From positions 124,001 to 188,000 of the forward strand of contig JAJDCO010000135.1 in assembly GCA_029260795.1 (NCBI GenBank): a stretch of DNA of 64,000 bases, in the 5' to 3' direction. Shown here in pieces: positions 1 to 64,000 of the stretch. The notes below the pieces were generated by a model that had not been told where the DNA came from, searched no databases, and was given only the letters and a program-made list of their open reading frames with translations. Position numbers and translations under genes: made by a program. The DNA comes from Planctomycetota bacterium. Its GTDB lineage: Bacteria > Planctomycetota > OFTM77. Position 1 is the stretch's first letter, and every line of letters starts with the position of its first letter.

Positions 1-621
1 CTCGCGGACCTGAGCATTGGCATCGCCGAAGCCTCGGAGGATGTCCGGCAGTACTTCGGCGTCCCGGCTACTCTTGCCAATCGCGATGAGTCCGGCAGCT
101 CGGGTATCGAAGTCATCGTCGCGCAAGGTGCGGCGCAACGCGGGCAAGACCTGGTCTCGAATCTGAGCCTTGGTGGGACTCAAGGTCGTGACGGTGGCCT
201 GCTGGTTCCCTCGACCGAGGAAGTAGCCGGTGTCTCCGGTGACCAATCCACCGCTTCGCACCTTCTCGCGCAGGTTGAGGAAGCGAGCCTTGTTGTTCTC
301 CCACCAAAAGGTCCACTGCTCGAATCCCTCTCCGCCCGCCGCCGACCGCTTGCCACCGGTGCCAGGTCCCACGGCGGGAGCACCGCCGGTGACTGGCGAG
401 CCAATGCCGGGCGTGGTCGGACCGCCCGGGTGGTTACCACCGGGTGTCGTCGGACCACCCGGAATGGGTGGGGGGGTGAAGTCGCCCGGAGTGCCGAGTC
501 GGCCGGGCACCGTATCCGTGGGACCTCGATACTTGCCGCCGTGGGCGAAGGCGGTCTCCGAGAAAACGACGAAGCAGACGGCCAGTACGGCGGTCGTGGC
601 GATGCGCTTGGTTCCGTTCAT
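1..621 (-). CDS. Secreted HEAT-repeat protein, C-terminus cut by window edge
   Basis: Absent from the ORF track because it has no stop in the window. Reverse-strand reading from ATG (CAT at 619-621) is open to position 1: MNGTKRIATTAVLAVCFVVFSETAFAHGGKYRGPTDTVPGRLG...FEQWTFWWENNKARFLNLREKV..., closely parallel to the next gene; GAGGAG RBS-like sequence upstream. Confidence 0.85.
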   Translation of the reverse strand, partial: MNGTKRIATTAVLAVCFVVFSETAFAHGGKYRGPTDTVPGRLGTPGDFTPPPIPGGPTTPGGNHPGGPTTPGIGSPVTGGAPAVGPGTGGKRSAAGGEGFEQWTFWWENNKARFLNLREKVRSGGLVTGDTGYFLGRGNQQATVTTLSPTKAQIRDQVLPALRRTLRDDDFDTRAAGLIAIGKSSRDAEVLPDILRGFGDANAQVRE

Positions 622-642
622 GATGCTCCACTCCTCGAGAAG

Positions 643-660
643 GCTCTCTCTTGAGAGAGC
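643..660. repeat. Perfect palindrome GCTCTCTCTTGAGAGAGC upstream of HEAT gene
   Basis: 8-bp arms, 2-nt centre; lies 22 nt upstream of the ATG at 621. Confidence 0.6.
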
Positions 661-766
661 TCCGATGGGTGGTGGCTTTGCCTGGCAGGAGACGCGAGTC
701 CTCGTGCGCAAAGAGCGGGCCATGATCAAATGAACGAAGGAATCTCGCCCACGAGCAACCAAAGAG

Positions 767-804
767 ACGAGGCCTGCTGATCGTTTCGAATCAGCAGGCC
801 TCGT
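767..804 (-). terminator. Terminator-like hairpin downstream of HEAT-repeat gene
   Basis: ACGAGGCCTGCTGAT - cgtttcga - ATCAGCAGGCCTCGT, perfect 15-bp stem, ~60 nt after the stop of the minus-strand gene ending at 863. Confidence 0.7.
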
Positions 805-862
805 GAGCTGTCAGATCTGAGTGCCTCGAGGTGCGACCCGAGGCCAGGAGGTCATCAAAGGA

Positions 863-2746
863 TCAGAGGATGGTCAGCAGCTCGGCCATGAAGTCGACCT
901 TCGCGCGGTAGTTGTTGTCCTCCGCGACTCGGCTGAGGCGCGGCAGCGCATCCTTGTCACCGACGATTCCCAGGCCGACCGTCGCAAGAGCGCGGGCGAT
1001 CTTCTTGGCCTGCTGGTTGCCGGCGATCTTCGTCATCGGTTCGATGGCCGTCCGATCACCGATCAGCCCGAGCGCGATAGCCGAGGAACCCAAGACGAAC
1101 GCGCTGTCGGTCTTCTCCATCGTGTCGGAGAGGAGAGCGACGACGTCCTTGTCGCCCATCAGGCCCAGACCGATGGCGGCCTGCTGCTGAAGCTTCGGGA
1201 AGCTCCGGCTGGTCTTCAGGACGTTCTTGATCTGATCCATCGCATCCGTGGCTTCCATGAGACCCAGCGAAATGCAGACGTATCCCTGGAAACCGGTATC
1301 GCGGCTCTTCGCCAGCTCACGGGTGAGCAGCTGCGTCGAGGCACGGTCCTTCAAGAGGCCGAGCGCCACGGCGTGGCCAGCCTTCCAAGCCGGGTTCTTC
1401 TGCTCCTGGAACTGACGGCGAACCTGCTCGACGATCGTCTCGTCGCGGTCCTTTCCCCAGCTGTAGACGGCCAAGGACATCGAGATCCAAGGAAGCTGCT
1501 CGGCACGAGCCGAACGGTAGGCGCTCAGAAGAGTCGTGCGTGCCTTCTCGCCGCCGACGTAGGCAATGCCCATCGCCGCGAAGTTGCGGGTCTGCGGATT
1601 GCCGTCCTTGAGCAAGAACGTGAAGAGCTTGATCGCTTCTTCGTCGGCCGTGTCCTTCATCAAGCGGCTGTAGCCGATGATGGACGACCAACGAACGAGA
1701 TCATTGACCTTGTCGTTCTTGATGTACTTCTCCAGGATCGGAGCGGCCGACTTGTCGCCGATCTTGCCGAGGGCGATCGGCGCAGCCGAACGCACGAAGT
1801 CATTCAGCTTGCCATTCTCGAGAACCGCAATCAGGTCTGGCACGACGCTGGGATCACCGATCAGGCCCAACGAGTGGATCGCCGCGGCCGGCACATCGTT
1901 GTTCGAGAACGAATCCGCACGCTGGACGACTTGACGAAGCTCCGGCAGAGCTTTCTTGTCGCCGATCAGGCCCAGCCCGATCGCCGCGAATGCGCGAGTC
2001 CGGTTCTCGACTCCATTGGCACGCTTGACGAGCTTTCGACCTTCTTGCGAGTCATGCATCAAGCCGATCAGGTTGGGGATCGCTGCTTCCTGACCGAGGA
2101 TGCCGAGCCCGAGCGCGGCCGACTCACGAACCTGCGCGTTCGGATCGTCGAATCCCTTGATGATGTCGGTCATCACAGACGCGTCCCGACCGCACTTGCC
2201 CAAACCGATCACGCCCGCCGCACGGGTGTCGAAGTCGTCATCGGCGAGAGCGCGCTGCAAAGCCGGGATCACCAAATCGGCGATCTGCTTCTCGGTGGGG
2301 CGCAAGGAGGTCTTGATCTCATTGCGCTTTCCGCGGCCGAGGTGATAGCCGGAGTCACCGGTCACGACTCCGCCGCTCTGAACCTTCTGGCGAAGATTCA
2401 GGAAACGATCCTTGTTGTTCTCCCACCAAAAACTCCATTGCTCATAGCCCTCGCCACCACCTCCAGCACTACGCTTTCCAGTGGCGGGACCGGCCATCGG
2501 AGCTGGGGCAGCTCCGGGAGTCGAAGGGCCGGCGCCGGGCGTCGTTGGGCCGAAGGGCGTCGGGGTCGCACCCGGCGTCGTTGGGCCACCCGGAACCGGA
2601 GGCGGAGTCGAGTCGCCCGGGCCGCCAAGCTGTGGCGGAACGGTATCACTCGGTCCACGGTACTGACCACCGTGCGCAAAGGTGACTCCTTGCAGAGCAA
2701 GGAGGCACCCCATCAGGACGGCCGCAACGACAAAAGCTTTCTTCAT
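863..2746 (-). CDS. Secreted HEAT-repeat protein with Pro/Gly-rich linker
   Basis: Signal peptide MKKAFVVAAVLMGCLLALQGVTFA; PGGPTTPGATPTPFGPTTPG linker; many HEAT-like repeats (e.g. DDFDTRAAGVIGLGKCG, NAQVRESAALGLGILG, TRAFAAIGLGLIGDKKALP). ORF extends to 2764; the internal Met fits the signal peptide better. Confidence 0.88.
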   Translation of the reverse strand: MKKAFVVAAVLMGCLLALQGVTFAHGGQYRGPSDTVPPQLGGPGDSTPPPVPGGPTTPGATPTPFGPTTPGAGPSTPGAAPAPMAGPATGKRSAGGGGEGYEQWSFWWENNKDRFLNLRQKVQSGGVVTGDSGYHLGRGKRNEIKTSLRPTEKQIADLVIPALQRALADDDFDTRAAGVIGLGKCGRDASVMTDIIKGFDDPNAQVRESAALGLGILGQEAAIPNLIGLMHDSQEGRKLVKRANGVENRTRAFAAIGLGLIGDKKALPELRQVVQRADSFSNNDVPAAAIHSLGLIGDPSVVPDLIAVLENGKLNDFVRSAAPIALGKIGDKSAAPILEKYIKNDKVNDLVRWSSIIGYSRLMKDTADEEAIKLFTFLLKDGNPQTRNFAAMGIAYVGGEKARTTLLSAYRSARAEQLPWISMSLAVYSWGKDRDETIVEQVRRQFQEQKNPAWKAGHAVALGLLKDRASTQLLTRELAKSRDTGFQGYVCISLGLMEATDAMDQIKNVLKTSRSFPKLQQQAAIGLGLMGDKDVVALLSDTMEKTDSAFVLGSSAIALGLIGDRTAIEPMTKIAGNQQAKKIARALATVGLGIVGDKDALPRLSRVAEDNNYRAKVDFMAELLTIL

Positions 2747-2887
2747 CTGGCTCCACACCTTCACAGAGTAGTTTTAACAAGAGGTCGGCTCGATCAGGAT
2801 CCTGGCCTCGAACTGACAGATGGCATCACACAAGCTGACACCCAGAGCAAAGCGAGTTCCACTCGAGTCGACGACCCGCCTTCATGC

Positions 2888-2916
2888 ATAACACACAATA
2901 AAGTATCACTTTGCAA
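2888..2916 (-). promoter_or_regulatory. Possible sigma70-type promoter for HEAT-repeat gene
   Basis: Minus strand TTGCAA - 17 nt - TGTTAT in a locally AT-rich segment upstream of the start. Confidence 0.35.
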
Positions 2917-3025
2917 GTTCGCCTCCCTCCTGAACGAGGCAACCAGAATCCCTTCGCCGCCCCCGAACCGGCTCTGCGCTACCCGCAAGTAACGAAAACC
3001 GAAACTTTCGTCTCGAGCTGAGCTG

Positions 3026-3045
3026 AAAAGATTCGGGAATCTTTT
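3026..3045. promoter_or_regulatory. Perfect inverted repeat AAAAGATTC-GG-GAATCTTTT in divergent intergenic region
   Basis: 9-bp arms, 2-bp centre, between divergent HEAT gene and sigma factor gene. Confidence 0.5.
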
Positions 3046-3227
3046 GGGTGCATCTGTATCCAAGTCGGCGTGCGAATTGCTCGGTAGCTCGATGCTCCTG
3101 CAGCCCTGAGCCTTGCCGGACGACCGTCTTCGGAGAGTCGGGTCTCGTGGCAAGAAGGGTCAACGCTCTCGCCGCAGCAGGGTCCTTCCCCTAGCTCGGT
3201 GGGCCGCTCGCTCAAGATGCGGGCACG

Positions 3228-4514
3228 ATGGAGGGTAACCTCGTGAAGAAGAATACGAGCCCATGTCCCGTTTGGGATCTCGATAGAGTCATCGACGAAG
3301 CCATGGAAAGTGGCCATCTCTCTTTCGAGGCGCTTTCTCCGTTCTGGAACGATGCCGACCGGTTCGACGGCGCCGCCGAGACACTCGCTCAAACAACCGC
3401 CTCACTAGGACTTCGGGTCGAGTATCGGCACCTCTGCGACTCGGCGAACCGGATGCGACCCATTCAGGCCGAGACCGGGAACCCGACGAGCATCTACCTC
3501 GGCGAGCTCCAACAGATGGAAGCGTCCACGCGTGAAGACGAGATTCTGCTGGCCAAACAGATCGAGTTCGCACGCAAGGTCCTCTCGAATCTCGTTCTCG
3601 GCTTGGCCGAGGATTCCGAGCGACGCGGCGTGGCGGAGAGCTTCCGCGAGCTCATCCATCAAGATGGGGGAGTGCAGCTTCACTTCGACCCCGTCGAGCA
3701 GCACTTCACGCTGGACGTCAGCGAGCCCCTGGAAGAGGCTTCGGACTGGATCGAGAGCCTCGAGGCCGGATCTCTCGATCGACTGAGGACAGCCTACGAC
3801 GACCTGCAGGCACTCAAGGGTGACATGATCCGAGGCAATCTCTACCTCGTTCTGAGCTCCGCAAGGCGATATCGGCGTAAAGGCCTGCCCTTCATGGACC
3901 TGATCCAGGAAGGCAATACCGGGTTGCTGAGGGCTGTCGAGAAGTTCGACTGGCGCCGAGGGTTCCGGTTCCAGACCTACGCGTCTTGGTGGATCATCGA
4001 GGCGATCAAGCGAGCGCTTTACAATCAGGCGCGGCTGATTCGCGTGCCGATCTACCTTTCACAGAAGCTCGATCGCAAGAAGCAGGAGATCGAGCCCGAG
4101 GACCCCAAGAAGGCACTGCTGGCCGGCAATCAGGGTGATCAGCTGCCCACCGATGTCCCCGGCTACCACCGACGGGTTTTCTCGTTGGATCAGGTATCCG
4201 ACCGATTCGACGACCTGTCCTTCGTCGACATGCTCGAGGACAAGAAGACGCGCGGCCCGGTCGAGGTGCTTCAGGAGGAGAGTCTCCGAGACAAGATCAA
4301 CGTCATTCTCAAGACGCTGAGCGATCGAGAGCGAGAGATCTTGGAGCTGCGCTACGGACTCAACGATCGTCGCCCACATACGCTCGAGGAGATCTCCCGG
4401 AAGTTCCACGTCTCACGTGAGCGGATCCGACAGATTCAGCAGAAGTCGCTCCGCAAGCTGCAAAGCCCTCTGAGGTTCGACGAGTTCGCGGACCTTTTGA
4501 CAAGCACTGACTGA
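3228..4514 (+). CDS. RNA polymerase sigma-70 family factor (group 2-like)
   Basis: GLPFMDLIQEGNTGLLRAVEKFDWRRGFRFQTYASWWIIEAIKRAL (region 2) and TLSDREREILELRYGL...TLEEISRKFHVSRERIRQIQQKSLRKL (region 4). Confidence 0.92.
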   Translation: MEGNLVKKNTSPCPVWDLDRVIDEAMESGHLSFEALSPFWNDADRFDGAAETLAQTTASLGLRVEYRHLCDSANRMRPIQAETGNPTSIYLGELQQMEASTREDEILLAKQIEFARKVLSNLVLGLAEDSERRGVAESFRELIHQDGGVQLHFDPVEQHFTLDVSEPLEEASDWIESLEAGSLDRLRTAYDDLQALKGDMIRGNLYLVLSSARRYRRKGLPFMDLIQEGNTGLLRAVEKFDWRRGFRFQTYASWWIIEAIKRALYNQARLIRVPIYLSQKLDRKKQEIEPEDPKKALLAGNQGDQLPTDVPGYHRRVFSLDQVSDRFDDLSFVDMLEDKKTRGPVEVLQEESLRDKINVILKTLSDREREILELRYGLNDRRPHTLEEISRKFHVSRERIRQIQQKSLRKLQSPLRFDEFADLLTSTD

Positions 4515-4528
4515 GCCACCCGCCATCG

Positions 4529-4569
4529 ACCGATCGGCAGCCCACCCTCGTGATGGGGGGCCGATCGGT
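4529..4569. terminator. Bidirectional terminator-like hairpin
   Basis: ACCGATCGGC ... GCCGATCGGT between convergent genes ending at 4514 (+) and 4583 (-). Confidence 0.6.
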
Positions 4570-4582
4570 TCCCCCGTCCTCC

Positions 4583-6322
4583 TCAGCCGTGACCACGCAA
4601 ACGGTCGATCCAGGCGTCCAGCTCGGGCTCCTCGTCTCGGGCACGATGCTTCTTGAGCTCCTCGAGAGCTTCGATCGCCCGTTCCGACTCGTTGGCTCGC
4701 TCATGGAATTGAGCCAAGAGGCGCCACGACTGCGCGATAACGCGTTGCGCGATCTCGTTGTCGACCTCGACGCTGGCCAACGCGATCGCTCGCTCGAGAT
4801 GGGAGACTCCCTCTCGCTGCTTCTCGATGGACCGTGGGACGGTCGCCAAGAAGCGTCCGAGCGCGAAGTGCGTCTGGGGATGCTCGGGCCGTACCTTCAC
4901 CGCCCAATCGAACCTCTCCCGTGCCTCTTGCAGCAGGGCCCTGCGCTCCGGGCTCCCCAATGGGAGAGGCTCAGCTTCGAGGACCAAGGTGTTTCCGAGA
5001 TGAACGTGTGCCAACTCGGCACCGGGAATCCGAGCCGCGAGGTCCCGATAGACTGCGATCGCACCTGTTCGATCGCCTTCTTGAAGGAGCAGTCGAGCCA
5101 GCGCGAAATGGAACTCGTCCTTGTGGGGGCAGAGCTCGATAGCCTGCCGAATCCCCTTCTCGGTCTCGTCCAAGCTCCGCGCTTGCTGAGCCTGAGCGTA
5201 TCTCCGATTGGCTCGCACCTCATTTCCGTTTCCATTCGCGCAGAAAAGGTAGGCGGCGCCGATGGCAACGATTGCTCCCATGGCATGCGCGTTCTTCAGA
5301 TGAGGAGCTGCGCCTGGCCGGACCGTACGCTCGAAGAAGATGAGGTACGCAGCCGGTACCCAGGCCCAAAAACCAATGGCACCGACCTGAGCAACGGCTG
5401 CCGTGGCCGGAACCGCCGCCACCACCCCAATCGCCCAAGTCGGAAATCGAGTGAATGCGACGAGCGAGAGCACGACGAGAGGAAGCAGCGACAGAAGCAA
5501 GACGAGAGAGTCACCATGTGTGGTTTGCATGAATCCCGTGATCCCGACGACCGTGATCACGAGCGCCGCTGCTGCCCAGCGATCGCCCGTGCCGGAGCCT
5601 CGAGTCCGGATCGGGATGATGACGCTCCCGAGGAAGAGCGAGAGGATCATGAGTAGATGATATGTCGTAAACAAAGGTATTTTGAGCGTTTGATAGCCGA
5701 GCTCGAGGCTCCCATGACTCCATTTGATGTGGAGAGGGAACAGTGCCACGGTCACCAGGGCCCACCAACGAATCCGACCGCGATCTCCGAAGATCAGGAG
5801 AAACGGCAGCAGGAAATCAAAAGGCACCGAAAACCACGCGATGACTCCGGCCACAGGAACATCGAGAGTGAACGGGTTCTTCACCGAGAGGTTCCACCAC
5901 CACCATCCTGCTGCCGCGGCGGCGACCTCGACCGCGTAGCCCAGTGCCGCGTTGGTGAGACAGGCGAGAGTCAGGACCGGGAACAGTCTCGGCTCGGCTT
6001 GCTGGGGCTCGAAGCGCCTGACGATCGCCTCGGCGATGCACCACGATGCGTAAATCGAGAAGAGCCATCCGACGACCGCCTGAATGGAAGCGTCGCCGAT
6101 TCTCAGAACGGGCAATGCGAACTCGTACGGCATCCGCAAGTCGCGGTCGTCGATCATCGCATCTTGGATAAACGCGTCGCGCAGTAGTCCGTAAACCGCT
6201 CCCGACACGAAGAATGCGATCGTGATCTTCGGTCCGCGCTGACGCCAGCTATGGAACAAGATGAGCAGGAGCCCGGACAACGAAGGGAGGAGCAGGAGCA
6301 ACGAACGCTGAGCGGGGGTCAA
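4583..6322 (-). CDS. Polytopic membrane protein with C-terminal TPR-like domain
   Basis: Multiple hydrophobic segments followed by TPR-like repeats (EFHFALARLLLQEGDRTGAIAVYRDLA; HPQTHFALGRFLATV). Confidence 0.75.
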   Translation of the reverse strand: MTPAQRSLLLLLPSLSGLLLILFHSWRQRGPKITIAFFVSGAVYGLLRDAFIQDAMIDDRDLRMPYEFALPVLRIGDASIQAVVGWLFSIYASWCIAEAIVRRFEPQQAEPRLFPVLTLACLTNAALGYAVEVAAAAAGWWWWNLSVKNPFTLDVPVAGVIAWFSVPFDFLLPFLLIFGDRGRIRWWALVTVALFPLHIKWSHGSLELGYQTLKIPLFTTYHLLMILSLFLGSVIIPIRTRGSGTGDRWAAAALVITVVGITGFMQTTHGDSLVLLLSLLPLVVLSLVAFTRFPTWAIGVVAAVPATAAVAQVGAIGFWAWVPAAYLIFFERTVRPGAAPHLKNAHAMGAIVAIGAAYLFCANGNGNEVRANRRYAQAQQARSLDETEKGIRQAIELCPHKDEFHFALARLLLQEGDRTGAIAVYRDLAARIPGAELAHVHLGNTLVLEAEPLPLGSPERRALLQEARERFDWAVKVRPEHPQTHFALGRFLATVPRSIEKQREGVSHLERAIALASVEVDNEIAQRVIAQSWRLLAQFHERANESERAIEALEELKKHRARDEEPELDAWIDRLRGHG

Positions 6323-6418
6323 CCGATCTTCTCCAACACGGCAGCAGAGTTCCGAAACGCGGCTGGGCCTCTTGGGTGAGAGAGCCTAACGGCCGAGACC
6401 GATCCGTGAAAGCACCCG

Positions 6419-7969
6419 TCAGGCTTCGGGGAGTAGCAAGTCGAAGAGACTGCTCTCGCTCAGCGGAAGGGCTTCGAGCTGCCGGTCCGCCAAGATCTCC
6501 TGTAATGCATTCAAGTATGCCGCGGCCGCGGCACCCGGGAACATTCCGGCTTCGATGAGACCGCGAGATCCTTCCGCCTCAGACACTTCAATCTCAGGCA
6601 AGGTTTCCGAAGTCGGCCAGTAGGTCAGCAGGTCCTGATCCGACCGACGCCAAAGCCAGTCGACTTCAGCCGCAACCTGGGCGCGGATGGAACGCGCGTC
6701 GACGTCCGAGGCGTTTCGTACTCTCCACCGCAACACTCGCGGTCGTGCGATGGTGAGGTCCATTCCCAGCGCGACCTCGTGGGCGATCCAGCCAGTTCCC
6801 ATTCGCGCCAACGAGCGGCCAACCCCGAAGAGCTCATGCTCCGAGTCCAAAGGGACCTTACGCAAGAGGCCTTCGCTCCAGGCCTTCCAACCAGGCGTTT
6901 CGCCGATCGCGCCGTGAACAACCGAGGATCGCTCACTCGCCGACAGATTGGTCGCCAATTGGTCGATCAATCCGACCGTCTCCGCAACGTCGCAACGGGA
7001 AGCACGATGACTGGCGACAAATGTGACTTGCCAATCCTCGCTATGGAACGGAAGGAAGTCTGCCAAGGCCGGAACGCTGGGGCGGTCCGAGCCCATTCCC
7101 AATCGAGCACCGGCATCGACGATCGCCCGGACTCGACGGTGTGTCGGGCGACCGTTCGAATCGAATTCGAGCTCGACGCAGAGCTGGCACCCGGCGTCGG
7201 GCGGCACTGGGAAGGCCCCGTCCGGCATCGAAGGGATGATGGGGGCGGTGACCCGCACTGGTTGACGACATTCCAGCGAGAGGAGAGCTGCTAGACCGTC
7301 GATCTCCCAGCCCGATCGACGAGGCACCGGGCAACCTTCGGCGAGCGCCTCCAGCCGGAGCCGTGGACCACGGGCGCCGAGCAGGTTTCGAAGCCAGGTG
7401 CCGAATCGTCCCTCGGCATCCACCGACGAAGACGCCAGTCGAACGCCTCCCTGTGAGTCAGGCATCGCTACCACGGAGATGGCTTCGAATGCCTGACGAG
7501 ACCACACCGGAAACCGACGTTCGAAGTGAGTCGGGAGCTCATTGCTCGCCGACGCGCCCTTTTGCCACGTCCAGCGATCGAGGACTTCACAATCCGCGAA
7601 AAGCTCTTCCTGCGATCTCGTCTTCGAGAGTCGGGGTACCGCAGACAGGTAGCTCAGACCTTCGTATTGGACGTCGATCTTCTGAACGGCTTCGGCAGCG
7701 ATCTCTGGATCGCTCGCAGCGACGATACCGACCAGGTCACCAGGAAACCGCACCGATTCAGCCTGCAACAAGCTCCGGCGTGGAGGCACCAGGTCCGCGG
7801 ACGTCAGAACTGCGGCAACACCTTCGAGATCTCGCGCCCAGCGCGCCTCCAGCGACGCGAGACGGGCGTGAACGTGTGGGCTGACCAACCACGCCACTTG
7901 CAGCGTGTCTCTCGGGCAGATGTCCCGACAATCGGGAGCCCGAAGGCGCTCCCCGCCGGTGGCACTCAA
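6419..7969 (-). CDS. Divergent short molybdopterin-binding-subunit-like protein (xanthine dehydrogenase/CoxL family)
   Basis: VAWLVSPHVHARLASLEARWARDLEGVAAVLTSADL and C-terminal GLIEAGMFPGAAAAAYLNAL resemble the family; ORF opens further upstream but a TTG overlapping the upstream stop (TTGA) is the likely start. Confidence 0.65.
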   Translation of the reverse strand: MSATGGERLRAPDCRDICPRDTLQVAWLVSPHVHARLASLEARWARDLEGVAAVLTSADLVPPRRSLLQAESVRFPGDLVGIVAASDPEIAAEAVQKIDVQYEGLSYLSAVPRLSKTRSQEELFADCEVLDRWTWQKGASASNELPTHFERRFPVWSRQAFEAISVVAMPDSQGGVRLASSSVDAEGRFGTWLRNLLGARGPRLRLEALAEGCPVPRRSGWEIDGLAALLSLECRQPVRVTAPIIPSMPDGAFPVPPDAGCQLCVELEFDSNGRPTHRRVRAIVDAGARLGMGSDRPSVPALADFLPFHSEDWQVTFVASHRASRCDVAETVGLIDQLATNLSASERSSVVHGAIGETPGWKAWSEGLLRKVPLDSEHELFGVGRSLARMGTGWIAHEVALGMDLTIARPRVLRWRVRNASDVDARSIRAQVAAEVDWLWRRSDQDLLTYWPTSETLPEIEVSEAEGSRGLIEAGMFPGAAAAAYLNALQEILADRQLEALPLSESSLFDLLLPEA

Positions 7970-8457
7970 GCAAACACCTCCTGGGCTGTGGCCGCGGCTG
8001 CTGCTGCGATCTCGTCTTGAAGGAAGCATCGGCAGGGATGGCCACGAAGAAACGCACGAACGGTTTCCGTCGGTGGAGGGGATGCGGCCCGCTGAATGCA
8101 CGACAAAGCGGCGAGCAGGAGCCCGGGTGCACACCGTCCACAAGGTGTGCACCTTCCTGCCGTTTCTTCTCCGGATCGGTACCGTTGAAGTAAGCGAGAT
8201 CCGATCTCATCCCGCGACAGGCCTTCAGCAGTCAGGACGGCCTTGCCAGCAATCTCGATGGCCGGAAGCGAACAGGATCGAACGGGCTGCCCTTCGACCA
8301 AGACCACGCAGGCGCCACATTGACGTGTATCACACCCCGTCGAGGATTCGTCCAAGCCAAGCTGGTCTCGTAGGAAATCCGCCAGCGAGACCTCGAGGCT
8401 CACCGGCAATAGGTACTCCTCGTTGTTGACCTGAAACGAGATGCGAACGGAGCTCAT
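7966..8457 (-). CDS. 2Fe-2S ferredoxin-type small subunit (CoxS/XdhC-like)
   Basis: CDTRQCGACVVLVEGQPVRSC and CTPCGRCAPGLLL...HPCRC cluster motifs. Confidence 0.85.
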   Translation of the reverse strand: MSSVRISFQVNNEEYLLPVSLEVSLADFLRDQLGLDESSTGCDTRQCGACVVLVEGQPVRSCSLPAIEIAGKAVLTAEGLSRDEIGSRLLQRYRSGEETAGRCTPCGRCAPGLLLAALSCIQRAASPPPTETVRAFLRGHPCRCFLQDEIAAAAAATAQEVFA

Positions 8458-9365
8458 GAGTGCCTCTCTCGTTCGGGCCAGCTGGGATCGACCGGTACGC
8501 CCACCATCGGCGCATCCCCTCGGAGGATCTCATTCAGACCTCGTCGGAAGAGCGCCCGAAGCGCGGCGACTCGATGACGATAGGACCAGGGGTGCGGCAT
8601 GTCGTCTGGGCAAGCTTCGATCAGAGCCTCGGTGCAGGCAGCGAGCGCGTCGTTGGTCATCGGCTGCCCGGTGAGCTCGCGCTCGGTCGCTTCGGCCCAG
8701 ACGAGCCTTGGGGCCAAGCCTCCGATGACGATCTTCGCCATGACACACCGTGGGACCGAATCGGCTTCCGTGTCGGCGAGGAGAAAAGAAGAGGACAACG
8801 TCAGGATCGGCGGCGACAGCTCATTGCCCGCCCGAACCGATTCGGTGGTTTGGTAGAACCTCTTGGGAACGCAGGGGATGGCCACTTCGACGAGCACCTC
8901 GTCCAGTCGTCGGCCAGATCGATGATAGGGATCGAGCCAGCTTCCGAGCGGAACCTCGCGAGCTCCTTGCTCGCTGACGAGTCGAAGGTTGGCATGGAGC
9001 GTCATGAGAGCCGGTAGGAAGGGAGCGAGTGCGCTACCACCGATGATCGCCCCGCCCAAGGTCCCTCGTTCGAGACTGATCGGGCTCGTCGCGGCAAATG
9101 CCCTCGCCAAGGCAGGAAAGCAAGTGCCGATCAACCGAGATGTGGCGAGCACTCGAATCGGCATCATCGATCCGAGACGGAGCGTGCCTCCTTCGTCTCG
9201 GAAAAGGCCGTGAAGCTCGGGGATCCTCGACAGGGTCGCGATTCGGGGCTCCTGCCGCTCTGAGAGTCCTTGGCCGCCGGCTCGCAAGCAGACGTCTCCG
9301 GCTGCCAAAAGGGCAACGGCTTCCGAGACGGTTTCGGGCTCGAGATAGTCGGTCGCGGGCTTCAT
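8454..9365 (-). CDS. FAD-binding medium subunit-like protein (CoxM family)
   Basis: MKPATDYLEPETVSEAVALLAAGDVCLRAGGQGL; ISLERGTLGGAIIGGSALAPFLPAL; 4-nt overlap with CoxS-like gene. Confidence 0.8.
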   Translation of the reverse strand: MKPATDYLEPETVSEAVALLAAGDVCLRAGGQGLSERQEPRIATLSRIPELHGLFRDEGGTLRLGSMMPIRVLATSRLIGTCFPALARAFAATSPISLERGTLGGAIIGGSALAPFLPALMTLHANLRLVSEQGAREVPLGSWLDPYHRSGRRLDEVLVEVAIPCVPKRFYQTTESVRAGNELSPPILTLSSSFLLADTEADSVPRCVMAKIVIGGLAPRLVWAEATERELTGQPMTNDALAACTEALIEACPDDMPHPWSYRHRVAALRALFRRGLNEILRGDAPMVGVPVDPSWPERERHS

Positions 9366-9442
9366 CGAGGGCTTCGGTGGAAAGACTTCGGAGACCCGCC
9401 CGGGACTGGACGTCGGTCGTCGAGCGATGGGGAATGCGGGCC

Positions 9443-9470
9443 ATTATGGGCCGCCGCCCGGTGTGGTCAA
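9443..9470 (-). promoter_or_regulatory. Candidate sigma70-type promoter for the XDH-like operon
   Basis: Minus strand TTGACC - 16 nt - CATAAT, ~80 nt upstream of the 9365 start. Confidence 0.45.
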
Positions 9471-9574
9471 AGGATTTCGTGGCCCGCGTCCGGCAGCCCC
9501 TCGAGCCGGGTGGACCTTACCTCTAATTCAACATAAGAATCATTATCGGAACTAACGCGACCCGGTCGTCTCAC

Positions 9575-11041
9575 CTAGAACGACAAGACCACCTGGAGGT
9601 TGCCGCCTCCAAACTCTACGGACCCTAGGTCAAACGTCGGGTTCACGACGATCCGGATGGAGCTCGAGCCTCGCCACTCGAGAGCCGTGCCCAGCTTGGC
9701 TTCGAGCCCTCTTTCGTGCTCGGTCCCGCTCGGATTCAAGGGCGTCTCTGCCCTCAGCTCGACCCAATCGAGCCACAGTGTCGGCGAGAACCACCAGGGT
9801 TCTCCGACCGGAATCTGGAGGCCACCCGAAAGCTGGACCTCACGGCGTTCGAAGCGCCTCTCCAGCGGACGATTCTGGAAACGTCGATCCCCCTCATGCA
9901 AGCGCAGCCAACGAAGACCGACTACGGTCTCGATCCCGCTCGCCTCGAAATGACGCCACTCGAATGATGGCCAGTAGAATTCCCGCTCTCGATCCAGCTC
10001 TTCGCCCGTCGACAGCGTCAGCCGCCGGCTCCTCGAGAACTCCGCACGCGCCACCAGTTGAAGTCGGTCCGCGCGGCCCAATCGCCAAGCCGCACGCATC
10101 CTCGGCTGCATCTTCCGCAAGGAGAATCGACGGTCCTCGACAGGTTCAAGGATCGTCATCGGAAGCTGCGCATCCCACGTCAGGCCGAACGTCCAAGCGG
10201 TCGCTGGAGTCCAGTCGACTGCCAGGTGGGTGGCGTAAGGATCTCGCGGGAACTTTCGACCGTCCTTTCCCTTGTCCTCGTTGATGTCGACCGCGGTGAA
10301 GGACGCTTCGGCCCGCCACGGTCCAGCCTCATGAACGGCGCCGAAGATGAAGTCGTTGTCCTGCTTGAGCTGAGTTCCCTCGAACAAAACAGAGACTCGA
10401 GTGCCCCTACCGAGGACTTCCTGCTCGAAGCCGGCTCGAACTCGGCGATAACGTGAATCAAAGTCTTCGGATTCCAGGTATCCGAAGCGCAAGTACAGCC
10501 CCGGTGCAGCTGGGATCGGTTGCCGAATCCTCAACTCATGATCGAAAGTGAACTCGTCGGTTCGGATGCTTCCACCGGACCACCGGATTCCGTTGTCGCT
10601 GCGAGCCCAGACTTCGGAGGTGCCGCTCGAAGGCGAGAACGAGAGCAGGTCGAGAAAGTAGGAATCGGACAACTCAAACGGTCGCCCGTCGATCTCATCA
10701 CCGCGGAAAGTGGCACGATTCCAATCCTGACCGAACGCGGACGGGAGAAACATCACAGCCAAGAGGAGTTGGCAAGTAGAACGCCACTTCCCCTGCCACC
10801 GCCACCAGTCACTCCCTTGAAGGTTCCCGGGCGCGCGGTGCTGCCTTATGCTTCGCAGTCGTTTGCGCCCGTCCCCGATCCGAGCGAGGGAGATCTTCAT
10901 GCCGTCCGTTCGCCTCCGCGGCCTGGTCATCGCCTCGATCCTTCTCGCGGCATACCTTGCAACCCAGCCGCCGATCCTGTCTTGGGCCAATCGAATCGAG
11001 CCAGCATGGCTAGAGCTACCTTTCTTGGTCTGGTGGCTCAC
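9575..11041 (-). CDS. Putative outer-membrane beta-barrel protein
   Basis: Signal-like segment CQLLLAVMFLPSAFGQ, alternating beta-strand pattern, C-terminal ...GGGNLQVVLSF ending in Phe; N-terminal start uncertain (true start probably near 10.8 kb). Confidence 0.7.
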   Translation of the reverse strand: MSHQTKKGSSSHAGSIRLAQDRIGGWVARYAARRIEAMTRPRRRTDGMKISLARIGDGRKRLRSIRQHRAPGNLQGSDWWRWQGKWRSTCQLLLAVMFLPSAFGQDWNRATFRGDEIDGRPFELSDSYFLDLLSFSPSSGTSEVWARSDNGIRWSGGSIRTDEFTFDHELRIRQPIPAAPGLYLRFGYLESEDFDSRYRRVRAGFEQEVLGRGTRVSVLFEGTQLKQDNDFIFGAVHEAGPWRAEASFTAVDINEDKGKDGRKFPRDPYATHLAVDWTPATAWTFGLTWDAQLPMTILEPVEDRRFSLRKMQPRMRAAWRLGRADRLQLVARAEFSRSRRLTLSTGEELDREREFYWPSFEWRHFEASGIETVVGLRWLRLHEGDRRFQNRPLERRFERREVQLSGGLQIPVGEPWWFSPTLWLDWVELRAETPLNPSGTEHERGLEAKLGTALEWRGSSSIRIVVNPTFDLGSVEFGGGNLQVVLSF

Positions 11042-11099
11042 CGGCGCGTACCTCGTCTTCTGTCTGACACTCGTCGCTTGGGTCTGGCGGAAGCACTGA
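10899..11099 (+). CDS. DUF3311-like small membrane protein
   Basis: Two hydrophobic segments (LVIASILLAAYLATQPPIL; LPFLVWWLTGAYLVFCLTLVAWVW), directly upstream of an SSS transporter; the ORF can start at 10848. Confidence 0.7.
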   Translation: MPSVRLRGLVIASILLAAYLATQPPILSWANRIEPAWLELPFLVWWLTGAYLVFCLTLVAWVWRKH

Positions 11100-11100
11100 C

Positions 11101-12597
11101 ATGGACGGCTGGATCATCACGACGTCGCTGATCGGGGTGTTTCTTCTGATCTCGCTCGCACTTGGCTTTCTGGCACGAGCCCGCTCAGACCAGAGTGCTG
11201 AGGACTTCTTGCTCTGCGGACGACGCACTCGATTCTGGCTCTTGTACTTCACGGTGGTCGCGTCGTTTCACAGCGCCTTCGTCCTCCTTGGAGCGCCGGC
11301 GTTTTTCTACAAGCATGGCGTTTCGTTTTGGGTGGCGGGTGTCTGGACCATGCTGGTCGGCGCACTCGGCGTGTTGATCGGACCGCGAATCTGGCTCCTG
11401 GGAAAGCGGTTCGGCCATGTGACGCCGGCCGACCTGCTTGGTCACTTCTATGGTGGTGAGCGGATTCGGCTGATCGTGGCCGGAGTCTCGATCCTCTTCA
11501 CCATGACCTACATCCAGGCTCAGGCACAGGGGCTCGGGTACATTCTGACCGAAGCGACTGGGGGACGGATTCCAGAAGCCGCGGCCACCGCGCTTCTCAT
11601 CTCCGTGGCCGGACTCTACCTGACGATCGGAGGGTTGCGGGCCGTTTACTTCACCGATGCTCTCCAGGGTGTCTGGATGTACATCGCGCTTTGGGCAGGC
11701 GCTCTCTACCTCTTGAGTAATGAGCAGATCGGCGGTGTCAGTGGACTCTTTCGGCAGCTCGGCGAAACGCACGAAGCTTGGCTGACCGTCCCCGGGCCCC
11801 TCGGCTTCTTCGATGGAGGAAACTGGTTCGCCTTCGGTTGGATCTTCTCGCTCGGCATCCTGCTGCAACCCCATCTCTTCATGCGGTACTACAGCGCCAT
11901 CGACGCGCGAACAGTACGGTGGCTCGGGGCAACGACTCCGATCTATCTCACCACTCTGTTCATCCCAGCCGGTCTCGTCGGATTGAGCGGGCTCGTTCTT
12001 CTGCCCGGCTTGGAGGGACACGAGATCGATGTGCTCCTTCCTCGTCTCCTTGCCGAGCACACCCCCCCTTGGTTGGCCGGAGTCATCATGGCCGGCGCCG
12101 CCGCTGCCGCCCTTTCGACGGTCGACTCGATCATCCATGCGAACATGACGATCTTCACGAGGGACCTCTATCAACGCTTCATCAAGCCAACAGCGACCGA
12201 CGCGGAGCTGGTGAGAGTGGGTCGAATCCTCGCCGGAAGCCTGCTGGTCATCGCGTACGTCCTGACCACCGTCCGGCCAGGCTTCCTCGTCCAGCTGGTC
12301 GGGTTGTCGGGCGAAGCTGCGCTTCAGCTCGCGCCCGCAGTTGCTGGTGCCCTGTACTCGCGGATCGTACGGCTCAATGGTCGAGGTGTCGGCCTCGGCT
12401 TGATCGCCGGCATGATCACACTGGGTGCAGCGGTCGCCTTGCCGGAGCTGAAGATCCCTGGAGTGCATCGGGCCTTGCTAGCTCTAACCGTCAATGCGCT
12501 TCTGGCCACGCTGCTGTCGCGGCTGACCTCCCCACATCCACAAGAGAAACGAGCGGAGGTGGAGCGAGTGCTCGCTGCTCCGCTCGATTCGGAGTAA
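11101..12597 (+). CDS. Sodium:solute symporter (SSS) family transporter
   Basis: About 13 hydrophobic helices; SDQSAEDFLLCGRRTRFW, AAALSTVDSIIHANMTIFTRDLY typical of SSS proteins. Confidence 0.9.
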   Translation: MDGWIITTSLIGVFLLISLALGFLARARSDQSAEDFLLCGRRTRFWLLYFTVVASFHSAFVLLGAPAFFYKHGVSFWVAGVWTMLVGALGVLIGPRIWLLGKRFGHVTPADLLGHFYGGERIRLIVAGVSILFTMTYIQAQAQGLGYILTEATGGRIPEAAATALLISVAGLYLTIGGLRAVYFTDALQGVWMYIALWAGALYLLSNEQIGGVSGLFRQLGETHEAWLTVPGPLGFFDGGNWFAFGWIFSLGILLQPHLFMRYYSAIDARTVRWLGATTPIYLTTLFIPAGLVGLSGLVLLPGLEGHEIDVLLPRLLAEHTPPWLAGVIMAGAAAAALSTVDSIIHANMTIFTRDLYQRFIKPTATDAELVRVGRILAGSLLVIAYVLTTVRPGFLVQLVGLSGEAALQLAPAVAGALYSRIVRLNGRGVGLGLIAGMITLGAAVALPELKIPGVHRALLALTVNALLATLLSRLTSPHPQEKRAEVERVLAAPLDSE

Positions 12598-12605
12598 GCA
12601 GCCCG

Positions 12606-13064
12606 TCAGCCCGCTGGGCTTCCATTCTCGACCAGAGCCCGAATGGCCTGATGGCCCGCCAGCTCGGCGATCGGAAGATGAGCGATGTTGAGCTCGTGGG
12701 TCTCCGTCTTTGCCTGGAGCTCCTTGTTCCAACGCCGTCGGATTTCACCCAGCAGAGGTGCTGGACAGTAGACCGACATCGAGCCGATCCGGCGCTCTCG
12801 ACTCTGCCCACCCAACCACTCTTCGATTTCTCCGACGAATCGGTGCACTCGTTCCTCAGCCTCATGACCGACCGAAGCATAGCTGTGCTCGCCCTTGGCA
12901 CCGAGCGGTGAAGGGCGAGCGTGCTCCTTCTCCTCCCAAGAAGACTTCAGCTCGGAATGAAGCTCGAGATGGCAACGTCCGTGAGCCGTCTTCGTCGCCT
13001 CCAGGAGTCTCGCGTGCTGACGATCTGCCACGACGATCCAAGTTGAGGGAGCGCTCTTGGCCAT
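12606..13064 (-). CDS. Host attachment protein-like (PF10116 type)
   Basis: MAKSAPSTWIVVADRQHARLLEA...; ERRIGSMSVYCPAPLLGEIRRRWNKELQ. Confidence 0.7.
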   Translation of the reverse strand: MAKSAPSTWIVVADRQHARLLEATKTAHGRCHLELHSELKSSWEEKEHARPSPLGAKGEHSYASVGHEAEERVHRFVGEIEEWLGGQSRERRIGSMSVYCPAPLLGEIRRRWNKELQAKTETHELNIAHLPIAELAGHQAIRALVENGSPAG

Positions 13065-13257
13065 GCAAAGATCTCCTCAGTCGAGAGTGGCTAGCCGGGA
13101 ATCTCGGACCGATGCCGATCACCCGATGCGATCATGCCAAAAGGATCCGCGCTTTCAAAAGCCGACGCCAAGGGCTTCCGTGACGACCTCCTGACGGACG
13201 GTAGAGGTTTGCCACTCTGCGACGGTCGGCCCAGGGCTCTCCGAGCGCTCGCCAACA

Positions 13258-14793
13258 TCATCCCGGACCCGGCGTCACCCGCGTCTCGAGCCACCCAAGC
13301 ATCCAATCCGCCCCCCAGGCCATGACGGCTGCCGGTACGGCTCCCAGCAAGATGAGTCGGTTCGAGTTGAGATCCAAGCCTGCCTTGATGAGCTCACCGA
13401 GGCCACCCGCTCCGACGAACGCCGCCAGCGTCGCCGTACCGATGTTGATCACCGTCGCGGTGCGGAGACCGGCGAAGATCACTGGAAGCGCGAGCGGAAA
13501 CTCGAGGCGTCGAAGACACTGAGCGCGAGTCATTCCCAGGCCGCGGCTCGCCTCGCGAAGCACGGGGTCGACATCTCGGATTCCGACGGTCGTGTTGCGC
13601 AGAATCGGCAGCAGGGCGTAGAGGAAGAGGGTAACCAGAGCCGGTCCCGCACCCAGACCCAAGAGGGGGATCAGGATCGCCAGCAACGCGATGCTCGGAA
13701 TAGTCTGAATCACCCCGACCGCACCGATGATTGCCTCGGCAAGGCGCGGACGGCGAGAGAGGAGGACTCCGGTCGGAATCGCCACCAGAGCCGCCGCGAG
13801 CACCGAAAGCACGGTCAACAAGACGTGCTCGACAGAGAGACGACCGACCTCCCCGAGATCACGGCGCCAACGGTCCTGTCCCGACCGCGGTGCCTCAAAC
13901 GGCAGGTTCAGCTCTGCGAGCGCCTCCTGAGCGATGACTTCGATCTCGCGTTTCTTTTCCTCGACCTCGAAGTTCCACCGGCGCATCTGCTCGGCATCGA
14001 TGCGCCCCGAGAACGCTTCAAGAGACTCGCGCACTTTCGGGAGGCGCCGCAGCGAGTCTCGAGATGCCAGCCATCCCGCTTCATACGGCGGAAAGAATCG
14101 TCGATCGTCCTCGAGAAGAACCAAGCCAGAGTTCACGAGCTTTCCATCCGTGGAGTAGATCTCCATGAGGTCGGCTTCATCGCTTTGAAGGGCTCGGTAG
14201 GCCAGTTGATGCTCGACGCCTTTGCGGTTCCCGAAGCGAATCCCGTATGCCTCCTCGAGACCCGGAACCCCATCAGGTCGACCGAGGAACTCCAGGGTGA
14301 ATGCGGCCCGGATCTGATCCTGACAGCTCGCGAGGTCGGAGATCCGGCGAAGGTCGTAGACTCGAGCCGCCTTCTGAGTGACTGCCAGAACGTAGGTGTT
14401 CTCGAACCCGAACGGATCGAGAAAAGTGAGGTTGAACTCCTCCCCGAGTCGAGTACGCACCCCTTCCCGCACGCGGCGCGTATCTCCGGTGCGCTCTTCT
14501 CCGAGCATCGTCAACCAGACGGTCCCCGTGTACTCCGGATAGACATCGATTTCGCCGCTTCGAACGGCCTCGAATGCCACCTTCGTACCACCGAGCCCCA
14601 AGCGACGTACGACCCGAAGCTCGGGTCGCTGCGCGGTCATCGTCTGAGCGAGCATCTCACCAAGGAGCCTCGATTCAGAGAAGCTCTTCGAACCGATCAC
14701 GAGCTCAGGACGCTCGTCGACACAGGCAATGGCCCACAGCAGACCGGTTGCCGCAACCCAGAGCCCTCGACTCGCCTTCGCCGCTCTCGTCAC
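13258..14793 (-). CDS. Osmoprotectant/glycine betaine ABC transporter, fused substrate-binding and permease (OpuC type)
   Basis: SBP part LVIGSKSFSESRLLGEMLAQ...VYPEYTGTVWLTML; permease part GVIQTIPSIALLAILIPLLGLG...FVGAGGLGELI. ORF opens to 14838; GTG at 14793 overlaps the ATPase stop. Confidence 0.9.
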   Translation of the reverse strand: MTRAAKASRGLWVAATGLLWAIACVDERPELVIGSKSFSESRLLGEMLAQTMTAQRPELRVVRRLGLGGTKVAFEAVRSGEIDVYPEYTGTVWLTMLGEERTGDTRRVREGVRTRLGEEFNLTFLDPFGFENTYVLAVTQKAARVYDLRRISDLASCQDQIRAAFTLEFLGRPDGVPGLEEAYGIRFGNRKGVEHQLAYRALQSDEADLMEIYSTDGKLVNSGLVLLEDDRRFFPPYEAGWLASRDSLRRLPKVRESLEAFSGRIDAEQMRRWNFEVEEKKREIEVIAQEALAELNLPFEAPRSGQDRWRRDLGEVGRLSVEHVLLTVLSVLAAALVAIPTGVLLSRRPRLAEAIIGAVGVIQTIPSIALLAILIPLLGLGAGPALVTLFLYALLPILRNTTVGIRDVDPVLREASRGLGMTRAQCLRRLEFPLALPVIFAGLRTATVINIGTATLAAFVGAGGLGELIKAGLDLNSNRLILLGAVPAAVMAWGADWMLGWLETRVTPGPG

Positions 14794-15716
14794 TGGAGAG
14801 ACTCGATCAGGCTCTCCGGAGTGATCGTGCCGACCCACTCCCCATCGACGACGACCGGGATGGCTCGTTCGGAGGTGGCGAACAAGAGCTCGAGGGTCGC
14901 TGCCAACGGCAAGTCGGGCGGAATCGACTCACGACGGGGCCGCTGCCGGCCGACCGGGCCCATGAGATCGCGAGCGAGAAGGCCGGGTCCGGCGACTCCA
15001 GCGGCCTCCGTCAATCGCACGACGGAAGGGTGAGACTGATCCGCCAGGAGCTCCTCCGGAGAGCACCACTGAACGAGTCGGCCCTCATCGAGCACTCCGA
15101 TCGCATCCCCCAAGCGAATCGCTTCCGTCAGATCGTGGGTCACGAGAATCGTCGTCTTGCCGAGCTCGTCCCGCAATCGGAGCTGCTCTACTTGGAGGTC
15201 GGATCGGGTGGCGGGATCGAGGGCACCGAATGGCTCATCCATGAGGATGATGGGAGGGTCGCCGGCGAGCGCTCTCGCGATTCCGACCCGCTGTTGCTGA
15301 CCGCCGGAGAGCTGATGCGGCCAACGGCGGCCGAATTGGTCAGGCTCTAGACCGACCCAGTCCAGCAGCTCCTGTACTCGAGCGCTGGTGCGTGTATCGG
15401 ACCAGCCGAGGGTGTTGGGAACCAGAGCGACGTTCTCCTCGACGGTGAGGTGAGGAAACAAGGCTCCACCCTGAATCACGTACCCCATCTGACGACGCAA
15501 CGAAACGACATCGAGCTCATCCGTGGGACGACCCTCGACGAAAACGCGGCCCCCCGTGGGCTCGAGTAGGCGATTGACGAGCCGGAGAAGCGTCGTTTTT
15601 CCGGACCCGCTTCGCCCCACCAGACAGAGCGTCGTATGCGCAGGAATCTCGAGCGAGACCTCTCGCACGGCCCGAGTCTGGGCGAAGCGTCGGCTGAGCT
15701 TTTCGATTCGAATCAT
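14790..15716 (-). CDS. Osmoprotectant ABC transporter ATP-binding protein with C-terminal CBS-like segment
   Basis: VGRSGSGKTTLLRLVNRLLEP, LSGGQQQRVGIARALAGDPPIILMDEPFGALDP; MIRIEKLSRRF start at 15716. Confidence 0.9.
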   Translation of the reverse strand: MIRIEKLSRRFAQTRAVREVSLEIPAHTTLCLVGRSGSGKTTLLRLVNRLLEPTGGRVFVEGRPTDELDVVSLRRQMGYVIQGGALFPHLTVEENVALVPNTLGWSDTRTSARVQELLDWVGLEPDQFGRRWPHQLSGGQQQRVGIARALAGDPPIILMDEPFGALDPATRSDLQVEQLRLRDELGKTTILVTHDLTEAIRLGDAIGVLDEGRLVQWCSPEELLADQSHPSVVRLTEAAGVAGPGLLARDLMGPVGRQRPRRESIPPDLPLAATLELLFATSERAIPVVVDGEWVGTITPESLIESLQ

Positions 15717-15869
15717 CACCGGCGGTGGACACCCAGGAGCTTTCACTCCCTGGAGTCTTGACAAGGTCCTCATCGAAGCCGAGGGTCTTCGAGACCTCGG
15801 CCGAGGTCCGTCGGTGGCGATCTTCGTCACCGGCGAGCACGCGCGGATTCTAGCGGAAGCGAGCTGGGG

Positions 15870-16970
15870 ATGAAACGAAGTTACCTCGCTCTCGAGGGCG
15901 TGGAGAAGAGCTACGGCGATGTCCATGCCGTGCGAGGCATCGACTTGGATTTGGAACCGGGTCAGTTCTTGGTACTGCTGGGTCCATCGGGCTGCGGCAA
16001 GACCACCACGCTGCGAATGATCGCTGGACTCGAGACTCCGACAAGTGGTCGGGTCTACCTGGATCAGGAAGACATCACGCAGCGGCGCGCAGCTGCCCGC
16101 GACATCGCTTTCGTCTTCCAGTCTTACGCTCTGTACCCGCACTTGAGCGTACGCGACAACATCTCCTTTCCATTGCGGGCCCGTAGCGAATCGCGAGCGG
16201 TCATCGCCGAACGGGTCTCGACGGTCGCGCGAGCCGTCGGACTGACGAGCTTGCTCACTCGCAAGCCCCGCCAGCTCTCTGGAGGGGATCAGCAGAGAGT
16301 CGCGTTGGCTCGCGCCATGGTTCGTCGCCCCAAGGTGTTCTTGATGGACGAGCCGCTAGGAACACTCGACGCTCAACAACGAGAGAGCATGCGGGAGCAG
16401 ATTCGCGAGCTTCACGATCAGATCGAAGCCACCACGGTCTACGTGACCCACGATCAGATCGAAGCCATGGCGATGGCAGACCGTGTCGCCGTCATGAAGG
16501 ACGGCGCGATCCAGCAGATCGGAACACCGATGGAGATCTACGAGGAGCCGACCAACCTCTTCGTCGCACACTTCATCGGCTCGCCCGGAATGAACCTCCT
16601 TCCTGGGAGGCTCGAAGAAGGACCGACATTCGTCTCGCGGTTGGGTGAGCTCCAGCTTCGGTTGACCAACCCCGGCATCGCGTCTTGGGTCGGAACAGAG
16701 GTCGTGCTCGGGATTCGGCCAGAGGGAATTCAGCTGGCTCTCGGAACGGGCTCGACTCGGCTCCAGGTTCTCAAGTGCGAGCCCGGCGGATCCCACAACA
16801 TCGTGAATGTCCGATTCGGGGATGGGCTGCTCCGAGTGCGAACGGAGCGCAAGGAAAGGCCCGGCGAGGGTGACACGGTCTCCATTCGCCTCGACCTCGG
16901 GCAGATCCACCTCTTCGAAGCCGCCACCGGAAAGCGCTTGGGACGCCTCGAAACCGGAGTGGCGTCTTGA
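15870..16970 (+). CDS. ABC transporter ATP-binding protein, MalK/UgpC type
   Basis: GPSGCGKTTTLRMIAGLE, LSGGDQQRVALARAMVRRPKVFLMDEPLGTLD, C-terminal TOBE-like region. Confidence 0.92.
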   Translation: MKRSYLALEGVEKSYGDVHAVRGIDLDLEPGQFLVLLGPSGCGKTTTLRMIAGLETPTSGRVYLDQEDITQRRAAARDIAFVFQSYALYPHLSVRDNISFPLRARSESRAVIAERVSTVARAVGLTSLLTRKPRQLSGGDQQRVALARAMVRRPKVFLMDEPLGTLDAQQRESMREQIRELHDQIEATTVYVTHDQIEAMAMADRVAVMKDGAIQQIGTPMEIYEEPTNLFVAHFIGSPGMNLLPGRLEEGPTFVSRLGELQLRLTNPGIASWVGTEVVLGIRPEGIQLALGTGSTRLQVLKCEPGGSHNIVNVRFGDGLLRVRTERKERPGEGDTVSIRLDLGQIHLFEAATGKRLGRLETGVAS

Positions 16971-18061
16971 GCTACCTGAATCTCTCTCACCTCTCCAAGC
17001 GCTTCGGCGACGTGACAGCGCTCGCCGATTTGGAGCTCACCGTTCAAGAGGGAGAGCTCCTGGTCGTTCTCGGCGCCACCGGTGCCGGCAAGACGACGCT
17101 GCTCCGCTGTATTGCAGGGCTCGAGAGGCCCGACGATGGCATCATCGAGCTCCAAGGAGACGACATTGCTCGTCGGGATCCAGCGTCTCGAGACATCGCG
17201 GTCGTCTCTCAGAGTTTCTCTCTGTATCCCCGCTGGAATGTGTTCGACAACCTGGCCTTCCCGCTCCGCTCACCTCGGTTCAAGGTGCCCGAGAATCACG
17301 TTCGCTCGCGGGTCGAAACAGTGGCCCGGCAGCTTCGAATCGAGCAGCTCCTGGATCGTCCCACGCCACGACTGTCGGGAGGAGAGATGCAGAGAGTCGC
17401 CATTGGCCGCGCACTCGTCCGTCGTCCCAAGCTGTTCCTGTTCGACGAGCCGTTGAGCCGCTTGGACGACAAACTTCGCGAGGAGCTTCGCGCCGAGATC
17501 TTCACACTCCAGCGGAAGCTCGGTACGACCATGCTCTACGTCACCCATGATCAGTTCGAGGCCCTGGCGCTCGGCGACCGGATCGCGGTTCTCAACTCCG
17601 GCCGACTCCATCAGTCCGCCCCACCGCTGCATGTCTATGACAACCCGGAAACCTTGACCGTCGCACGCGCGCTCGGTTCGCCCCCGATCAATCTGATCCC
17701 GGTGTGCTTCGAGCGAGACCAGCTCTGCTGGGAGAAAGCGAGTCGTCAGTCGCAGCCCCCCCGCCTTCGCTTGACGAGCGGCGCCTACGACGAAGGTCTC
17801 CGATACTCCCTCGCCGTCCGCCCTGAGGATGTCGTCCGTGTTCCAGGCGGCGGCGGACATCCGGGCACGGTCTTGTCGACGAGTCGCAACGGTCCCGACA
17901 CGACGATTCACGTTCGTGTCGAGGATCAGGAGATCCACCTCACTGAGGTGGGCGCCTCGCCCGACCAAGTGGGGGATTCACTTGGGTTGGCGTTTCGGCG
18001 AGGTCGCCTCCACGTCTTTGACTCCCGCGGCCAAAGGCTCAGCGAGAACTTTCAGAGCTGA
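16967..18061 (+). CDS. Second ABC transporter ATP-binding protein, MalK/UgpC type
   Basis: LGATGAGKTTLLRCIAGLE, LSGGEMQRVAIGRALVRRPKLFLFDEPLSRLD; TTGA start/stop overlap with previous gene. Confidence 0.9.
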   Translation: MSYLNLSHLSKRFGDVTALADLELTVQEGELLVVLGATGAGKTTLLRCIAGLERPDDGIIELQGDDIARRDPASRDIAVVSQSFSLYPRWNVFDNLAFPLRSPRFKVPENHVRSRVETVARQLRIEQLLDRPTPRLSGGEMQRVAIGRALVRRPKLFLFDEPLSRLDDKLREELRAEIFTLQRKLGTTMLYVTHDQFEALALGDRIAVLNSGRLHQSAPPLHVYDNPETLTVARALGSPPINLIPVCFERDQLCWEKASRQSQPPRLRLTSGAYDEGLRYSLAVRPEDVVRVPGGGGHPGTVLSTSRNGPDTTIHVRVEDQEIHLTEVGASPDQVGDSLGLAFRRGRLHVFDSRGQRLSENFQS

Positions 18062-18104
18062 GAAAGCGCTCGCCTCACCAGCTCGTCAACCGCCAGCGTC
18101 GAGA

Positions 18105-18617
18105 TCACCCGATGGCATCGAAGAAGCCGTCGATCTGGTTCTTGGCCTGCTTGGCGTAGTCCCGCGGGGCACCGGCGTCTTGCCCCATCTCCTGACGTTT
18201 TCGAGAGGCTTCGAAGACGACTTCGAGCTTCTGGGCCGCTTCTTTGACGTAGAGGCGGACCATTCCCAGAGTGGTCTTCTCGTCGAAGAGCACCGCAAGC
18301 AGCGCCCGATCCCCGACCATCGTCAGGTGGATGTTGTCTCGCGTGCCCTGCTGGAACAGATGAGTGAACTCGTCCTCACCCAGCAGCCGAGCAATCTCTC
18401 GCGTGGCAGCGTACGACCCGGCGATCAGTGCCGAGACCGTGTCCGCATCAAAGCGTGGACTATCTCCTCGCCAAGTCACCATGTGGCCGTCTCGATCGAT
18501 GACGAGCGTCGTCCGAGCCTCGCTCGCCTTGAGGAGCTCATCGAGGATCCGATCGAAGCGGGCGACATCCTCTTGATAGAAGACGAGACGGGCATCGCGG
18601 AGCTGAAGGTCCTTCAT
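18105..18617 (-). CDS. Roadblock/LC7-like domain protein
   Basis: RFDRILDELLKASEARTTLVIDRDGHMVTWRGDSPRFDADTVSALIAGSYAATREIARLLGE...HLTMVGDRALLAVLFDEKTTLGMVRLYV. Confidence 0.8.
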   Translation of the reverse strand: MKDLQLRDARLVFYQEDVARFDRILDELLKASEARTTLVIDRDGHMVTWRGDSPRFDADTVSALIAGSYAATREIARLLGEDEFTHLFQQGTRDNIHLTMVGDRALLAVLFDEKTTLGMVRLYVKEAAQKLEVVFEASRKRQEMGQDAGAPRDYAKQAKNQIDGFFDAIG

Positions 18618-18641
18618 TGGATTGGCCCCTTCTCGACTGGC

Positions 18642-19692
18642 TCAGAGTGTGAGGAACATGTAAGACGCCACACCCGCAGCAGCCAGGAGCAGAATCACTG
18701 CCAATGCGATGAAGATCTTCGAGCCTCCGGAAGCGTGCTCCGAGCGATTGATGTTCACTCCGGGACGCGCCGTCGGCACCATGTGCCTTGCCGACGAGCT
18801 CCGAGGCGAGGCTCCCGTTTTGGGATTCGGCCTCGCATCTTGACGCGGCTTGACGACCGGGCGAGCTGCGGCGACGGCGGTCGCAGCGTCGGTCCGTGGG
18901 GTCCGCCCTGGCGCGGCCGGACGCGGATTGGAGGCGGGGCGCTGAGCGGCAGCCGGTCGCCGTTGTGCGGGCGCCCGAGCCGGAGCGTTGCGATTCGGAG
19001 CGGTTCGCGGCGAGGCAGGTCGTCCCGGCGCAGTATCGGTTGCTCGAACCGGCCGTACTGGACCAGCAGCACCCCCTGATTGATTGCGCATTTGGGCGCC
19101 CTTCGAACCGACCTTCGAGATGTTCTCGAGGACGAGGGCCGAGAGGGACTTCAGCGACGGGAAGACGCCTTCGCCAGATCGGGCAACCGCATCGAAAGTC
19201 GGAGCGCCGTAGAGGTTGAGCTTGGCATCGAGCTCAGCCGATTCGATGGCGTTCGGCAGGTCCCGCTTGTTGTACTGAATCACGAGCGGGACATCCGAGA
19301 TGTCTCGTCCATGCTCGGCCAGGTTGACGCGCAGGTTCTCCATCGACTCGAGGTTCTCCTCGAACTTGTCGGGATCGGAGTCGGCGATGAAGATAATGCC
19401 GTCGGCGCCTTGAAGGACGAGCTTGCGTGTCGAGTTGTAGTAGACCTGACCCGGCACCGTGTAGAGATGGAACCGAGTGCGCATCCCGGCAATCGTGCCG
19501 AGGTCGAGCGGCATGAAATCGAAGAACAGGGTTCGATCGCCATCGGTCGCGATCGAGGTCAGCTCCCCTTTGTTCTCCTCGGGCGCCTTCTTGTGAACGA
19601 TCTCGAGGTTGGTGGTCTTTCCACTCATTCCAGGACCGTAGTACACGACCTTGCAGTTGATCTCGCGCAATGCGAAGTTGATCTGGACCATT
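18642..19692 (-). CDS. MglA-like small Ras-family GTPase with Pro/Ala/Arg-rich linker and C-terminal TM helix
   Basis: [73 protein letters not shown]-terminus [27 protein letters not shown] opens to 19784; Met at 19692 fits family N-terminus. Confidence 0.93.
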
Positions 19693-19780
19693 TTCGAAGT
19701 GACCTTTCGATTCTTGCGTCGAGTCCCGATCCCGGGCACGTCTTCACAATTCGGGCGGAGCCGATCGAGCGACGACCGTC

Positions 19781-20137
19781 TCAATGAACGTTGAGGCGCC
19801 CGCGCTTCCGAATCCGCTCGGCTGCACTCGCGATCTCGACGCGAGTCAGATCCAATTTGATGAACTGATCAGTGATGACGACCAAGTAGGAGTGCTCCAG
19901 ATTCACGACGACCAACTTTCCGTAGTTGGCTGCCAGTACGAATGTGTTGAAGTGCCGGAATCCGTTCTCTTTCACGCCGCTGTTGAGCGTCAGCAACAGC
20001 ATCGAGACGAGCGCAGCGATCGTCTCCTCGTCGAGCGTGTCACCGAGGACGGCCGTGACGATCACGCCATCCGGTGACATGACGAGGCTGCCCTTTACGC
20101 CCAGCTCGTCATTCAGGCTCTCGAGGATTTGACGCAT
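19781..20137 (-). CDS. MglB-like roadblock/LC7 protein
   Basis: [48 protein letters not shown]...[19 protein letters not shown]. Confidence 0.88.
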
Positions 20138-20153
20138 GCGAACCGTTTCTCTC

Positions 20154-21257
20154 TCAGCTCTCGCGAACGGCAGCGGCGGACGCGATCAGATTCTCGATCG
20201 TGTTCAGGAGGCGCTCAGAAGGAACTCGCCGCTCACACAACACCCCCACCGCCACGCTCTGAACTCTCGCAAGGAGGACCTTTCCAAACGGGCCTTCCAC
20301 GATCCCTCGCCGAAAGCTGCCCAGATCCATCCGCCGAGCTGAACGATAAGCCGCCTCGGCCACCTGCGTGATCAGTCGCTCGAAGGCATCGTCTCGGCGC
20401 GGGGCATCCTCGTCCCCCAGAGGCACGGCGAGCGCCCGCACCACCCCCTCCTGCTGGGCGAGCTCGCCTAGCCGGCTTTGGAGTGCGAGGAACATGCCGT
20501 TGTCTCGCCGAGACACCGGCGACGCCACCTGCGACGACCAGATGTCATGGACCCAGTGCCCCCTCTCCTCCACGCGCTGAAAGCACTGTGGGAGGTCGGT
20601 AGAGACCTGAGGATCGACGCACTCTCGAGCCTGCGCGAGGAGTCGGATCGCGATCTGGTCGCGCTCTCCTCCGCAAGACAAGTAGCGCTCCAATCGCGAG
20701 ACGGCACGGTCGTAGGCGCCCACGGCAAAGTACAGCTTTGCCAGATGCATCCAGGAGCGGGTGTTCCGAGGGTTGATCCGCACGGCCGCCTCGAAGAGGC
20801 GAGCTGCTTGGAGACCATCGGCCGCGACGCGGTCGCGCCGAAACCGGCGTAGCCGGACCTCCCCCTCGATGAGGAGGCTCTCTTCGCGACCCGGATACCG
20901 AGCGGCACATTGAGCCGCGGATTCGAGCGCACCCGTCAGGTCGTCCGTCTCGATCTGGAGACGCCCGAGTTGCGCGAAGAGTGCCGGAGATGGCTCCGCC
21001 GAGAGACGACGTCGCAAGGTCCGGACTCGGCTCGCGACCTGACGCTGCCGAATGGATCGGGCCGTCTGCCGCAGCTCGGTCGACTCGGGAAAGCGGCTCA
21101 GGCCGAGATCCGCCGTGGCAGCGGCGTCCTCGATTTGCTCAGAAGCCAAGTAGAGCTGAGCCAACGCGACGAACTGCGCGGGGCGCGGACGGTCGGTCAG
21201 CTCACGCCGGAGGCGCTTGATCTCACGTCCGATTCGGATTTGCTGCAGGATGCCCAT
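20154..21257 (-). CDS. TPR protein with C-terminal roadblock-like domain
   Basis: TPR-like N-terminus (PAQFVALAQLYLASEQIEDAAATADLGLSRFPES; RSWMHLAKLYFAVGAYDRAVSRLERYL); C-terminal VVRALAVPLGD...AFERLITQVAEAAYRSARRMDLGSFRRGIVEGPFGKVLLARVQSVAVGVLCERR. Confidence 0.72.
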   Translation of the reverse strand: MGILQQIRIGREIKRLRRELTDRPRPAQFVALAQLYLASEQIEDAAATADLGLSRFPESTELRQTARSIRQRQVASRVRTLRRRLSAEPSPALFAQLGRLQIETDDLTGALESAAQCAARYPGREESLLIEGEVRLRRFRRDRVAADGLQAARLFEAAVRINPRNTRSWMHLAKLYFAVGAYDRAVSRLERYLSCGGERDQIAIRLLAQARECVDPQVSTDLPQCFQRVEERGHWVHDIWSSQVASPVSRRDNGMFLALQSRLGELAQQEGVVRALAVPLGDEDAPRRDDAFERLITQVAEAAYRSARRMDLGSFRRGIVEGPFGKVLLARVQSVAVGVLCERRVPSERLLNTIENLIASAAAVRES

Positions 21258-21364
21258 CTGCGCCCTCTCACCACCCTCGATGCGGCCACGTTTGACTTAT
21301 CGGCCGAACCCCCCGACCGATCTGAGGATCGGACAACCGGATTCGTCCCCAGTGCACGGTTTCC

Positions 21365-24300
21365 TCAGTGACGGTCGAATGCTCGGATTCCCCCGGAAGC
21401 GTCGCTGACGAAGACGCGGGTCGGTGTCACCGAGACCGAACGGATCGGGCTCTCCCCGCCACAGCGCCAATCCAGCCGTCCATCCTCGGCCCGAACCGAG
21501 TAGACGCTGCCCGCGGTATCGCCGACGTAGTAGCGTCCCTCGGCGTGCACCGGTCCGGCCGAGATGGACTCGGCGGCCGAGAATCGCCAGACATCGCTGC
21601 CGTTGCGTGCATTGAGGCATCGGAGCTCTTGTCGAGCCGTGAGTGCGATCGTCCCTTCGACCAACACGGGCCGTTGACGAACCAAATCGTCCAGCCGGTG
21701 CTTCCAGATGACGCGTCCCGACAACGTATCGACCGCGTAGAGGAATCCATCCTCATTGGCAGCGAACATCTGATGGTCCTTCAAGCTGAGCTCACCGCTG
21801 AACCCGCTGCCCGCATCGATCCGGTTCAAGAACTTTCCCGTGAAGGCCTGAAGCTCGGCGATCGCACCATCTCGTGTCCGAACGAACAGAGCCTGCCCGT
21901 CGACGACTGGTTCCGACACGGGAGCGCTCGAGAGCCGCTGGCGCCATCGCTCATGGCCATTGGCGACATCCAGCGCCACCAGGTCCCCTCCCGTCGTTCC
22001 GAAGTAGGCCGTGTCCCCGTAGGCGGCCAAGGACTGACTCAGCGGTGCTCCGAAGTCTTCACGCTCGGAGCGTTGCCCGTCCTTGGTGCGAACGCGGTAC
22101 AGCCCCCCTTCCGTCGTCGTGACCCACAGCTCTCCAGCGATCAACACCGGCGGGGCCGCGATGTCGCCCAGGTCCGGCAGCTTGGTCTCCCAAGTCACCG
22201 ACCCGTCACTCGTATCCAAGCTGATCAGGGTGCCATTGCGGGTAGCGACCAAGAGGCGACCGGCATCGAGCTGCGGACTGCCAACCGGCGGCCCTGGAAG
22301 GTGAGCCCGCCACAGGGCTCGGCGCTCGAGGACGTAGCGGTGGACGAAGTCTCGATCCGGGTCGACCTCCATCCAGCGCGGCTCGTGACCGTCGAGCTCG
22401 ATCCGTAGACGCGTGCGACGTTCGGCCGGAACATCGATCACGAGTGGAGTAACGCCATCCAAGGCTTCTCCGTCCTCGCGCACGAGTCGCGCTCCCGAGG
22501 GAACCGTCACGATCCGTTGTGGCACGGCGAGATCTTGGGCGACGGAGACCGAGCCGAAGTCGGTCCGAAGTCGCTGAAATGCATGGTAGGCCGGCTCGAA
22601 GAGACCCGCCGCATGCAGGTCTTGGGCCCGCTTGCGCAGCTCCCGAGCCGATCGGATGATCTGCGTGAGGTCGGCGATCTTCTCGCTCACTCGACGCTCT
22701 TCGAGCCACTCGCGGCCGACCTCGAGCTGCGAAGTCGAGAAGAGCTTCTCCAGCGCCTCGTCGTAGCGACCCCGATTCAAGAGGTGCATCCCGTCCTGGT
22801 AGGACTCCTCGGCGAGTCGGAGCTGCTCCAGACGAAGCATCTCCCGCTTCTCCGTTCGCGCCTCCACGTCGTCTCGTTGGCTGTCGAGGATTCGATCGAT
22901 CTTCGAAAGGCCTTCATTGGCTTCGAGCCGGGCCAGGCTGAACGGGTAGGCCGCGATGAAGCGCTCGAGGCTCTGACGCGCCTCTGCGAATCGGCCTCGC
23001 CCTGCCAAGTCCTCGAACTCGAGCGAAGCGAGAGCTCGTCGCGCCTTCCATTCGTAGAACGCGTAGCCAGCTCCGACCAGACCGACGAAGAAGAGCACGA
23101 CGACGACGCGGCGGAGTGTGCGGCGGAGCGAGTGCTTCTGGTGCTGCTTCTGTCTCAAGTGCTCGATCTGAGAAGCAACGTCACGTCGCGTCCGATCGAG
23201 AGCCAGAATGTTGCGGTAGGTGAGGACCGCCTGGCTGGGGTCGCCATTCTCGATATGAAGTCGCGCGATCTCCTCGTAGGTCTTGATGACGTCTCGCGCG
23301 TTGCCGGACTCGCGATGAAGGCGAACGAGGATCCGTCGAAGCTCGAGGCTCTTGGGCTCGAGACCGATCAAGGTCCGGATCAGCTCGATCGCGCGCTCGC
23401 GTTGGTCGATCTCGCTGTAGAGCTCAGCCAGCCGCTTGCCCTCCTCGACCAGCTGGCACGCCTCCTCCTCGCTCTGGACGATGCGAGTGCCGTTGATGAG
23501 GCTCCGCTCTTGCGCCTCGAGATCCGTCGGTACCAGGCGCGCGACATGGTCGAAGATCCGCCGCGCGGTCACGTAGTCGCCGACGTGCTCTCGCGCCGAA
23601 CCGTAGATCTTGAACTGCTGAGAGGCCTTGGCGAGCTCGCCGAGCTGCTCGCAGCCTTCGGCGAGGCGGGCATGCACGTCGGCGTCCCCGCCACCGAGCT
23701 CCAGCAGCCGTTCGAGCAAGGCGACACTGGTGGCGGCTTGGCCGGCGTCGGCGAAGGCGATGCCTTCCGCCCACAGCTCATCTTCCGTCAGCTCGCAAAT
23801 CCACCCGTCGGCGAGCATGCGATGGAGGAAGCTGCAGACGTAGAATCGCTCGAACCCGCTCTCTTCGACGAGCATTCGGACATTGCGCGTGCCATCGATC
23901 AAGCTCATCAGGTAGCCGTCTCGCGCGTCGAACAGCTCACCGGCTTCCAGATGAACGGCCCCGGCATCCGTGACCGCGTAGATCGTGCTATCGGAGCGCA
24001 CCTGCCCCTTGACGACGTCCCACTCGTCGACTCGCCGGGCCGCCTCCATGATGAGGCTGTTGGGATTGAGGTAGAGCTCGGGATCCTCGGGCAGACCATC
24101 TTCGAACTGGTTCTCTTCAAAGTCGAAGCGGGCCTTTCGCCACAGGAAGAGCTCGTAGATCTCCTCCTCGACTTGACTCCGCAGCACCTCGCGAATGTCT
24201 TCGTCATCGATCAGGCCCAGACGATTGAGGATCTCGAGCGCGGCGACCGGCGAGTCTTCGACCTCCCCCCGGACGCGCTCGAGGTCTTCGATCGGAAGCC

Positions 24301-24499
24301 GATCCAAGCGGGCCAAGATGCCGAGGATCCTCGCCTCGTCCGGAAGCTGCACGTTCGGGAGCGTCACACCGCGATCGGTGAACAGGATCGCCCGTCGCTC
24401 ACCATCGTGATAGATGTTCAGCGTTCCCTGCTTCCCGTTGATCGAGAGCATCTGGAAAACGTGTGCGAGATCGACGCTGTCGAGTTCGCCTTGGAGCAT
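21365..24499 (-). CDS. DUF4388-TPR-TM-PEGA-PQQ beta-propeller multidomain protein
   Basis: MLQGELDSVDLAHVFQMLSINGKQGTLNIYHDGERRAILFTDRGV (DUF4388); TPR region; TM RRVVVVLFFVGLVGAGYAFYEW; PEGA-like VPSGARLVREDGEALDGVTPLVIDVP; PQQ repeats (LISLDTSDGSVTWETKLP, LVALDVANGHERWRQRL, LYAVDTLSGRVIWKHRL, LRCLNARNGSDVWRFS). Confidence 0.88.
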   Translation of the reverse strand: MLQGELDSVDLAHVFQMLSINGKQGTLNIYHDGERRAILFTDRGVTLPNVQLPDEARILGILARLDRLPIEDLERVRGEVEDSPVAALEILNRLGLIDDEDIREVLRSQVEEEIYELFLWRKARFDFEENQFEDGLPEDPELYLNPNSLIMEAARRVDEWDVVKGQVRSDSTIYAVTDAGAVHLEAGELFDARDGYLMSLIDGTRNVRMLVEESGFERFYVCSFLHRMLADGWICELTEDELWAEGIAFADAGQAATSVALLERLLELGGGDADVHARLAEGCEQLGELAKASQQFKIYGSAREHVGDYVTARRIFDHVARLVPTDLEAQERSLINGTRIVQSEEEACQLVEEGKRLAELYSEIDQRERAIELIRTLIGLEPKSLELRRILVRLHRESGNARDVIKTYEEIARLHIENGDPSQAVLTYRNILALDRTRRDVASQIEHLRQKQHQKHSLRRTLRRVVVVLFFVGLVGAGYAFYEWKARRALASLEFEDLAGRGRFAEARQSLERFIAAYPFSLARLEANEGLSKIDRILDSQRDDVEARTEKREMLRLEQLRLAEESYQDGMHLLNRGRYDEALEKLFSTSQLEVGREWLEERRVSEKIADLTQIIRSARELRKRAQDLHAAGLFEPAYHAFQRLRTDFGSVSVAQDLAVPQRIVTVPSGARLVREDGEALDGVTPLVIDVPAERRTRLRIELDGHEPRWMEVDPDRDFVHRYVLERRALWRAHLPGPPVGSPQLDAGRLLVATRNGTLISLDTSDGSVTWETKLPDLGDIAAPPVLIAGELWVTTTEGGLYRVRTKDGQRSEREDFGAPLSQSLAAYGDTAYFGTTGGDLVALDVANGHERWRQRLSSAPVSEPVVDGQALFVRTRDGAIAELQAFTGKFLNRIDAGSGFSGELSLKDHQMFAANEDGFLYAVDTLSGRVIWKHRLDDLVRQRPVLVEGTIALTARQELRCLNARNGSDVWRFSAAESISAGPVHAEGRYYVGDTAGSVYSVRAEDGRLDWRCGGESPIRSVSVTPTRVFVSDASGGIRAFDRH

Positions 24500-24818
24500 G
24501 GCTGTGCGTTCCTCGTGGCAATCGGCCGTTCGGACTAGGCCTGCTCGACCGATGTCCCCATCGGGACCGAACGGCCGGCATCCTTCCCTCATCGGCCGGA
24601 AGGGACCTCGAAGATGACCTCCGTGTCGACACGGTCTCTGGCCGCGACGAACGACGTGGCCGGTTCCTGAGCGAGGTACTCAGCCCCGGAATCCCCTCCG
24701 GCAGCGGAACCGACGTCGATTCTCGAGGAGCCCGGTCCCTTGCACCCGCGGCGCAAAGTCTGATACCTTGACCTTGCGAGAATAGGCCGAGCCCGGGACC
24801 GACCCTGATGGGTCCGCT

Positions 24819-25358
24819 GTGAACGACGCGATGTCCGTGCCCTTGATTCGATTGCTGACCCTGTGCATCGACAGGCCGAAGATCGCCTACCACCTTGCGT
24901 TGGGCGCTCTGAACCTGAGGCGGCGCCGATATCACCACGCCAAGTCGAGGCTCTTCCTCGTCCTGGAGATCGATCGCACGCATTTCCTGGCGCATCTTCT
25001 GCTCGCTCAGACCTTCTATCGGTTGGGTCGGTACGCGCGGGCCATCGAAGAGCTGTATCAATCCAAGAAAGCCAACTACCGCCGCTTTCTGCAGCTCCGT
25101 TTCCATCAAGGTGACCTCGCCCTGCTGGTGGAGAAGGTCAAAGAGAACCGCAGCCCCGACCAGATCCTCCGCTCACTGCGGGACCCACGGGTCTACCTGC
25201 GGGCGGATGCGCCTCCGTGCTTCGAGCCGGAGCGGCTGGGTGACTTCGCGGGTCGCGAGGAGTACGAGCGCTTCCGCTCGAAGCCTCCGATCACCCGGGA
25301 CGAGATGGACAGCGTCGACTGGGATAAGACGCTTTCCGAGCTGCTGCGCGATCGCTGA
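24819..25358 (+). CDS. Small TPR-like protein
   Basis: LGALNLRRRRYHHAKSRLFLVLEIDRTHFLAHLLLAQTFYRLGRYARAIEELYQSKK. Confidence 0.65.
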   Translation: MNDAMSVPLIRLLTLCIDRPKIAYHLALGALNLRRRRYHHAKSRLFLVLEIDRTHFLAHLLLAQTFYRLGRYARAIEELYQSKKANYRRFLQLRFHQGDLALLVEKVKENRSPDQILRSLRDPRVYLRADAPPCFEPERLGDFAGREEYERFRSKPPITRDEMDSVDWDKTLSELLRDR

Positions 25359-25494
25359 GCGACCGTCCGTATGCAGCGCAAAACCCGTTGCAATCAGGCC
25401 TCTCAGCCGTTAGAGTCTCGTCCGCCAAAGCGCCGCCAGTCCTACGGATACGGCGAATCGGGCATGATCGAACTCGGACGATCTCGAGGACCGA

Positions 25495-26580
25495 ATGAAG
25501 GCAACACCCATCGCGCAAGCCCACGAGCGACTCGGGGCTCGAATGATCGACTTCGGTGGCTGGGACATGCCGGTCCAATACACCTCGATCCTCGAAGAGG
25601 CCCAAACGGTTCGTAGCCAGGCCGGGCTCTTCGATCTCTGCCACATGGGCCGCTTTTGGATCGAAGGAGAGGCTGCCGAAGCCGGTCTGCAGTGGGCGCT
25701 CACCAACGACGTGGTGACCATGAAGGCGGGTCAGATCCGTTACTCCCTGCTCTGCAACGAAAAGGGGCGGATCCTCGACGACATCCTCGTCTACAAGGAA
25801 ACTCCGCGGCGCTTCTTCATGGTCGTCAACGCCTCGAACACCGAGGCCGACCTCGAGTGGCTTCGCCGTCAGATCGAATCCCGAGGCGCCCGAGTCCGCG
25901 ACGTCACTGGTGAGTTGGCGATGATCGCCCTGCAAGGGCGGCACTCCGAGACGATTCTTCAGCCGTTCATCGACGGATCGCTCTCTGACCTCGGTTACTA
26001 CCGATTCTTCGGCACCCAGGGCTTCGGCATGGACCTCCACGTTTCTCGCACCGGATACACGGGCGAAGACGGCTTCGAGCTCTACTACCCGATCGCAGAG
26101 GGCGAGCGCGTTTGGAACGAAGTGCTCGAGGCCGGCCGCCCGCTCGGGATGGCGCCGATCGGGCTGGGCGCGCGCGACACGTTGCGTCTCGAAGCCGGCA
26201 TGCCGCTCTACGGTCACGAGATCTCGGAGGAGCACGACCCCCTCGAAGCCAATCTCGGTTGGGCGGTCAAGCTCTCGAAAGACTTCGTAGGGCGCGATGC
26301 CCTGGCTGAGACGAGAGAGCGAGGTTCCGAGCGCAAGCTGTGCGGCTTCATCAGCGACGGGCCCCGCATCCCCCGTCAGGGCCAAGCCATTCTTCAGGGT
26401 GACGAGGTCGTCGGCGAGGTCTGCAGTGGGACGCTCTCCCCAACCCTGAATCAGCGGATCGCGACCGGCTACGTCCCGCGTGATCTCTCGGAGATCGGCA
26501 CCGAGCTCTCCCTGCAGGCGCGTCGAGAGCGACAGCCTCTGCGAGTCGTTCCGCTTCCCTTTTACAAGCGCCCGCGCTGA
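25495..26580 (+). CDS. gcvT: Glycine cleavage system T protein (aminomethyltransferase)
   Basis: MKATPIAQAHERLGARMIDFGGWDMPVQYTSILEEAQTVRSQAGLFDLCHMGRFWIEG; ARDTLRLEAGMPLYGHEI. Confidence 0.97.
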   Translation: MKATPIAQAHERLGARMIDFGGWDMPVQYTSILEEAQTVRSQAGLFDLCHMGRFWIEGEAAEAGLQWALTNDVVTMKAGQIRYSLLCNEKGRILDDILVYKETPRRFFMVVNASNTEADLEWLRRQIESRGARVRDVTGELAMIALQGRHSETILQPFIDGSLSDLGYYRFFGTQGFGMDLHVSRTGYTGEDGFELYYPIAEGERVWNEVLEAGRPLGMAPIGLGARDTLRLEAGMPLYGHEISEEHDPLEANLGWAVKLSKDFVGRDALAETRERGSERKLCGFISDGPRIPRQGQAILQGDEVVGEVCSGTLSPTLNQRIATGYVPRDLSEIGTELSLQARRERQPLRVVPLPFYKRPR

Positions 26581-26683
26581 TCGCAAGGCGCGGGCCACCA
26601 CTCGGATCGCGACCTCGGCGACGCGATCGACAAAGACACGGATCCAACGAGTCCCTCGAATCGAACAGGAGCTGGAGAGGTTC

Positions 26684-27067
26684 ATGAGACCCGCTGACCT
26701 TCGCTACCTCGAGAGCCATGAATGGGTGCGCCTCGAAGATGGGATCGCCACCATTGGCATCACGGACTACGCCGTCGAGCACCTGAATGATCTCGTCTTC
26801 CTCGATCTGCCAAAGGTCGGAGACGACATCACGCAGGGAGAGAGCTTCGGAGAGGTCGAATCGGTGAAAGCCGTGTCCGAGCTGTACTCTCCGGTCGGGG
26901 GTGAGGTTGTCGAGGTCAACGAGCCCCTCCAGGAAGACCTGGACCCGCTGTCCAAGGATCCCTTCGGTGATGGTTGGATGATCAAGGTCAAGGTTTCCAA
27001 TCCCGCCGACATGGAGTCGTTGCTCGACCCCACCGCTTACGAGAAGGTCCTCGAGAAGGACGCCTGA
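26684..27067 (+). CDS. gcvH: Glycine cleavage system H protein
   Basis: MRPADLRYLESHEWVRLEDGIATIGITDYAVEHLNDLVFLDLPKVGDDITQGESFGEVESVKAVSELYSP. ORF opens upstream; Met at 26684 fits. Confidence 0.97.
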   Translation: MRPADLRYLESHEWVRLEDGIATIGITDYAVEHLNDLVFLDLPKVGDDITQGESFGEVESVKAVSELYSPVGGEVVEVNEPLQEDLDPLSKDPFGDGWMIKVKVSNPADMESLLDPTAYEKVLEKDA

Positions 27068-27098
27068 TCCAGCCCCTCCGCGAATCACGAAGGCATCC

Positions 27099-28439
27099 AT
27101 GCCCTACATCCAGAATACCGAGAAAGATCAGCGCGAGATGCTCGACGCCATCGGCGTCGGATCGATTGCCGATCTCTTCGAACCATTGCCTCCGACGACT
27201 CGCCTCGGTCGCGCACTCGATCTGCCCGAAGGCCTCGACGAGAACGCGCTGCGCGAGCACCTGGCCGAGCTGGCTTCCAAGAATCGTCCGCTCGGCTCCG
27301 GTCCCAGCTTCCTCGGAGCCGGCCGGACACGGCATTTCATTCCCGTCGTCGTCGATCAGCTCGCCGGACGTTCGGAGTTCCTCACGGCCTATACGCCCTA
27401 TCAACCCGAGGCGAGCCAAGGCACACTCCAAGCGTTCTTCGAGTTCCAGACGATGATCGCCCAGATCACGGGCATGGAGATCGCCAACTCCTCCGTGTAC
27501 GACGGCGCTTCGGCCCTGGCGGAAGCAGCGCTGATGTCTCTGTCGATCCAGAAGGTGGATCGGGTCCTGGTCTCCCAGGGCGTCCACTTCGAGGATCGCC
27601 AGACGCTCGCGACCTATCTGCGAAACCTCGACGCCGAGCTGGTCGAGATCCCGCTCCGCGACGGTCGAACCGATCGGGAGGCCGCAAGTGCGGCTCTCGG
27701 CGATGGCGCTTCGGCACTCTGCTTTCAAAGCCCCAACTTTCTGGGCATTGTCGAAGACGGAGCCGCCTTGACCGAGCTCGCGCATGAAGCGAAGGCGTTA
27801 TCGGTCGCCTCCGTGCACCCAGTTTCTCTCGGCGTCTTGCAGCCGCCGGGTGAGTATGACGCCGACATCGTCGTCGGCGACGGACAACCTCTGGGCTGCC
27901 CTCCCTTCCTAGGTGGGCCCTCGTTCGGAATGTTCGCGACGCGCGAGCGGTTCATCCGCCGCCTTCCCGGGCGGATCGTCGGAGCGACGGTCGACGGCCG
28001 CGGCAAGCCGGGCTACGTGCTGACGTTTCAGACTCGCGAGCAGCACATTCGGCGTGAGAAGGCGACCTCGAACATCTGTACCAACAATGCGCTGATGGCT
28101 CTCCGTGGAGCGATCTACCTAGCCGCCCTCGGTGACCTCGGCTTCCGAGCCGTGGCCGAGACCTGTCTGGTTCAGGCACACGCGGCCGCCGACGCGATCG
28201 GCGCTGTTTCGGGCTTCGAGCTCCTGCACCCCGAGCAGCCATTCTTCTGCGAGTTCGCAATGAAGACACCGCGGCCGGCGTCGGAGGTGAATCGCCACCT
28301 CGCCAGCCGAGGGATCCAAGGCGGCTTCGATCTGAAGCGCTTCGATCCCGGCTTGGAGAGCGCCCTCCTCTTCGCCGTCACCGAGGTGACCAGCGGCACG
28401 GACGTCGACCGACTCGTCGCGGCCCTTCAAGAACTTTGA
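27099..28439 (+). CDS. gcvPA: Glycine dehydrogenase (decarboxylating) subunit 1
   Basis: MPYIQNTEKDQREMLDAIGVGSIADLFEPLP...; GPSFGMFATRERFIRRLPGRIVGATVDGRGKPGYVLTFQTREQHIRREKATSNICTN. Confidence 0.97.
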   Translation: MPYIQNTEKDQREMLDAIGVGSIADLFEPLPPTTRLGRALDLPEGLDENALREHLAELASKNRPLGSGPSFLGAGRTRHFIPVVVDQLAGRSEFLTAYTPYQPEASQGTLQAFFEFQTMIAQITGMEIANSSVYDGASALAEAALMSLSIQKVDRVLVSQGVHFEDRQTLATYLRNLDAELVEIPLRDGRTDREAASAALGDGASALCFQSPNFLGIVEDGAALTELAHEAKALSVASVHPVSLGVLQPPGEYDADIVVGDGQPLGCPPFLGGPSFGMFATRERFIRRLPGRIVGATVDGRGKPGYVLTFQTREQHIRREKATSNICTNNALMALRGAIYLAALGDLGFRAVAETCLVQAHAAADAIGAVSGFELLHPEQPFFCEFAMKTPRPASEVNRHLASRGIQGGFDLKRFDPGLESALLFAVTEVTSGTDVDRLVAALQEL

Positions 28440-28456
28440 GCGCGAGACCACTTCCC

Positions 28457-29935
28457 ATGCATCCCGACGATCGCGTCCTCTTCGAAAAATCTCGGCCGGA
28501 TCTTTCGGCAGTGCAGACGCCGAAGCCGGCGTTGCCGCAGAACACGTCCGCCCACTCGATCGATCAGCTCCTGCCCACCGAGCTCCGACGCCATGCGTCC
28601 ATCGGCCTGCCTGGAGTCGGCCAGCTGGACCTGACGCGCCACTACACACGCCTGTCGAGGAAGAACTTCGCCATCAGTACGACGTTCTATCCGCTGGGCT
28701 CGTGCACCATGAAGTACAACCCGGCCGTCAACGAGACCGTCGTCACCGACCCCGGACTAGCCGATATTCATCCGTACCAGAATGAAGACGACCTCCAAGG
28801 TGCGCTCCAGCTCATCTTCGATCTCGAGCGGTACCTCTCCGAGATCTCGGGCTTGGCCCACATCTCGCTCCATCCGGCCGCCGGCGCCCACGGAGAGCTC
28901 ACGGCACTGATGATCATCCGAGAGCATTTCCGGAAGCAGGGCGACAATGAGCGTCGCACTGTTCTGATCCCGGACTCGGCTCACGGTACGAACCCTGCCA
29001 GCTGCTCATTGTGCGGATTCAAGACTGTCGAGCTGAAGAGCAACAGCGAGGGATTGGTCGATATCGATGATCTGCGCCTGAAGATCGATTCGAATCCCGG
29101 CGGTATCGCCGCCTTGATGATCACGAACCCGAATACCCTGGGCTTGTTCGAGCGGCGTATCGAGGAGATCGCCAAGCTGATTCACGGCGCCGGTGGCAAG
29201 GTCTACATGGACGGCGCCAACCTCAACGCATTGATGGGGATCAGTCGACCCGGCGACTTTGGTGTCGACATCATGCACTTCAATCTCCACAAGACCTTCT
29301 CGACACCGCACGGCACCGGTGGCCCGGGCGCAGGCCCGATCGGCGTCACCGACGAGCTCGAGCCCTACCTCCCCATTCCGCGCGTGGTCCAAGAAGGCGA
29401 GCGCTATCGCTTCGAGGAGGAGCGACCCCACACGATCGGAAGGACCCGTGCCTACGTCGGCAACTTCGGTGTCATGGCGAGGGCTTATACCTACATCCGT
29501 GCGCTCGGTCGCGACGGCGTGCGACGGGTGGGAGAGAACGCCGTCCTCAATGCGAACTACCTCCGGGTCCTGCTGGAGAAGCACCTCACGGTCGCGCATC
29601 CACGCCTGTGCATGCACGAGTTCGTGCTCACCGCTCGGCGGCTCGCCAAGGAGCACGGTATCAAGGCGACAGACATCGCCAAGAGACTCCTCGATCTCGG
29701 CTTTCACCCCCCGACCATCTACTTCCCGCTCATCGTTCCCGAGGCGCTGATGATCGAGCCGACCGAGACCGAGAGCAAGGCGACGCTCGATGCGTTCGCG
29801 GGCGCTTTCCGCCAGATCATGGAGGAGGCGGTCAGTAATCCTGACCTCTTGCACCAGGCTCCGGTGACGACGCCGCTCACTCGCCTGGACGAGGTGCGAG
29901 CCGTCAAGCAGCCGGAGCTGCGCTGGCGTCCCTGA
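28457..29935 (+). CDS. gcvPB: Glycine dehydrogenase (decarboxylating) subunit 2
   Basis: YPLGSCTMKYNPAVNE; MHFNLHKTFSTPHGTGGPGAGPIGV (PLP Lys region). A TTG at 28436 overlapping the gcvPA stop is an alternative start. Confidence 0.97.
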   Translation: MHPDDRVLFEKSRPDLSAVQTPKPALPQNTSAHSIDQLLPTELRRHASIGLPGVGQLDLTRHYTRLSRKNFAISTTFYPLGSCTMKYNPAVNETVVTDPGLADIHPYQNEDDLQGALQLIFDLERYLSEISGLAHISLHPAAGAHGELTALMIIREHFRKQGDNERRTVLIPDSAHGTNPASCSLCGFKTVELKSNSEGLVDIDDLRLKIDSNPGGIAALMITNPNTLGLFERRIEEIAKLIHGAGGKVYMDGANLNALMGISRPGDFGVDIMHFNLHKTFSTPHGTGGPGAGPIGVTDELEPYLPIPRVVQEGERYRFEEERPHTIGRTRAYVGNFGVMARAYTYIRALGRDGVRRVGENAVLNANYLRVLLEKHLTVAHPRLCMHEFVLTARRLAKEHGIKATDIAKRLLDLGFHPPTIYFPLIVPEALMIEPTETESKATLDAFAGAFRQIMEEAVSNPDLLHQAPVTTPLTRLDEVRAVKQPELRWRP

Positions 29936-29954
29936 AGCTCTCGGGACCCGGCGC

Positions 29955-30021
29955 TCGAGCCTTCAACCAATGAAAAAGGGCCGCTCAGGATGCGGCCCTT
30001 TTTCATTGGTTGAAGGCTCGA
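29955..30021. terminator. Bidirectional intrinsic terminator with 30-bp perfect stem
   Basis: TCGAGCCTTCAACCAATGAAAAAGGGCCGC - tcaggat - GCGGCCCTTTTTCATTGGTTGAAGGCTCGA between convergent gcvPB and PPIase genes. Confidence 0.9.
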
Positions 30022-30028
30022 AGAGTGG

Positions 30029-31915
30029 TCAGGGCTTCTCGACGCGATACTTCTTCAGACCTTCGTAGACGATGTCCTTGAGCATGTCGTCGGCCATCGA
30101 AGCCTGAATCCGCTCGCGGAGATTGTCGAAGCCTCGCGGGTTGCCGGCCAGCTGCTGGTCGGCAATTCGGAGGATCGCCCAACCTTGGCTGAAGCGGATC
30201 GGCTCGCTGACGTCTCCTGCCGTCATCTCCAGGAGACGCTCACTCATGGTCACGTGGCCGCAGTAGTAGACGTAGAAGAGGTTCTCATTGAGAAGCTTCA
30301 TCCACTCATTCTTGTGTTCAAACTTGCCGAAGTTGCCCTTGGTGGGATGATTCGACTCCGAGTAATCAGCGATCATCTGAACGAAGTCCGATCCCTCCTC
30401 GAGCTTCTTGGCGGCCGCTTCTGCACGAGCCTTTGCCTCATCGAAGGGCTTCTCGCCCTTGTTCGCGAGGAAGAAGATGCCCTGGAGGCTGATTCGACCG
30501 AGCTCGACGTCACGCTTGCGCGCTTCATAGAAGCCCTTGAGCTCCTCCTCGCCGACATTGTCGCGGATCTGTCGGATCAACGCCTGATTGATCCGGAACC
30601 AGTCCTGATAGGTGGCGTCGTTCGGGAAGCCCATGAACATCGTCACGAACGCCGAGAGCGGGATCATGCTGTTCTCGTACTGCTGAGTGTGCTCCGCCCA
30701 GACGGTCGCAAACTCTTCATCGTCGAGACCAATGCCTTCGGACTCCACGTAGTCCGACAGGATGGCGTCGGTCACGAAGTACGACTCGACGAAGCGCAGA
30801 TCGTTCTGGTCTTCGAGGAGCTTTTGAACTTCCTCCAGCAAGGGCTGTCGAGGAATGGGCTGATCGTCGATCGTCGCGAACGCCCAGTCCGGGAGGCCCC
30901 CTTCGCGGGAGTACTTGAACTTCGCCTTGATCCGCTTCTCGCTGAGCAGCATGTTCAAGAGGAACTGGCGAGACGCGGCCGGCAGCTCGCGAACCTCACC
31001 CCGATTGATCTTCTCGATGATGTCGGGTTGCAGCTTTCCCAGCCACTCGAGCGTGGCCTTCGGCAGGTCGGCAGTCTCGCGAGGCAGAAGCATCTTCTCG
31101 AGAGCCGTCTGAGCCCAAATCGTCGCGATCAGAGCCTCTTCACTTCCCAGGACCGATTTCATCGCGTCGGCGAGCGAGTCGGGAGCGTCCGGTGTGCTCC
31201 CGGTCCGCTCCTTCTGGTAGAGCCGCTCGTGATAATTCGAACGCGCCGCGATCTCCTGATCCGAGACTCGCGACTTCTGCGAGGCATCGGGATTCTGGGA
31301 GGTCAAAGATGCCCGTTCGCTGCGGGCGATCGAGATCAGGACGTTCTTCTGAAACAGCTGCCCGCCATAGATCTCGATGAGGGCATTGTCGAAGTCATAG
31401 CGAGAGATCTCGTGCCGACGCTCGCCGTCGGTCACCACGAGCACGATCTCATTCTTGGCGCTCTCGATCTCTGCCAGCTCCTCCTCGGAGGGCTTGTAGA
31501 TCGCAATGAGCTCTTCATCGATCTCGAAAGTCGAGTCGGCCGTGTGTCCGAGTTCGGGAACCGGCTCATCCGGCGCGGCCGGTGTGCCCGTCATCGGATT
31601 CGGGGGCTCGGTCTTCTCTTCAGGAGCCTCGCCAGCGACTTCACCCGCGGTCGGATTCGCTTCGCCGGTCTTGCCGACGTTCGCCGTCGGCGCAGCGCCG
31701 GGCTGAGCGTCACCCGCATTGGCCGGCGGGGTCCCCGTCTTGGTCGGAGATGTCCCCGACTTGTTCGGTGAGGAGCCCGGCTTGTTCTTGGGAGTGGACG
31801 CTCCAGCTTTCGAGCTCTCCGTCGACGGTGTCGTGTCGGAGGACTGCTGAAGCGCGATCGTAATGGCGACGAAGATGGCCACCACGATGATCAGCACCGC
31901 GACAATCTGCTTCAT
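30029..31915 (-). CDS. Membrane-anchored PpiC/parvulin-type peptidyl-prolyl isomerase
   Basis: N-terminal TM MKQIVAVLIIVVAIFVAITIAL, low-complexity linker, C-terminal FDEAKARAEAAAKKLEEGSDFVQMIADYSES...GDVSEPIRFSQGWAILRIAD. Confidence 0.85.
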   Translation of the reverse strand: MKQIVAVLIIVVAIFVAITIALQQSSDTTPSTESSKAGASTPKNKPGSSPNKSGTSPTKTGTPPANAGDAQPGAAPTANVGKTGEANPTAGEVAGEAPEEKTEPPNPMTGTPAAPDEPVPELGHTADSTFEIDEELIAIYKPSEEELAEIESAKNEIVLVVTDGERRHEISRYDFDNALIEIYGGQLFQKNVLISIARSERASLTSQNPDASQKSRVSDQEIAARSNYHERLYQKERTGSTPDAPDSLADAMKSVLGSEEALIATIWAQTALEKMLLPRETADLPKATLEWLGKLQPDIIEKINRGEVRELPAASRQFLLNMLLSEKRIKAKFKYSREGGLPDWAFATIDDQPIPRQPLLEEVQKLLEDQNDLRFVESYFVTDAILSDYVESEGIGLDDEEFATVWAEHTQQYENSMIPLSAFVTMFMGFPNDATYQDWFRINQALIRQIRDNVGEEELKGFYEARKRDVELGRISLQGIFFLANKGEKPFDEAKARAEAAAKKLEEGSDFVQMIADYSESNHPTKGNFGKFEHKNEWMKLLNENLFYVYYCGHVTMSERLLEMTAGDVSEPIRFSQGWAILRIADQQLAGNPRGFDNLRERIQASMADDMLKDIVYEGLKKYRVEKP

Positions 31916-32255
31916 GAGTCTGGGTTCCTCGATTCTTCGATCGATCTGTGTCGGGGATTAAGGGCTTGGATTGTGTCAGCTGTGGAGGGAAAACGTCGGG
32001 AGGTCTCGTTCTCCGGCCCGGAAAAGTCAATCGGCCGTTGGACGCGATCACCCCGAGAAAAGTTCCTCGGTGGCTTCGGTGACCGCGGCGCGAGCCGTAG
32101 TCGAGCGCTGGGAAACGGCGATCGCTAGGTTCAAGGCAGCAAGTCGATAGCCGTAACTTGATTCTCCAAACCTGTCAAGCGAAAACGATCCCTCGCGGCT
32201 CCGGACACGCCGGACCTCACCCCATCCCCCCTCCCCTCTCCGGACTCGAGGTCCC

Positions 32256-32927
32256 ATGAGCCGAGACAGCAGCCTGCCAGACCGATGGAAACGCCTTGCC
32301 GAGCGACCCGGCCTGTCGCGGCGACTCCGGCTGCTCGGGGCCGCATCCGCCGCGATAGTCCTCGGCCAGTTTTCGGTCCTCGAGTGGCTCCTTCGCGAAG
32401 CGGGTGCCGAGGGCGTGGACCGTTCCGAGCTGGAGGAGCTCTTGCTCCAGAGCTGCTTGTTCGCCGGCTACCCCAGGACTCTCAACGCCTTCGACGCCCT
32501 GGTGGCCGCTCTCGGCGAGCGGCCGCCAGGGCGTCCCCAGACTCCGGATCCGGAGAGCCTGCTCCACGGAGTCGAGCGAGGTCGCGAGCTCTTCGACCGG
32601 ATCTATGGATCCGCCGCCAACCCGGTACTCGTGAGACTCGGGCGGCGCCATCCCGAGCTTCCTGACTGGATCCTGCGGGATGCCTACGGCCGCGTCTTGT
32701 CTCGCCCCGGTCTCGACGCCGTGGCTCGGGAGCTGGCTGCCGTTTCCGCGCTGGTCGCCAGCCATTTGCCGGAGCAGCTTCGCTCACATGTCCGAGGCGC
32801 CCTCCGCTTGGGAGCCACCCCCGAACAGTTGAGCGAGCTCTTCGAAACCCTCGAGCTGATCGTGGACCCCCAAGACGTGCTGGCTGCCAGGGGTGCCTGC
32901 CGGGATCTGGTGACGTTTCCGAAGTGA
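32256..32927 (+). CDS. Carboxymuconolactone decarboxylase/AhpD-like protein
   Basis: SELEELLLQSCLFAGYPRTLNAFDALVAAL; SHVRGALRLGATPEQLSELFETLELI. Confidence 0.75.
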   Translation: MSRDSSLPDRWKRLAERPGLSRRLRLLGAASAAIVLGQFSVLEWLLREAGAEGVDRSELEELLLQSCLFAGYPRTLNAFDALVAALGERPPGRPQTPDPESLLHGVERGRELFDRIYGSAANPVLVRLGRRHPELPDWILRDAYGRVLSRPGLDAVARELAAVSALVASHLPEQLRSHVRGALRLGATPEQLSELFETLELIVDPQDVLAARGACRDLVTFPK

Positions 32928-32984
32928 TGCCCCTCCAAAAACTTCAGAAACCCCCGACGCCGCTCTTCGGTGTGGAATAGAATT

Positions 32985-33004
32985 GAAACACCCTTGGGTG
33001 TTTC
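32985..33004 (+). terminator. Intrinsic terminator-like hairpin
   Basis: GAAACACCC-TT-GGGTGTTTC followed by TTATAA, after the CMD-like gene. Confidence 0.55.
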
Positions 33005-33143
33005 TTATAACGAGCCCTCATCTGAAGCCCAGACGATCCAACCCCTTCGCGATTCCAGCCTGCTTTCACGACCCAGCGGCCTGTTGCCCGTGCGGCCCGC
33101 TCGCGGTCCCAGTTCCCCTATTCGAGAAGAGAGATCCTAGCTG

Positions 33144-36100
33144 ATGGACAACGAACCGCGGATCGAGGCCAGCTCAGCCTCTTCGCCTCCGTCGCCCGCC
33201 GCCTCCGGAAGCCTCTGGAGAACCTTCGCGCCGCTGCTGATCGTGGTCTTGCTAGCGATCGCGACCGTGGGCGCCTACTGGAACACGCGAACCTCGCCCT
33301 TCGTGTATGACGATCTCCACCTGATCCAGAACAACCCGATGATCACCGAGAATCGGGTCGAGGAGATCTTCACTACCGAGTACTGGGCCGGCTTCGAGCG
33401 CGGTCTCATCCAGAGCCAGCGCCTCTACCGCCCGCTCACGATGTGGACCTACGCTCTGAACTACCAGTGGAGCGCCCCACAGGGCCAAGGCCGCGGCATC
33501 TTCACGAACTGGTTTCACGACACCAACACGGTCTTGCACTTCCTGACGGTGCTGCTGGTCTATGCCGTCGGCTTCCGGCTGTTCGGACGCCGACGTCTGA
33601 TCGCCACCCTAGGGGCGCTGATCTTCGCTGTCCATCCCATCCATACCGAGGCCGTGACACGGATCACGGGCCGAGCGGACATCCTGGCTGGGCTCTTCGT
33701 CTTCCTGTCGTGGTGGTTGTACATCAAAGCCACGGAGACGACCGAGAAACCGCGGCCGACCTGGCTCACGGTGACCTACTGGACCGGCTTGCTGGTCTCC
33801 TTCTTCCTCGGCCTGATCTCGAAGGAGATCACGGTCGTCCTGCTGCCGATCGTCGTTCTGTACGATCTGGTCATCCGGCACCACATCCACGAAGGCCTGT
33901 CCCTCAGACGTTCGATGGGCGCGCTCTTCTCGCGTCGCTTGATCGGGTACGCCGGCATCTTCGCCGTGCTGATGGTCGCCATGGGGATCCGCACCTCGGT
34001 CTTCATGCAGAACGTCGAGATTCCGGCGGATGCAGGGATTTGGGAACGCATCCAGATCCTGGCCGACAACATCTCGCCCGAGGTCTCCGACATCGCACCG
34101 CTCGACAACGCCCTGATCGGGCTGTCGTTCACGGAGCGGCTCGACGACGTCCTCCATATCCTTGGCTACCAGATCGGCCTGCTGGTCTTTCCGCTCACGC
34201 TGTCGGCGGACTACTCCTACCATCAGATCCCGATCTCGCCCTCGTTCATCTCGGGCTCGGCGCTGCCTTGGGCGCTGGCGACCTTGGCGATCTTCCTGGC
34301 CGGCCTCGGCCTGCTGGCGTTTCGAGATCATCGTGCCAAGATCGGCTTCCTGATCCTGTTCTTCTTCGTCGCCCTCGTTCCGGTCGCCAACTTCTTCGTG
34401 CTCATCGGAACGAACCTCGGCGAGCGCAACCTCTACATCGCCTCGGCAGCCGTCTGTTGGGGCTTCGCTTGGATCTTCGGGAATCTGTGGGAGCGCAAGT
34501 CCGCCCTCCGGTACGTCGCGGCGATCGGAATCGTCGTCGTTTCGGGTCTTCTCGCGTATCGAACGGTCGTCCGAAACGCAGACTACTCGACCGAGCGTCG
34601 ACTCTGGGTCGCCACGGTCGAAGCCGCTCCCAATGCCCCACGCGCTCACCTCAACCTCGCCGACGTCTACCTGCGGAGCAACGAGCTCAGCCAAGCGGAG
34701 GTCCATGCGCAGAGAGCCAGTGAGCTGATGCCCGAGTTCGTCCGCGCGGACCTTCGACTGGGCGACATCAACATGGCCCGGGGTCAGCTCGAGGAAGCGG
34801 CCGTCCACTACACGACCGTCATCGAGAAGCTGGGCGATCGCCTGGTCTATCCCGATGGCCCCGATGCCATGAGGAAGCTCGCCCAAGCCTACATCGAGCT
34901 CGGCAACTTCGACGAAGGTGCCGATGCCATCCTCGCCTTTTCCGACAAGCAGGCCTGGCGTCTCTTCGCGCAGATGGAAGCGGCGGTGATCCTGTCCGAG
35001 CAGGCCGCTCAAACCGGTCGCCTCGACGGACTCGAGCGAGTGCGCGAGCTTCTCGAGGACGCGGCGCGCGTTCAGATCCAGGGCGGTGGTGACAACGCTC
35101 GCATCATCGAGGCGGATCTCTTCCGCCTGCTCGGGTACACCTATCGTAGACTCGAGATGACCGAGCGCGCGATGGCTGCCTATCTCAAGTCGCTCGAATA
35201 CGATCCGAACCAAGCGTTTCCGGCTCTCGACCTGGCCCAGTGCTTCATCGAGAAGAAGCAGTACACCCGTGCCCTCGAGTACGTCGACCGGGCCATTGAG
35301 CTACGACCCGACCTCGCCAAGGGCTACCTGGTCAAGGCCGAGGTGTATGAGGGATGGGACGACTTCGAGACCTCGCTCAAGAGCTACCAGGAGGCGCTCA
35401 AGCAAGGTCAGAACGAGCGCGATCCACGGCTGCTGTTCCAGATCGGACGCTCCTTCCTCCGCTGGGCCTCGAAGTTCGAGAGCTCCGACGATCCGATGAA
35501 GCGCTCCCGCAATCGGGAGATGTACGCGAAGGCCCAGGAAGTCCTGACGCAGGGCAGCGACCTCGATCCGGACAACCCGAAGCCCAAGCTCTTGATCGCC
35601 GAAGCCTACTACAAGCTCGGCCAGCTCGATGAAGCCATCGACACCTATCAAGGCCTGATCGCTCGAGGCATCCCGGTCGCTCATCGTTGCCACCGTCGCC
35701 TGGGAGACTTCTTGGCCGAGCTCGGTGAGCTCGAGCAGGCCGAGGACCACTACCTCACCGCGATCGATCTGAACCCGCGGGGCCGTAATCCTCATCTCGC
35801 CTACCTCGGCTTCCTCATGAAGCAGGAGCGAATCGAGGAGGCCCGCGAGATCATCGACTTCCTGATGGCCAACAATCGGCCCAGCGAGCCCGACTCGGTC
35901 GTGGAGTGGGTCCGTGAGACCCTCTTCGAGTCTTGGGAGTTCGCTCAGTTCCTCTTCGACTTCTACGCCAAGACTGGCGACGACGCGAAGGCGGACGCCT
36001 GGAACCTGAAGGTGATCGAGATCGCCCAGGCGATGACTTCCAACCCCGACGAACGTGACCTCGGGATCGAGGTCGGGTGCGATGCCCTCAACGCGCGCGC

Positions 36101-36443
36101 CAACTGGATTCTCAACTCTCCTAAAGACTCCGAGCGCTACAAGCCTCGCGAAGCTCTCGGAATGGCGGCCGAAGCCCTCCGAACCTCCGAAGGCAAGCCC
36201 GTCGCCAACCGTCCTCACTACCGCGTGACCTTCGCCAAGGCGGCCCTCGCCGCCAACGAGCCGAAAGCCATGGGTACCGCGATGACGCTCATCCGGGAAG
36301 CCAAGGACCGGCTTCCGGAAGACGAGGAGATCCCGCAGATCCAAGAACAGATCAAGACCCTGATCCAGGAGCAGCAGAAAGCGGCTCAGGAGAAGGCCGA
36401 CGACGCCGAGAAGAAGAACGGCGAGCCGGACGACGGTCGCTGA
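33144..36443 (+). CDS. TMTC-like membrane TPR protein (putative glycosyltransferase-C fold)
   Basis: Multi-TM N-terminus with FVYDDLHLIQNN...HPIHTEAVTRITGRADILAGLFVFLSWWLY (TMTC/DUF1736-like), C-terminal TPR array. Confidence 0.82.
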   Translation: MDNEPRIEASSASSPPSPAASGSLWRTFAPLLIVVLLAIATVGAYWNTRTSPFVYDDLHLIQNNPMITENRVEEIFTTEYWAGFERGLIQSQRLYRPLTMWTYALNYQWSAPQGQGRGIFTNWFHDTNTVLHFLTVLLVYAVGFRLFGRRRLIATLGALIFAVHPIHTEAVTRITGRADILAGLFVFLSWWLYIKATETTEKPRPTWLTVTYWTGLLVSFFLGLISKEITVVLLPIVVLYDLVIRHHIHEGLSLRRSMGALFSRRLIGYAGIFAVLMVAMGIRTSVFMQNVEIPADAGIWERIQILADNISPEVSDIAPLDNALIGLSFTERLDDVLHILGYQIGLLVFPLTLSADYSYHQIPISPSFISGSALPWALATLAIFLAGLGLLAFRDHRAKIGFLILFFFVALVPVANFFVLIGTNLGERNLYIASAAVCWGFAWIFGNLWERKSALRYVAAIGIVVVSGLLAYRTVVRNADYSTERRLWVATVEAAPNAPRAHLNLADVYLRSNELSQAEVHAQRASELMPEFVRADLRLGDINMARGQLEEAAVHYTTVIEKLGDRLVYPDGPDAMRKLAQAYIELGNFDEGADAILAFSDKQAWRLFAQMEAAVILSEQAAQTGRLDGLERVRELLEDAARVQIQGGGDNARIIEADLFRLLGYTYRRLEMTERAMAAYLKSLEYDPNQAFPALDLAQCFIEKKQYTRALEYVDRAIELRPDLAKGYLVKAEVYEGWDDFETSLKSYQEALKQGQNERDPRLLFQIGRSFLRWASKFESSDDPMKRSRNREMYAKAQEVLTQGSDLDPDNPKPKLLIAEAYYKLGQLDEAIDTYQGLIARGIPVAHRCHRRLGDFLAELGELEQAEDHYLTAIDLNPRGRNPHLAYLGFLMKQERIEEAREIIDFLMANNRPSEPDSVVEWVRETLFESWEFAQFLFDFYAKTGDDAKADAWNLKVIEIAQAMTSNPDERDLGIEVGCDALNARANWILNSPKDSERYKPREALGMAAEALRTSEGKPVANRPHYRVTFAKAALAANEPKAMGTAMTLIREAKDRLPEDEEIPQIQEQIKTLIQEQQKAAQEKADDAEKKNGEPDDGR

Positions 36444-36450
36444 TACGAAC

Positions 36451-36485
36451 GTGTGCCGGGAGCGAGCTCATCGATCCCGGCACAC
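36451..36485 (+). terminator. Terminator-like hairpin
   Basis: GTGTGCCGGGA - 13 nt - TCCCGGCACAC, 7 nt after the stop of the TMTC-like gene. Confidence 0.6.
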
Positions 36486-36520
36486 GGCCTTCCCTTCGCG
36501 CTGAGATCGAGAGGCGAGGC

Positions 36521-37621
36521 TTGGAGACACCCGTCGTCGCCTACATCAGCGGCCATGGCCTAGGACACGCTGCCCGTTGTGCCGAGGTCCTTCGATCTCT
36601 TCGTGTACTTCGGCCCGACCTCGGAATCCGAGTCCGATCGACGGCGGCGCCGTGGTTTCTCAGGGAGCGGCTGCCGGCCGACATCGTGATCGACGCCGTG
36701 CCGACCGATGTCGGCGTTCTCCAGCCCGACAGCTTCGGCGCCGATCCCCGTGGCTCCCTCGAGGCGTATGCTCGTCTGATCGAGTGCTGGGACGTTCGAG
36801 TGGCCGAGGAAGCGGCCGAGCTCGAGCGCTTTGGGGCCCGGGTCGTCCTCGCCGACATTCCACCGCTCGGAATCGCAGCCGGTCGGGCCGCCCACTGTCG
36901 GACTACTGCGATGGGCAACTTCGGTTGGGACTGGATCTACCAGCCATACCTCCAAGACCTCCCCCAGTTCGACACGGTCGTGGCTCACATCACAGCGATC
37001 TATGAGCTCACCGACGAGCTCTTCCGTCTTCCGCTCGCGGAGCCGATGCTGGCATTCCCACATCGACTCGACGTTCCGCTCATCGCTCGACGATCAGAGC
37101 GCGATCCTCGTGAGACCCGCCAGGTCTTGGGAATCCGAGGCTCACAACGCCTGGTGTTGCTCTCCTTCGGGGGATTCGGGGCCGGGGAGATCGGACGGAC
37201 ACTCGATCCCGCGGACGACATCCGCTTCGTCGGCGGAGAGTGGGAGCGGGCTGCCTTCCCGCCGTCACCGCTTTCCTACACGGACGTCGTGGCCGCCGCC
37301 GATGCTGTCGTCACCAAGCCGGGCTTCAGCCTCTTCGCCGAGTGCCTCGCCCACGGCACGCCGATCATCTTCGTTCCGAGGGCCCGATTCGCCGAGGCGG
37401 ACCTCCTGGTCGAGGAGCTCGCTCGCCTCCGCTGGCCCCGTGCGGAGCTGCGGCGGGAGTCTCTCGTCTCGGGCGAGTGGGTCCGAGAGGTTCGATCGCT
37501 GCTCGATACGCTTTCCCGAGCGGAGCCCCAGTCTGCCACCGGTGCCGAGCTCGTGGCGCGCCGTCTCCTGGAAGCCTGTCAGCTTCCGGCTGGACTCGAC
37601 GGATCTGACAAAGGCGATTGA
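36521..37621 (+). CDS. Glycosyltransferase-like protein (MurG/arabinokinase-N-terminal type)
   Basis: VVAYISGHGLGHAARCAEVLRSLRVLRPDLGIRVRS; VVTKPGFSLFAECLAHGTPIIFVPR. Confidence 0.75.
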   Translation: METPVVAYISGHGLGHAARCAEVLRSLRVLRPDLGIRVRSTAAPWFLRERLPADIVIDAVPTDVGVLQPDSFGADPRGSLEAYARLIECWDVRVAEEAAELERFGARVVLADIPPLGIAAGRAAHCRTTAMGNFGWDWIYQPYLQDLPQFDTVVAHITAIYELTDELFRLPLAEPMLAFPHRLDVPLIARRSERDPRETRQVLGIRGSQRLVLLSFGGFGAGEIGRTLDPADDIRFVGGEWERAAFPPSPLSYTDVVAAADAVVTKPGFSLFAECLAHGTPIIFVPRARFAEADLLVEELARLRWPRAELRRESLVSGEWVREVRSLLDTLSRAEPQSATGAELVARRLLEACQLPAGLDGSDKGD

Positions 37622-37693
37622 CTCGGGTCCCGAGGCTCAACCGTCGGATGCGATTCGGTCGATCCTGGGAATGGAACCCGTTCGGAGGCCAGG

Positions 37694-38920
37694 ATGCCGT
37701 CCCGTCCACCGGCTGTGCTTCTGGTCGATCCTCGGGACGAGATCGGCGGAGACAGCCTCGTCCATCTCGAGCTGCTCCGGCAACTCGATCGAACTCGCTT
37801 TCGGCCGATCGTGCTGTGCCACGATCGGGGCCCACTCCCGGCGCGCTATCGCAGCTTGGCCGGCGTCGAGACTTGGTCGATCGATTGCGGCACGCGAGAC
37901 AAGGAGCAGCCTCGTGGAGGCTGGCTCGGCATGACCTCGTGGTTTCGCAGCGCGGGGACTTCGGTGCGCGCGCTGGGACAAGTCTGGCAGCGCGCACAGA
38001 AGTCGGGCGTGCGCCTCATCCACGCCAGCAACATGCGGCGCGGCGCGGCAATCGGCAGCGCTTTGGCCCGCACGCTCGGAGCTCCGTGGATCCTCCACGG
38101 TCACTCCGTTCTGGGACCCCATGTCCTCGACCGATACTTCGCTCGTCACGCGGACCGAATCGCCTGCGTCTCGCGGATCACGCAGGAGGCCTTTCTTCGA
38201 GCCGACGTGCCCTCGGATCGCCTGGTCTTGATCGAGAACTCCGTCGACCCCCGACGAGTCTTCGCGCCCGAAGGCGGCGCAGGCTTCCGGCGACGGCATG
38301 GCATCCCCGACCATGGAACCGTCTTCGGCTGGGTCGGGCGTCTGACTCCCTCCAAGGGTCCGGACACGTTTCTCGAGGCCGCCGCGATCGTCTCGAAGCT
38401 CACGCCCGACGCCTGGTTCGTCCTGGTGGGCGACGCCGAGATCTTCGATGCCAATCGTGACTACGAGTCAGAGCTCTTGCGCCTGGCGCGCGACCTCGGT
38501 ATTGCCGAGAGGGTGGTCTTCACGGGCTTCGTGGACGACGTCGCGGAAGCCTATGCCGCTTTCGATCACTCCGTGATCACGACTCGCGATGAAGGATTCG
38601 GGCTCGTCAACGTCGAGTCGATGCTGGCGGAGCTCCCGATCGTAGCAGTCCGTGTCGGCGCGATTCCCGAGATCCTCGAGCACGGGCGCACGGCGCTCCT
38701 GGTGCCTCCCGAGTCGCCCCGTGAGCTCGCGCAAGCGTTGTCCCGACTGCTCGCGGATCCCGAGCGAGCTCGTCAGCTCGCCCAGGCGGCTCGCGAGTCT
38801 GCAGAGAAGCGCTACCCACCTCGAGCTTTCGTTCGAGCATTCGAGGCGCTCTACGCCGATCTGATCGGGCCGGGTCGCCATGAGCCTGTGGCGGTCGGAA
38901 CCGAGAGTGGGGCGCGATGA
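37694..38920 (+). CDS. Glycosyltransferase family 4-like protein
   Basis: VFGWVGRLTPSKGPDTFLEAAAIV; TRDEGFGLVNVESMLAELPIVAVRVGAIPEILEHGRTALLVPPESP. Confidence 0.9.
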   Translation: MPSRPPAVLLVDPRDEIGGDSLVHLELLRQLDRTRFRPIVLCHDRGPLPARYRSLAGVETWSIDCGTRDKEQPRGGWLGMTSWFRSAGTSVRALGQVWQRAQKSGVRLIHASNMRRGAAIGSALARTLGAPWILHGHSVLGPHVLDRYFARHADRIACVSRITQEAFLRADVPSDRLVLIENSVDPRRVFAPEGGAGFRRRHGIPDHGTVFGWVGRLTPSKGPDTFLEAAAIVSKLTPDAWFVLVGDAEIFDANRDYESELLRLARDLGIAERVVFTGFVDDVAEAYAAFDHSVITTRDEGFGLVNVESMLAELPIVAVRVGAIPEILEHGRTALLVPPESPRELAQALSRLLADPERARQLAQAARESAEKRYPPRAFVRAFEALYADLIGPGRHEPVAVGTESGAR

Positions 38921-40143
38921 GCACCGCCACGACGCTCTCTTCGAGAATCAGGCCTTCCTCGTCCGCGACCCGGCCTTGGGTGCTCGCCTCGGAGACTCTC
39001 GCAACCGATGGGGGCGGTGAGCGGATGATCGAACGCACCGCACTCGCGCTCAGATCCCATCGCCCGGTGCGCATCCTGCCCCTGTTCGAAGGAGGGGCCG
39101 AGGGTCGAACCGCCCGCTCGTTGCGGAGTGCGGACATCCCCGTCGACGAGATCGCGCTGTTCCCGCACCGATTGACGCATCCCCGCGACCTTTGGCCCCA
39201 TCGTCATTGGAGCGCTCTCACCAAGTACCTCGTCGATCACCGAATCGGGGCCGTGGTCTCCTACTCGGTGCGCGGTGCCTTGCGGCTCGTGCGCCCGTGC
39301 CGCCGAGCCGGCGTGCCTCTCCTCGTCTCGCTTCACCAGTCGGCTCCATTCTTCGGCGAGCCCGGCGCCCGTCTCAAGCGACTCCTCGCCGGTCGTGAGC
39401 TCCGTGGCGCCGTCACGAAGTGGATTGTCCTTTCGTCACGTGCGCGAGACGAGCTCTCCTGTTGGGGAATGCCGATCGAGCGCATCGACATGATCCCGAA
39501 CGGAATCGATCTCGAGCTCTGGAGTCCTCAAGCTGTCCCACGACCGGCCATCCGGAAAATGCGGGCCGAGCTCGGGTCGTCCGACAACGACTTCGTCATC
39601 GGCTCATTAGCAAGGCTGCACCCACTCAAGAACCTCTCCCTGGCGATCACCGCCTTGGCTCGACTTCGCGATCTCCGACCGCTCGCACGGCTCGTGATTG
39701 CGGGAGGGCCCGCCGGTGATGCACCCAACCATCTCGAGGAGCTTCGAGCCCACGCGCGTCGATCGGGGGTCGAGGCCTGCGTCCAATTCGCCGGGCACTT
39801 GCCAGATCCACGTGCCTTCCTGGCGGCCTGTGACGTCCTCTTGCAGCCGTCCCGTCAGGAAGCCAGTCCACTCTCCATTCTGGAGGCTCTGGCACTCGAG
39901 CGACCGGTGGTCGCGACCTCGGTCGGCGGTGTCTCCGAGCTCCTCGGAAACGGCGCACACGGATGGCTTGTCCCGTCGGACGACGCGTCTGCGATGCGGC
40001 TCGCCCTCGAGGAGATCCATGATAAGCCGTCCGAGGCGCGACGACGCGGTCTCCTGGGACGCCAGTTCGTCGCTTCGCACCACGACTGGTCACGAACCGC
40101 AGAACGCCTCGACTCCTCCATCTCCGACGTCGCTCGCCCCTGA
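38917..40143 (+). CDS. Glycosyltransferase family 4-like protein
   Basis: MIPNGIDLELWSPQ; IGSLARLHPLKNLSLAITALARL; QPSRQEASPLSILEALALERPVVATSVGGVSELL. Confidence 0.9.
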   Translation: MSTATTLSSRIRPSSSATRPWVLASETLATDGGGERMIERTALALRSHRPVRILPLFEGGAEGRTARSLRSADIPVDEIALFPHRLTHPRDLWPHRHWSALTKYLVDHRIGAVVSYSVRGALRLVRPCRRAGVPLLVSLHQSAPFFGEPGARLKRLLAGRELRGAVTKWIVLSSRARDELSCWGMPIERIDMIPNGIDLELWSPQAVPRPAIRKMRAELGSSDNDFVIGSLARLHPLKNLSLAITALARLRDLRPLARLVIAGGPAGDAPNHLEELRAHARRSGVEACVQFAGHLPDPRAFLAACDVLLQPSRQEASPLSILEALALERPVVATSVGGVSELLGNGAHGWLVPSDDASAMRLALEEIHDKPSEARRRGLLGRQFVASHHDWSRTAERLDSSISDVARP

Positions 40144-40150
40144 AGTCCTG

Positions 40151-40185
40151 CCGATCGATCGAGGACGTCAGGTGGGATCGATCGG
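40151..40185. terminator. Terminator-like hairpin between convergent genes
   Basis: CCGATCGATC - 15 nt - GATCGATCGG between stops at 40143 (+) and 40168 (-); right arm overlaps the minus-strand CDS end. Confidence 0.45.
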
Positions 40186-41154
40186 TCGGCGCACCCTCGA
40201 GCGTTGGAGAGACGGCGCGAGCGACGCCACATCTGAGAGCATCGTCGACCGAGGCAACACGAGCTGAGCGTCGTGCCGATGGTGATAGAGACCGCAGCCA
40301 TCGACCACGGAGTCGCGCACCTCACAGCCTTCCCCGACGTAGGAGTTTGCCAGGATCGCGCTGTCGCGAATCACGGCGCGGTCCCCGACGAAGCAGTGCT
40401 CCCCCACCACGACTCGGGGACCGATCACGGCTCCCGGACCGATCCGACTGTTCCGACCGATCAAGACCGGAGGAACGAGTCGAGCCGTGGAATCGATGCG
40501 GACGTTCGACTGAAGAAAGACGCCGTCGCGCCACGCGCGTCCGACCCCGAGCCAGGGAAGCTCTTCACATGCGGTGAGGTTGAGCTCGAGGAGATCTCCG
40601 GGCGATCGGCAGGGTCGACAATCCGTCGCCAGGATCCCGTCGGGCTCGACGGCGCCGGAGTCCCTCCAGAGGCCTTCGAGAGACTCCCGGGTGTCGTGGT
40701 GCTCGAAAGCCTCTGTCAAAGTCCGGGATGGTCCCAGAAGGGCGGACCATGGATCTCCAGGGCGGACCGACACCGCCAGGACATCCGCGGAGCTGGCTTG
40801 ACGAAGCGTTCGAATCAAGTCGGGCGACAGAAGGCAGTCATCTTGAAGCAGAACCAGACTCCGAGCCATTCCGGTTGCGATCCCTCTCAGACTCGCGACG
40901 ACGCCCTCGGGTCCGGCCAGTCGATGCCACGCGAGTCGAACACCCCAGCGACGCCCCTCACCCAAGATCTCCTTGTATCGACGATGCTGCTCCGAGACGA
41001 GAAGGTGCACGACGGAGATTCCCGCGCAGCGGCAGGCGGCGAGGTGGTGGCCCAAGACCGAAACGTTTGCGACCGTGTGCAGCGGTGGAGGCAAGCGCCG
41101 CGTGAGAACTCCGAATCGGCTCCAAGGGCCGACACTCACGATCACCGCTTCCAC
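40168..41154 (-). CDS. Degenerate nucleotidyltransferase-like protein with left-handed beta-helix domain
   Basis: VEAVIVSVGPWSRFGVLTRRLPPPLHTVANVSVLGHHLAACRCAGI (NTase-like); SNVRIDSTARLVPPVLIGRNSRIGPGAVIGPRVVVGEHCFVGDRAVIRDSAILANSYVGEGCEVRDSVV (hexapeptide repeats). Start taken as GTG overlapping STAS gene. Confidence 0.7.
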   Translation of the reverse strand: MEAVIVSVGPWSRFGVLTRRLPPPLHTVANVSVLGHHLAACRCAGISVVHLLVSEQHRRYKEILGEGRRWGVRLAWHRLAGPEGVVASLRGIATGMARSLVLLQDDCLLSPDLIRTLRQASSADVLAVSVRPGDPWSALLGPSRTLTEAFEHHDTRESLEGLWRDSGAVEPDGILATDCRPCRSPGDLLELNLTACEELPWLGVGRAWRDGVFLQSNVRIDSTARLVPPVLIGRNSRIGPGAVIGPRVVVGEHCFVGDRAVIRDSAILANSYVGEGCEVRDSVVDGCGLYHHRHDAQLVLPRSTMLSDVASLAPSLQRSRVRRPIDPT

Positions 41155-41588
41155 GACACCCCACCCATCTCTTCCAACAGGAGCTCGAGCGCATGCTCTC
41201 TCGAGTCGCAGACGTCGATCACTCGTTGAACCCTCGAAAGCTCCAGCAGCACACGCATGGCCGGCGACAACCCGAAGATCACGAGCCGACCGCCATGACA
41301 CGTCATCTCACGCCAAGCGAGCAAGAGGACGCCCATCCCCGCGCTGCTCAGCAGACCGACCTCGGTCAAGTCCAGTGCCAGGCCACGGCCCCCCCCACGC
41401 AGGGACCGGTGACAGAGCTCGACGAGCTCCCGCTGGCGACTCCCGTCCAGGTCCCCTTGCAACCCGACGACACGCTCGTCCGACGCCCCCGACTCGGAGC
41501 TCGTTCGATGCGATGCGTCCGTCAGGGACGGTCGTCTGCGAGTGGTTCGATGCCGTATCCGTCTCACGGAGCTTTTCGCCTCGGTCAA
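41142..41588 (-). CDS. STAS-domain (anti-sigma factor antagonist-like) protein
   Basis: VVGLQGDLDGSRQRELVELCHRSL...LALDLTEVGLLSSAGMGVLLLAWREMTCHGGRLVIFGLSPAMRVLLELSRVQRVIDV. Confidence 0.82.
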   Translation of the reverse strand: MTEAKSSVRRIRHRTTRRRPSLTDASHRTSSESGASDERVVGLQGDLDGSRQRELVELCHRSLRGGGRGLALDLTEVGLLSSAGMGVLLLAWREMTCHGGRLVIFGLSPAMRVLLELSRVQRVIDVCDSREHALELLLEEMGGVSWKR

Positions 41589-42358
41589 TAGGCTCCCCGG
41601 CCGGAGAGCACGGCCGGGATGGTGCGCAGGAGAATCCAGAGGTCCAATGCCAACGATTGGCGATCGATGTAATCGAGATCGAGCTGCACTTGCCGCGCGA
41701 ACCCGATCTCACTCCGCCCCATGACTTGCCAGAAGCACGTCAAGCCGGGTTTCACCTCGAGGCGAGTGCGATCGAGCAGCGTGTACCTCTCCACTTCTTG
41801 AGGCAGAGGGGGTCGTGGCCCGACCAGCGACATCTCGCCTTTCAAGACGTTCCAGAGCTGCGGGAGCTCATCGATCGAGGACCGCCGAAGCCAATGGCCA
41901 CACCGAGTCGTCCTCGGGTCTCGTCGCATCTTGAAGATCACTCCCTGAGTCGCGCTTCGATGTCGGAGGTTCTCCAACCCGCTCTCGGCTTCTTCGACCA
42001 TCGATCGCAGCTTGAAGAGCGTGAACTCCCGACCGCCTTGCCCCACCCGGCGCTGGCGATACAAGACGGGTCCGCGATCCTCCAGCTTGATCGCGAGTGC
42101 CGCAATCAGGAGTATCGGCAGAATCAGAATCAACGCCACAGAGGCTCCGATCAGATCGAGACCTCGCTTGCATCTCTGCTTCCGGCGAATCGCCTGCCGC
42201 CATCGATTCTCCGCCCGTCGTTGACGTCGACGAATCTCGCCCTGGCGGCCCGGAGCGTAGCGCTCGAGAAGCTCGGCAGCGAATTGCTCTCGAAAGGTCC
42301 GCTCCCACTCGATGGGTGACATGAGCTGGGATCGGTCTCGACGCAAGAGAGTCACGAG
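41585..42358 (-). CDS. Exopolysaccharide initiating sugar transferase (WbaP/PssY-like)
   Basis: KRGLDLIGASVALILILPILLIAALAIKLEDRGPVLYRQRRVGQGGREFTLFKLRSM...DELPQLWNVLKGEMSLVGPRPPLPQEVERY...VKPGLTCFWQVMGRSE; probable GTG start near 42358. Confidence 0.92.
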   Translation of the reverse strand, partial: LVTLLRRDRSQLMSPIEWERTFREQFAAELLERYAPGRQGEIRRRQRRAENRWRQAIRRKQRCKRGLDLIGASVALILILPILLIAALAIKLEDRGPVLYRQRRVGQGGREFTLFKLRSMVEEAESGLENLRHRSATQGVIFKMRRDPRTTRCGHWLRRSSIDELPQLWNVLKGEMSLVGPRPPLPQEVERYTLLDRTRLEVKPGLTCFWQVMGRSEIGFARQVQLDLDYIDRQSLALDLWILLRTIPAVLSGRGAY

Positions 42359-43596
42359 TCCTCCCTCCCGGCTCCTGCCAGGCGACGCGACGAATCCGTG
42401 CGCTCGGAAGGACGCTCGGTGCGGACCCAATCGGAGTCGGCCCGCCGGTGCGATGACAGAACGCTTCGAGCGCCGATACCGCCGTACAAGCCGAGCTTCC
42501 AAGCGATGAAGCCGGGCAACGACCCCAAGCTGCGAGCGAGAACCGTCGGCCTCTCGAAGCGGTCGGCGAACGCCACGGCGATCGACAAGCTCGCCAGCGT
42601 CACGATTCCGGCTGCGAGCTGGACTCCGTCTCCGGTGAGCCCGCCAACCGTCAGTCCCAGCATGCCGATCCCGGCCAGGCAGGTGACCGGCGGAATGATC
42701 AGATCCAAAGCGCTCTCGAGTGCGAGCGCGTTCCTTCCCAGCAGCCCGTGAACGACCAAGGTCAGCCAGCGCTGCGCGATCAGTCGTGGTCGGGCGCCCT
42801 CCCAGCGTCGGCGCTGCTCCACCGCCGCGCGTCGACTCGGAGCCGGCCGAGCCCAGACACGCGCCTCACGACAGAAGGTCACCCGCTCTCCGGACTGGGC
42901 GAGATCCAACGCGAGCTCCCAATCCTCCAGCAAGGCGCCATCACTCCAGCGATGACGGTCGAAGATCTCGGGGCGAAAGGCCATCGCGTTGCCTCGCAGA
43001 CCCGCCGAAAGCCCGAGCCTGGCTCGACCCGCCGGGCGAGCGCCATTGAAGAGACGGCTGGCAAGGACGGCAACGCCACCCCAGGGCCCCTGACCCGAGC
43101 GACTTCCGTAGAAGCCCTGCACGGCTCTCTCGCCTCGCGCGAGAGCCGCTCCCAGGGCTCGGAGACAGTCCGGATGGACTCGGCTATCCGCGTCGAAGAA
43201 GACCCAGCCGTCATAGCCGGGCAGCGCACGCAGGTTCTCGATCAAGGCATTCAGGGCATAGCCCTTGCCCCGTCGCGTCGGCTCTCGACGCTCCCACACG
43301 GTTGCGCCACTCTCCCGCGCCCGCTGGGCCGTCTCGTCCTGGCAGTTGTCCGCCAGAACGAAGACGTCGAAGCGGTCGACCGGATAACGCGACCTCGAGA
43401 TCGATCGCACGGCCACGGCGATCTCCGACTCCTCGTCATGCGCTGGAATGAGAACGGCCAGGCGGAGCAACGGTCCGTCCTCGCTCCCCGAAGAGTGCGT
43501 GCGCCTCGTGCCCCACGCCGCCATCAGCGCCACCCAGGCACTCGCGAGTGCCGCCAGAATGAACAGTGATGTCGCGAAGATCGTCACGACGGACAT
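42352..43596 (-). CDS. Glycosyltransferase family 2 membrane protein
   Basis: MSVVTIFATSLFILAALASAWVALMAAW; AVLIPAHDEESEIAVAVRSI, FVLADNCQDETAQRARESG, FFDADSRVHPDCLRALG, EQRRRWEGARPRL (QxxRW-like). Confidence 0.88.
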   Translation of the reverse strand: MSVVTIFATSLFILAALASAWVALMAAWGTRRTHSSGSEDGPLLRLAVLIPAHDEESEIAVAVRSISRSRYPVDRFDVFVLADNCQDETAQRARESGATVWERREPTRRGKGYALNALIENLRALPGYDGWVFFDADSRVHPDCLRALGAALARGERAVQGFYGSRSGQGPWGGVAVLASRLFNGARPAGRARLGLSAGLRGNAMAFRPEIFDRHRWSDGALLEDWELALDLAQSGERVTFCREARVWARPAPSRRAAVEQRRRWEGARPRLIAQRWLTLVVHGLLGRNALALESALDLIIPPVTCLAGIGMLGLTVGGLTGDGVQLAAGIVTLASLSIAVAFADRFERPTVLARSLGSLPGFIAWKLGLYGGIGARSVLSSHRRADSDWVRTERPSERTDSSRRLAGAGREDS

Positions 43597-44678
43597 GACA
43601 CGGCTCCCCGTGGAGTGCTTCGATGGGAATCGGGTCGCTCGGCCCGCTCGACCACTCGCCGCATCCGGTCGGCATGGCGCTGCTGATCGATCCCTCTGTC
43701 GACCAACCTGCGGCCGGACTTGCCGAGGCGGCGAGCCAGCTCCGGCTGGTCGAGCAGGCGAACGATGCATCGGCGCAGATCGGCGACGTTCCCGGTCGAG
43801 TACAGGAGGCAGTTCTGCTCGTGTCGGAGCCAATGGGGACGGCCTCGGTGCGCGGTGGCAATCACGGGGCGACCGGCCGCCAGCCCTTCGACGATGGCGT
43901 TCAAGCCCGCCGCGTAGTCGACTTCGTGCACGGGCACGATCACGATCTGGCAAGAGGCATACAGGTCTCTCAGGCCGGCATAGCTGGGCCGGCGCTGCTC
44001 GACGTTCGACGGTCGCTCGCTCGGAGCCCGAGCCGGACGCCAGGGTGAGTGCGCCGAGATCACGACCTCGACCGGAAGGTCGGTGACTGCGGCGAACAGC
44101 GTCTCGAAGTCGCGCGCTTCCCGCCCAATGCTCACGAGCAGAGGTCGATCTGGCGCTCGCCTCTCCGCGGTCGCGAAGAAGTCGGCGTCGACCTGAAACG
44201 GAAGCAGCTCCACCCGGTGTGGTGGAAGCCGGAACAGCTTGCGCGCCCAATCAGCTTGAGCCGGACAATAGGTGACCACACGCCGCAGCATCGGTCGGAC
44301 CGCCCAGCACCAAAGCCGCTTCCGAGCCGTTCCCAGGTGGTGAGCGACGAGAGTGTGCACGGGTCGACGCCGGCGCAGGCGAGCCGCCAGGTCGAACCAG
44401 AGCCCAACGTCTTCACCCGAAGACAGGACCGAGTCGTCATCCCGAACGAGGGAGGCCGCCCAGAACCCCAGAGCCGCTGACCGACCGAGGGCTCGCGCCA
44501 TCAGCCGAATCGAGCGGGGTGCCCTTTCGAGCTCCTCGAAGCTCATGCGAGTCGCGCCCAACACTCGAACGATCTCGACGTGATCGACACGAGGCGAGAA
44601 CGCCTCGGATGCGGTCGCCTCCACGGAAGCGCTTTCTCGAGGATCCAAGGCCAGCAGCAAGTATCGGCGCGGCGCCAC
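43584..44678 (-). CDS. Glycosyltransferase family 4-like protein
   Basis: RPLLVSIGREARDFETLFAAV; QIVIVPVHEVDYAAGLNAIVEGLAAGRPVIATAHRGRPHWLRHEQNCLLYSTGN. Confidence 0.85.
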   Translation of the reverse strand: MAPRRYLLLALDPRESASVEATASEAFSPRVDHVEIVRVLGATRMSFEELERAPRSIRLMARALGRSAALGFWAASLVRDDDSVLSSGEDVGLWFDLAARLRRRRPVHTLVAHHLGTARKRLWCWAVRPMLRRVVTYCPAQADWARKLFRLPPHRVELLPFQVDADFFATAERRAPDRPLLVSIGREARDFETLFAAVTDLPVEVVISAHSPWRPARAPSERPSNVEQRRPSYAGLRDLYASCQIVIVPVHEVDYAAGLNAIVEGLAAGRPVIATAHRGRPHWLRHEQNCLLYSTGNVADLRRCIVRLLDQPELARRLGKSGRRLVDRGIDQQRHADRMRRVVERAERPDSHRSTPRGAVSCPS

Positions 44679-44693
44679 GGCTCGCCCTTTCCG

Positions 44694-46526
44694 TCAACGG
44701 GTCTCGGGCTGCCTCGCCGGCGACCAGTATCCGGCCAAGAAGACCAGCGGCGCGTTCCAATTGATGGCCACCTCGTTCGAGTGATAGCTCTCGAATGTAT
44801 CCGCGTATCGCCGGGCCGGACGATCGGATCCAGTCTGAGAGAGATTGGGTCCGCCAACCACGAAGCCCGCCACCGGATCGTCTTGATCGTCGGTCTCGGA
44901 GGGATGGTGATGTGGGAACCGAGGAGGGTCCCAGCCGAAGCCCGTCACGAAGCTGCGACCGAGGCTGTTCGCTCCGAGCACATAGTGGAGCTGCCCGCGG
45001 GCGGCTTCGTCGGACTCGCACGCTCCCATCGCGTCGGCGACGACGAGTAGAACGCCGGCCGACAAGCTGATGGCGTTCGATCCCCAGATGTAGTCGCCGC
45101 CACCGAGCGCCGTCGGGTGACCCTTCTCGCGAATACCGGCGGCGACGGCTTCGGCGTAATGTCCGAATCCCGTGTGGATCTGAGTCGACCAGCCTCGCGG
45201 GTCGGCTTCGCTCTCACCGAACGGCTCGCCATCCTTCCCCGTAGGACCCGTCGTCCCTCCATCGAGCACGGGCTCTTCGCGTTCCAGGATCGCGATGAAC
45301 CCGGCCGGGGCCATCGAGGACCAGGTCATGGGACGCTCCACGATGCGCGGCCAGCGCTGAAAGCCTTCGCGCACACCGGCGACGAACCGGGGGTCGCCGG
45401 TCGTCGCCCAGAGCTCCGCCGCGGCCCAAAATCGCTCGTCGCGGTCGTTGCCGTCACCATACTCCCCGCCCTGGATCCGCACGTCGGGAGGGTTTCGGAA
45501 TCCACCTTCCGGAACCACCTCGGGGTGCGACTCCAGCCAATCCCAAGCTCGCAGAGCCGCGGTCTCGCAACGTCGCGCGAAGCCTGGATCCGCATGCCGG
45601 TAGGAACGTGCCGCCCTCGCCGTCAACCCCGCAAAGCCGGCCGTGGCAGCCGACGAGACAGCGAACAAGTATTGGCGCTCGTGATCCGCCTCGGGTGCGA
45701 CGACGGGAGTCCAGTCGATCTTGGCGAGCTTGTGGTGCACGCTTCCGTCGTCGCGCTGCATCTGGAGCAGCCAGCTCAGCTCGACCCGTGCTTCGTCCAG
45801 CACGTCGGGAACGCCGTTGCCGCTCTCCGGCAGGCCGACGGCGTCGCTGTCCCAACGAGCGGCGCTCGAATCGAACAAAGGGCTGGCCGTCAAGAGCAGG
45901 TGCCAAACGGCAAACACGGCAGGCGGCACGTAGCGATCGTAGTTGCCGGCATCGTGCCAGCCACCCGGAAGCGGTTGAAGGCTGGCCTCGTCACCGAGCA
46001 CCATCACGCGCGCCCGATGACAGGCCGGGTGGCTCCAACCGTCGATCTCGACCGCCTCACCACACCGCTGAAAGGTCAGCGCCCGGAGGGCTCCCTCGTA
46101 GAGCTCGGCATAGACGTCGTCCGCGATTCGAAAAGGCGAAGTCTCGCCGACTCCCTCCAGATCGAGGGTGAACTCTCCTGGAAGCTCGAAGGAGCTGAAG
46201 TCCAACCGGACGACGGCATCTCCAGTGGCGGCGTCCGTCTGGACTTTGGTGGGCACCTTGCCGGACCACACCTCTTCGCCGGTGGCGGCCTCTCGAATCA
46301 CGAATCGAGACGGCCACTCTTCGGGTGGTGTCTTCGGGACGATCCACGCCGCTCGTTTGGCGTCGTGCGACCGATAGCCAATCTGGTTCATTCGGACCGG
46401 CGGCGGGTCGAAGCTCGCTTGCGGGAGCAGCATGAAAGTCGCTGCGGCCGACGCGGCGATGACGAGCAGCCCGGCGACCTGAAGTGCGCGGGTGGTCTTG
46501 CGAACACGTCGTGTCGGTCTTCTCAT
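44694..46526 (-). CDS. Glycoside hydrolase family 9-like protein with CelD_N-type Ig-like domain and N-terminal TM/signal
   Basis: VRMNQIGYRSHDAKRAAWIVP (CelD_N); PLPGGWHDAGNYDRYVPPAVFAVWHLL; HYVLGANSLGRSFVTGFG; ESYHSNEVAINWNAPLVFLAGYW. Confidence 0.88.
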   Translation of the reverse strand: MRRPTRRVRKTTRALQVAGLLVIAASAAATFMLLPQASFDPPPVRMNQIGYRSHDAKRAAWIVPKTPPEEWPSRFVIREAATGEEVWSGKVPTKVQTDAATGDAVVRLDFSSFELPGEFTLDLEGVGETSPFRIADDVYAELYEGALRALTFQRCGEAVEIDGWSHPACHRARVMVLGDEASLQPLPGGWHDAGNYDRYVPPAVFAVWHLLLTASPLFDSSAARWDSDAVGLPESGNGVPDVLDEARVELSWLLQMQRDDGSVHHKLAKIDWTPVVAPEADHERQYLFAVSSAATAGFAGLTARAARSYRHADPGFARRCETAALRAWDWLESHPEVVPEGGFRNPPDVRIQGGEYGDGNDRDERFWAAAELWATTGDPRFVAGVREGFQRWPRIVERPMTWSSMAPAGFIAILEREEPVLDGGTTGPTGKDGEPFGESEADPRGWSTQIHTGFGHYAEAVAAGIREKGHPTALGGGDYIWGSNAISLSAGVLLVVADAMGACESDEAARGQLHYVLGANSLGRSFVTGFGWDPPRFPHHHPSETDDQDDPVAGFVVGGPNLSQTGSDRPARRYADTFESYHSNEVAINWNAPLVFLAGYWSPARQPETR

Positions 46527-47755
46527 GTCGGCGCTCCCAGCGCGGAGATCGGCCGGCGGCACTCGGAAGCGGGTACCGCCGAAAGGGACTCGAAGAACTC
46601 TTCGGCGGCGTCGGCAGCCGCCTTCCATCCATAGCGTTCGAAGACTCGCGTCCGAGCGCGCTCGGCGCGTCGCCGAGCTTGCGCCGGGTCGCTCAACACC
46701 TCGAGCACGCGTCGCACCAGGGCGGCGTCGGTGCGCCCCTGCCAAAGGTGCTCTCCTGGTTGCAGGTCGAGCCCTTCGCTGGCGAGAGGAGTTGCCACGA
46801 TGGGCAGCCCGGCCGCACTGGCTTCCAGCAGCTTGAGACGGGTGCCACTTCCGCTTCGAAGCGGGCAGACGAACAAGGTGGAGGCCTCATAGAACGGGCG
46901 CACATCGGGGACGCTCGCGTGGACGGTCACACCGGGTCGCTCACCCAGCCGAAGGATCTCCGGAGGCGGAGTCGCTCCGACCAAGTCGAGGCAGGCATCC
47001 GGTCGGCGTTGCTGCACTCGGGGTAGGATCCGCTCGGCGAGGCGGATCGCGGCATCGCGATTGGGCAGGTAGTCCAGTGATCCCACGAACAGGAGTCGAG
47101 CACCCGGTCGCTCGGGGATGCGGTCGGCAGACCAGGCCGTGGGGTCGATGCCGTTGGGAACGATCCGACAGGGTCGGTCCGGGACCAGCTCGGCGATCTG
47201 GATTCGATCGGCATCCGAGGTCGCGAGAATGCCATCGACGCCCTGGAGGAGACGACGCTCGTCCTCACGGAATCGAGCCGCCTCTCGCTTCGCGAGGCCT
47301 CTTTGCCACGGTGGCCGACAGGCTGCCGAGCGCTCGAGGAGCACGCTCTCGACGTTGTGGGCATCGAGGACGACCCGAGGAGCCAAGTGTGCCACCCGGT
47401 GGTAGAGCATCTGGGCGAACTCGACGATCACGAGGTGGTAGCGATCCGTCGGAAGCCGGTCGAGGGTGGTCTGGATCTCCGAGGAGAAGTGGCGGAGGTA
47501 CTGGAGGCTTCGCCGTCCGAAGACGGCTCGCAGCCGCTGCCAGGTGCGCGACGGCGTCGCCGTCCGGACGAGATGCAGCTCTCGGACGAGGTCCGACAAT
47601 CCGGCCCGCACCTCGCTCTCCGGCTCTCCCAGGGGACGAGCGACCAGGTCGATCTGATGTCGCTCCGACCAATGCCGCAGCAGATGATAGGTCCGTTGCG
47701 CGCCACCGTACTTCGGTGGAAACGGCACCAAGGGGCTCAGGACGAGGATCCTCAC
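46523..47755 (-). CDS. Glycosyltransferase family 4-like protein
   Basis: VRILVLSPLVPFPPKYGGAQRTYHLLRHW; RIVPNGIDPTAW; LLFVGSLDYLPNRDAA; PLRSGSGTRLKLLEASAAGLPIVATPLASEGL. ORF opens further upstream; GTG at 47755 overlaps the upstream stop. Confidence 0.9.
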   Translation of the reverse strand: MRILVLSPLVPFPPKYGGAQRTYHLLRHWSERHQIDLVARPLGEPESEVRAGLSDLVRELHLVRTATPSRTWQRLRAVFGRRSLQYLRHFSSEIQTTLDRLPTDRYHLVIVEFAQMLYHRVAHLAPRVVLDAHNVESVLLERSAACRPPWQRGLAKREAARFREDERRLLQGVDGILATSDADRIQIAELVPDRPCRIVPNGIDPTAWSADRIPERPGARLLFVGSLDYLPNRDAAIRLAERILPRVQQRRPDACLDLVGATPPPEILRLGERPGVTVHASVPDVRPFYEASTLFVCPLRSGSGTRLKLLEASAAGLPIVATPLASEGLDLQPGEHLWQGRTDAALVRRVLEVLSDPAQARRRAERARTRVFERYGWKAAADAAEEFFESLSAVPASECRRPISALGAPT

Positions 47756-49257
47756 GGGCTCTCCTCCTCCTCCGGTGGGAGCGTCCGAGGCTTCGCCTCG
47801 GCGGCGAGAGCGACCGAGGCACCCACCAGGCCCAGGAGTGTGCCGTGAAAGACCATGTTCCGATAGAAGGTGAGCTGCAGGTCGTAGGTCGAGATGATCA
47901 TTTGAAGCAACAACGCCAGAGCGGCCGTGACGCTCAGCGCTCGCGCCAGAGGATCTCGAAGACGATTGCGGAGCATCATCGCCGCGACGACGTTGGCTCC
48001 GACGAACAGCCAGAAGAAGAAGAACCCGATCGTCCCGGACTTCGCCCAAAGCCAAAGAATCGCGTTGTGTGGGATGAATCGGTAGAGCGGGTAGTTGATG
48101 TTGGGCAGCGGGACCGCTTGGTAGAACTCATGCCCGAATCCGGTGCCCGTGACGAGGTTCGCGCGGATCGTGGTCTTGAGGTTGAAACGCTCCCGATCCC
48201 GAAAGTCGTTGGAGCTCTCTTCGTGAGAGCCCGGCCTGGGATCGAAGATGCTCCGCACCTGCCGCACCGGCATGGAGAGCGTCCCATACGGCTTGTTCCA
48301 AAACGCGAAGGCGTAGAGGGTCAGCAAGAGCGAGATCGGAATCGCGGCCCACAGCACGCGCTTCCGCATGGCGCGCGGTGCCAACACGACGAACAGCACC
48401 GCTCCGATGGCCAGCGCTCCGTAGGCGACGCGCCGCTGCGCCAGGAGGAAGGTCACGAACGTCACTGGCAGCGTGGCCGTGAGCAGCCAGCGAAGCCGCG
48501 GCGCAGCTCGGTAGGTCCAGAGAGCTCCCAAGAGCAGAAAGAGGCAGAGCAGGAAGAAGGCGCACTCGTGCGAGCTGATGGCCGAGACCGAATCGATGCG
48601 GCGGTCGATGGTGAAGAAGTAGCGGCTCACGCCCTGGAAGCCCTTCACGATCAGAGGCACGCAAAGGGCCCACGTCAGCCAAACGAGCTGTCGACGATGT
48701 CGGACGATCTGCGGCACCAAGAGCTGCAGGAGGATCAGGTAGCCGAAGGCTCGCACCTCCCAGAGAGCGACCTTGAAGTCACCGCCGCGGACCATGCCGA
48801 GCAGGAATGAGATCGCCAAGCTCAGGCCGAAGCAGAGTGTCGCAACCTGGGGCCAATGCCATCTCCAGGGACGACGCTCGATCCACACCACCCGTACCAG
48901 CGTGGCGCCGGTGAGCACCGTCAGCAAGAGCTCGAGTGGATTCGCCGGCAGGTAGAACGAGCTCAGGTTGTTGATGTTGAGATAGAGCGGGCTGGCCGCA
49001 GTGATCGACTCGATGCCGGCGATCGGATACTGCTCGAGCAGAAGAACGGCTGCGATCAAGGTGCCCAAGGCGGCGCAGGGTCTCCAGCAGGCGAGCGCGA
49101 AGAACACCAGTCCTGCGCTCGCGAGCCCCGTCAGCAGCAGGTCGCCTTGGAGAACGACGGCGAAGATCGCCGCTCCCGCAGCGACCAAGAGCGCCAAGCT
49201 CCCGGTCGAAGCGTGGCGATCCGCCAGCCACGGGTATTGGGTCGAGTCGATACGCAT
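47752..49257 (-). CDS. O-antigen ligase/polymerase-like (Wzy/WaaL) membrane protein
   Basis: Many TM helices; large loop with TTIRANLVTGTGFGHEFYQAVPLPNINYPLYRFIPHNAILWLWAKSGTIGF. Confidence 0.85.
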   Translation of the reverse strand: MRIDSTQYPWLADRHASTGSLALLVAAGAAIFAVVLQGDLLLTGLASAGLVFFALACWRPCAALGTLIAAVLLLEQYPIAGIESITAASPLYLNINNLSSFYLPANPLELLLTVLTGATLVRVVWIERRPWRWHWPQVATLCFGLSLAISFLLGMVRGGDFKVALWEVRAFGYLILLQLLVPQIVRHRRQLVWLTWALCVPLIVKGFQGVSRYFFTIDRRIDSVSAISSHECAFFLLCLFLLLGALWTYRAAPRLRWLLTATLPVTFVTFLLAQRRVAYGALAIGAVLFVVLAPRAMRKRVLWAAIPISLLLTLYAFAFWNKPYGTLSMPVRQVRSIFDPRPGSHEESSNDFRDRERFNLKTTIRANLVTGTGFGHEFYQAVPLPNINYPLYRFIPHNAILWLWAKSGTIGFFFFWLFVGANVVAAMMLRNRLRDPLARALSVTAALALLLQMIISTYDLQLTFYRNMVFHGTLLGLVGASVALAAEAKPRTLPPEEEESP

Positions 49258-49284
49258 CGCGACGCTCCGCCAGAGCCTCTCGGC

Positions 49285-49523
49285 TCAGTCCCCCAGCTCC
49301 ACAGGTCCCACGTAGAGACGAACGATCTCGACGCCGACCACGAGCATCGTCACCAGGACCAAGGCGCCCCAGCGTCGCCGCGGCTCGCGCGGCCCCCACA
49401 AGCCAACGATCAGGAATCCCACGAAGAACGAGAGGATCATCGACACGGGGTCATTCCCTTCGCCGCTCGAAGCGGCCGCGCACGACGAGGGTGTCGTCGA
49501 CCACTCGCCGTCAAGCGGCACCC
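49285..49523 (-). CDS. Small two-helix membrane protein (possibly VanZ-like remnant)
   Basis: SMILSFFVGFLIVGLWGPREPRRRWGALVLVTMLVVGVEIVRLYVGPVELGD; start uncertain, ORF opens to 49632. Confidence 0.4.
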
Positions 49524-49574
49524 CGGGCGAAGCCGCACCAGCACTCGTAGCTTGTCGTCTTTCATGGCCGCCTC

Positions 49575-50567
49575 TCAGACGTGACGTCGAACCCAGCGCG
49601 GGAGCGCCTGCATCTCGTCGTTGAGCACGCATCCCATCAGCGGAGCTCCCGACCAGGTCTCGACCGCTTCACGGACATCGCGACGTCGGGTCGAACCCGC
49701 ACGGCATATCAGCAGCGTCCCGTCGAGGTACGGCGCCACCAGCTCGGCATCGGCAAAGGGCAAGATCGGCGGCAAGTCGACGATCATGAAGTCGAAGCGA
49801 CGTTGGCACTCGCTGAAGTAGCTCGGCAAGTTTTGAAGCTCGCGTCCGCTCACGACACCGTTCCGAACACCCCCCGAGAGATGCACGGTCAGGTTCGGTA
49901 GCTCGGTTTGCACCGTGAGCTCGTCGAGACCCGTCTCGCCGGTGAGGTAGCTCCGCACCGACGGGTACAGCTCCGGGAGATCCGGTCGACCGAGCTCGAG
50001 CGTGACCTCGGACTCGAGGCCCTCGGCGACCTCCGACTCGGTCGCTCTCCGGTGATCGGCGCGTTCGATCATCGCGCCCACGGCACTCGTCTCGACTCCC
50101 CCGGCTTCGTGAAACAAGAGCTCTCGCAGACCGATCGGATCTTCCGGCGAGAAGCTGGCGCGCAGGCAAGGAGAGCGCCAGTTCAGCTCCGCCAGAAGGA
50201 CTTGTCTTCCGGGATGCTGGTAGGCGAGGGTGGCCGCGAGGTTGCTCGCGGTCATCGTCGCGCCTCCCTGGGGCTCGGGGCTGGCGATGCCGATCGCTCG
50301 TCGCTCACCGGCTCGCATTCCGGAGCTGACGTGCCCGGCCAGACGCCGGAACTGCTCGAGCGAAGCGGCGACGACTCGCTCGTCTTCGCAAGCCATCTGT
50401 CGGTCGGCGAAGCCATGCAAGGCGAGGAGGTTGAGATCCCGGCGTCGGTACGCGCCCCGCGTGCTCCGTCCGACCAGCCCGCCGATCAGTCCGCGGACTC
50501 GCGTACGCCAGCCCCTTGGCCTCTCGAGGAGTGTGGCTGTTTCGGTGTCGTGTCCCAGAGTCGTCAT
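49575..50567 (-). CDS. CpsD/BY-kinase-family-like protein with degenerate P-loop
   Basis: IGIASPEPQGGATMTASNLAATLAYQHPGRQVLLAELNWRSPCL ... FDFMIVDLPPILPFADAELVAPYLDGTLLICRAGSTRRRDV; adjacent to Wzz-like gene. Confidence 0.8.
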   Translation of the reverse strand: MTTLGHDTETATLLERPRGWRTRVRGLIGGLVGRSTRGAYRRRDLNLLALHGFADRQMACEDERVVAASLEQFRRLAGHVSSGMRAGERRAIGIASPEPQGGATMTASNLAATLAYQHPGRQVLLAELNWRSPCLRASFSPEDPIGLRELLFHEAGGVETSAVGAMIERADHRRATESEVAEGLESEVTLELGRPDLPELYPSVRSYLTGETGLDELTVQTELPNLTVHLSGGVRNGVVSGRELQNLPSYFSECQRRFDFMIVDLPPILPFADAELVAPYLDGTLLICRAGSTRRRDVREAVETWSGAPLMGCVLNDEMQALPRWVRRHV

Positions 50568-50570
50568 CGA

Positions 50571-52082
50571 TCAACCTCTTGGCTGAATGCGGGGAATGCG
50601 AGTCAGGACCGGAAGTGTCCCCTGGAGCGAGTCGTCGAGGTCACGACGCTTGCGGAGGAACGGATCCGTCAGCTCGGCGAAGAAGGCCCAGAGCAGTCCG
50701 AGGATCAAGCCACCCAAGCCACCGGCGATCGCGATCCGAGAGCGGCTGGGCTTGTAGTGGCGAGTCGGCACGCGGGCCGGCTCGAGGATGCGGTACTTGT
50801 TGCGCTCCTGCGCCAGGTCGATCTCGAACTGCTCGACCGCGCTGGCATGCTGCGAGACGAGCTTGTCGCGTTGATTGGCAGCCATATCGCTCAAGTTACG
50901 CAGGCGCTCGGACTGCGCCGTTACCTGAGCGAATCGCCCAGCTTCCTCCCGCAGCGGCTGCAGGCTCTGCTCGAGCCCGGTCGCTTGCAGCTCGAGCTCA
51001 TCTCGCCTCAACAAGAGGTCCAGGAGCTTGGCCTGAAGATCGGTGTACGACTGATTCAAGCGATAGACCCGCTGACGCGTGATATACGGGCTCGTGCTCC
51101 GGTCTTCGGGTCCGGGGCGCGCCGAGTACTCCGCCCGAATCTCTGCGTCGAGATCGGCGATCTGGCCCTGGAGTCGAATCACGTCCGGGTGCTTGAAGTT
51201 GACTCTTCTCAGGAGCTTGGTGAGCTCGGTCTGTAGCGCGTACATCTCGTCGACCTTCGGGTGACGATTCTGATCGAGGCGCTCCTGATCGAGAATCATC
51301 TCATCGGTCTCGTCGAGCAGGGCTCCGAGCATTCGTCGATGCTCGGGAACCAGCTCGAGCTGGATCCGCGTGTCCTGGAGCTCGCGCTCGAGGCGCTGTA
51401 GACGCTCGATCACCGCGCCCTGATTCGGCGGCAGGGATCCGAGGTTCTCCTTCTCGAACTGCTCGAGATGCCCTCGCTCCAGCTCCGCTTGTGCTCGTTG
51501 TCCTCCGACCCGCTCCGCAAGGTGCTTGACGGCCTCGTCAGCATCGCGGATCTGATCGTCTACCATCTGATCCACGAAACGAGCCGACAAGGTCTCGGTG
51601 ACGTTACGAGCCCGCACGGGATCGGGGTCGGTGTAGGCGAGCAGGAAGCTGTCTCCCCCGCCCGCCCAGGTCTCCAGGCGGCCACCGATCTCCGCCGCCA
51701 GCTCGTCTTGCTGCGCCGGATCTTCAGGGAGGAAGCCCAGCTCACCCGCGGTTCCCAGGAGGGACTTGCGACTTCGGATGATCTTGTCGAACTGCTTCAA
51801 GCGCTCATCGGTGGCGAGCGCCGCGGCCGTGGGAGGACCGACGAGCGGGTTCAGCACCGTGTCTCTTTGAACGAGGAGGCGAGTCTCCGACCGATACTGC
51901 TTCGGCAGCAGTCCCGCGAAGATCGCCGCCAGCAGCGGGGCGCAGATGGCCGGAATGGCAATGAGCTTCCAACGTCGCCGCAACGCGACCAACAAGTCGT
52001 GAAGCTCGAAGCGACTCGCCTCTTCGATCTCCTCCGCCAAGGGCGTCAGGACCGGCTGCGGTCGTTTCAGTGCCGCGCTCAT
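50571..52082 (-). CDS. Wzz/GNVR polysaccharide chain-length/co-polymerase protein
   Basis: LHDLLVALRRRWKLIAIPAICAPLLAAIFAGLLPKQYRSETRLLVQ; coiled-coil; C-terminal RVPTRHYKPSRSRIAIAGGLGGLILGLLWAFFAELTD. Confidence 0.9.
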   Translation of the reverse strand: MSAALKRPQPVLTPLAEEIEEASRFELHDLLVALRRRWKLIAIPAICAPLLAAIFAGLLPKQYRSETRLLVQRDTVLNPLVGPPTAAALATDERLKQFDKIIRSRKSLLGTAGELGFLPEDPAQQDELAAEIGGRLETWAGGGDSFLLAYTDPDPVRARNVTETLSARFVDQMVDDQIRDADEAVKHLAERVGGQRAQAELERGHLEQFEKENLGSLPPNQGAVIERLQRLERELQDTRIQLELVPEHRRMLGALLDETDEMILDQERLDQNRHPKVDEMYALQTELTKLLRRVNFKHPDVIRLQGQIADLDAEIRAEYSARPGPEDRSTSPYITRQRVYRLNQSYTDLQAKLLDLLLRRDELELQATGLEQSLQPLREEAGRFAQVTAQSERLRNLSDMAANQRDKLVSQHASAVEQFEIDLAQERNKYRILEPARVPTRHYKPSRSRIAIAGGLGGLILGLLWAFFAELTDPFLRKRRDLDDSLQGTLPVLTRIPRIQPRG

Positions 52083-53326
52083 CGTCCCCGCTCCTCATTC
52101 CCATGGCCCCTCTCGAGCGGCTCGCCTGCCACTCCCTCGCGCGGTGCTCCGTACGGGAGCGCGGGATCACTGCCAGGGTAGGGCGTGAATGCGATTCCGT
52201 TGCTCAGCCAGAGCTGGGGAGCTTCCGACCAAGACGAGGCCGCCAGATCGGACACGCCGTCACCGTCGATGTCTTGGATGACCAAGTCGTAGTAGATCGC
52301 GGCTCCCCCTTGAGGATTGGCTCCTTCCCAGGGACGGAAGTCGCCGCTTCCGTCACCGATCCAGACGTGGACGCCCGGTTGATCGGCATAGAGCGAGCTG
52401 GTGACCAGGTCGATCGAGCCATCTCCCGCGAGCTGCCCTGCCGCCACTCGCCAGAAACGGCCCTCGTCGGTGAGGCAAATCTCCTCCCAGCGCCCGTCCT
52501 CGTCGCGGTCGTAGTAGACGAGCCCGTCGGCGGCGCGGGCGACGGCCACCTCCATCTCACCATCCCCGTCCAGGTCGGCGGCGCAGACTCCGTGGGTCGG
52601 AACGCGCCCGAGACGAACGGCCGGATGCCAACCCCCGCGTCGATCACTGAGCCAAAGGTAGGCGCCACCCTGGAGGCTGCTGGCCGCTCCGATCAGATCG
52701 AGCGCTCCGTCACCATCGACGTCGACGACTTCGACATCGGTGAACGACTCGGTCGAACGGGGACCGCGCGGCATGGACCAGGTGAGAGGCTCGAGGGCGT
52801 AGCACACGAGCACACCTTGAGAGTCGAGCGGCGAGTGATCGGCGAGAACGATGTCGATCCAACCGTTACCATCGACGTCCGCCAGGCAGACGTCTTCGAA
52901 CTCTCCGTGAAGGGCGAGCTCCCCTTGGCGTTCGAAGTTGCCTTCGCCATCACCCGTCCAGATCTCGACCGCCCGCTCGGTGGTCACCACGAGGTCCAGA
53001 TCTCGATCGCGATCGAGATCTGCCACCGCGACACTTCGAGTCGGTCGGTGAGCCTTGAGCTCACGGGAGTGCCAACGGCCGGCACTTCCGAAGAACAAGA
53101 CGATGGCATCGTTCTCGGGCTCCGTCGTGACGATGTCGACGAAGCCATCTCGATCGAGATCGACGACCGCCAAGCCCTGGTATCGACCCTGCCGTGTCGG
53201 GCCTCGCTCCTCTCGCCACCACGCGCCGTCGAGACTCCGACAGCCGTTGAGACCCGGCAGGAGGATCAGCGCGCCGAGGCCGACGATCGCGAGCCGCGAC
53301 CAGAGACTTCCGATAACTCGCACCAT
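52079..53326 (-). CDS. FG-GAP/VCBS-repeat lipoprotein
   Basis: Lipobox-like LILLPGLNGC; Asp-rich repeats DLDRDGFVDIVTT, DLDRDRDLDLVVT, DVDGNGWIDIVLADH, DVDGDGALDLIGA, DIDGDGVSDLAAS. Confidence 0.88.
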   Translation of the reverse strand: MVRVIGSLWSRLAIVGLGALILLPGLNGCRSLDGAWWREERGPTRQGRYQGLAVVDLDRDGFVDIVTTEPENDAIVLFFGSAGRWHSRELKAHRPTRSVAVADLDRDRDLDLVVTTERAVEIWTGDGEGNFERQGELALHGEFEDVCLADVDGNGWIDIVLADHSPLDSQGVLVCYALEPLTWSMPRGPRSTESFTDVEVVDVDGDGALDLIGAASSLQGGAYLWLSDRRGGWHPAVRLGRVPTHGVCAADLDGDGEMEVAVARAADGLVYYDRDEDGRWEEICLTDEGRFWRVAAGQLAGDGSIDLVTSSLYADQPGVHVWIGDGSGDFRPWEGANPQGGAAIYYDLVIQDIDGDGVSDLAASSWSEAPQLWLSNGIAFTPYPGSDPALPYGAPREGVAGEPLERGHGNEERGR

Positions 53327-54393
53327 CAGAAGTCTCCGTCCATCACGGCCGCCGCGCTCGCCCCGAGGAGGATCGCCCCGAATGAGGGCGTCAGCCGTGA
53401 GATCACGTAGTTAAACTCTCCGAGGAAGCGCTTCGGCACGTAGACGATGTCGCCGTCTTGCAGACGAAAGTCCTGCTCCAGCCGCCCCTCTTCGAGAATC
53501 GCCTCGGCGTCGACGATCCGGTAGAAGGGCTGCTTGGCGTCCCCGCGGATGATGTACACCTCGTCGCATTCCGCGTCCGGAGCGAAGCCACCGGCACGGG
53601 CGATCATCTGGGTCACCGTCTCTCGACGCAGCAGTGGATACAGCCCCGGTGTCCGCACGTCTCCCAAGACCGAGACCGTACCGCGATAGGCCTCATGCAC
53701 GTAGATCACGTCGCCCGGGAAGATCTTGATGTTGAGGCTGAGGTCACCATCCAAGAGCCGCTTCAGATCGACGTCGATCCGCGTGTCCCCGGTTCGCACG
53801 ATCGTGCACTTCTCCGGGGGGATACGCTCGTCGGAGCTCGACGGGATACCTCCACCCAGGGACAGCACCGCCAAGAGCTCGGTGGCTCCGTCGAGGTCCA
53901 CAGCGCCCGGATTCTTGATGCGCCCGAGCAGGTAGGCCCGCGCGTTCGCGAACTCCTTCGGGATCACCGCCACTCGCGGGTCGAGGTAGTACTCGAGCAT
54001 CGACTCCCGGATCCGACCCGCCGCTTGAGTGCGCGTCAGGCTCGCCAGGTCGATGTCACCAAAGAGCGGGATCGAGATCATGCCTTCGGGGCTGAGTCGG
54101 TACTCTCGCGAGAAGCTCGGCTCCTGCCATACGTCGAGCTCGACCAGATCACCGGCGCCCAGTCGGTAGATGTACGGCGGCTCCTCTTGATCGAGCTCGT
54201 GCACCGGCACCAGGTCCCAGCCTTCCTCGACATCGGGCACCTCACTCGACTCGGAGAGCCCGCGATCGATCTCGGCCAAGTGCGGGAGAGGCACCATCGT
54301 GGGCTGCCGACAAGCCGCCATGCACAGTAGGACTAACGCAAGCCGGCGCCCGATCGGCGCCGGATCTTGGGGGGATGAGCGGTCTCGCTTCAT
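53326..54393 (-). CDS. Wza-like polysaccharide export lipoprotein (SLBB)
   Basis: LALVLLCMAAC lipobox; YIYRLGAGDLVELDVWQEPSFSREYRLSPEGMISIPLFGDIDLASLT; SVLGDVRTPGLYPLLRRETVTQMIARAGGF. Confidence 0.92.
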   Translation of the reverse strand: MKRDRSSPQDPAPIGRRLALVLLCMAACRQPTMVPLPHLAEIDRGLSESSEVPDVEEGWDLVPVHELDQEEPPYIYRLGAGDLVELDVWQEPSFSREYRLSPEGMISIPLFGDIDLASLTRTQAAGRIRESMLEYYLDPRVAVIPKEFANARAYLLGRIKNPGAVDLDGATELLAVLSLGGGIPSSSDERIPPEKCTIVRTGDTRIDVDLKRLLDGDLSLNIKIFPGDVIYVHEAYRGTVSVLGDVRTPGLYPLLRRETVTQMIARAGGFAPDAECDEVYIIRGDAKQPFYRIVDAEAILEEGRLEQDFRLQDGDIVYVPKRFLGEFNYVISRLTPSFGAILLGASAAAVMDGDF

Positions 54394-54609
54394 GGTCTCG
54401 CGTCGGGGGGTTTTCACGGAGTGCTCCAGCCAGGTGGCCGACAACCTTCGTTTTCGTCAGGAGCTACGGGTCGTCTTGATGCCGAAATGCCAGCGCAGGC
54501 GAAGCCGCCGGGACCTTCCAGAAGATCTCCAGGGACCGATTTCGTTCCCCGAGCGGAAATACCGGCTCGAGCAGCCGATCCGGGGTTTCAAGCTCTGTAG
54601 CAACGCGTT

Positions 54610-55479
54610 ATGATCGATGGCTTCAGCTCGGATCCGTGGATCCGGGACGCGCCTCTGCCGCGTCGGACGTCCGCCGATCCGACGATATCGCCCATCTGGA
54701 GCCCGACGGTCTTGTCCCTGGCCACGCCGCAGCCCTTCGAAGGGTCTTCTCGAGACGCGGTGCCCGGCGATCGCGATCGCCCGAACGGCGGTCACGCTCT
54801 GTGGCTGGGTCGGACGGCCTATCGCCCCACCTGGGAGCTCCAGCGCAAGCTCCAAAAGGGCCGAATCGCCGAGAGCCTGCCCGACCTGCTCCTCCTCACC
54901 GAACACGGCCCGACCTACACCATCGGTCGGAGTGGTCATGCCGAGCACTTGCTTTGGGACGACGCTGAACGGGCGAGCCGCGGCATCGAGTTCGTCGAGG
55001 TCGATCGGGGTGGCGACATCACCTACCATGGCCCCGGGCAGCTCGTCGGCTACCCGATCGTCCACCTGGCCCGAGTCGGCCGAGACGTCCATGAGTACAT
55101 GCGGCGGCTCGAGCAGGTGCTGATCGACGTCCTGGGCGAGCTCGGAATCGAAGGCGGCCGACGCCCCGGCTTGACCGGCGTCTGGGTGGGGAGCGAAAAG
55201 GTTGCCGCTTTGGGCGTGCGCATCAGCCGATGGGTGGCGATGCACGGCTTCGCTCTCAACGTCGCGCCTGATCTGAGCCACTTCGGTGGCATCGTGCCGT
55301 GTGGAATACAGGATGGGAGCGTGACCTCGATCGAACGTCTCTTGGGACGAGCGATCCATTTAGCCGAGGTGATCCCGACTGTCGTTCGCAGCTTCGAGTC
55401 CGCGTTCGGGCTCGAGCTCCCCTACGAGTCGGCCGGGCAGGCCTGGCTCGACAACGAATTGAGAAAGCTCGAGGGATGA
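54610..55479 (+). CDS. lipB: Lipoyl(octanoyl) transferase
   Basis: LLLTEHGPTYTIGRSGHAEHLL; EVDRGGDITYHGPGQLVGYPIVHL; GLTGVWVGSEKVAALGVRISRWVAMHGFALNV. Start may be internal. Confidence 0.95.
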   Translation: MIDGFSSDPWIRDAPLPRRTSADPTISPIWSPTVLSLATPQPFEGSSRDAVPGDRDRPNGGHALWLGRTAYRPTWELQRKLQKGRIAESLPDLLLLTEHGPTYTIGRSGHAEHLLWDDAERASRGIEFVEVDRGGDITYHGPGQLVGYPIVHLARVGRDVHEYMRRLEQVLIDVLGELGIEGGRRPGLTGVWVGSEKVAALGVRISRWVAMHGFALNVAPDLSHFGGIVPCGIQDGSVTSIERLLGRAIHLAEVIPTVVRSFESAFGLELPYESAGQAWLDNELRKLEG

Positions 55480-56492
55480 CCGACATCCAGCGATCCGCGA
55501 AGGCCTCCGATCCCGGCGCCCACTTGGGTCCCGACGATCTTCGGCGAATCCATTACTACCTCAAGCTCACACAGGCCTTCGAGGAGCGCCTGATTCGCCT
55601 GTACAAGCAAGGCCAGATCGTCGGTGGCGTCTACACGAGCCGTGGCAACGAGGCGACTGCCGTTGGAAGTGCCTTCGCGCTCGAGGCCCGCGACGTTCTC
55701 ACGCCCATGCACCGTGATCTGGGGGCCGCGCTCGTCAAGGGCGATCCCATCCGCGAGCTGATGTGCCAGTTCTTGGCCCGCGGCAACTCGCCGACGAAGG
55801 GGAAGGACAGCAACCTTCACCACGGATCTCGAGAGCGCAACACCCTCGGCATGATCAGCCACCTCGGCGCGATGATTCCGGTGACGGTCGGTGCGGCGCT
55901 GGCCGAGAAGATGCGGGGCAGCGGCGCGGTCGCCCTCACCTACATCGGTGACGGCGGCTCGAGCATCGGCGACTTCCACGAGGGGCTGAACTTCGCCGCC
56001 GTCTATCGCCTCCCTTTCATCTTGATCATCGAGAACAACCAGTACGCTTTCTCGACGCCGACTCGGCAGCAGTACCTCTGTCAGCGCCTCGCCGATCGAG
56101 GGGTCGCCTATGGCATCCCGGGTGTTCAGGTCGACGGCACCGACGTGCTGGCGGTCTACGAGGCGACGCGTGACGCGACCGAGCGAGCGCGGCGCGGCGA
56201 CGGACCGACGCTGATCGAGTCGATCACGATGCGCATGCGAGGTCACTCCGAGGCCGACAACTTCAGCTACGTGCCCAAGGAGATGCTGGAGGCTTGGGAT
56301 GCGAAGGAGCCCGTGGCTCGCTTCGAGAATCGCTTGCTGGAACAAGGGCTCTTGGACGCGGCGCAGGTGATCGCGACCGAAGAGCGCATCGCGGCCGTGC
56401 TCGACGATGCCACCCAGTTTGCGCTCGACTCTCCGATGGCCGAGCCCGCCGAAGCGGCGCGCGGCGTCTACGCCCCCTCGAAGGAAGACTGA
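55476..56492 (+). CDS. pdhA: Pyruvate (2-oxo acid) dehydrogenase E1 alpha subunit
   Basis: IHYYLKLTQAFEERLIRLYKQGQIVGGVYTSRGNEATAVG; TYIGDGGSSIGDFHEGLNFAAVYRLPFILIIENNQYAFSTP (TPP motif). ATGA overlap with lipB. Confidence 0.95.
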   Translation: MTDIQRSAKASDPGAHLGPDDLRRIHYYLKLTQAFEERLIRLYKQGQIVGGVYTSRGNEATAVGSAFALEARDVLTPMHRDLGAALVKGDPIRELMCQFLARGNSPTKGKDSNLHHGSRERNTLGMISHLGAMIPVTVGAALAEKMRGSGAVALTYIGDGGSSIGDFHEGLNFAAVYRLPFILIIENNQYAFSTPTRQQYLCQRLADRGVAYGIPGVQVDGTDVLAVYEATRDATERARRGDGPTLIESITMRMRGHSEADNFSYVPKEMLEAWDAKEPVARFENRLLEQGLLDAAQVIATEERIAAVLDDATQFALDSPMAEPAEAARGVYAPSKED

Positions 56493-56505
56493 GGACTCCG
56501 ACCCG

Positions 56506-57480
56506 ATGAGTGAGGTGACTTATCTCGAGGCCATTCGTCAGGCCCTCGAAGAAGAGATGGACCGTGATCCCTCGGTGTTCCTCCTCGGCGAGGACATCGG
56601 AGCGTACGGGGGCGCCTTCAAGGTGACGGCCGGCTTCCAGGAGCGCTTCGGAGCCGAGCGGGTGCTGGACACGCCGTTGGCCGAGTCGGCGATCATCGGT
56701 GTGGCGGCGGGTGCTGCGCTGCGCGGCTATCGTCCAATTGCCGAGATGCAGTTCAGCGACTTCATCACCTGCGGCTTCAATCAGCTCGTCAACTTCGCGG
56801 CCAAGACCCACTACCGTTACGAGGAGCCGGTCCCCATGGTCGTCCGCTGCCCAACCGGTGGCTACATCCACGGAGGCCCCTTCCACTCCCAGAGTACCGA
56901 AGCCTGGTTCTTCCACGTGCCCGGGCTCAAGCTCGTGGCTCCCTCGACTCCCGCCGATGCCAAGGGCCTGTTGAAGGCAGCCATCCGCGATGACAATCCT
57001 GTGCTCTTCTTCGAGCACAAGTTCCTCTACCGCCGTGCCAAAGGTGAGGTCGACGGCGACGTCGTGATCCCGATCGGGAAAGCACGCTGCGCTCGGTCGG
57101 GCGACGCCGCCACCGTCGTCACCTACGGAGCCACCGTCGGGCTCTGCCTCGAGGCAGCGGAGTCGATTGCTCAATCGGGCGGTGACGAGGTCGAGGTGAT
57201 CGATCTCCGCTCGCTTCTCCCCTTCGACAAGGAGACGATCCTCGAGTCAGTGCGACGAACCGGTCGCCTGCTCATCGTTCACGAGGACACGCTCACGGGC
57301 GGAATCGGCGGCGAGATCGCGGCCGTCGTCGCCGCGGACGCTTTCGAGCATCTGGACGCTCCCGTCCGACGGGTCGCTTCGCTCGATACGCCGGTTCCGT
57401 TCGCACCTCCGATGGAGGAGCACTTCTTCCCCAACGTCGCCAAGATCGAGTCCGCCCTGCGCGAGCTGCTGGCCTACTAA
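56506..57480 (+). CDS. pdhB: Pyruvate (2-oxo acid) dehydrogenase E1 beta subunit
   Basis: VTYLEAIRQALEEEMDRDPSVFLLGEDIGAYGGAFKVTAGFQERFGAERVLDTPLAESAIIGVAAGAALRGYRPIAEMQFSDFI. Confidence 0.95.
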   Translation: MSEVTYLEAIRQALEEEMDRDPSVFLLGEDIGAYGGAFKVTAGFQERFGAERVLDTPLAESAIIGVAAGAALRGYRPIAEMQFSDFITCGFNQLVNFAAKTHYRYEEPVPMVVRCPTGGYIHGGPFHSQSTEAWFFHVPGLKLVAPSTPADAKGLLKAAIRDDNPVLFFEHKFLYRRAKGEVDGDVVIPIGKARCARSGDAATVVTYGATVGLCLEAAESIAQSGGDEVEVIDLRSLLPFDKETILESVRRTGRLLIVHEDTLTGGIGGEIAAVVAADAFEHLDAPVRRVASLDTPVPFAPPMEEHFFPNVAKIESALRELLAY

Positions 57481-57497
57481 GCGGAGAGCCTCGAGCC

Positions 57498-58730
57498 GTG
57501 AAGATCGACATCGTCATGCCCCAGCTCGGTCAGAGCATTGCCGAGGGAACGGTCGTCCGTTGGGTCAAGCAACCCGGTGATCGCGTCGAGCGCGATGAGA
57601 CCGTCTTGGAGGTCAGCACCGACAAGGTTGAGTCCGAGGTTCCTTCCCCGGCCGCCGGCACCTTGGCCGAGATCTTGGTCGAGGCCGGTACGACCGTCGA
57701 GGTCGGCACTCGCATCGCCCGGCTCGAGAGCGATTCCGAGGTGCCGGCCGAGGTGGTGGCGGCTGCCGTGACGTCCACGGCCACCACCTCGTCCCCGCCC
57801 ACGGCCACCCGAGCCGCGAGACTTCCGCCCTCCCGGTCCGGCAGCCGCTTCTACTCGCCGGCCGTCCGCCGATTGGCGCGCGAAGCAGGGCTCGGCCTCG
57901 GACAGCTCGACCATCTCTCCGGCTCCGGTGCGGGAGGCCGCCTCACCAAGAACGACCTCAGTGCGCATCTGGCCGGGAGCACTCTGACCGCTCCGAACCG
58001 AGCACCGATCGCCGCCACTCTCCCCGTCGACGGGGACTTCGACATCGAGCCGATGGATTCGATGCGCCAGGCCATCGCCGCCCACATGACCCAGAGCGTT
58101 CAGACCTCGGCTCACGTGACGACGGTGCAGGAAGCGGACGTGACTGGCATTGTCCGCTACCGCAGCGCTCATCGCGAGGCCTTCGAGCGGAGCGAGGGCT
58201 TCTCCCTCACCGCGCTCCCGTTCGTGGCGTCGGTCGTTGCCCGCAGCTTGCGCGAGTTTCCTTGGGTGAACGCCTCGGTCGATGGCGATCGCATTCTGGT
58301 ACATCGCCGCGTCCATCTCGGCATCGCCGTCTCGCTCGACCGAGGACTGGTCGTTCCAGTCGTGCGAGATGCGGACTCCTTGACCGTGCGAGGCCTGGCC
58401 CGTGCGATTCAAGATCTGGCTCGCCGAGCGCGCGCGGGTGAGCTCGGGAGCGAGGCCTTCCGCGGAGCCACGTTCACGATCACGAACCCAGGCATCTTCG
58501 GCAGCTTGATCGGGACGCCGATTATCAGCCAGCCCCAGGTCGCGATTCTGTCGACGGGTGTCATTCAGAAGCGGGCGGTGGTGGTTGCGGACGATGCGAT
58601 CGCGGTGCGCTCGATGGTGTACCTCTCTCTTTCTTACGATCATCGCTTGATCGATGGCGCACTGGCGGGACGCTTCATCCGAAGCATCGTGAACGGGCTG
58701 GAATCACCCGAGCTCGTGCGCGGAATCTGA
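57498..58730 (+). CDS. pdhC: Dihydrolipoamide acyltransferase E2
   Basis: Lipoyl domain ETVLEVSTDKVESEVPSPAAGTL; E3-binding-like YSPAVRRLAREAGLGLGQLDHLSGSGAGGRLTKNDL; catalytic LSYDHRLIDGALAGRF. Confidence 0.95.
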   Translation: MKIDIVMPQLGQSIAEGTVVRWVKQPGDRVERDETVLEVSTDKVESEVPSPAAGTLAEILVEAGTTVEVGTRIARLESDSEVPAEVVAAAVTSTATTSSPPTATRAARLPPSRSGSRFYSPAVRRLAREAGLGLGQLDHLSGSGAGGRLTKNDLSAHLAGSTLTAPNRAPIAATLPVDGDFDIEPMDSMRQAIAAHMTQSVQTSAHVTTVQEADVTGIVRYRSAHREAFERSEGFSLTALPFVASVVARSLREFPWVNASVDGDRILVHRRVHLGIAVSLDRGLVVPVVRDADSLTVRGLARAIQDLARRARAGELGSEAFRGATFTITNPGIFGSLIGTPIISQPQVAILSTGVIQKRAVVVADDAIAVRSMVYLSLSYDHRLIDGALAGRFIRSIVNGLESPELVRGI

Positions 58731-58744
58731 TCGGAGAGGATTCC

Positions 58745-59290
58745 ATGACACGACTTCGCCGTGAGCGTTGCTCTCTCCTGATCGTCGACCTGCAGAAGCG
58801 CCTGATGGACATCGTGGTGCGCCGTGACTCGACGATCGGAAACATTCTTCGATTGCTGGAGGCCACCCGAATCCTCGAGGTTCCGATCTTGGCGACCGAT
58901 CAGAACCGGAAGGTCTTCGGCTCTACCCTCGATGCCATTCGAGAGCGTCTTCCCTCTCCCCCTTCCGACAAGCTGATCTTCAGTGCCTTCGCGCACGAGC
59001 CCATTCACGCGGCGCTCGAGCGATCGGGGCGTCGACAGCTCCTCGTCACGGGCATCATGACGAACGTCTGCGTGCTTCAGACGACGCTCGATGCCTTGGA
59101 GGACGGCTTTGCAGTCCATGTGGTCGCGGACGCCGTGACAGCGGCCGACGAGAACGACCATCAAGTCGGTCTCGATCGACTCCGCCAAGCCGGCGCAATC
59201 ATCACGAACACCGAGACCACCATCTACGAGCTCTTGGAGCGAGCCGGAACCGACGAGTTCCGCGCCTGCCTCCCGCTCCTCCGGCGCTAG
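58745..59290 (+). CDS. Isochorismatase-family hydrolase
   Basis: RCSLLIVDLQKRLMDIV; LLVTGIMTNVCVLQTTLDALEDGFAVHVVADAVTA. Confidence 0.9.
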   Translation: MTRLRRERCSLLIVDLQKRLMDIVVRRDSTIGNILRLLEATRILEVPILATDQNRKVFGSTLDAIRERLPSPPSDKLIFSAFAHEPIHAALERSGRRQLLVTGIMTNVCVLQTTLDALEDGFAVHVVADAVTAADENDHQVGLDRLRQAGAIITNTETTIYELLERAGTDEFRACLPLLRR

Positions 59291-59535
59291 CTGCTCGCCT
59301 CGGGCTGCAAGTCCGGCTCGAGGTTCTGGAGGCGACGAGGAATCTGGAGCCGACCGCCCAGGGCGTTTCGTAGGCGAGTTCCACAAAAGCGACGCGATGA
59401 CCGATACAGGGGGATGCGTCGTCACGGCGACGGTGAGTGGCCCTTCGGGAACGGAGGCTCGCTGGCGTTCTTTGGAATGGGCAAGCCCGCCCGAGGGGCG
59501 GTCGAGACTCGACTCCGGACACGAGGTGAGTCGGA

Positions 59536-61628
59536 TGGCAGAGCGGAACGAGTTGGATAGCCAGAATCTGGTGATCCGCGGGTTGGTCGTCGGGACGGTG
59601 CTCGGCCTTGCCGAGGCGCTGGCCGCACAGGTCCACGCGCAGGTGGCTTGGGAGACTCTGGCAGTCGGACTGGGTCTTTGGGTGGTCGCCGGAACTCTCG
59701 GCGGGATGGCCGTCCAGCTGGTGCGGTCCCTCGGCCCCCTTCGATTCAGCGGCGGTGGAGTGCTCGTCGGTGGCGCCCTGGCCGTCTATGGCATCGTGAT
59801 GCTCAATCATCAGGTGCTGCGCGGCGTCGGAGTCCTCGATCCGTCCTCGATCTTGGCAGCGGTCGGAGTCCTCGCCTGCGCGGGGCTCTTCGTCCTCTGC
59901 CTGGACCGACGCCTGGCCCAGGCTGACGTCACGCACTTCGCCTCGTACGCGTTCGCGATACTCGCCACCTTGGTGGGCGCGAACTTCCTGCGATCGGTCA
60001 TCACCCCGGATCCGATCTCGCTTCGAGGGATCCTGCTCGTGGCCGGTGCCTTCATCCTGGCTCCCGCGCTGGCGGGATTGCTCACGGCCGGGCTTCGACG
60101 CTTGCTCCGATTCGGATTACCGGATGGCCTCGCGACACCGCTGGCCGCGATCGCCATTGCGGCCATTCCGTTCGCCGCGGGCGTGGTCCTGGTTCGTCCG
60201 GCTTGGATCGGCATCCATGCCGAGCCCGCACGCGCACTCAACCGACCGGCCCGCCCCAACGTCTTGGTGGTCCTGCTCGATACGGTGCGCGCTGATCGCC
60301 TGTCTTGCTACGACCCGGAGGCACGGCCGACGCCGATCCTGGATGCGCTCGCCCAAGAAGGCACTCGCTTCCCCAACATGGTCTCCACATCACCGTGGAC
60401 CCTTCCGGCCCATGCCTCGTTGTTCACGAGTACCTATCCTTCTCGCCACGGCGCCGTCCATGTCGACAGCGATTGGCAGGGCCGACCGCTCGGCCGTGGC
60501 CTCCCGACCGTGGCCGAGATTCTCGCAGGCCAAGGCTACGAGACCTCGGCCATCGTCGCGAACCGCGGATTCCTCGATCCCTTCTTCGGACTCGATCGCG
60601 GCTTCGGTTGGTATGAGGTGCTGCATCCCAAGACCGACGGTCTATTCTGGAATCCGATCGCACAGCGGACGCCCTTGAGCCGCTACTACCGATTGAACCC
60701 GAACGTGCTCTCCCCGGCCGTCAACGAGCAGGCCTTGACTTGGATCGACGGACGCCCCGAGGCTCAGAAGCCCTTCTTCTTGTTCCTGAACTACATGGAC
60801 GCCCACGGGAGCCCGTTCTTGCCGGACTTCGGCGACCAGATGGGTGGCTTGGGCCTGACTCCCGGAGACATCGCCGATCTCTCCGATGTCCAGAGTGGTC
60901 ACGCGACGCTCGAGGACAATCAACGCTGGGATCTGGCGGCTTGGTACACCAAGGAGGTGCAGTTCCTCGATCACCAGCTCGGTCTTCTCTTCGATGAGCT
61001 CAAGCGACGCGAGGTGTGGGATGACACGCTCGTGATCGTCCTCTCCGATCACGGCGAGATGCTTGGAGAGCGAGGCGCGGTGGGACACGAGCTGTACCTG
61101 CAGGAAGAGGTTCTGCGGGTCCCTTTGATCGTGAAGTATCCGAAGGGTATGGCGGCTCCGGATACCAGTCGCTGGATCCAGACGGTCGACATCGCTCCGG
61201 AGATCCTCCGAGTGGCGGTGATCCCGACGCCTGACACTTTTCAGGGCATCTTGCCGGGTCAACGCACCGATCATCCGATCGCCGAGCTGTACTCCAACCG
61301 GACGATGCGATCGATCAGTAAGGCACGCTTCGGGAATGACCTGACCGCGGTCTACTCGGACACGCCTCCGGGTTGGAAGTACATCAGTGGCGGCGCCGAG
61401 GAGCAGCTCTTCGACCTCGAGAACGACCCCCGTCAAGCCAAGAACGCCGCCAAGTCTCATCCGAAGATGACCAACCTCCTCCGCCGGCGCTTCGCTCGTT
61501 GGCTCAGCTCGTTCGAGAGGTACCGCCCCGCCGAATCGGCAGAGCCGCCGGTGGCGGCGGAAGCTCAGCGAGCGCAGGAGAACGTGCGGCGTCTCGGCTA
61601 CGCGGGCGGCGGAAGCTCAAAGCGCTAG
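59536..61628 (+). CDS. Sulfatase-fold protein with N-terminal membrane domain
   Basis: N-terminal ~7 hydrophobic segments; RPNVLVVLLDTVRADRLSCYD; VSTSPWTLPAHASLFTSTYPSRHGAVH; LVIVLSDHGEMLGERGAVGHELYLQEEVLRVPLIVKYP. ORF opens to 59397. Confidence 0.9.
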
Positions 61629-61641
61629 CCATCGAGGGATG

Positions 61642-61667
61642 AGCGGCGCCGCCTCGTCCGCGCCGCT
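61642..61667. terminator. Hairpin between convergent sulfatase-like and DUF790 genes
   Basis: AGCGGCGC - 10 nt - GCGCCGCT abutting the stop at 61668. Confidence 0.4.
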
Positions 61668-62900
61668 TCAGCTCCCGTCTTTCGCGTCGCTCGTCAGCTC
61701 TTCCTCCAGGAGACGAGCGACCTCACTCACGACCGGGATCTCCCGGTATCGGAACACGCGCGCGGGAAGACCTTCCAGCTTCTGCTCATCGACTCGCATG
61801 CGATCGGAGACTCCGACGAGAACTGGCCCCGGGGCATGGGCCCGAAGGTGTGAAAGCCTGTCCGCGAGCCCGGTCGATCGCCAGTAGCCAAAGAGCTCCA
61901 GCCAAACGCGCCGTCCCGTCTTCTCGTGCACGAACGTGAAGTCCGGCACGAATACGCCAGCGCCCTCGAGATCCACCACCTCGGAATGGGGCGCCGCGGT
62001 CCAACCCTCCACCTTGGCATTGAAGCGATCGGCGAACCGCTGCAGCTCCTCGGGAAACCGAGTGCCGGTATCCGGGAAGTGAGATCGAAGCCCATCCTTC
62101 GCCTCGAGCTCGAAGATCCGCTCGACGCGTCGCGGTCCCCACACCAGCTCGGCTCGCAGCCGAAACGAACGGGCATGGAGTAACACCGGCAGGAAGAACG
62201 CCATCTGGAGCCCATACCGCTGCGCATAGCGAAACAGGCTGAGTGGCCCGTCGATCGTCAGTCGATACCCTTTCTCCGGATCGCCTTCGAGGCGATGCAT
62301 GAGCCGGTAGAACTTCAAGTACCGGAAGATCTGGCGATAGCGCTGCGGCGGCTCGTCAGGGAGGTCGATGACGAGGCGTCGGGCGCGAATGAGGACCGTT
62401 TGCGCCAAAGCGACGTTGTAGCGATGCAGGAGGCGCTCGGGCGAGAGGGCACGAAACTCGACCAGCCGTTGCTCGGACTCCAGATCGGCGAATAGCCCGG
62501 CCTCGAGCGCTTCCACGCTCACTCCCACTCGATGCGCGGCGCTTTCGAGAACGGTCTGCCGGTCGAATGCATGTGCGAGTGCGACGTCTCGCCGTTGCGC
62601 CGTCGCCGCCTCGAAGACCGCTCGCCGAAGATCGACCGGCGGAAGGTCCGATTGCACCTCGAACCGGCAGCGCTTCTCGAGTAGGCGCGCGAGTCCTCGA
62701 TGCATCAGGAACTCCGTCCCATCACCGGTCAGCTCACGTCGGACTTCTTCGAGCTCCCCTCGGCGACCACCGACGCCCTGCCGATGAGCCTCGATCAGCT
62801 CTCGAGCCAGCTCGAGGAGTGAGGCTTCTTCCGGGTCGACGTACTCGGGCCGGATGAACTTGCGACCGACGCGAACGCGGAGGAGGTCACTGGTAAGCAC
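61668..62900 (-). CDS. DUF790 family protein (Bax1-like XPB-associated nuclease)
   Basis: MLTSDLLRVRVGRKFIRPEYVDPEE...; nuclease-like VVDLEGAGVFVPDFTFVHEKTGRRVWLELFGYW (D...E pattern); overlaps XPB-like helicase gene. Confidence 0.85.
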   Translation of the reverse strand: MLTSDLLRVRVGRKFIRPEYVDPEEASLLELARELIEAHRQGVGGRRGELEEVRRELTGDGTEFLMHRGLARLLEKRCRFEVQSDLPPVDLRRAVFEAATAQRRDVALAHAFDRQTVLESAAHRVGVSVEALEAGLFADLESEQRLVEFRALSPERLLHRYNVALAQTVLIRARRLVIDLPDEPPQRYRQIFRYLKFYRLMHRLEGDPEKGYRLTIDGPLSLFRYAQRYGLQMAFFLPVLLHARSFRLRAELVWGPRRVERIFELEAKDGLRSHFPDTGTRFPEELQRFADRFNAKVEGWTAAPHSEVVDLEGAGVFVPDFTFVHEKTGRRVWLELFGYWRSTGLADRLSHLRAHAPGPVLVGVSDRMRVDEQKLEGLPARVFRYREIPVVSEVARLLEEELTSDAKDGS

Positions 62901-64000
62901 GATGACTCCGTCGACGATCGCTCGTCATCTCCTCACCCGTTCCGCGGGTGACGACTTCGTACAGACGGGCCTGCTTTCCTTCCTTTCGCCGCAAGATTCT
63001 TCCCAAGCGTTGAACGTGCTCGCGCACACTTCCCGAGCCCGACAAGATGACGGCGACATTGGCTTCGGGAATGTCGACTCCCTCGTTGAGGACCTTCGAG
63101 GTGGCGAGCACGCTGTAGGTGCCTTCACGGAAGGCCTGGAGAATCTCCTTCCGCTCGGCGAGCTTCGTCTGGTGAGTCAGAGCCGGAACGAGGAATCGCC
63201 GCGAGATCTGGTAGACGGTGTCATTGTCGTTGGTGAAGACGAGCATGCGATCGCCGGCATGCCGCTCCAAGAGCCGCTCCAGTACCTCCAGCTTGGCGGG
63301 CGCTGCGAGGGCCAATCGCCTCTGCTCCTGATAGGCCCGAAACGCACGTCGTCCCTCCTCGGAGCGGTTGGTCGCGGCCAGAAACCGTCGCCACCCACTC
63401 GGCTCTCCGAGCGAGATGCCCTCGGCAGCGACAAACTCCCGGAACATGGATCGCGATCGGAGATACTGAGCGGCCTCATCCGGCGTGAGCTCCACGAAGA
63501 GCTGGAGCGTCTCGTACTCGGAGAGGAAGCGCCCCGCCATCTCATCGATCTCGCTGCGGAAGACCAGCGGGCCGACCAGCTCGAAGAGCTGGGACTCCTG
63601 GCCATCTCCCCGCTCGGGCGTCGCGGTCAGTCCGAGGCGGAAGGGCGCCGCGGCTCCGAGGGCAGCTTGCGAGTACGTGGGTCCGGGAAGATGGTGACAT
63701 TCGTCGAAGATCAGCAAGCCGAATCGGTTTCCGAGCCGCTCCACGTGCAGGTGCGCCGAAGCATAGGTCGTGACCGTGAGATCTCGTACCTCGTGCTCGC
63801 CACCACCGATCAAGCCGACCTCGGTCCCGAACATCAGCGCAAGCTCGGTGGACCACTGGTGCATCAGGTCCAAGGTCGGGACCACCACCAGAGCCGAACG
63901 CTGAATGCGCTCGATCGCCAACATGCCCACGAACGACTTGCCTGAGCCGGTCGGGAGCACGATGCAGCCGCGTCCCCCCTGCTTCCACCAAGCCGACAGC
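62887..64000 (-). CDS. XPB-like SF2 DNA helicase, N-terminus cut by window edge
   Basis: WWKQGGRGCIVLPTGSGKSFVGMLAIE (Walker A, reading past the track ORF start to the edge), LLIFDECHHLPG, LGLTATPER, GVDIPEANVAVILSGSGSVREHVQRLGRILRRKEGKQARLYEVV. Confidence 0.9.
   Translation of the reverse strand, partial: LSAWWKQGGRGCIVLPTGSGKSFVGMLAIERIQRSALVVVPTLDLMHQWSTELALMFGTEVGLIGGGEHEVRDLTVTTYASAHLHVERLGNRFGLLIFDECHHLPGPTYSQAALGAAAPFRLGLTATPERGDGQESQLFELVGPLVFRSEIDEMAGRFLSEYETLQLFVELTPDEAAQYLRSRSMFREFVAAEGISLGEPSGWRRFLAATNRSEEGRRAFRAYQEQRRLALAAPAKLEVLERLLERHAGDRMLVFTNDNDTVYQISRRFLVPALTHQTKLAERKEILQAFREGTYSVLATSKVLNEGVDIPEANVAVILSGSGSVREHVQRLGRILRRKEGKQARLYEVVTRGTGEEMTSDRRRSHRAYQ

Follow-up and report, generated by a model that had tools for sequence, protein, structure and literature searches.

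The question raised by this locus is how an MglA-type GTPase would work if its chain ended in a membrane anchor. MglA from Myxococcus has 195 amino acids, possesses neither linker nor membrane segment, and reaches the pole from the cytosol, whereas P0005, the MglA-family protein encoded in the window (the whole stretch of 64,000 nucleotides of Planctomycetota DNA that was analyzed), has a long linker and a predicted membrane segment. The initial annotation placed the gene at 18642-19692; the end at 18642 stands, but 19692 is out of frame and the start codon is the ATG at 19691. The mechanical open reading frame opens further upstream, with a TTG at 19784, but the ATG is preferred because M1-V2 line up with the start of nearly all 27 aligned relatives. 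The chain read from the ATG begins straight with the G domain. The features of the gene and of its neighbors are collected in Table 1.

Table 1. Features of the GTPase gene and of the genes around it in the window.
Feature	Coordinates	Strand	Basis
MglB (roadblock GAP/GEF partner) with C-terminal helix, P0002	18105..18617	-	phmmer, Pfam
MglA-family GTPase P0005, predicted membrane-anchored, 349 aa	18642..19691	-	phmmer and AF2/Foldseek
P0005: C-terminal transmembrane helix (predicted tail anchor), residues 324-348	18648..18722	-	AF2, hydropathy
P0005: disordered Pro/Ala/Arg-rich linker, residues 197-323, ~127 residues	18723..19103	-	AF2
P0005: G domain, residues 1-196	19104..19691	-	P-loop, Arg finger, TVPGQ, NKRD
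Small single-domain roadblock protein, P0001	19781..20137	-	Pfam, profile comparison
TPR superhelix with C-terminal roadblock-like domain, P0003	20154..21257	-	AF2, hhalign
DUF4388 (PATAN) - TPR - transmembrane helix (about 463-485) - PQQ/BamB-like beta-propeller, P0004	21365..24499	-	Pfam, hydropathy

Judged by its sequence, the core of P0005 is an ordinary, complete Group 1 MglA G domain with a full active site, in agreement with the initial annotation, which had described a canonical GTPase core about the size of a complete MglA. Residues 3-196 match MglA from Myxococcus xanthus and Thermus thermophilus (phmmer E 5e-74 to 5e-71), with M. xanthus MglA as the closest solved structure (E 5.4e-74), and all Group 1 motifs lie within residues 1-196. 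The P-loop is GPGMSGKT (19-26), which fits GxxxxGKT, and its G19, G24, K25, and T26 are invariant in all 86 Planctomycetota homologues compared. The intrinsic Arg finger R53, beside the G2 threonine T54, the G3 motif TVPGQ (78-82), and N141, K142, and D144 of the G4 motif NKRD (141-144, fitting [NT]KxD) are invariant in 86/86 Planctomycetota and in 37/37 other homologues. In an AlphaFold2 model for which the window protein was combined with 26 relatives, the 14 best PDB matches of the G domain (Foldseek) are all MglA, with 6izw at the top (E 4e-24, TM-score 0.92 on target), and identity to M. xanthus MglA is about 57% in the structural alignment. In the classification of Wuichet and Sogaard-Andersen, Group 1 MglA has TVPGQ at G3, whereas Groups 2-5 have GTPGQ (PMC4316618); mglB lies within four genes in Group 1, and here P0002 is found 24 bp downstream of P0005. 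The length of 349 amino acids falls outside the 150-240 amino acid size filter of that survey, but the filter belongs to the survey and is not a property of the clade.

Beyond the G domain, the ~130-residue Pro/Ala/Arg-rich linker and terminal hydrophobic helix first noted at the stop codon both hold up. Residues 205-323 have no secondary structure in the AF2 model (pLDDT mostly 46-57), while the helix at 324-348 is confident (pLDDT about 90). The best 19-residue Kyte-Doolittle mean of the tail is 2.54, and 20,000 shuffles of the 153-residue tail reached a maximum of 2.24. No lone C-terminal hydrophobic segment was found in the other long open reading frames of the same Planctomycetota loci (124 counted; the seven that were flagged proved to be upstream-extended MglA copies). 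The hydrophobic end of P0005 is not a chance feature. With a single helix at 324-348 of 349 residues and no N-terminal signal, P0005 fits the bacterial tail-anchor layout by prediction. The tail-anchored DjlC, Flk, and TssL from E. coli likewise have a cytoplasmic domain and a single helix at the extreme C-terminus without an N-terminal signal, but, unlike P0005, none is a small GTPase, and GTPases are not mentioned in a paper on bacterial tail anchors (PMC3087755).

A linker and a hydrophobic reading frame could have been joined to a normal MglA by a frameshift or misassembly, and the source assembly does consist of 160 contigs, with linker DNA that is GC-rich and of low complexity. The same architecture, built on unrelated linkers, is nevertheless present in 82 proteins from many assemblies, which refutes an artefactual origin of the linker and helix and leaves it a probability of practically nil. 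The relatives behind this count come from two sources. A scan of GTDB genomes returned 80 relatives. The complete Planctomycetota proteins in this set, 37 in number, all have a linker of low complexity together with a hydrophobic segment, the latter nearly always at the stop codon; a transmembrane tail was found in none of the 37 non-Planctomycetota homologues from the same scan, and the relatives in Myxococcota, Gemmatimonadota, and Desulfuromonadales have 192-213 residues and no tail. Planctomycetota genomes, mostly draft assemblies, were then surveyed with a core-only profile, which cannot favor tails, and MglA was present in 171 of 392. The sample taken from them holds one locus per family-level group where possible, and mostly the best-scoring copy of each genome.

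A search for MglA homologues with a C-terminal transmembrane segment had been suggested as a check in the initial annotation, and in the two sets taken together such a tail is found in 82 of the 86 distinct complete Planctomycetota homologues (window protein included), representing 45 of 48 family-level groups as counted by hand. The linker is hypervariable in sequence, with a median length of about 130 residues (range 73-298) in the Planctomycetota relatives. Among the 82, the tail helix has a median KD of 2.58, a net positive charge lies upstream of it in 76, in line with the positive-inside pattern, and no more than 15 residues follow the hydrophobic core in 79. In the loci L127, L175, and L176 (group f10), the transmembrane helix is followed by a Pro/Glu/Ala-rich stretch of ~70-95 residues, which is presumably periplasmic. 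The remaining four homologues end in a short basic, aromatic tail that is probably amphipathic, and 0/86 have the tailless form of ~195 residues that is usual in Myxococcota. The linker and tail anchor on MglA are thus supported, at the level of sequence, as a conserved trait across a phylum-wide Planctomycetota clade.

Multi-copy Planctomycetota genomes also encode paralogues, some of them without a tail and others fused to larger proteins. For example, G106 (L166, L180, L182, L197), G070, G050, and G088, from Planctomycetota groups f54/f26, have 6-11 MglA-like genes each; their best-scoring copies end in FKKFxKF-type basic tails, and the others are short or lie inside large proteins. The second MglA-like gene of the window genome (L006:445-2073, minus strand, contig C52) encodes a 543-amino acid fusion with HisKA and HATPase_c histidine-kinase domains.

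The hydrophobic end could still fall short of a stable anchor, being cleaved or serving oligomerization or protein binding, so that the GTPase would be soluble. Insertion of the segment is a prediction, the transmembrane calls having been made by hydropathy and AF2, and the segment is alanine-rich. The hydrophobicity and the flanking charge are conserved in the homologues though the sequence varies, however, and a few lineages have exchanged the segment for a basic/aromatic tail, as would be expected if membrane association were selected. A soluble GTPase is therefore very improbable, and the predicted membrane anchoring of P0005 by its tail is well supported by sequence and model.

Zixibacteriota, Ignavibacteriota, and FCB relatives (L051-L080) share the G domain, a long linker, and a C-terminal tail with the Planctomycetota proteins, but their tail is a short, conserved basic/aromatic peptide of the KKRGFFKRLFGIK type, which by analogy is probably a membrane-binding amphipathic tail and is not transmembrane. 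In a tree of G-domain cores only, Planctomycetota MglA form one clade (support 100/98). In a larger quick tree, the transmembrane label requires three changes; these would be explained by a single origin followed by basic-tail replacement, once in an f54/f26 lineage and once in an f17 sequence that sits on a long branch. It is an even call whether the MglA family arrived on its own, and repeatedly, at the Ras-like layout of G domain, hypervariable linker, and membrane anchor, by a transmembrane tail in Planctomycetota and by basic amphipathic tails both in Zixibacteriota-type bacteria and, separately, in a few lineages of Planctomycetota, with MglA and MglB in these phyla forming a two-dimensional membrane system and not a cytosol-membrane shuttle.

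The GTPase is the fourth of five same-strand genes separated by gaps of 16-107 bp (P0004, P0003, P0001, P0005, P0002), and essentially every Planctomycetota locus of sufficient length has them in the same order. P0002 (Pfam Robl_LC7 1.2e-14) aligns over residues 9-167, C-terminal extension included, with M. xanthus MglB (6izw_B, phmmer E 6.4e-31). The Arg finger, TVPGQ, NKRD, and an MglB partner with a C-terminal helix are all shared with the M. xanthus and T. thermophilus systems. P0001 has a Robl_LC7 score of 26.1 bits (cut-off 23), and its family profile matches solved roadblock proteins (best E 2e-15). In the whole genome, Pfam detects no roadblock genes other than P0001 and P0002. P0003 is modeled with a pLDDT of 92. 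Roadblock proteins were absent among its 50 listed Foldseek matches, which are all TPR-type or designed helical-repeat proteins, so the evidence for its roadblock domain comes from profile comparison, in which residues 257-363 align with the P0001 family (hhalign 96.8%, E 2.7e-10), and from a Zixibacteriota counterpart that exceeds the Pfam Robl_LC7 cut-off. P0004 has a single hydrophobic peak at 463-484. Its DUF4388 we take to be a PATAN domain, and with TPRs, one membrane span, and a BamB-like propeller it is a candidate transmembrane effector reaching from the GTPase to the periplasm. A scan for promoters and terminators gave no signal above chance. Two adjacent ABC ATPase genes with a 4-base overlap lie beside the module on the opposite strand (15870-18061, plus strand).

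The output of the module is suggested by relatives and by precedent. In the Zixibacteriota, Ignavibacteriota, and FCB modules, the DUF4388, TPR-roadblock, roadblock, and MglB neighbors are the same as in Planctomycetota, but pilB and pilT come directly after them. In 12 Zixibacteriota/Ignavibacteriota loci with amphipathic-tailed MglA, the MglA-MglB module is followed by PilB (MshEN and T2SSE, E 2e-136), and then by a PilT-like ATPase wherever the contig extends far enough. This operon is a direct genomic link of MglA to pilus motors. The locus L062:41-8645, to which others among L051-L080 are similar, reads DUF4388 - TPR-roadblock - unknown - roadblock - MglA with KKRGFFKRLFGIK tail - MglB - PilB - PilT-like ATPase. 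The ~4 kb around the Planctomycetota MglA loci contain no pilB or pilT, so the pilus link there is by homology. The window genome does encode PilB- and PilT-type ATPases and PilM-type proteins. Co-occurrence with PilT was considered as support but is uninformative, PilT being nearly universal (386/392 Planctomycetota genomes, against 171/392 for MglA).

M. xanthus MglA-GTP acts by binding SgmX, a TPR protein that in turn positions PilB (PMC7519303; PMC11580455), and in Synechocystis, PATAN domains bind PilB directly (PMC10519157). P0004 and P0003 are likewise TPR proteins beside an MglA, but P0004 differs from SgmX in having PATAN, transmembrane, and propeller domains, and identification of P0004 as SgmX was rejected (NCBIfam SgmX model 16.6 bits, cut-off 1800). 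The exchange activity of MglB is conferred by its C-terminal helix (PMC6785124), and C-terminal hydrophobic helices can insert via SRP in E. coli, with YidC optional (PMC6794478).

The reading preferred here, with a probability of roughly 0.6, is an MglA/MglB switch that is confined to the inner membrane and acts on the type IV pilus, the pilus output being what we infer from these comparisons. The tail would insert into the inner membrane post-translationally, leaving the G domain to face the cytoplasm, and P0002, by its roadblock dimer and C-terminal helix, would stimulate hydrolysis and exchange alike, as in Myxococcus. MglA in the GTP form would diffuse in two dimensions and be positioned by capture and not by cytosolic binding, while the tether would give the G domain reach to MglB, to P0003, and to the cytoplasmic TPR part of P0004. 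The last would be the membrane effector: P0004 unites PATAN, TPRs, and a membrane span, and therefore inner-membrane-confined MglA-GTP could act directly on it. Its PATAN domain may recruit or license the extension ATPase PilB, which would place type IV pilus assembly under the switch, and the propeller on its periplasmic side may touch an envelope component.

The same anchored module might instead serve an envelope or cell-shape process specific to Planctomycetota, for example the positioning of outer-membrane or division machinery via the P0004 propeller. The BamB-like fold of that propeller and the lack of adjoining pil genes at the Planctomycetota loci point in this direction, as does the unusual cell biology of a phylum with shape-changing and surface-motile members (PMC11481906). 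The relatives, however, have the same core module directly upstream of pilB/pilT, pili or gliding are the targets of the experimentally studied Group 1 MglAs, and there are pilus precedents for both the PATAN and the TPR parts; such an output is possible but rather unlikely. The "fixed scaffold switch" raised in the initial annotation does not follow. A tail anchor confines the protein to the plane of the membrane yet leaves diffusion free, so that a single-pass anchor allows lateral diffusion and capture, and the catalytic residues and the MglB partner for a GTP/GDP cycle are kept. The tail anchor would turn three-dimensional exchange into two-dimensional diffusion with capture; immobility is not implied.

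The G domain is of an already known type; the novelty lies in the anchored architecture and in the module around it, and no earlier description of a membrane-anchored MglA was found among the open-access papers searched. The survey of prokaryotic small GTPases kept only proteins of 150-240 amino acids, left out 39 of 488 MglA-clade sequences that were longer, and does not mention Planctomycetes (PMC4316618); the cut above 240 residues would remove the anchored class, which fills the gap left by that limit.

Myxococcus-based polarity models assume exchange of the GTPase between cytosol and pole. If a clade with a membrane-tied switch is real, then either exchange is not essential or lateral diffusion takes over from it. 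Eukaryotic Ras, Rho, and Rab proteins, and the tail-anchored Miro, also combine a G domain, a hypervariable region, and a membrane anchor; Ras, Rho, and Rab are anchored by lipids, and the likeness of P0005 is one of convergent layout between tails that are not homologous. No such extension was found in Asgard Rab-like proteins (PMC10933270). The anchored MglA of Planctomycetota would then be a bacterial counterpart to the membrane anchoring of Ras.
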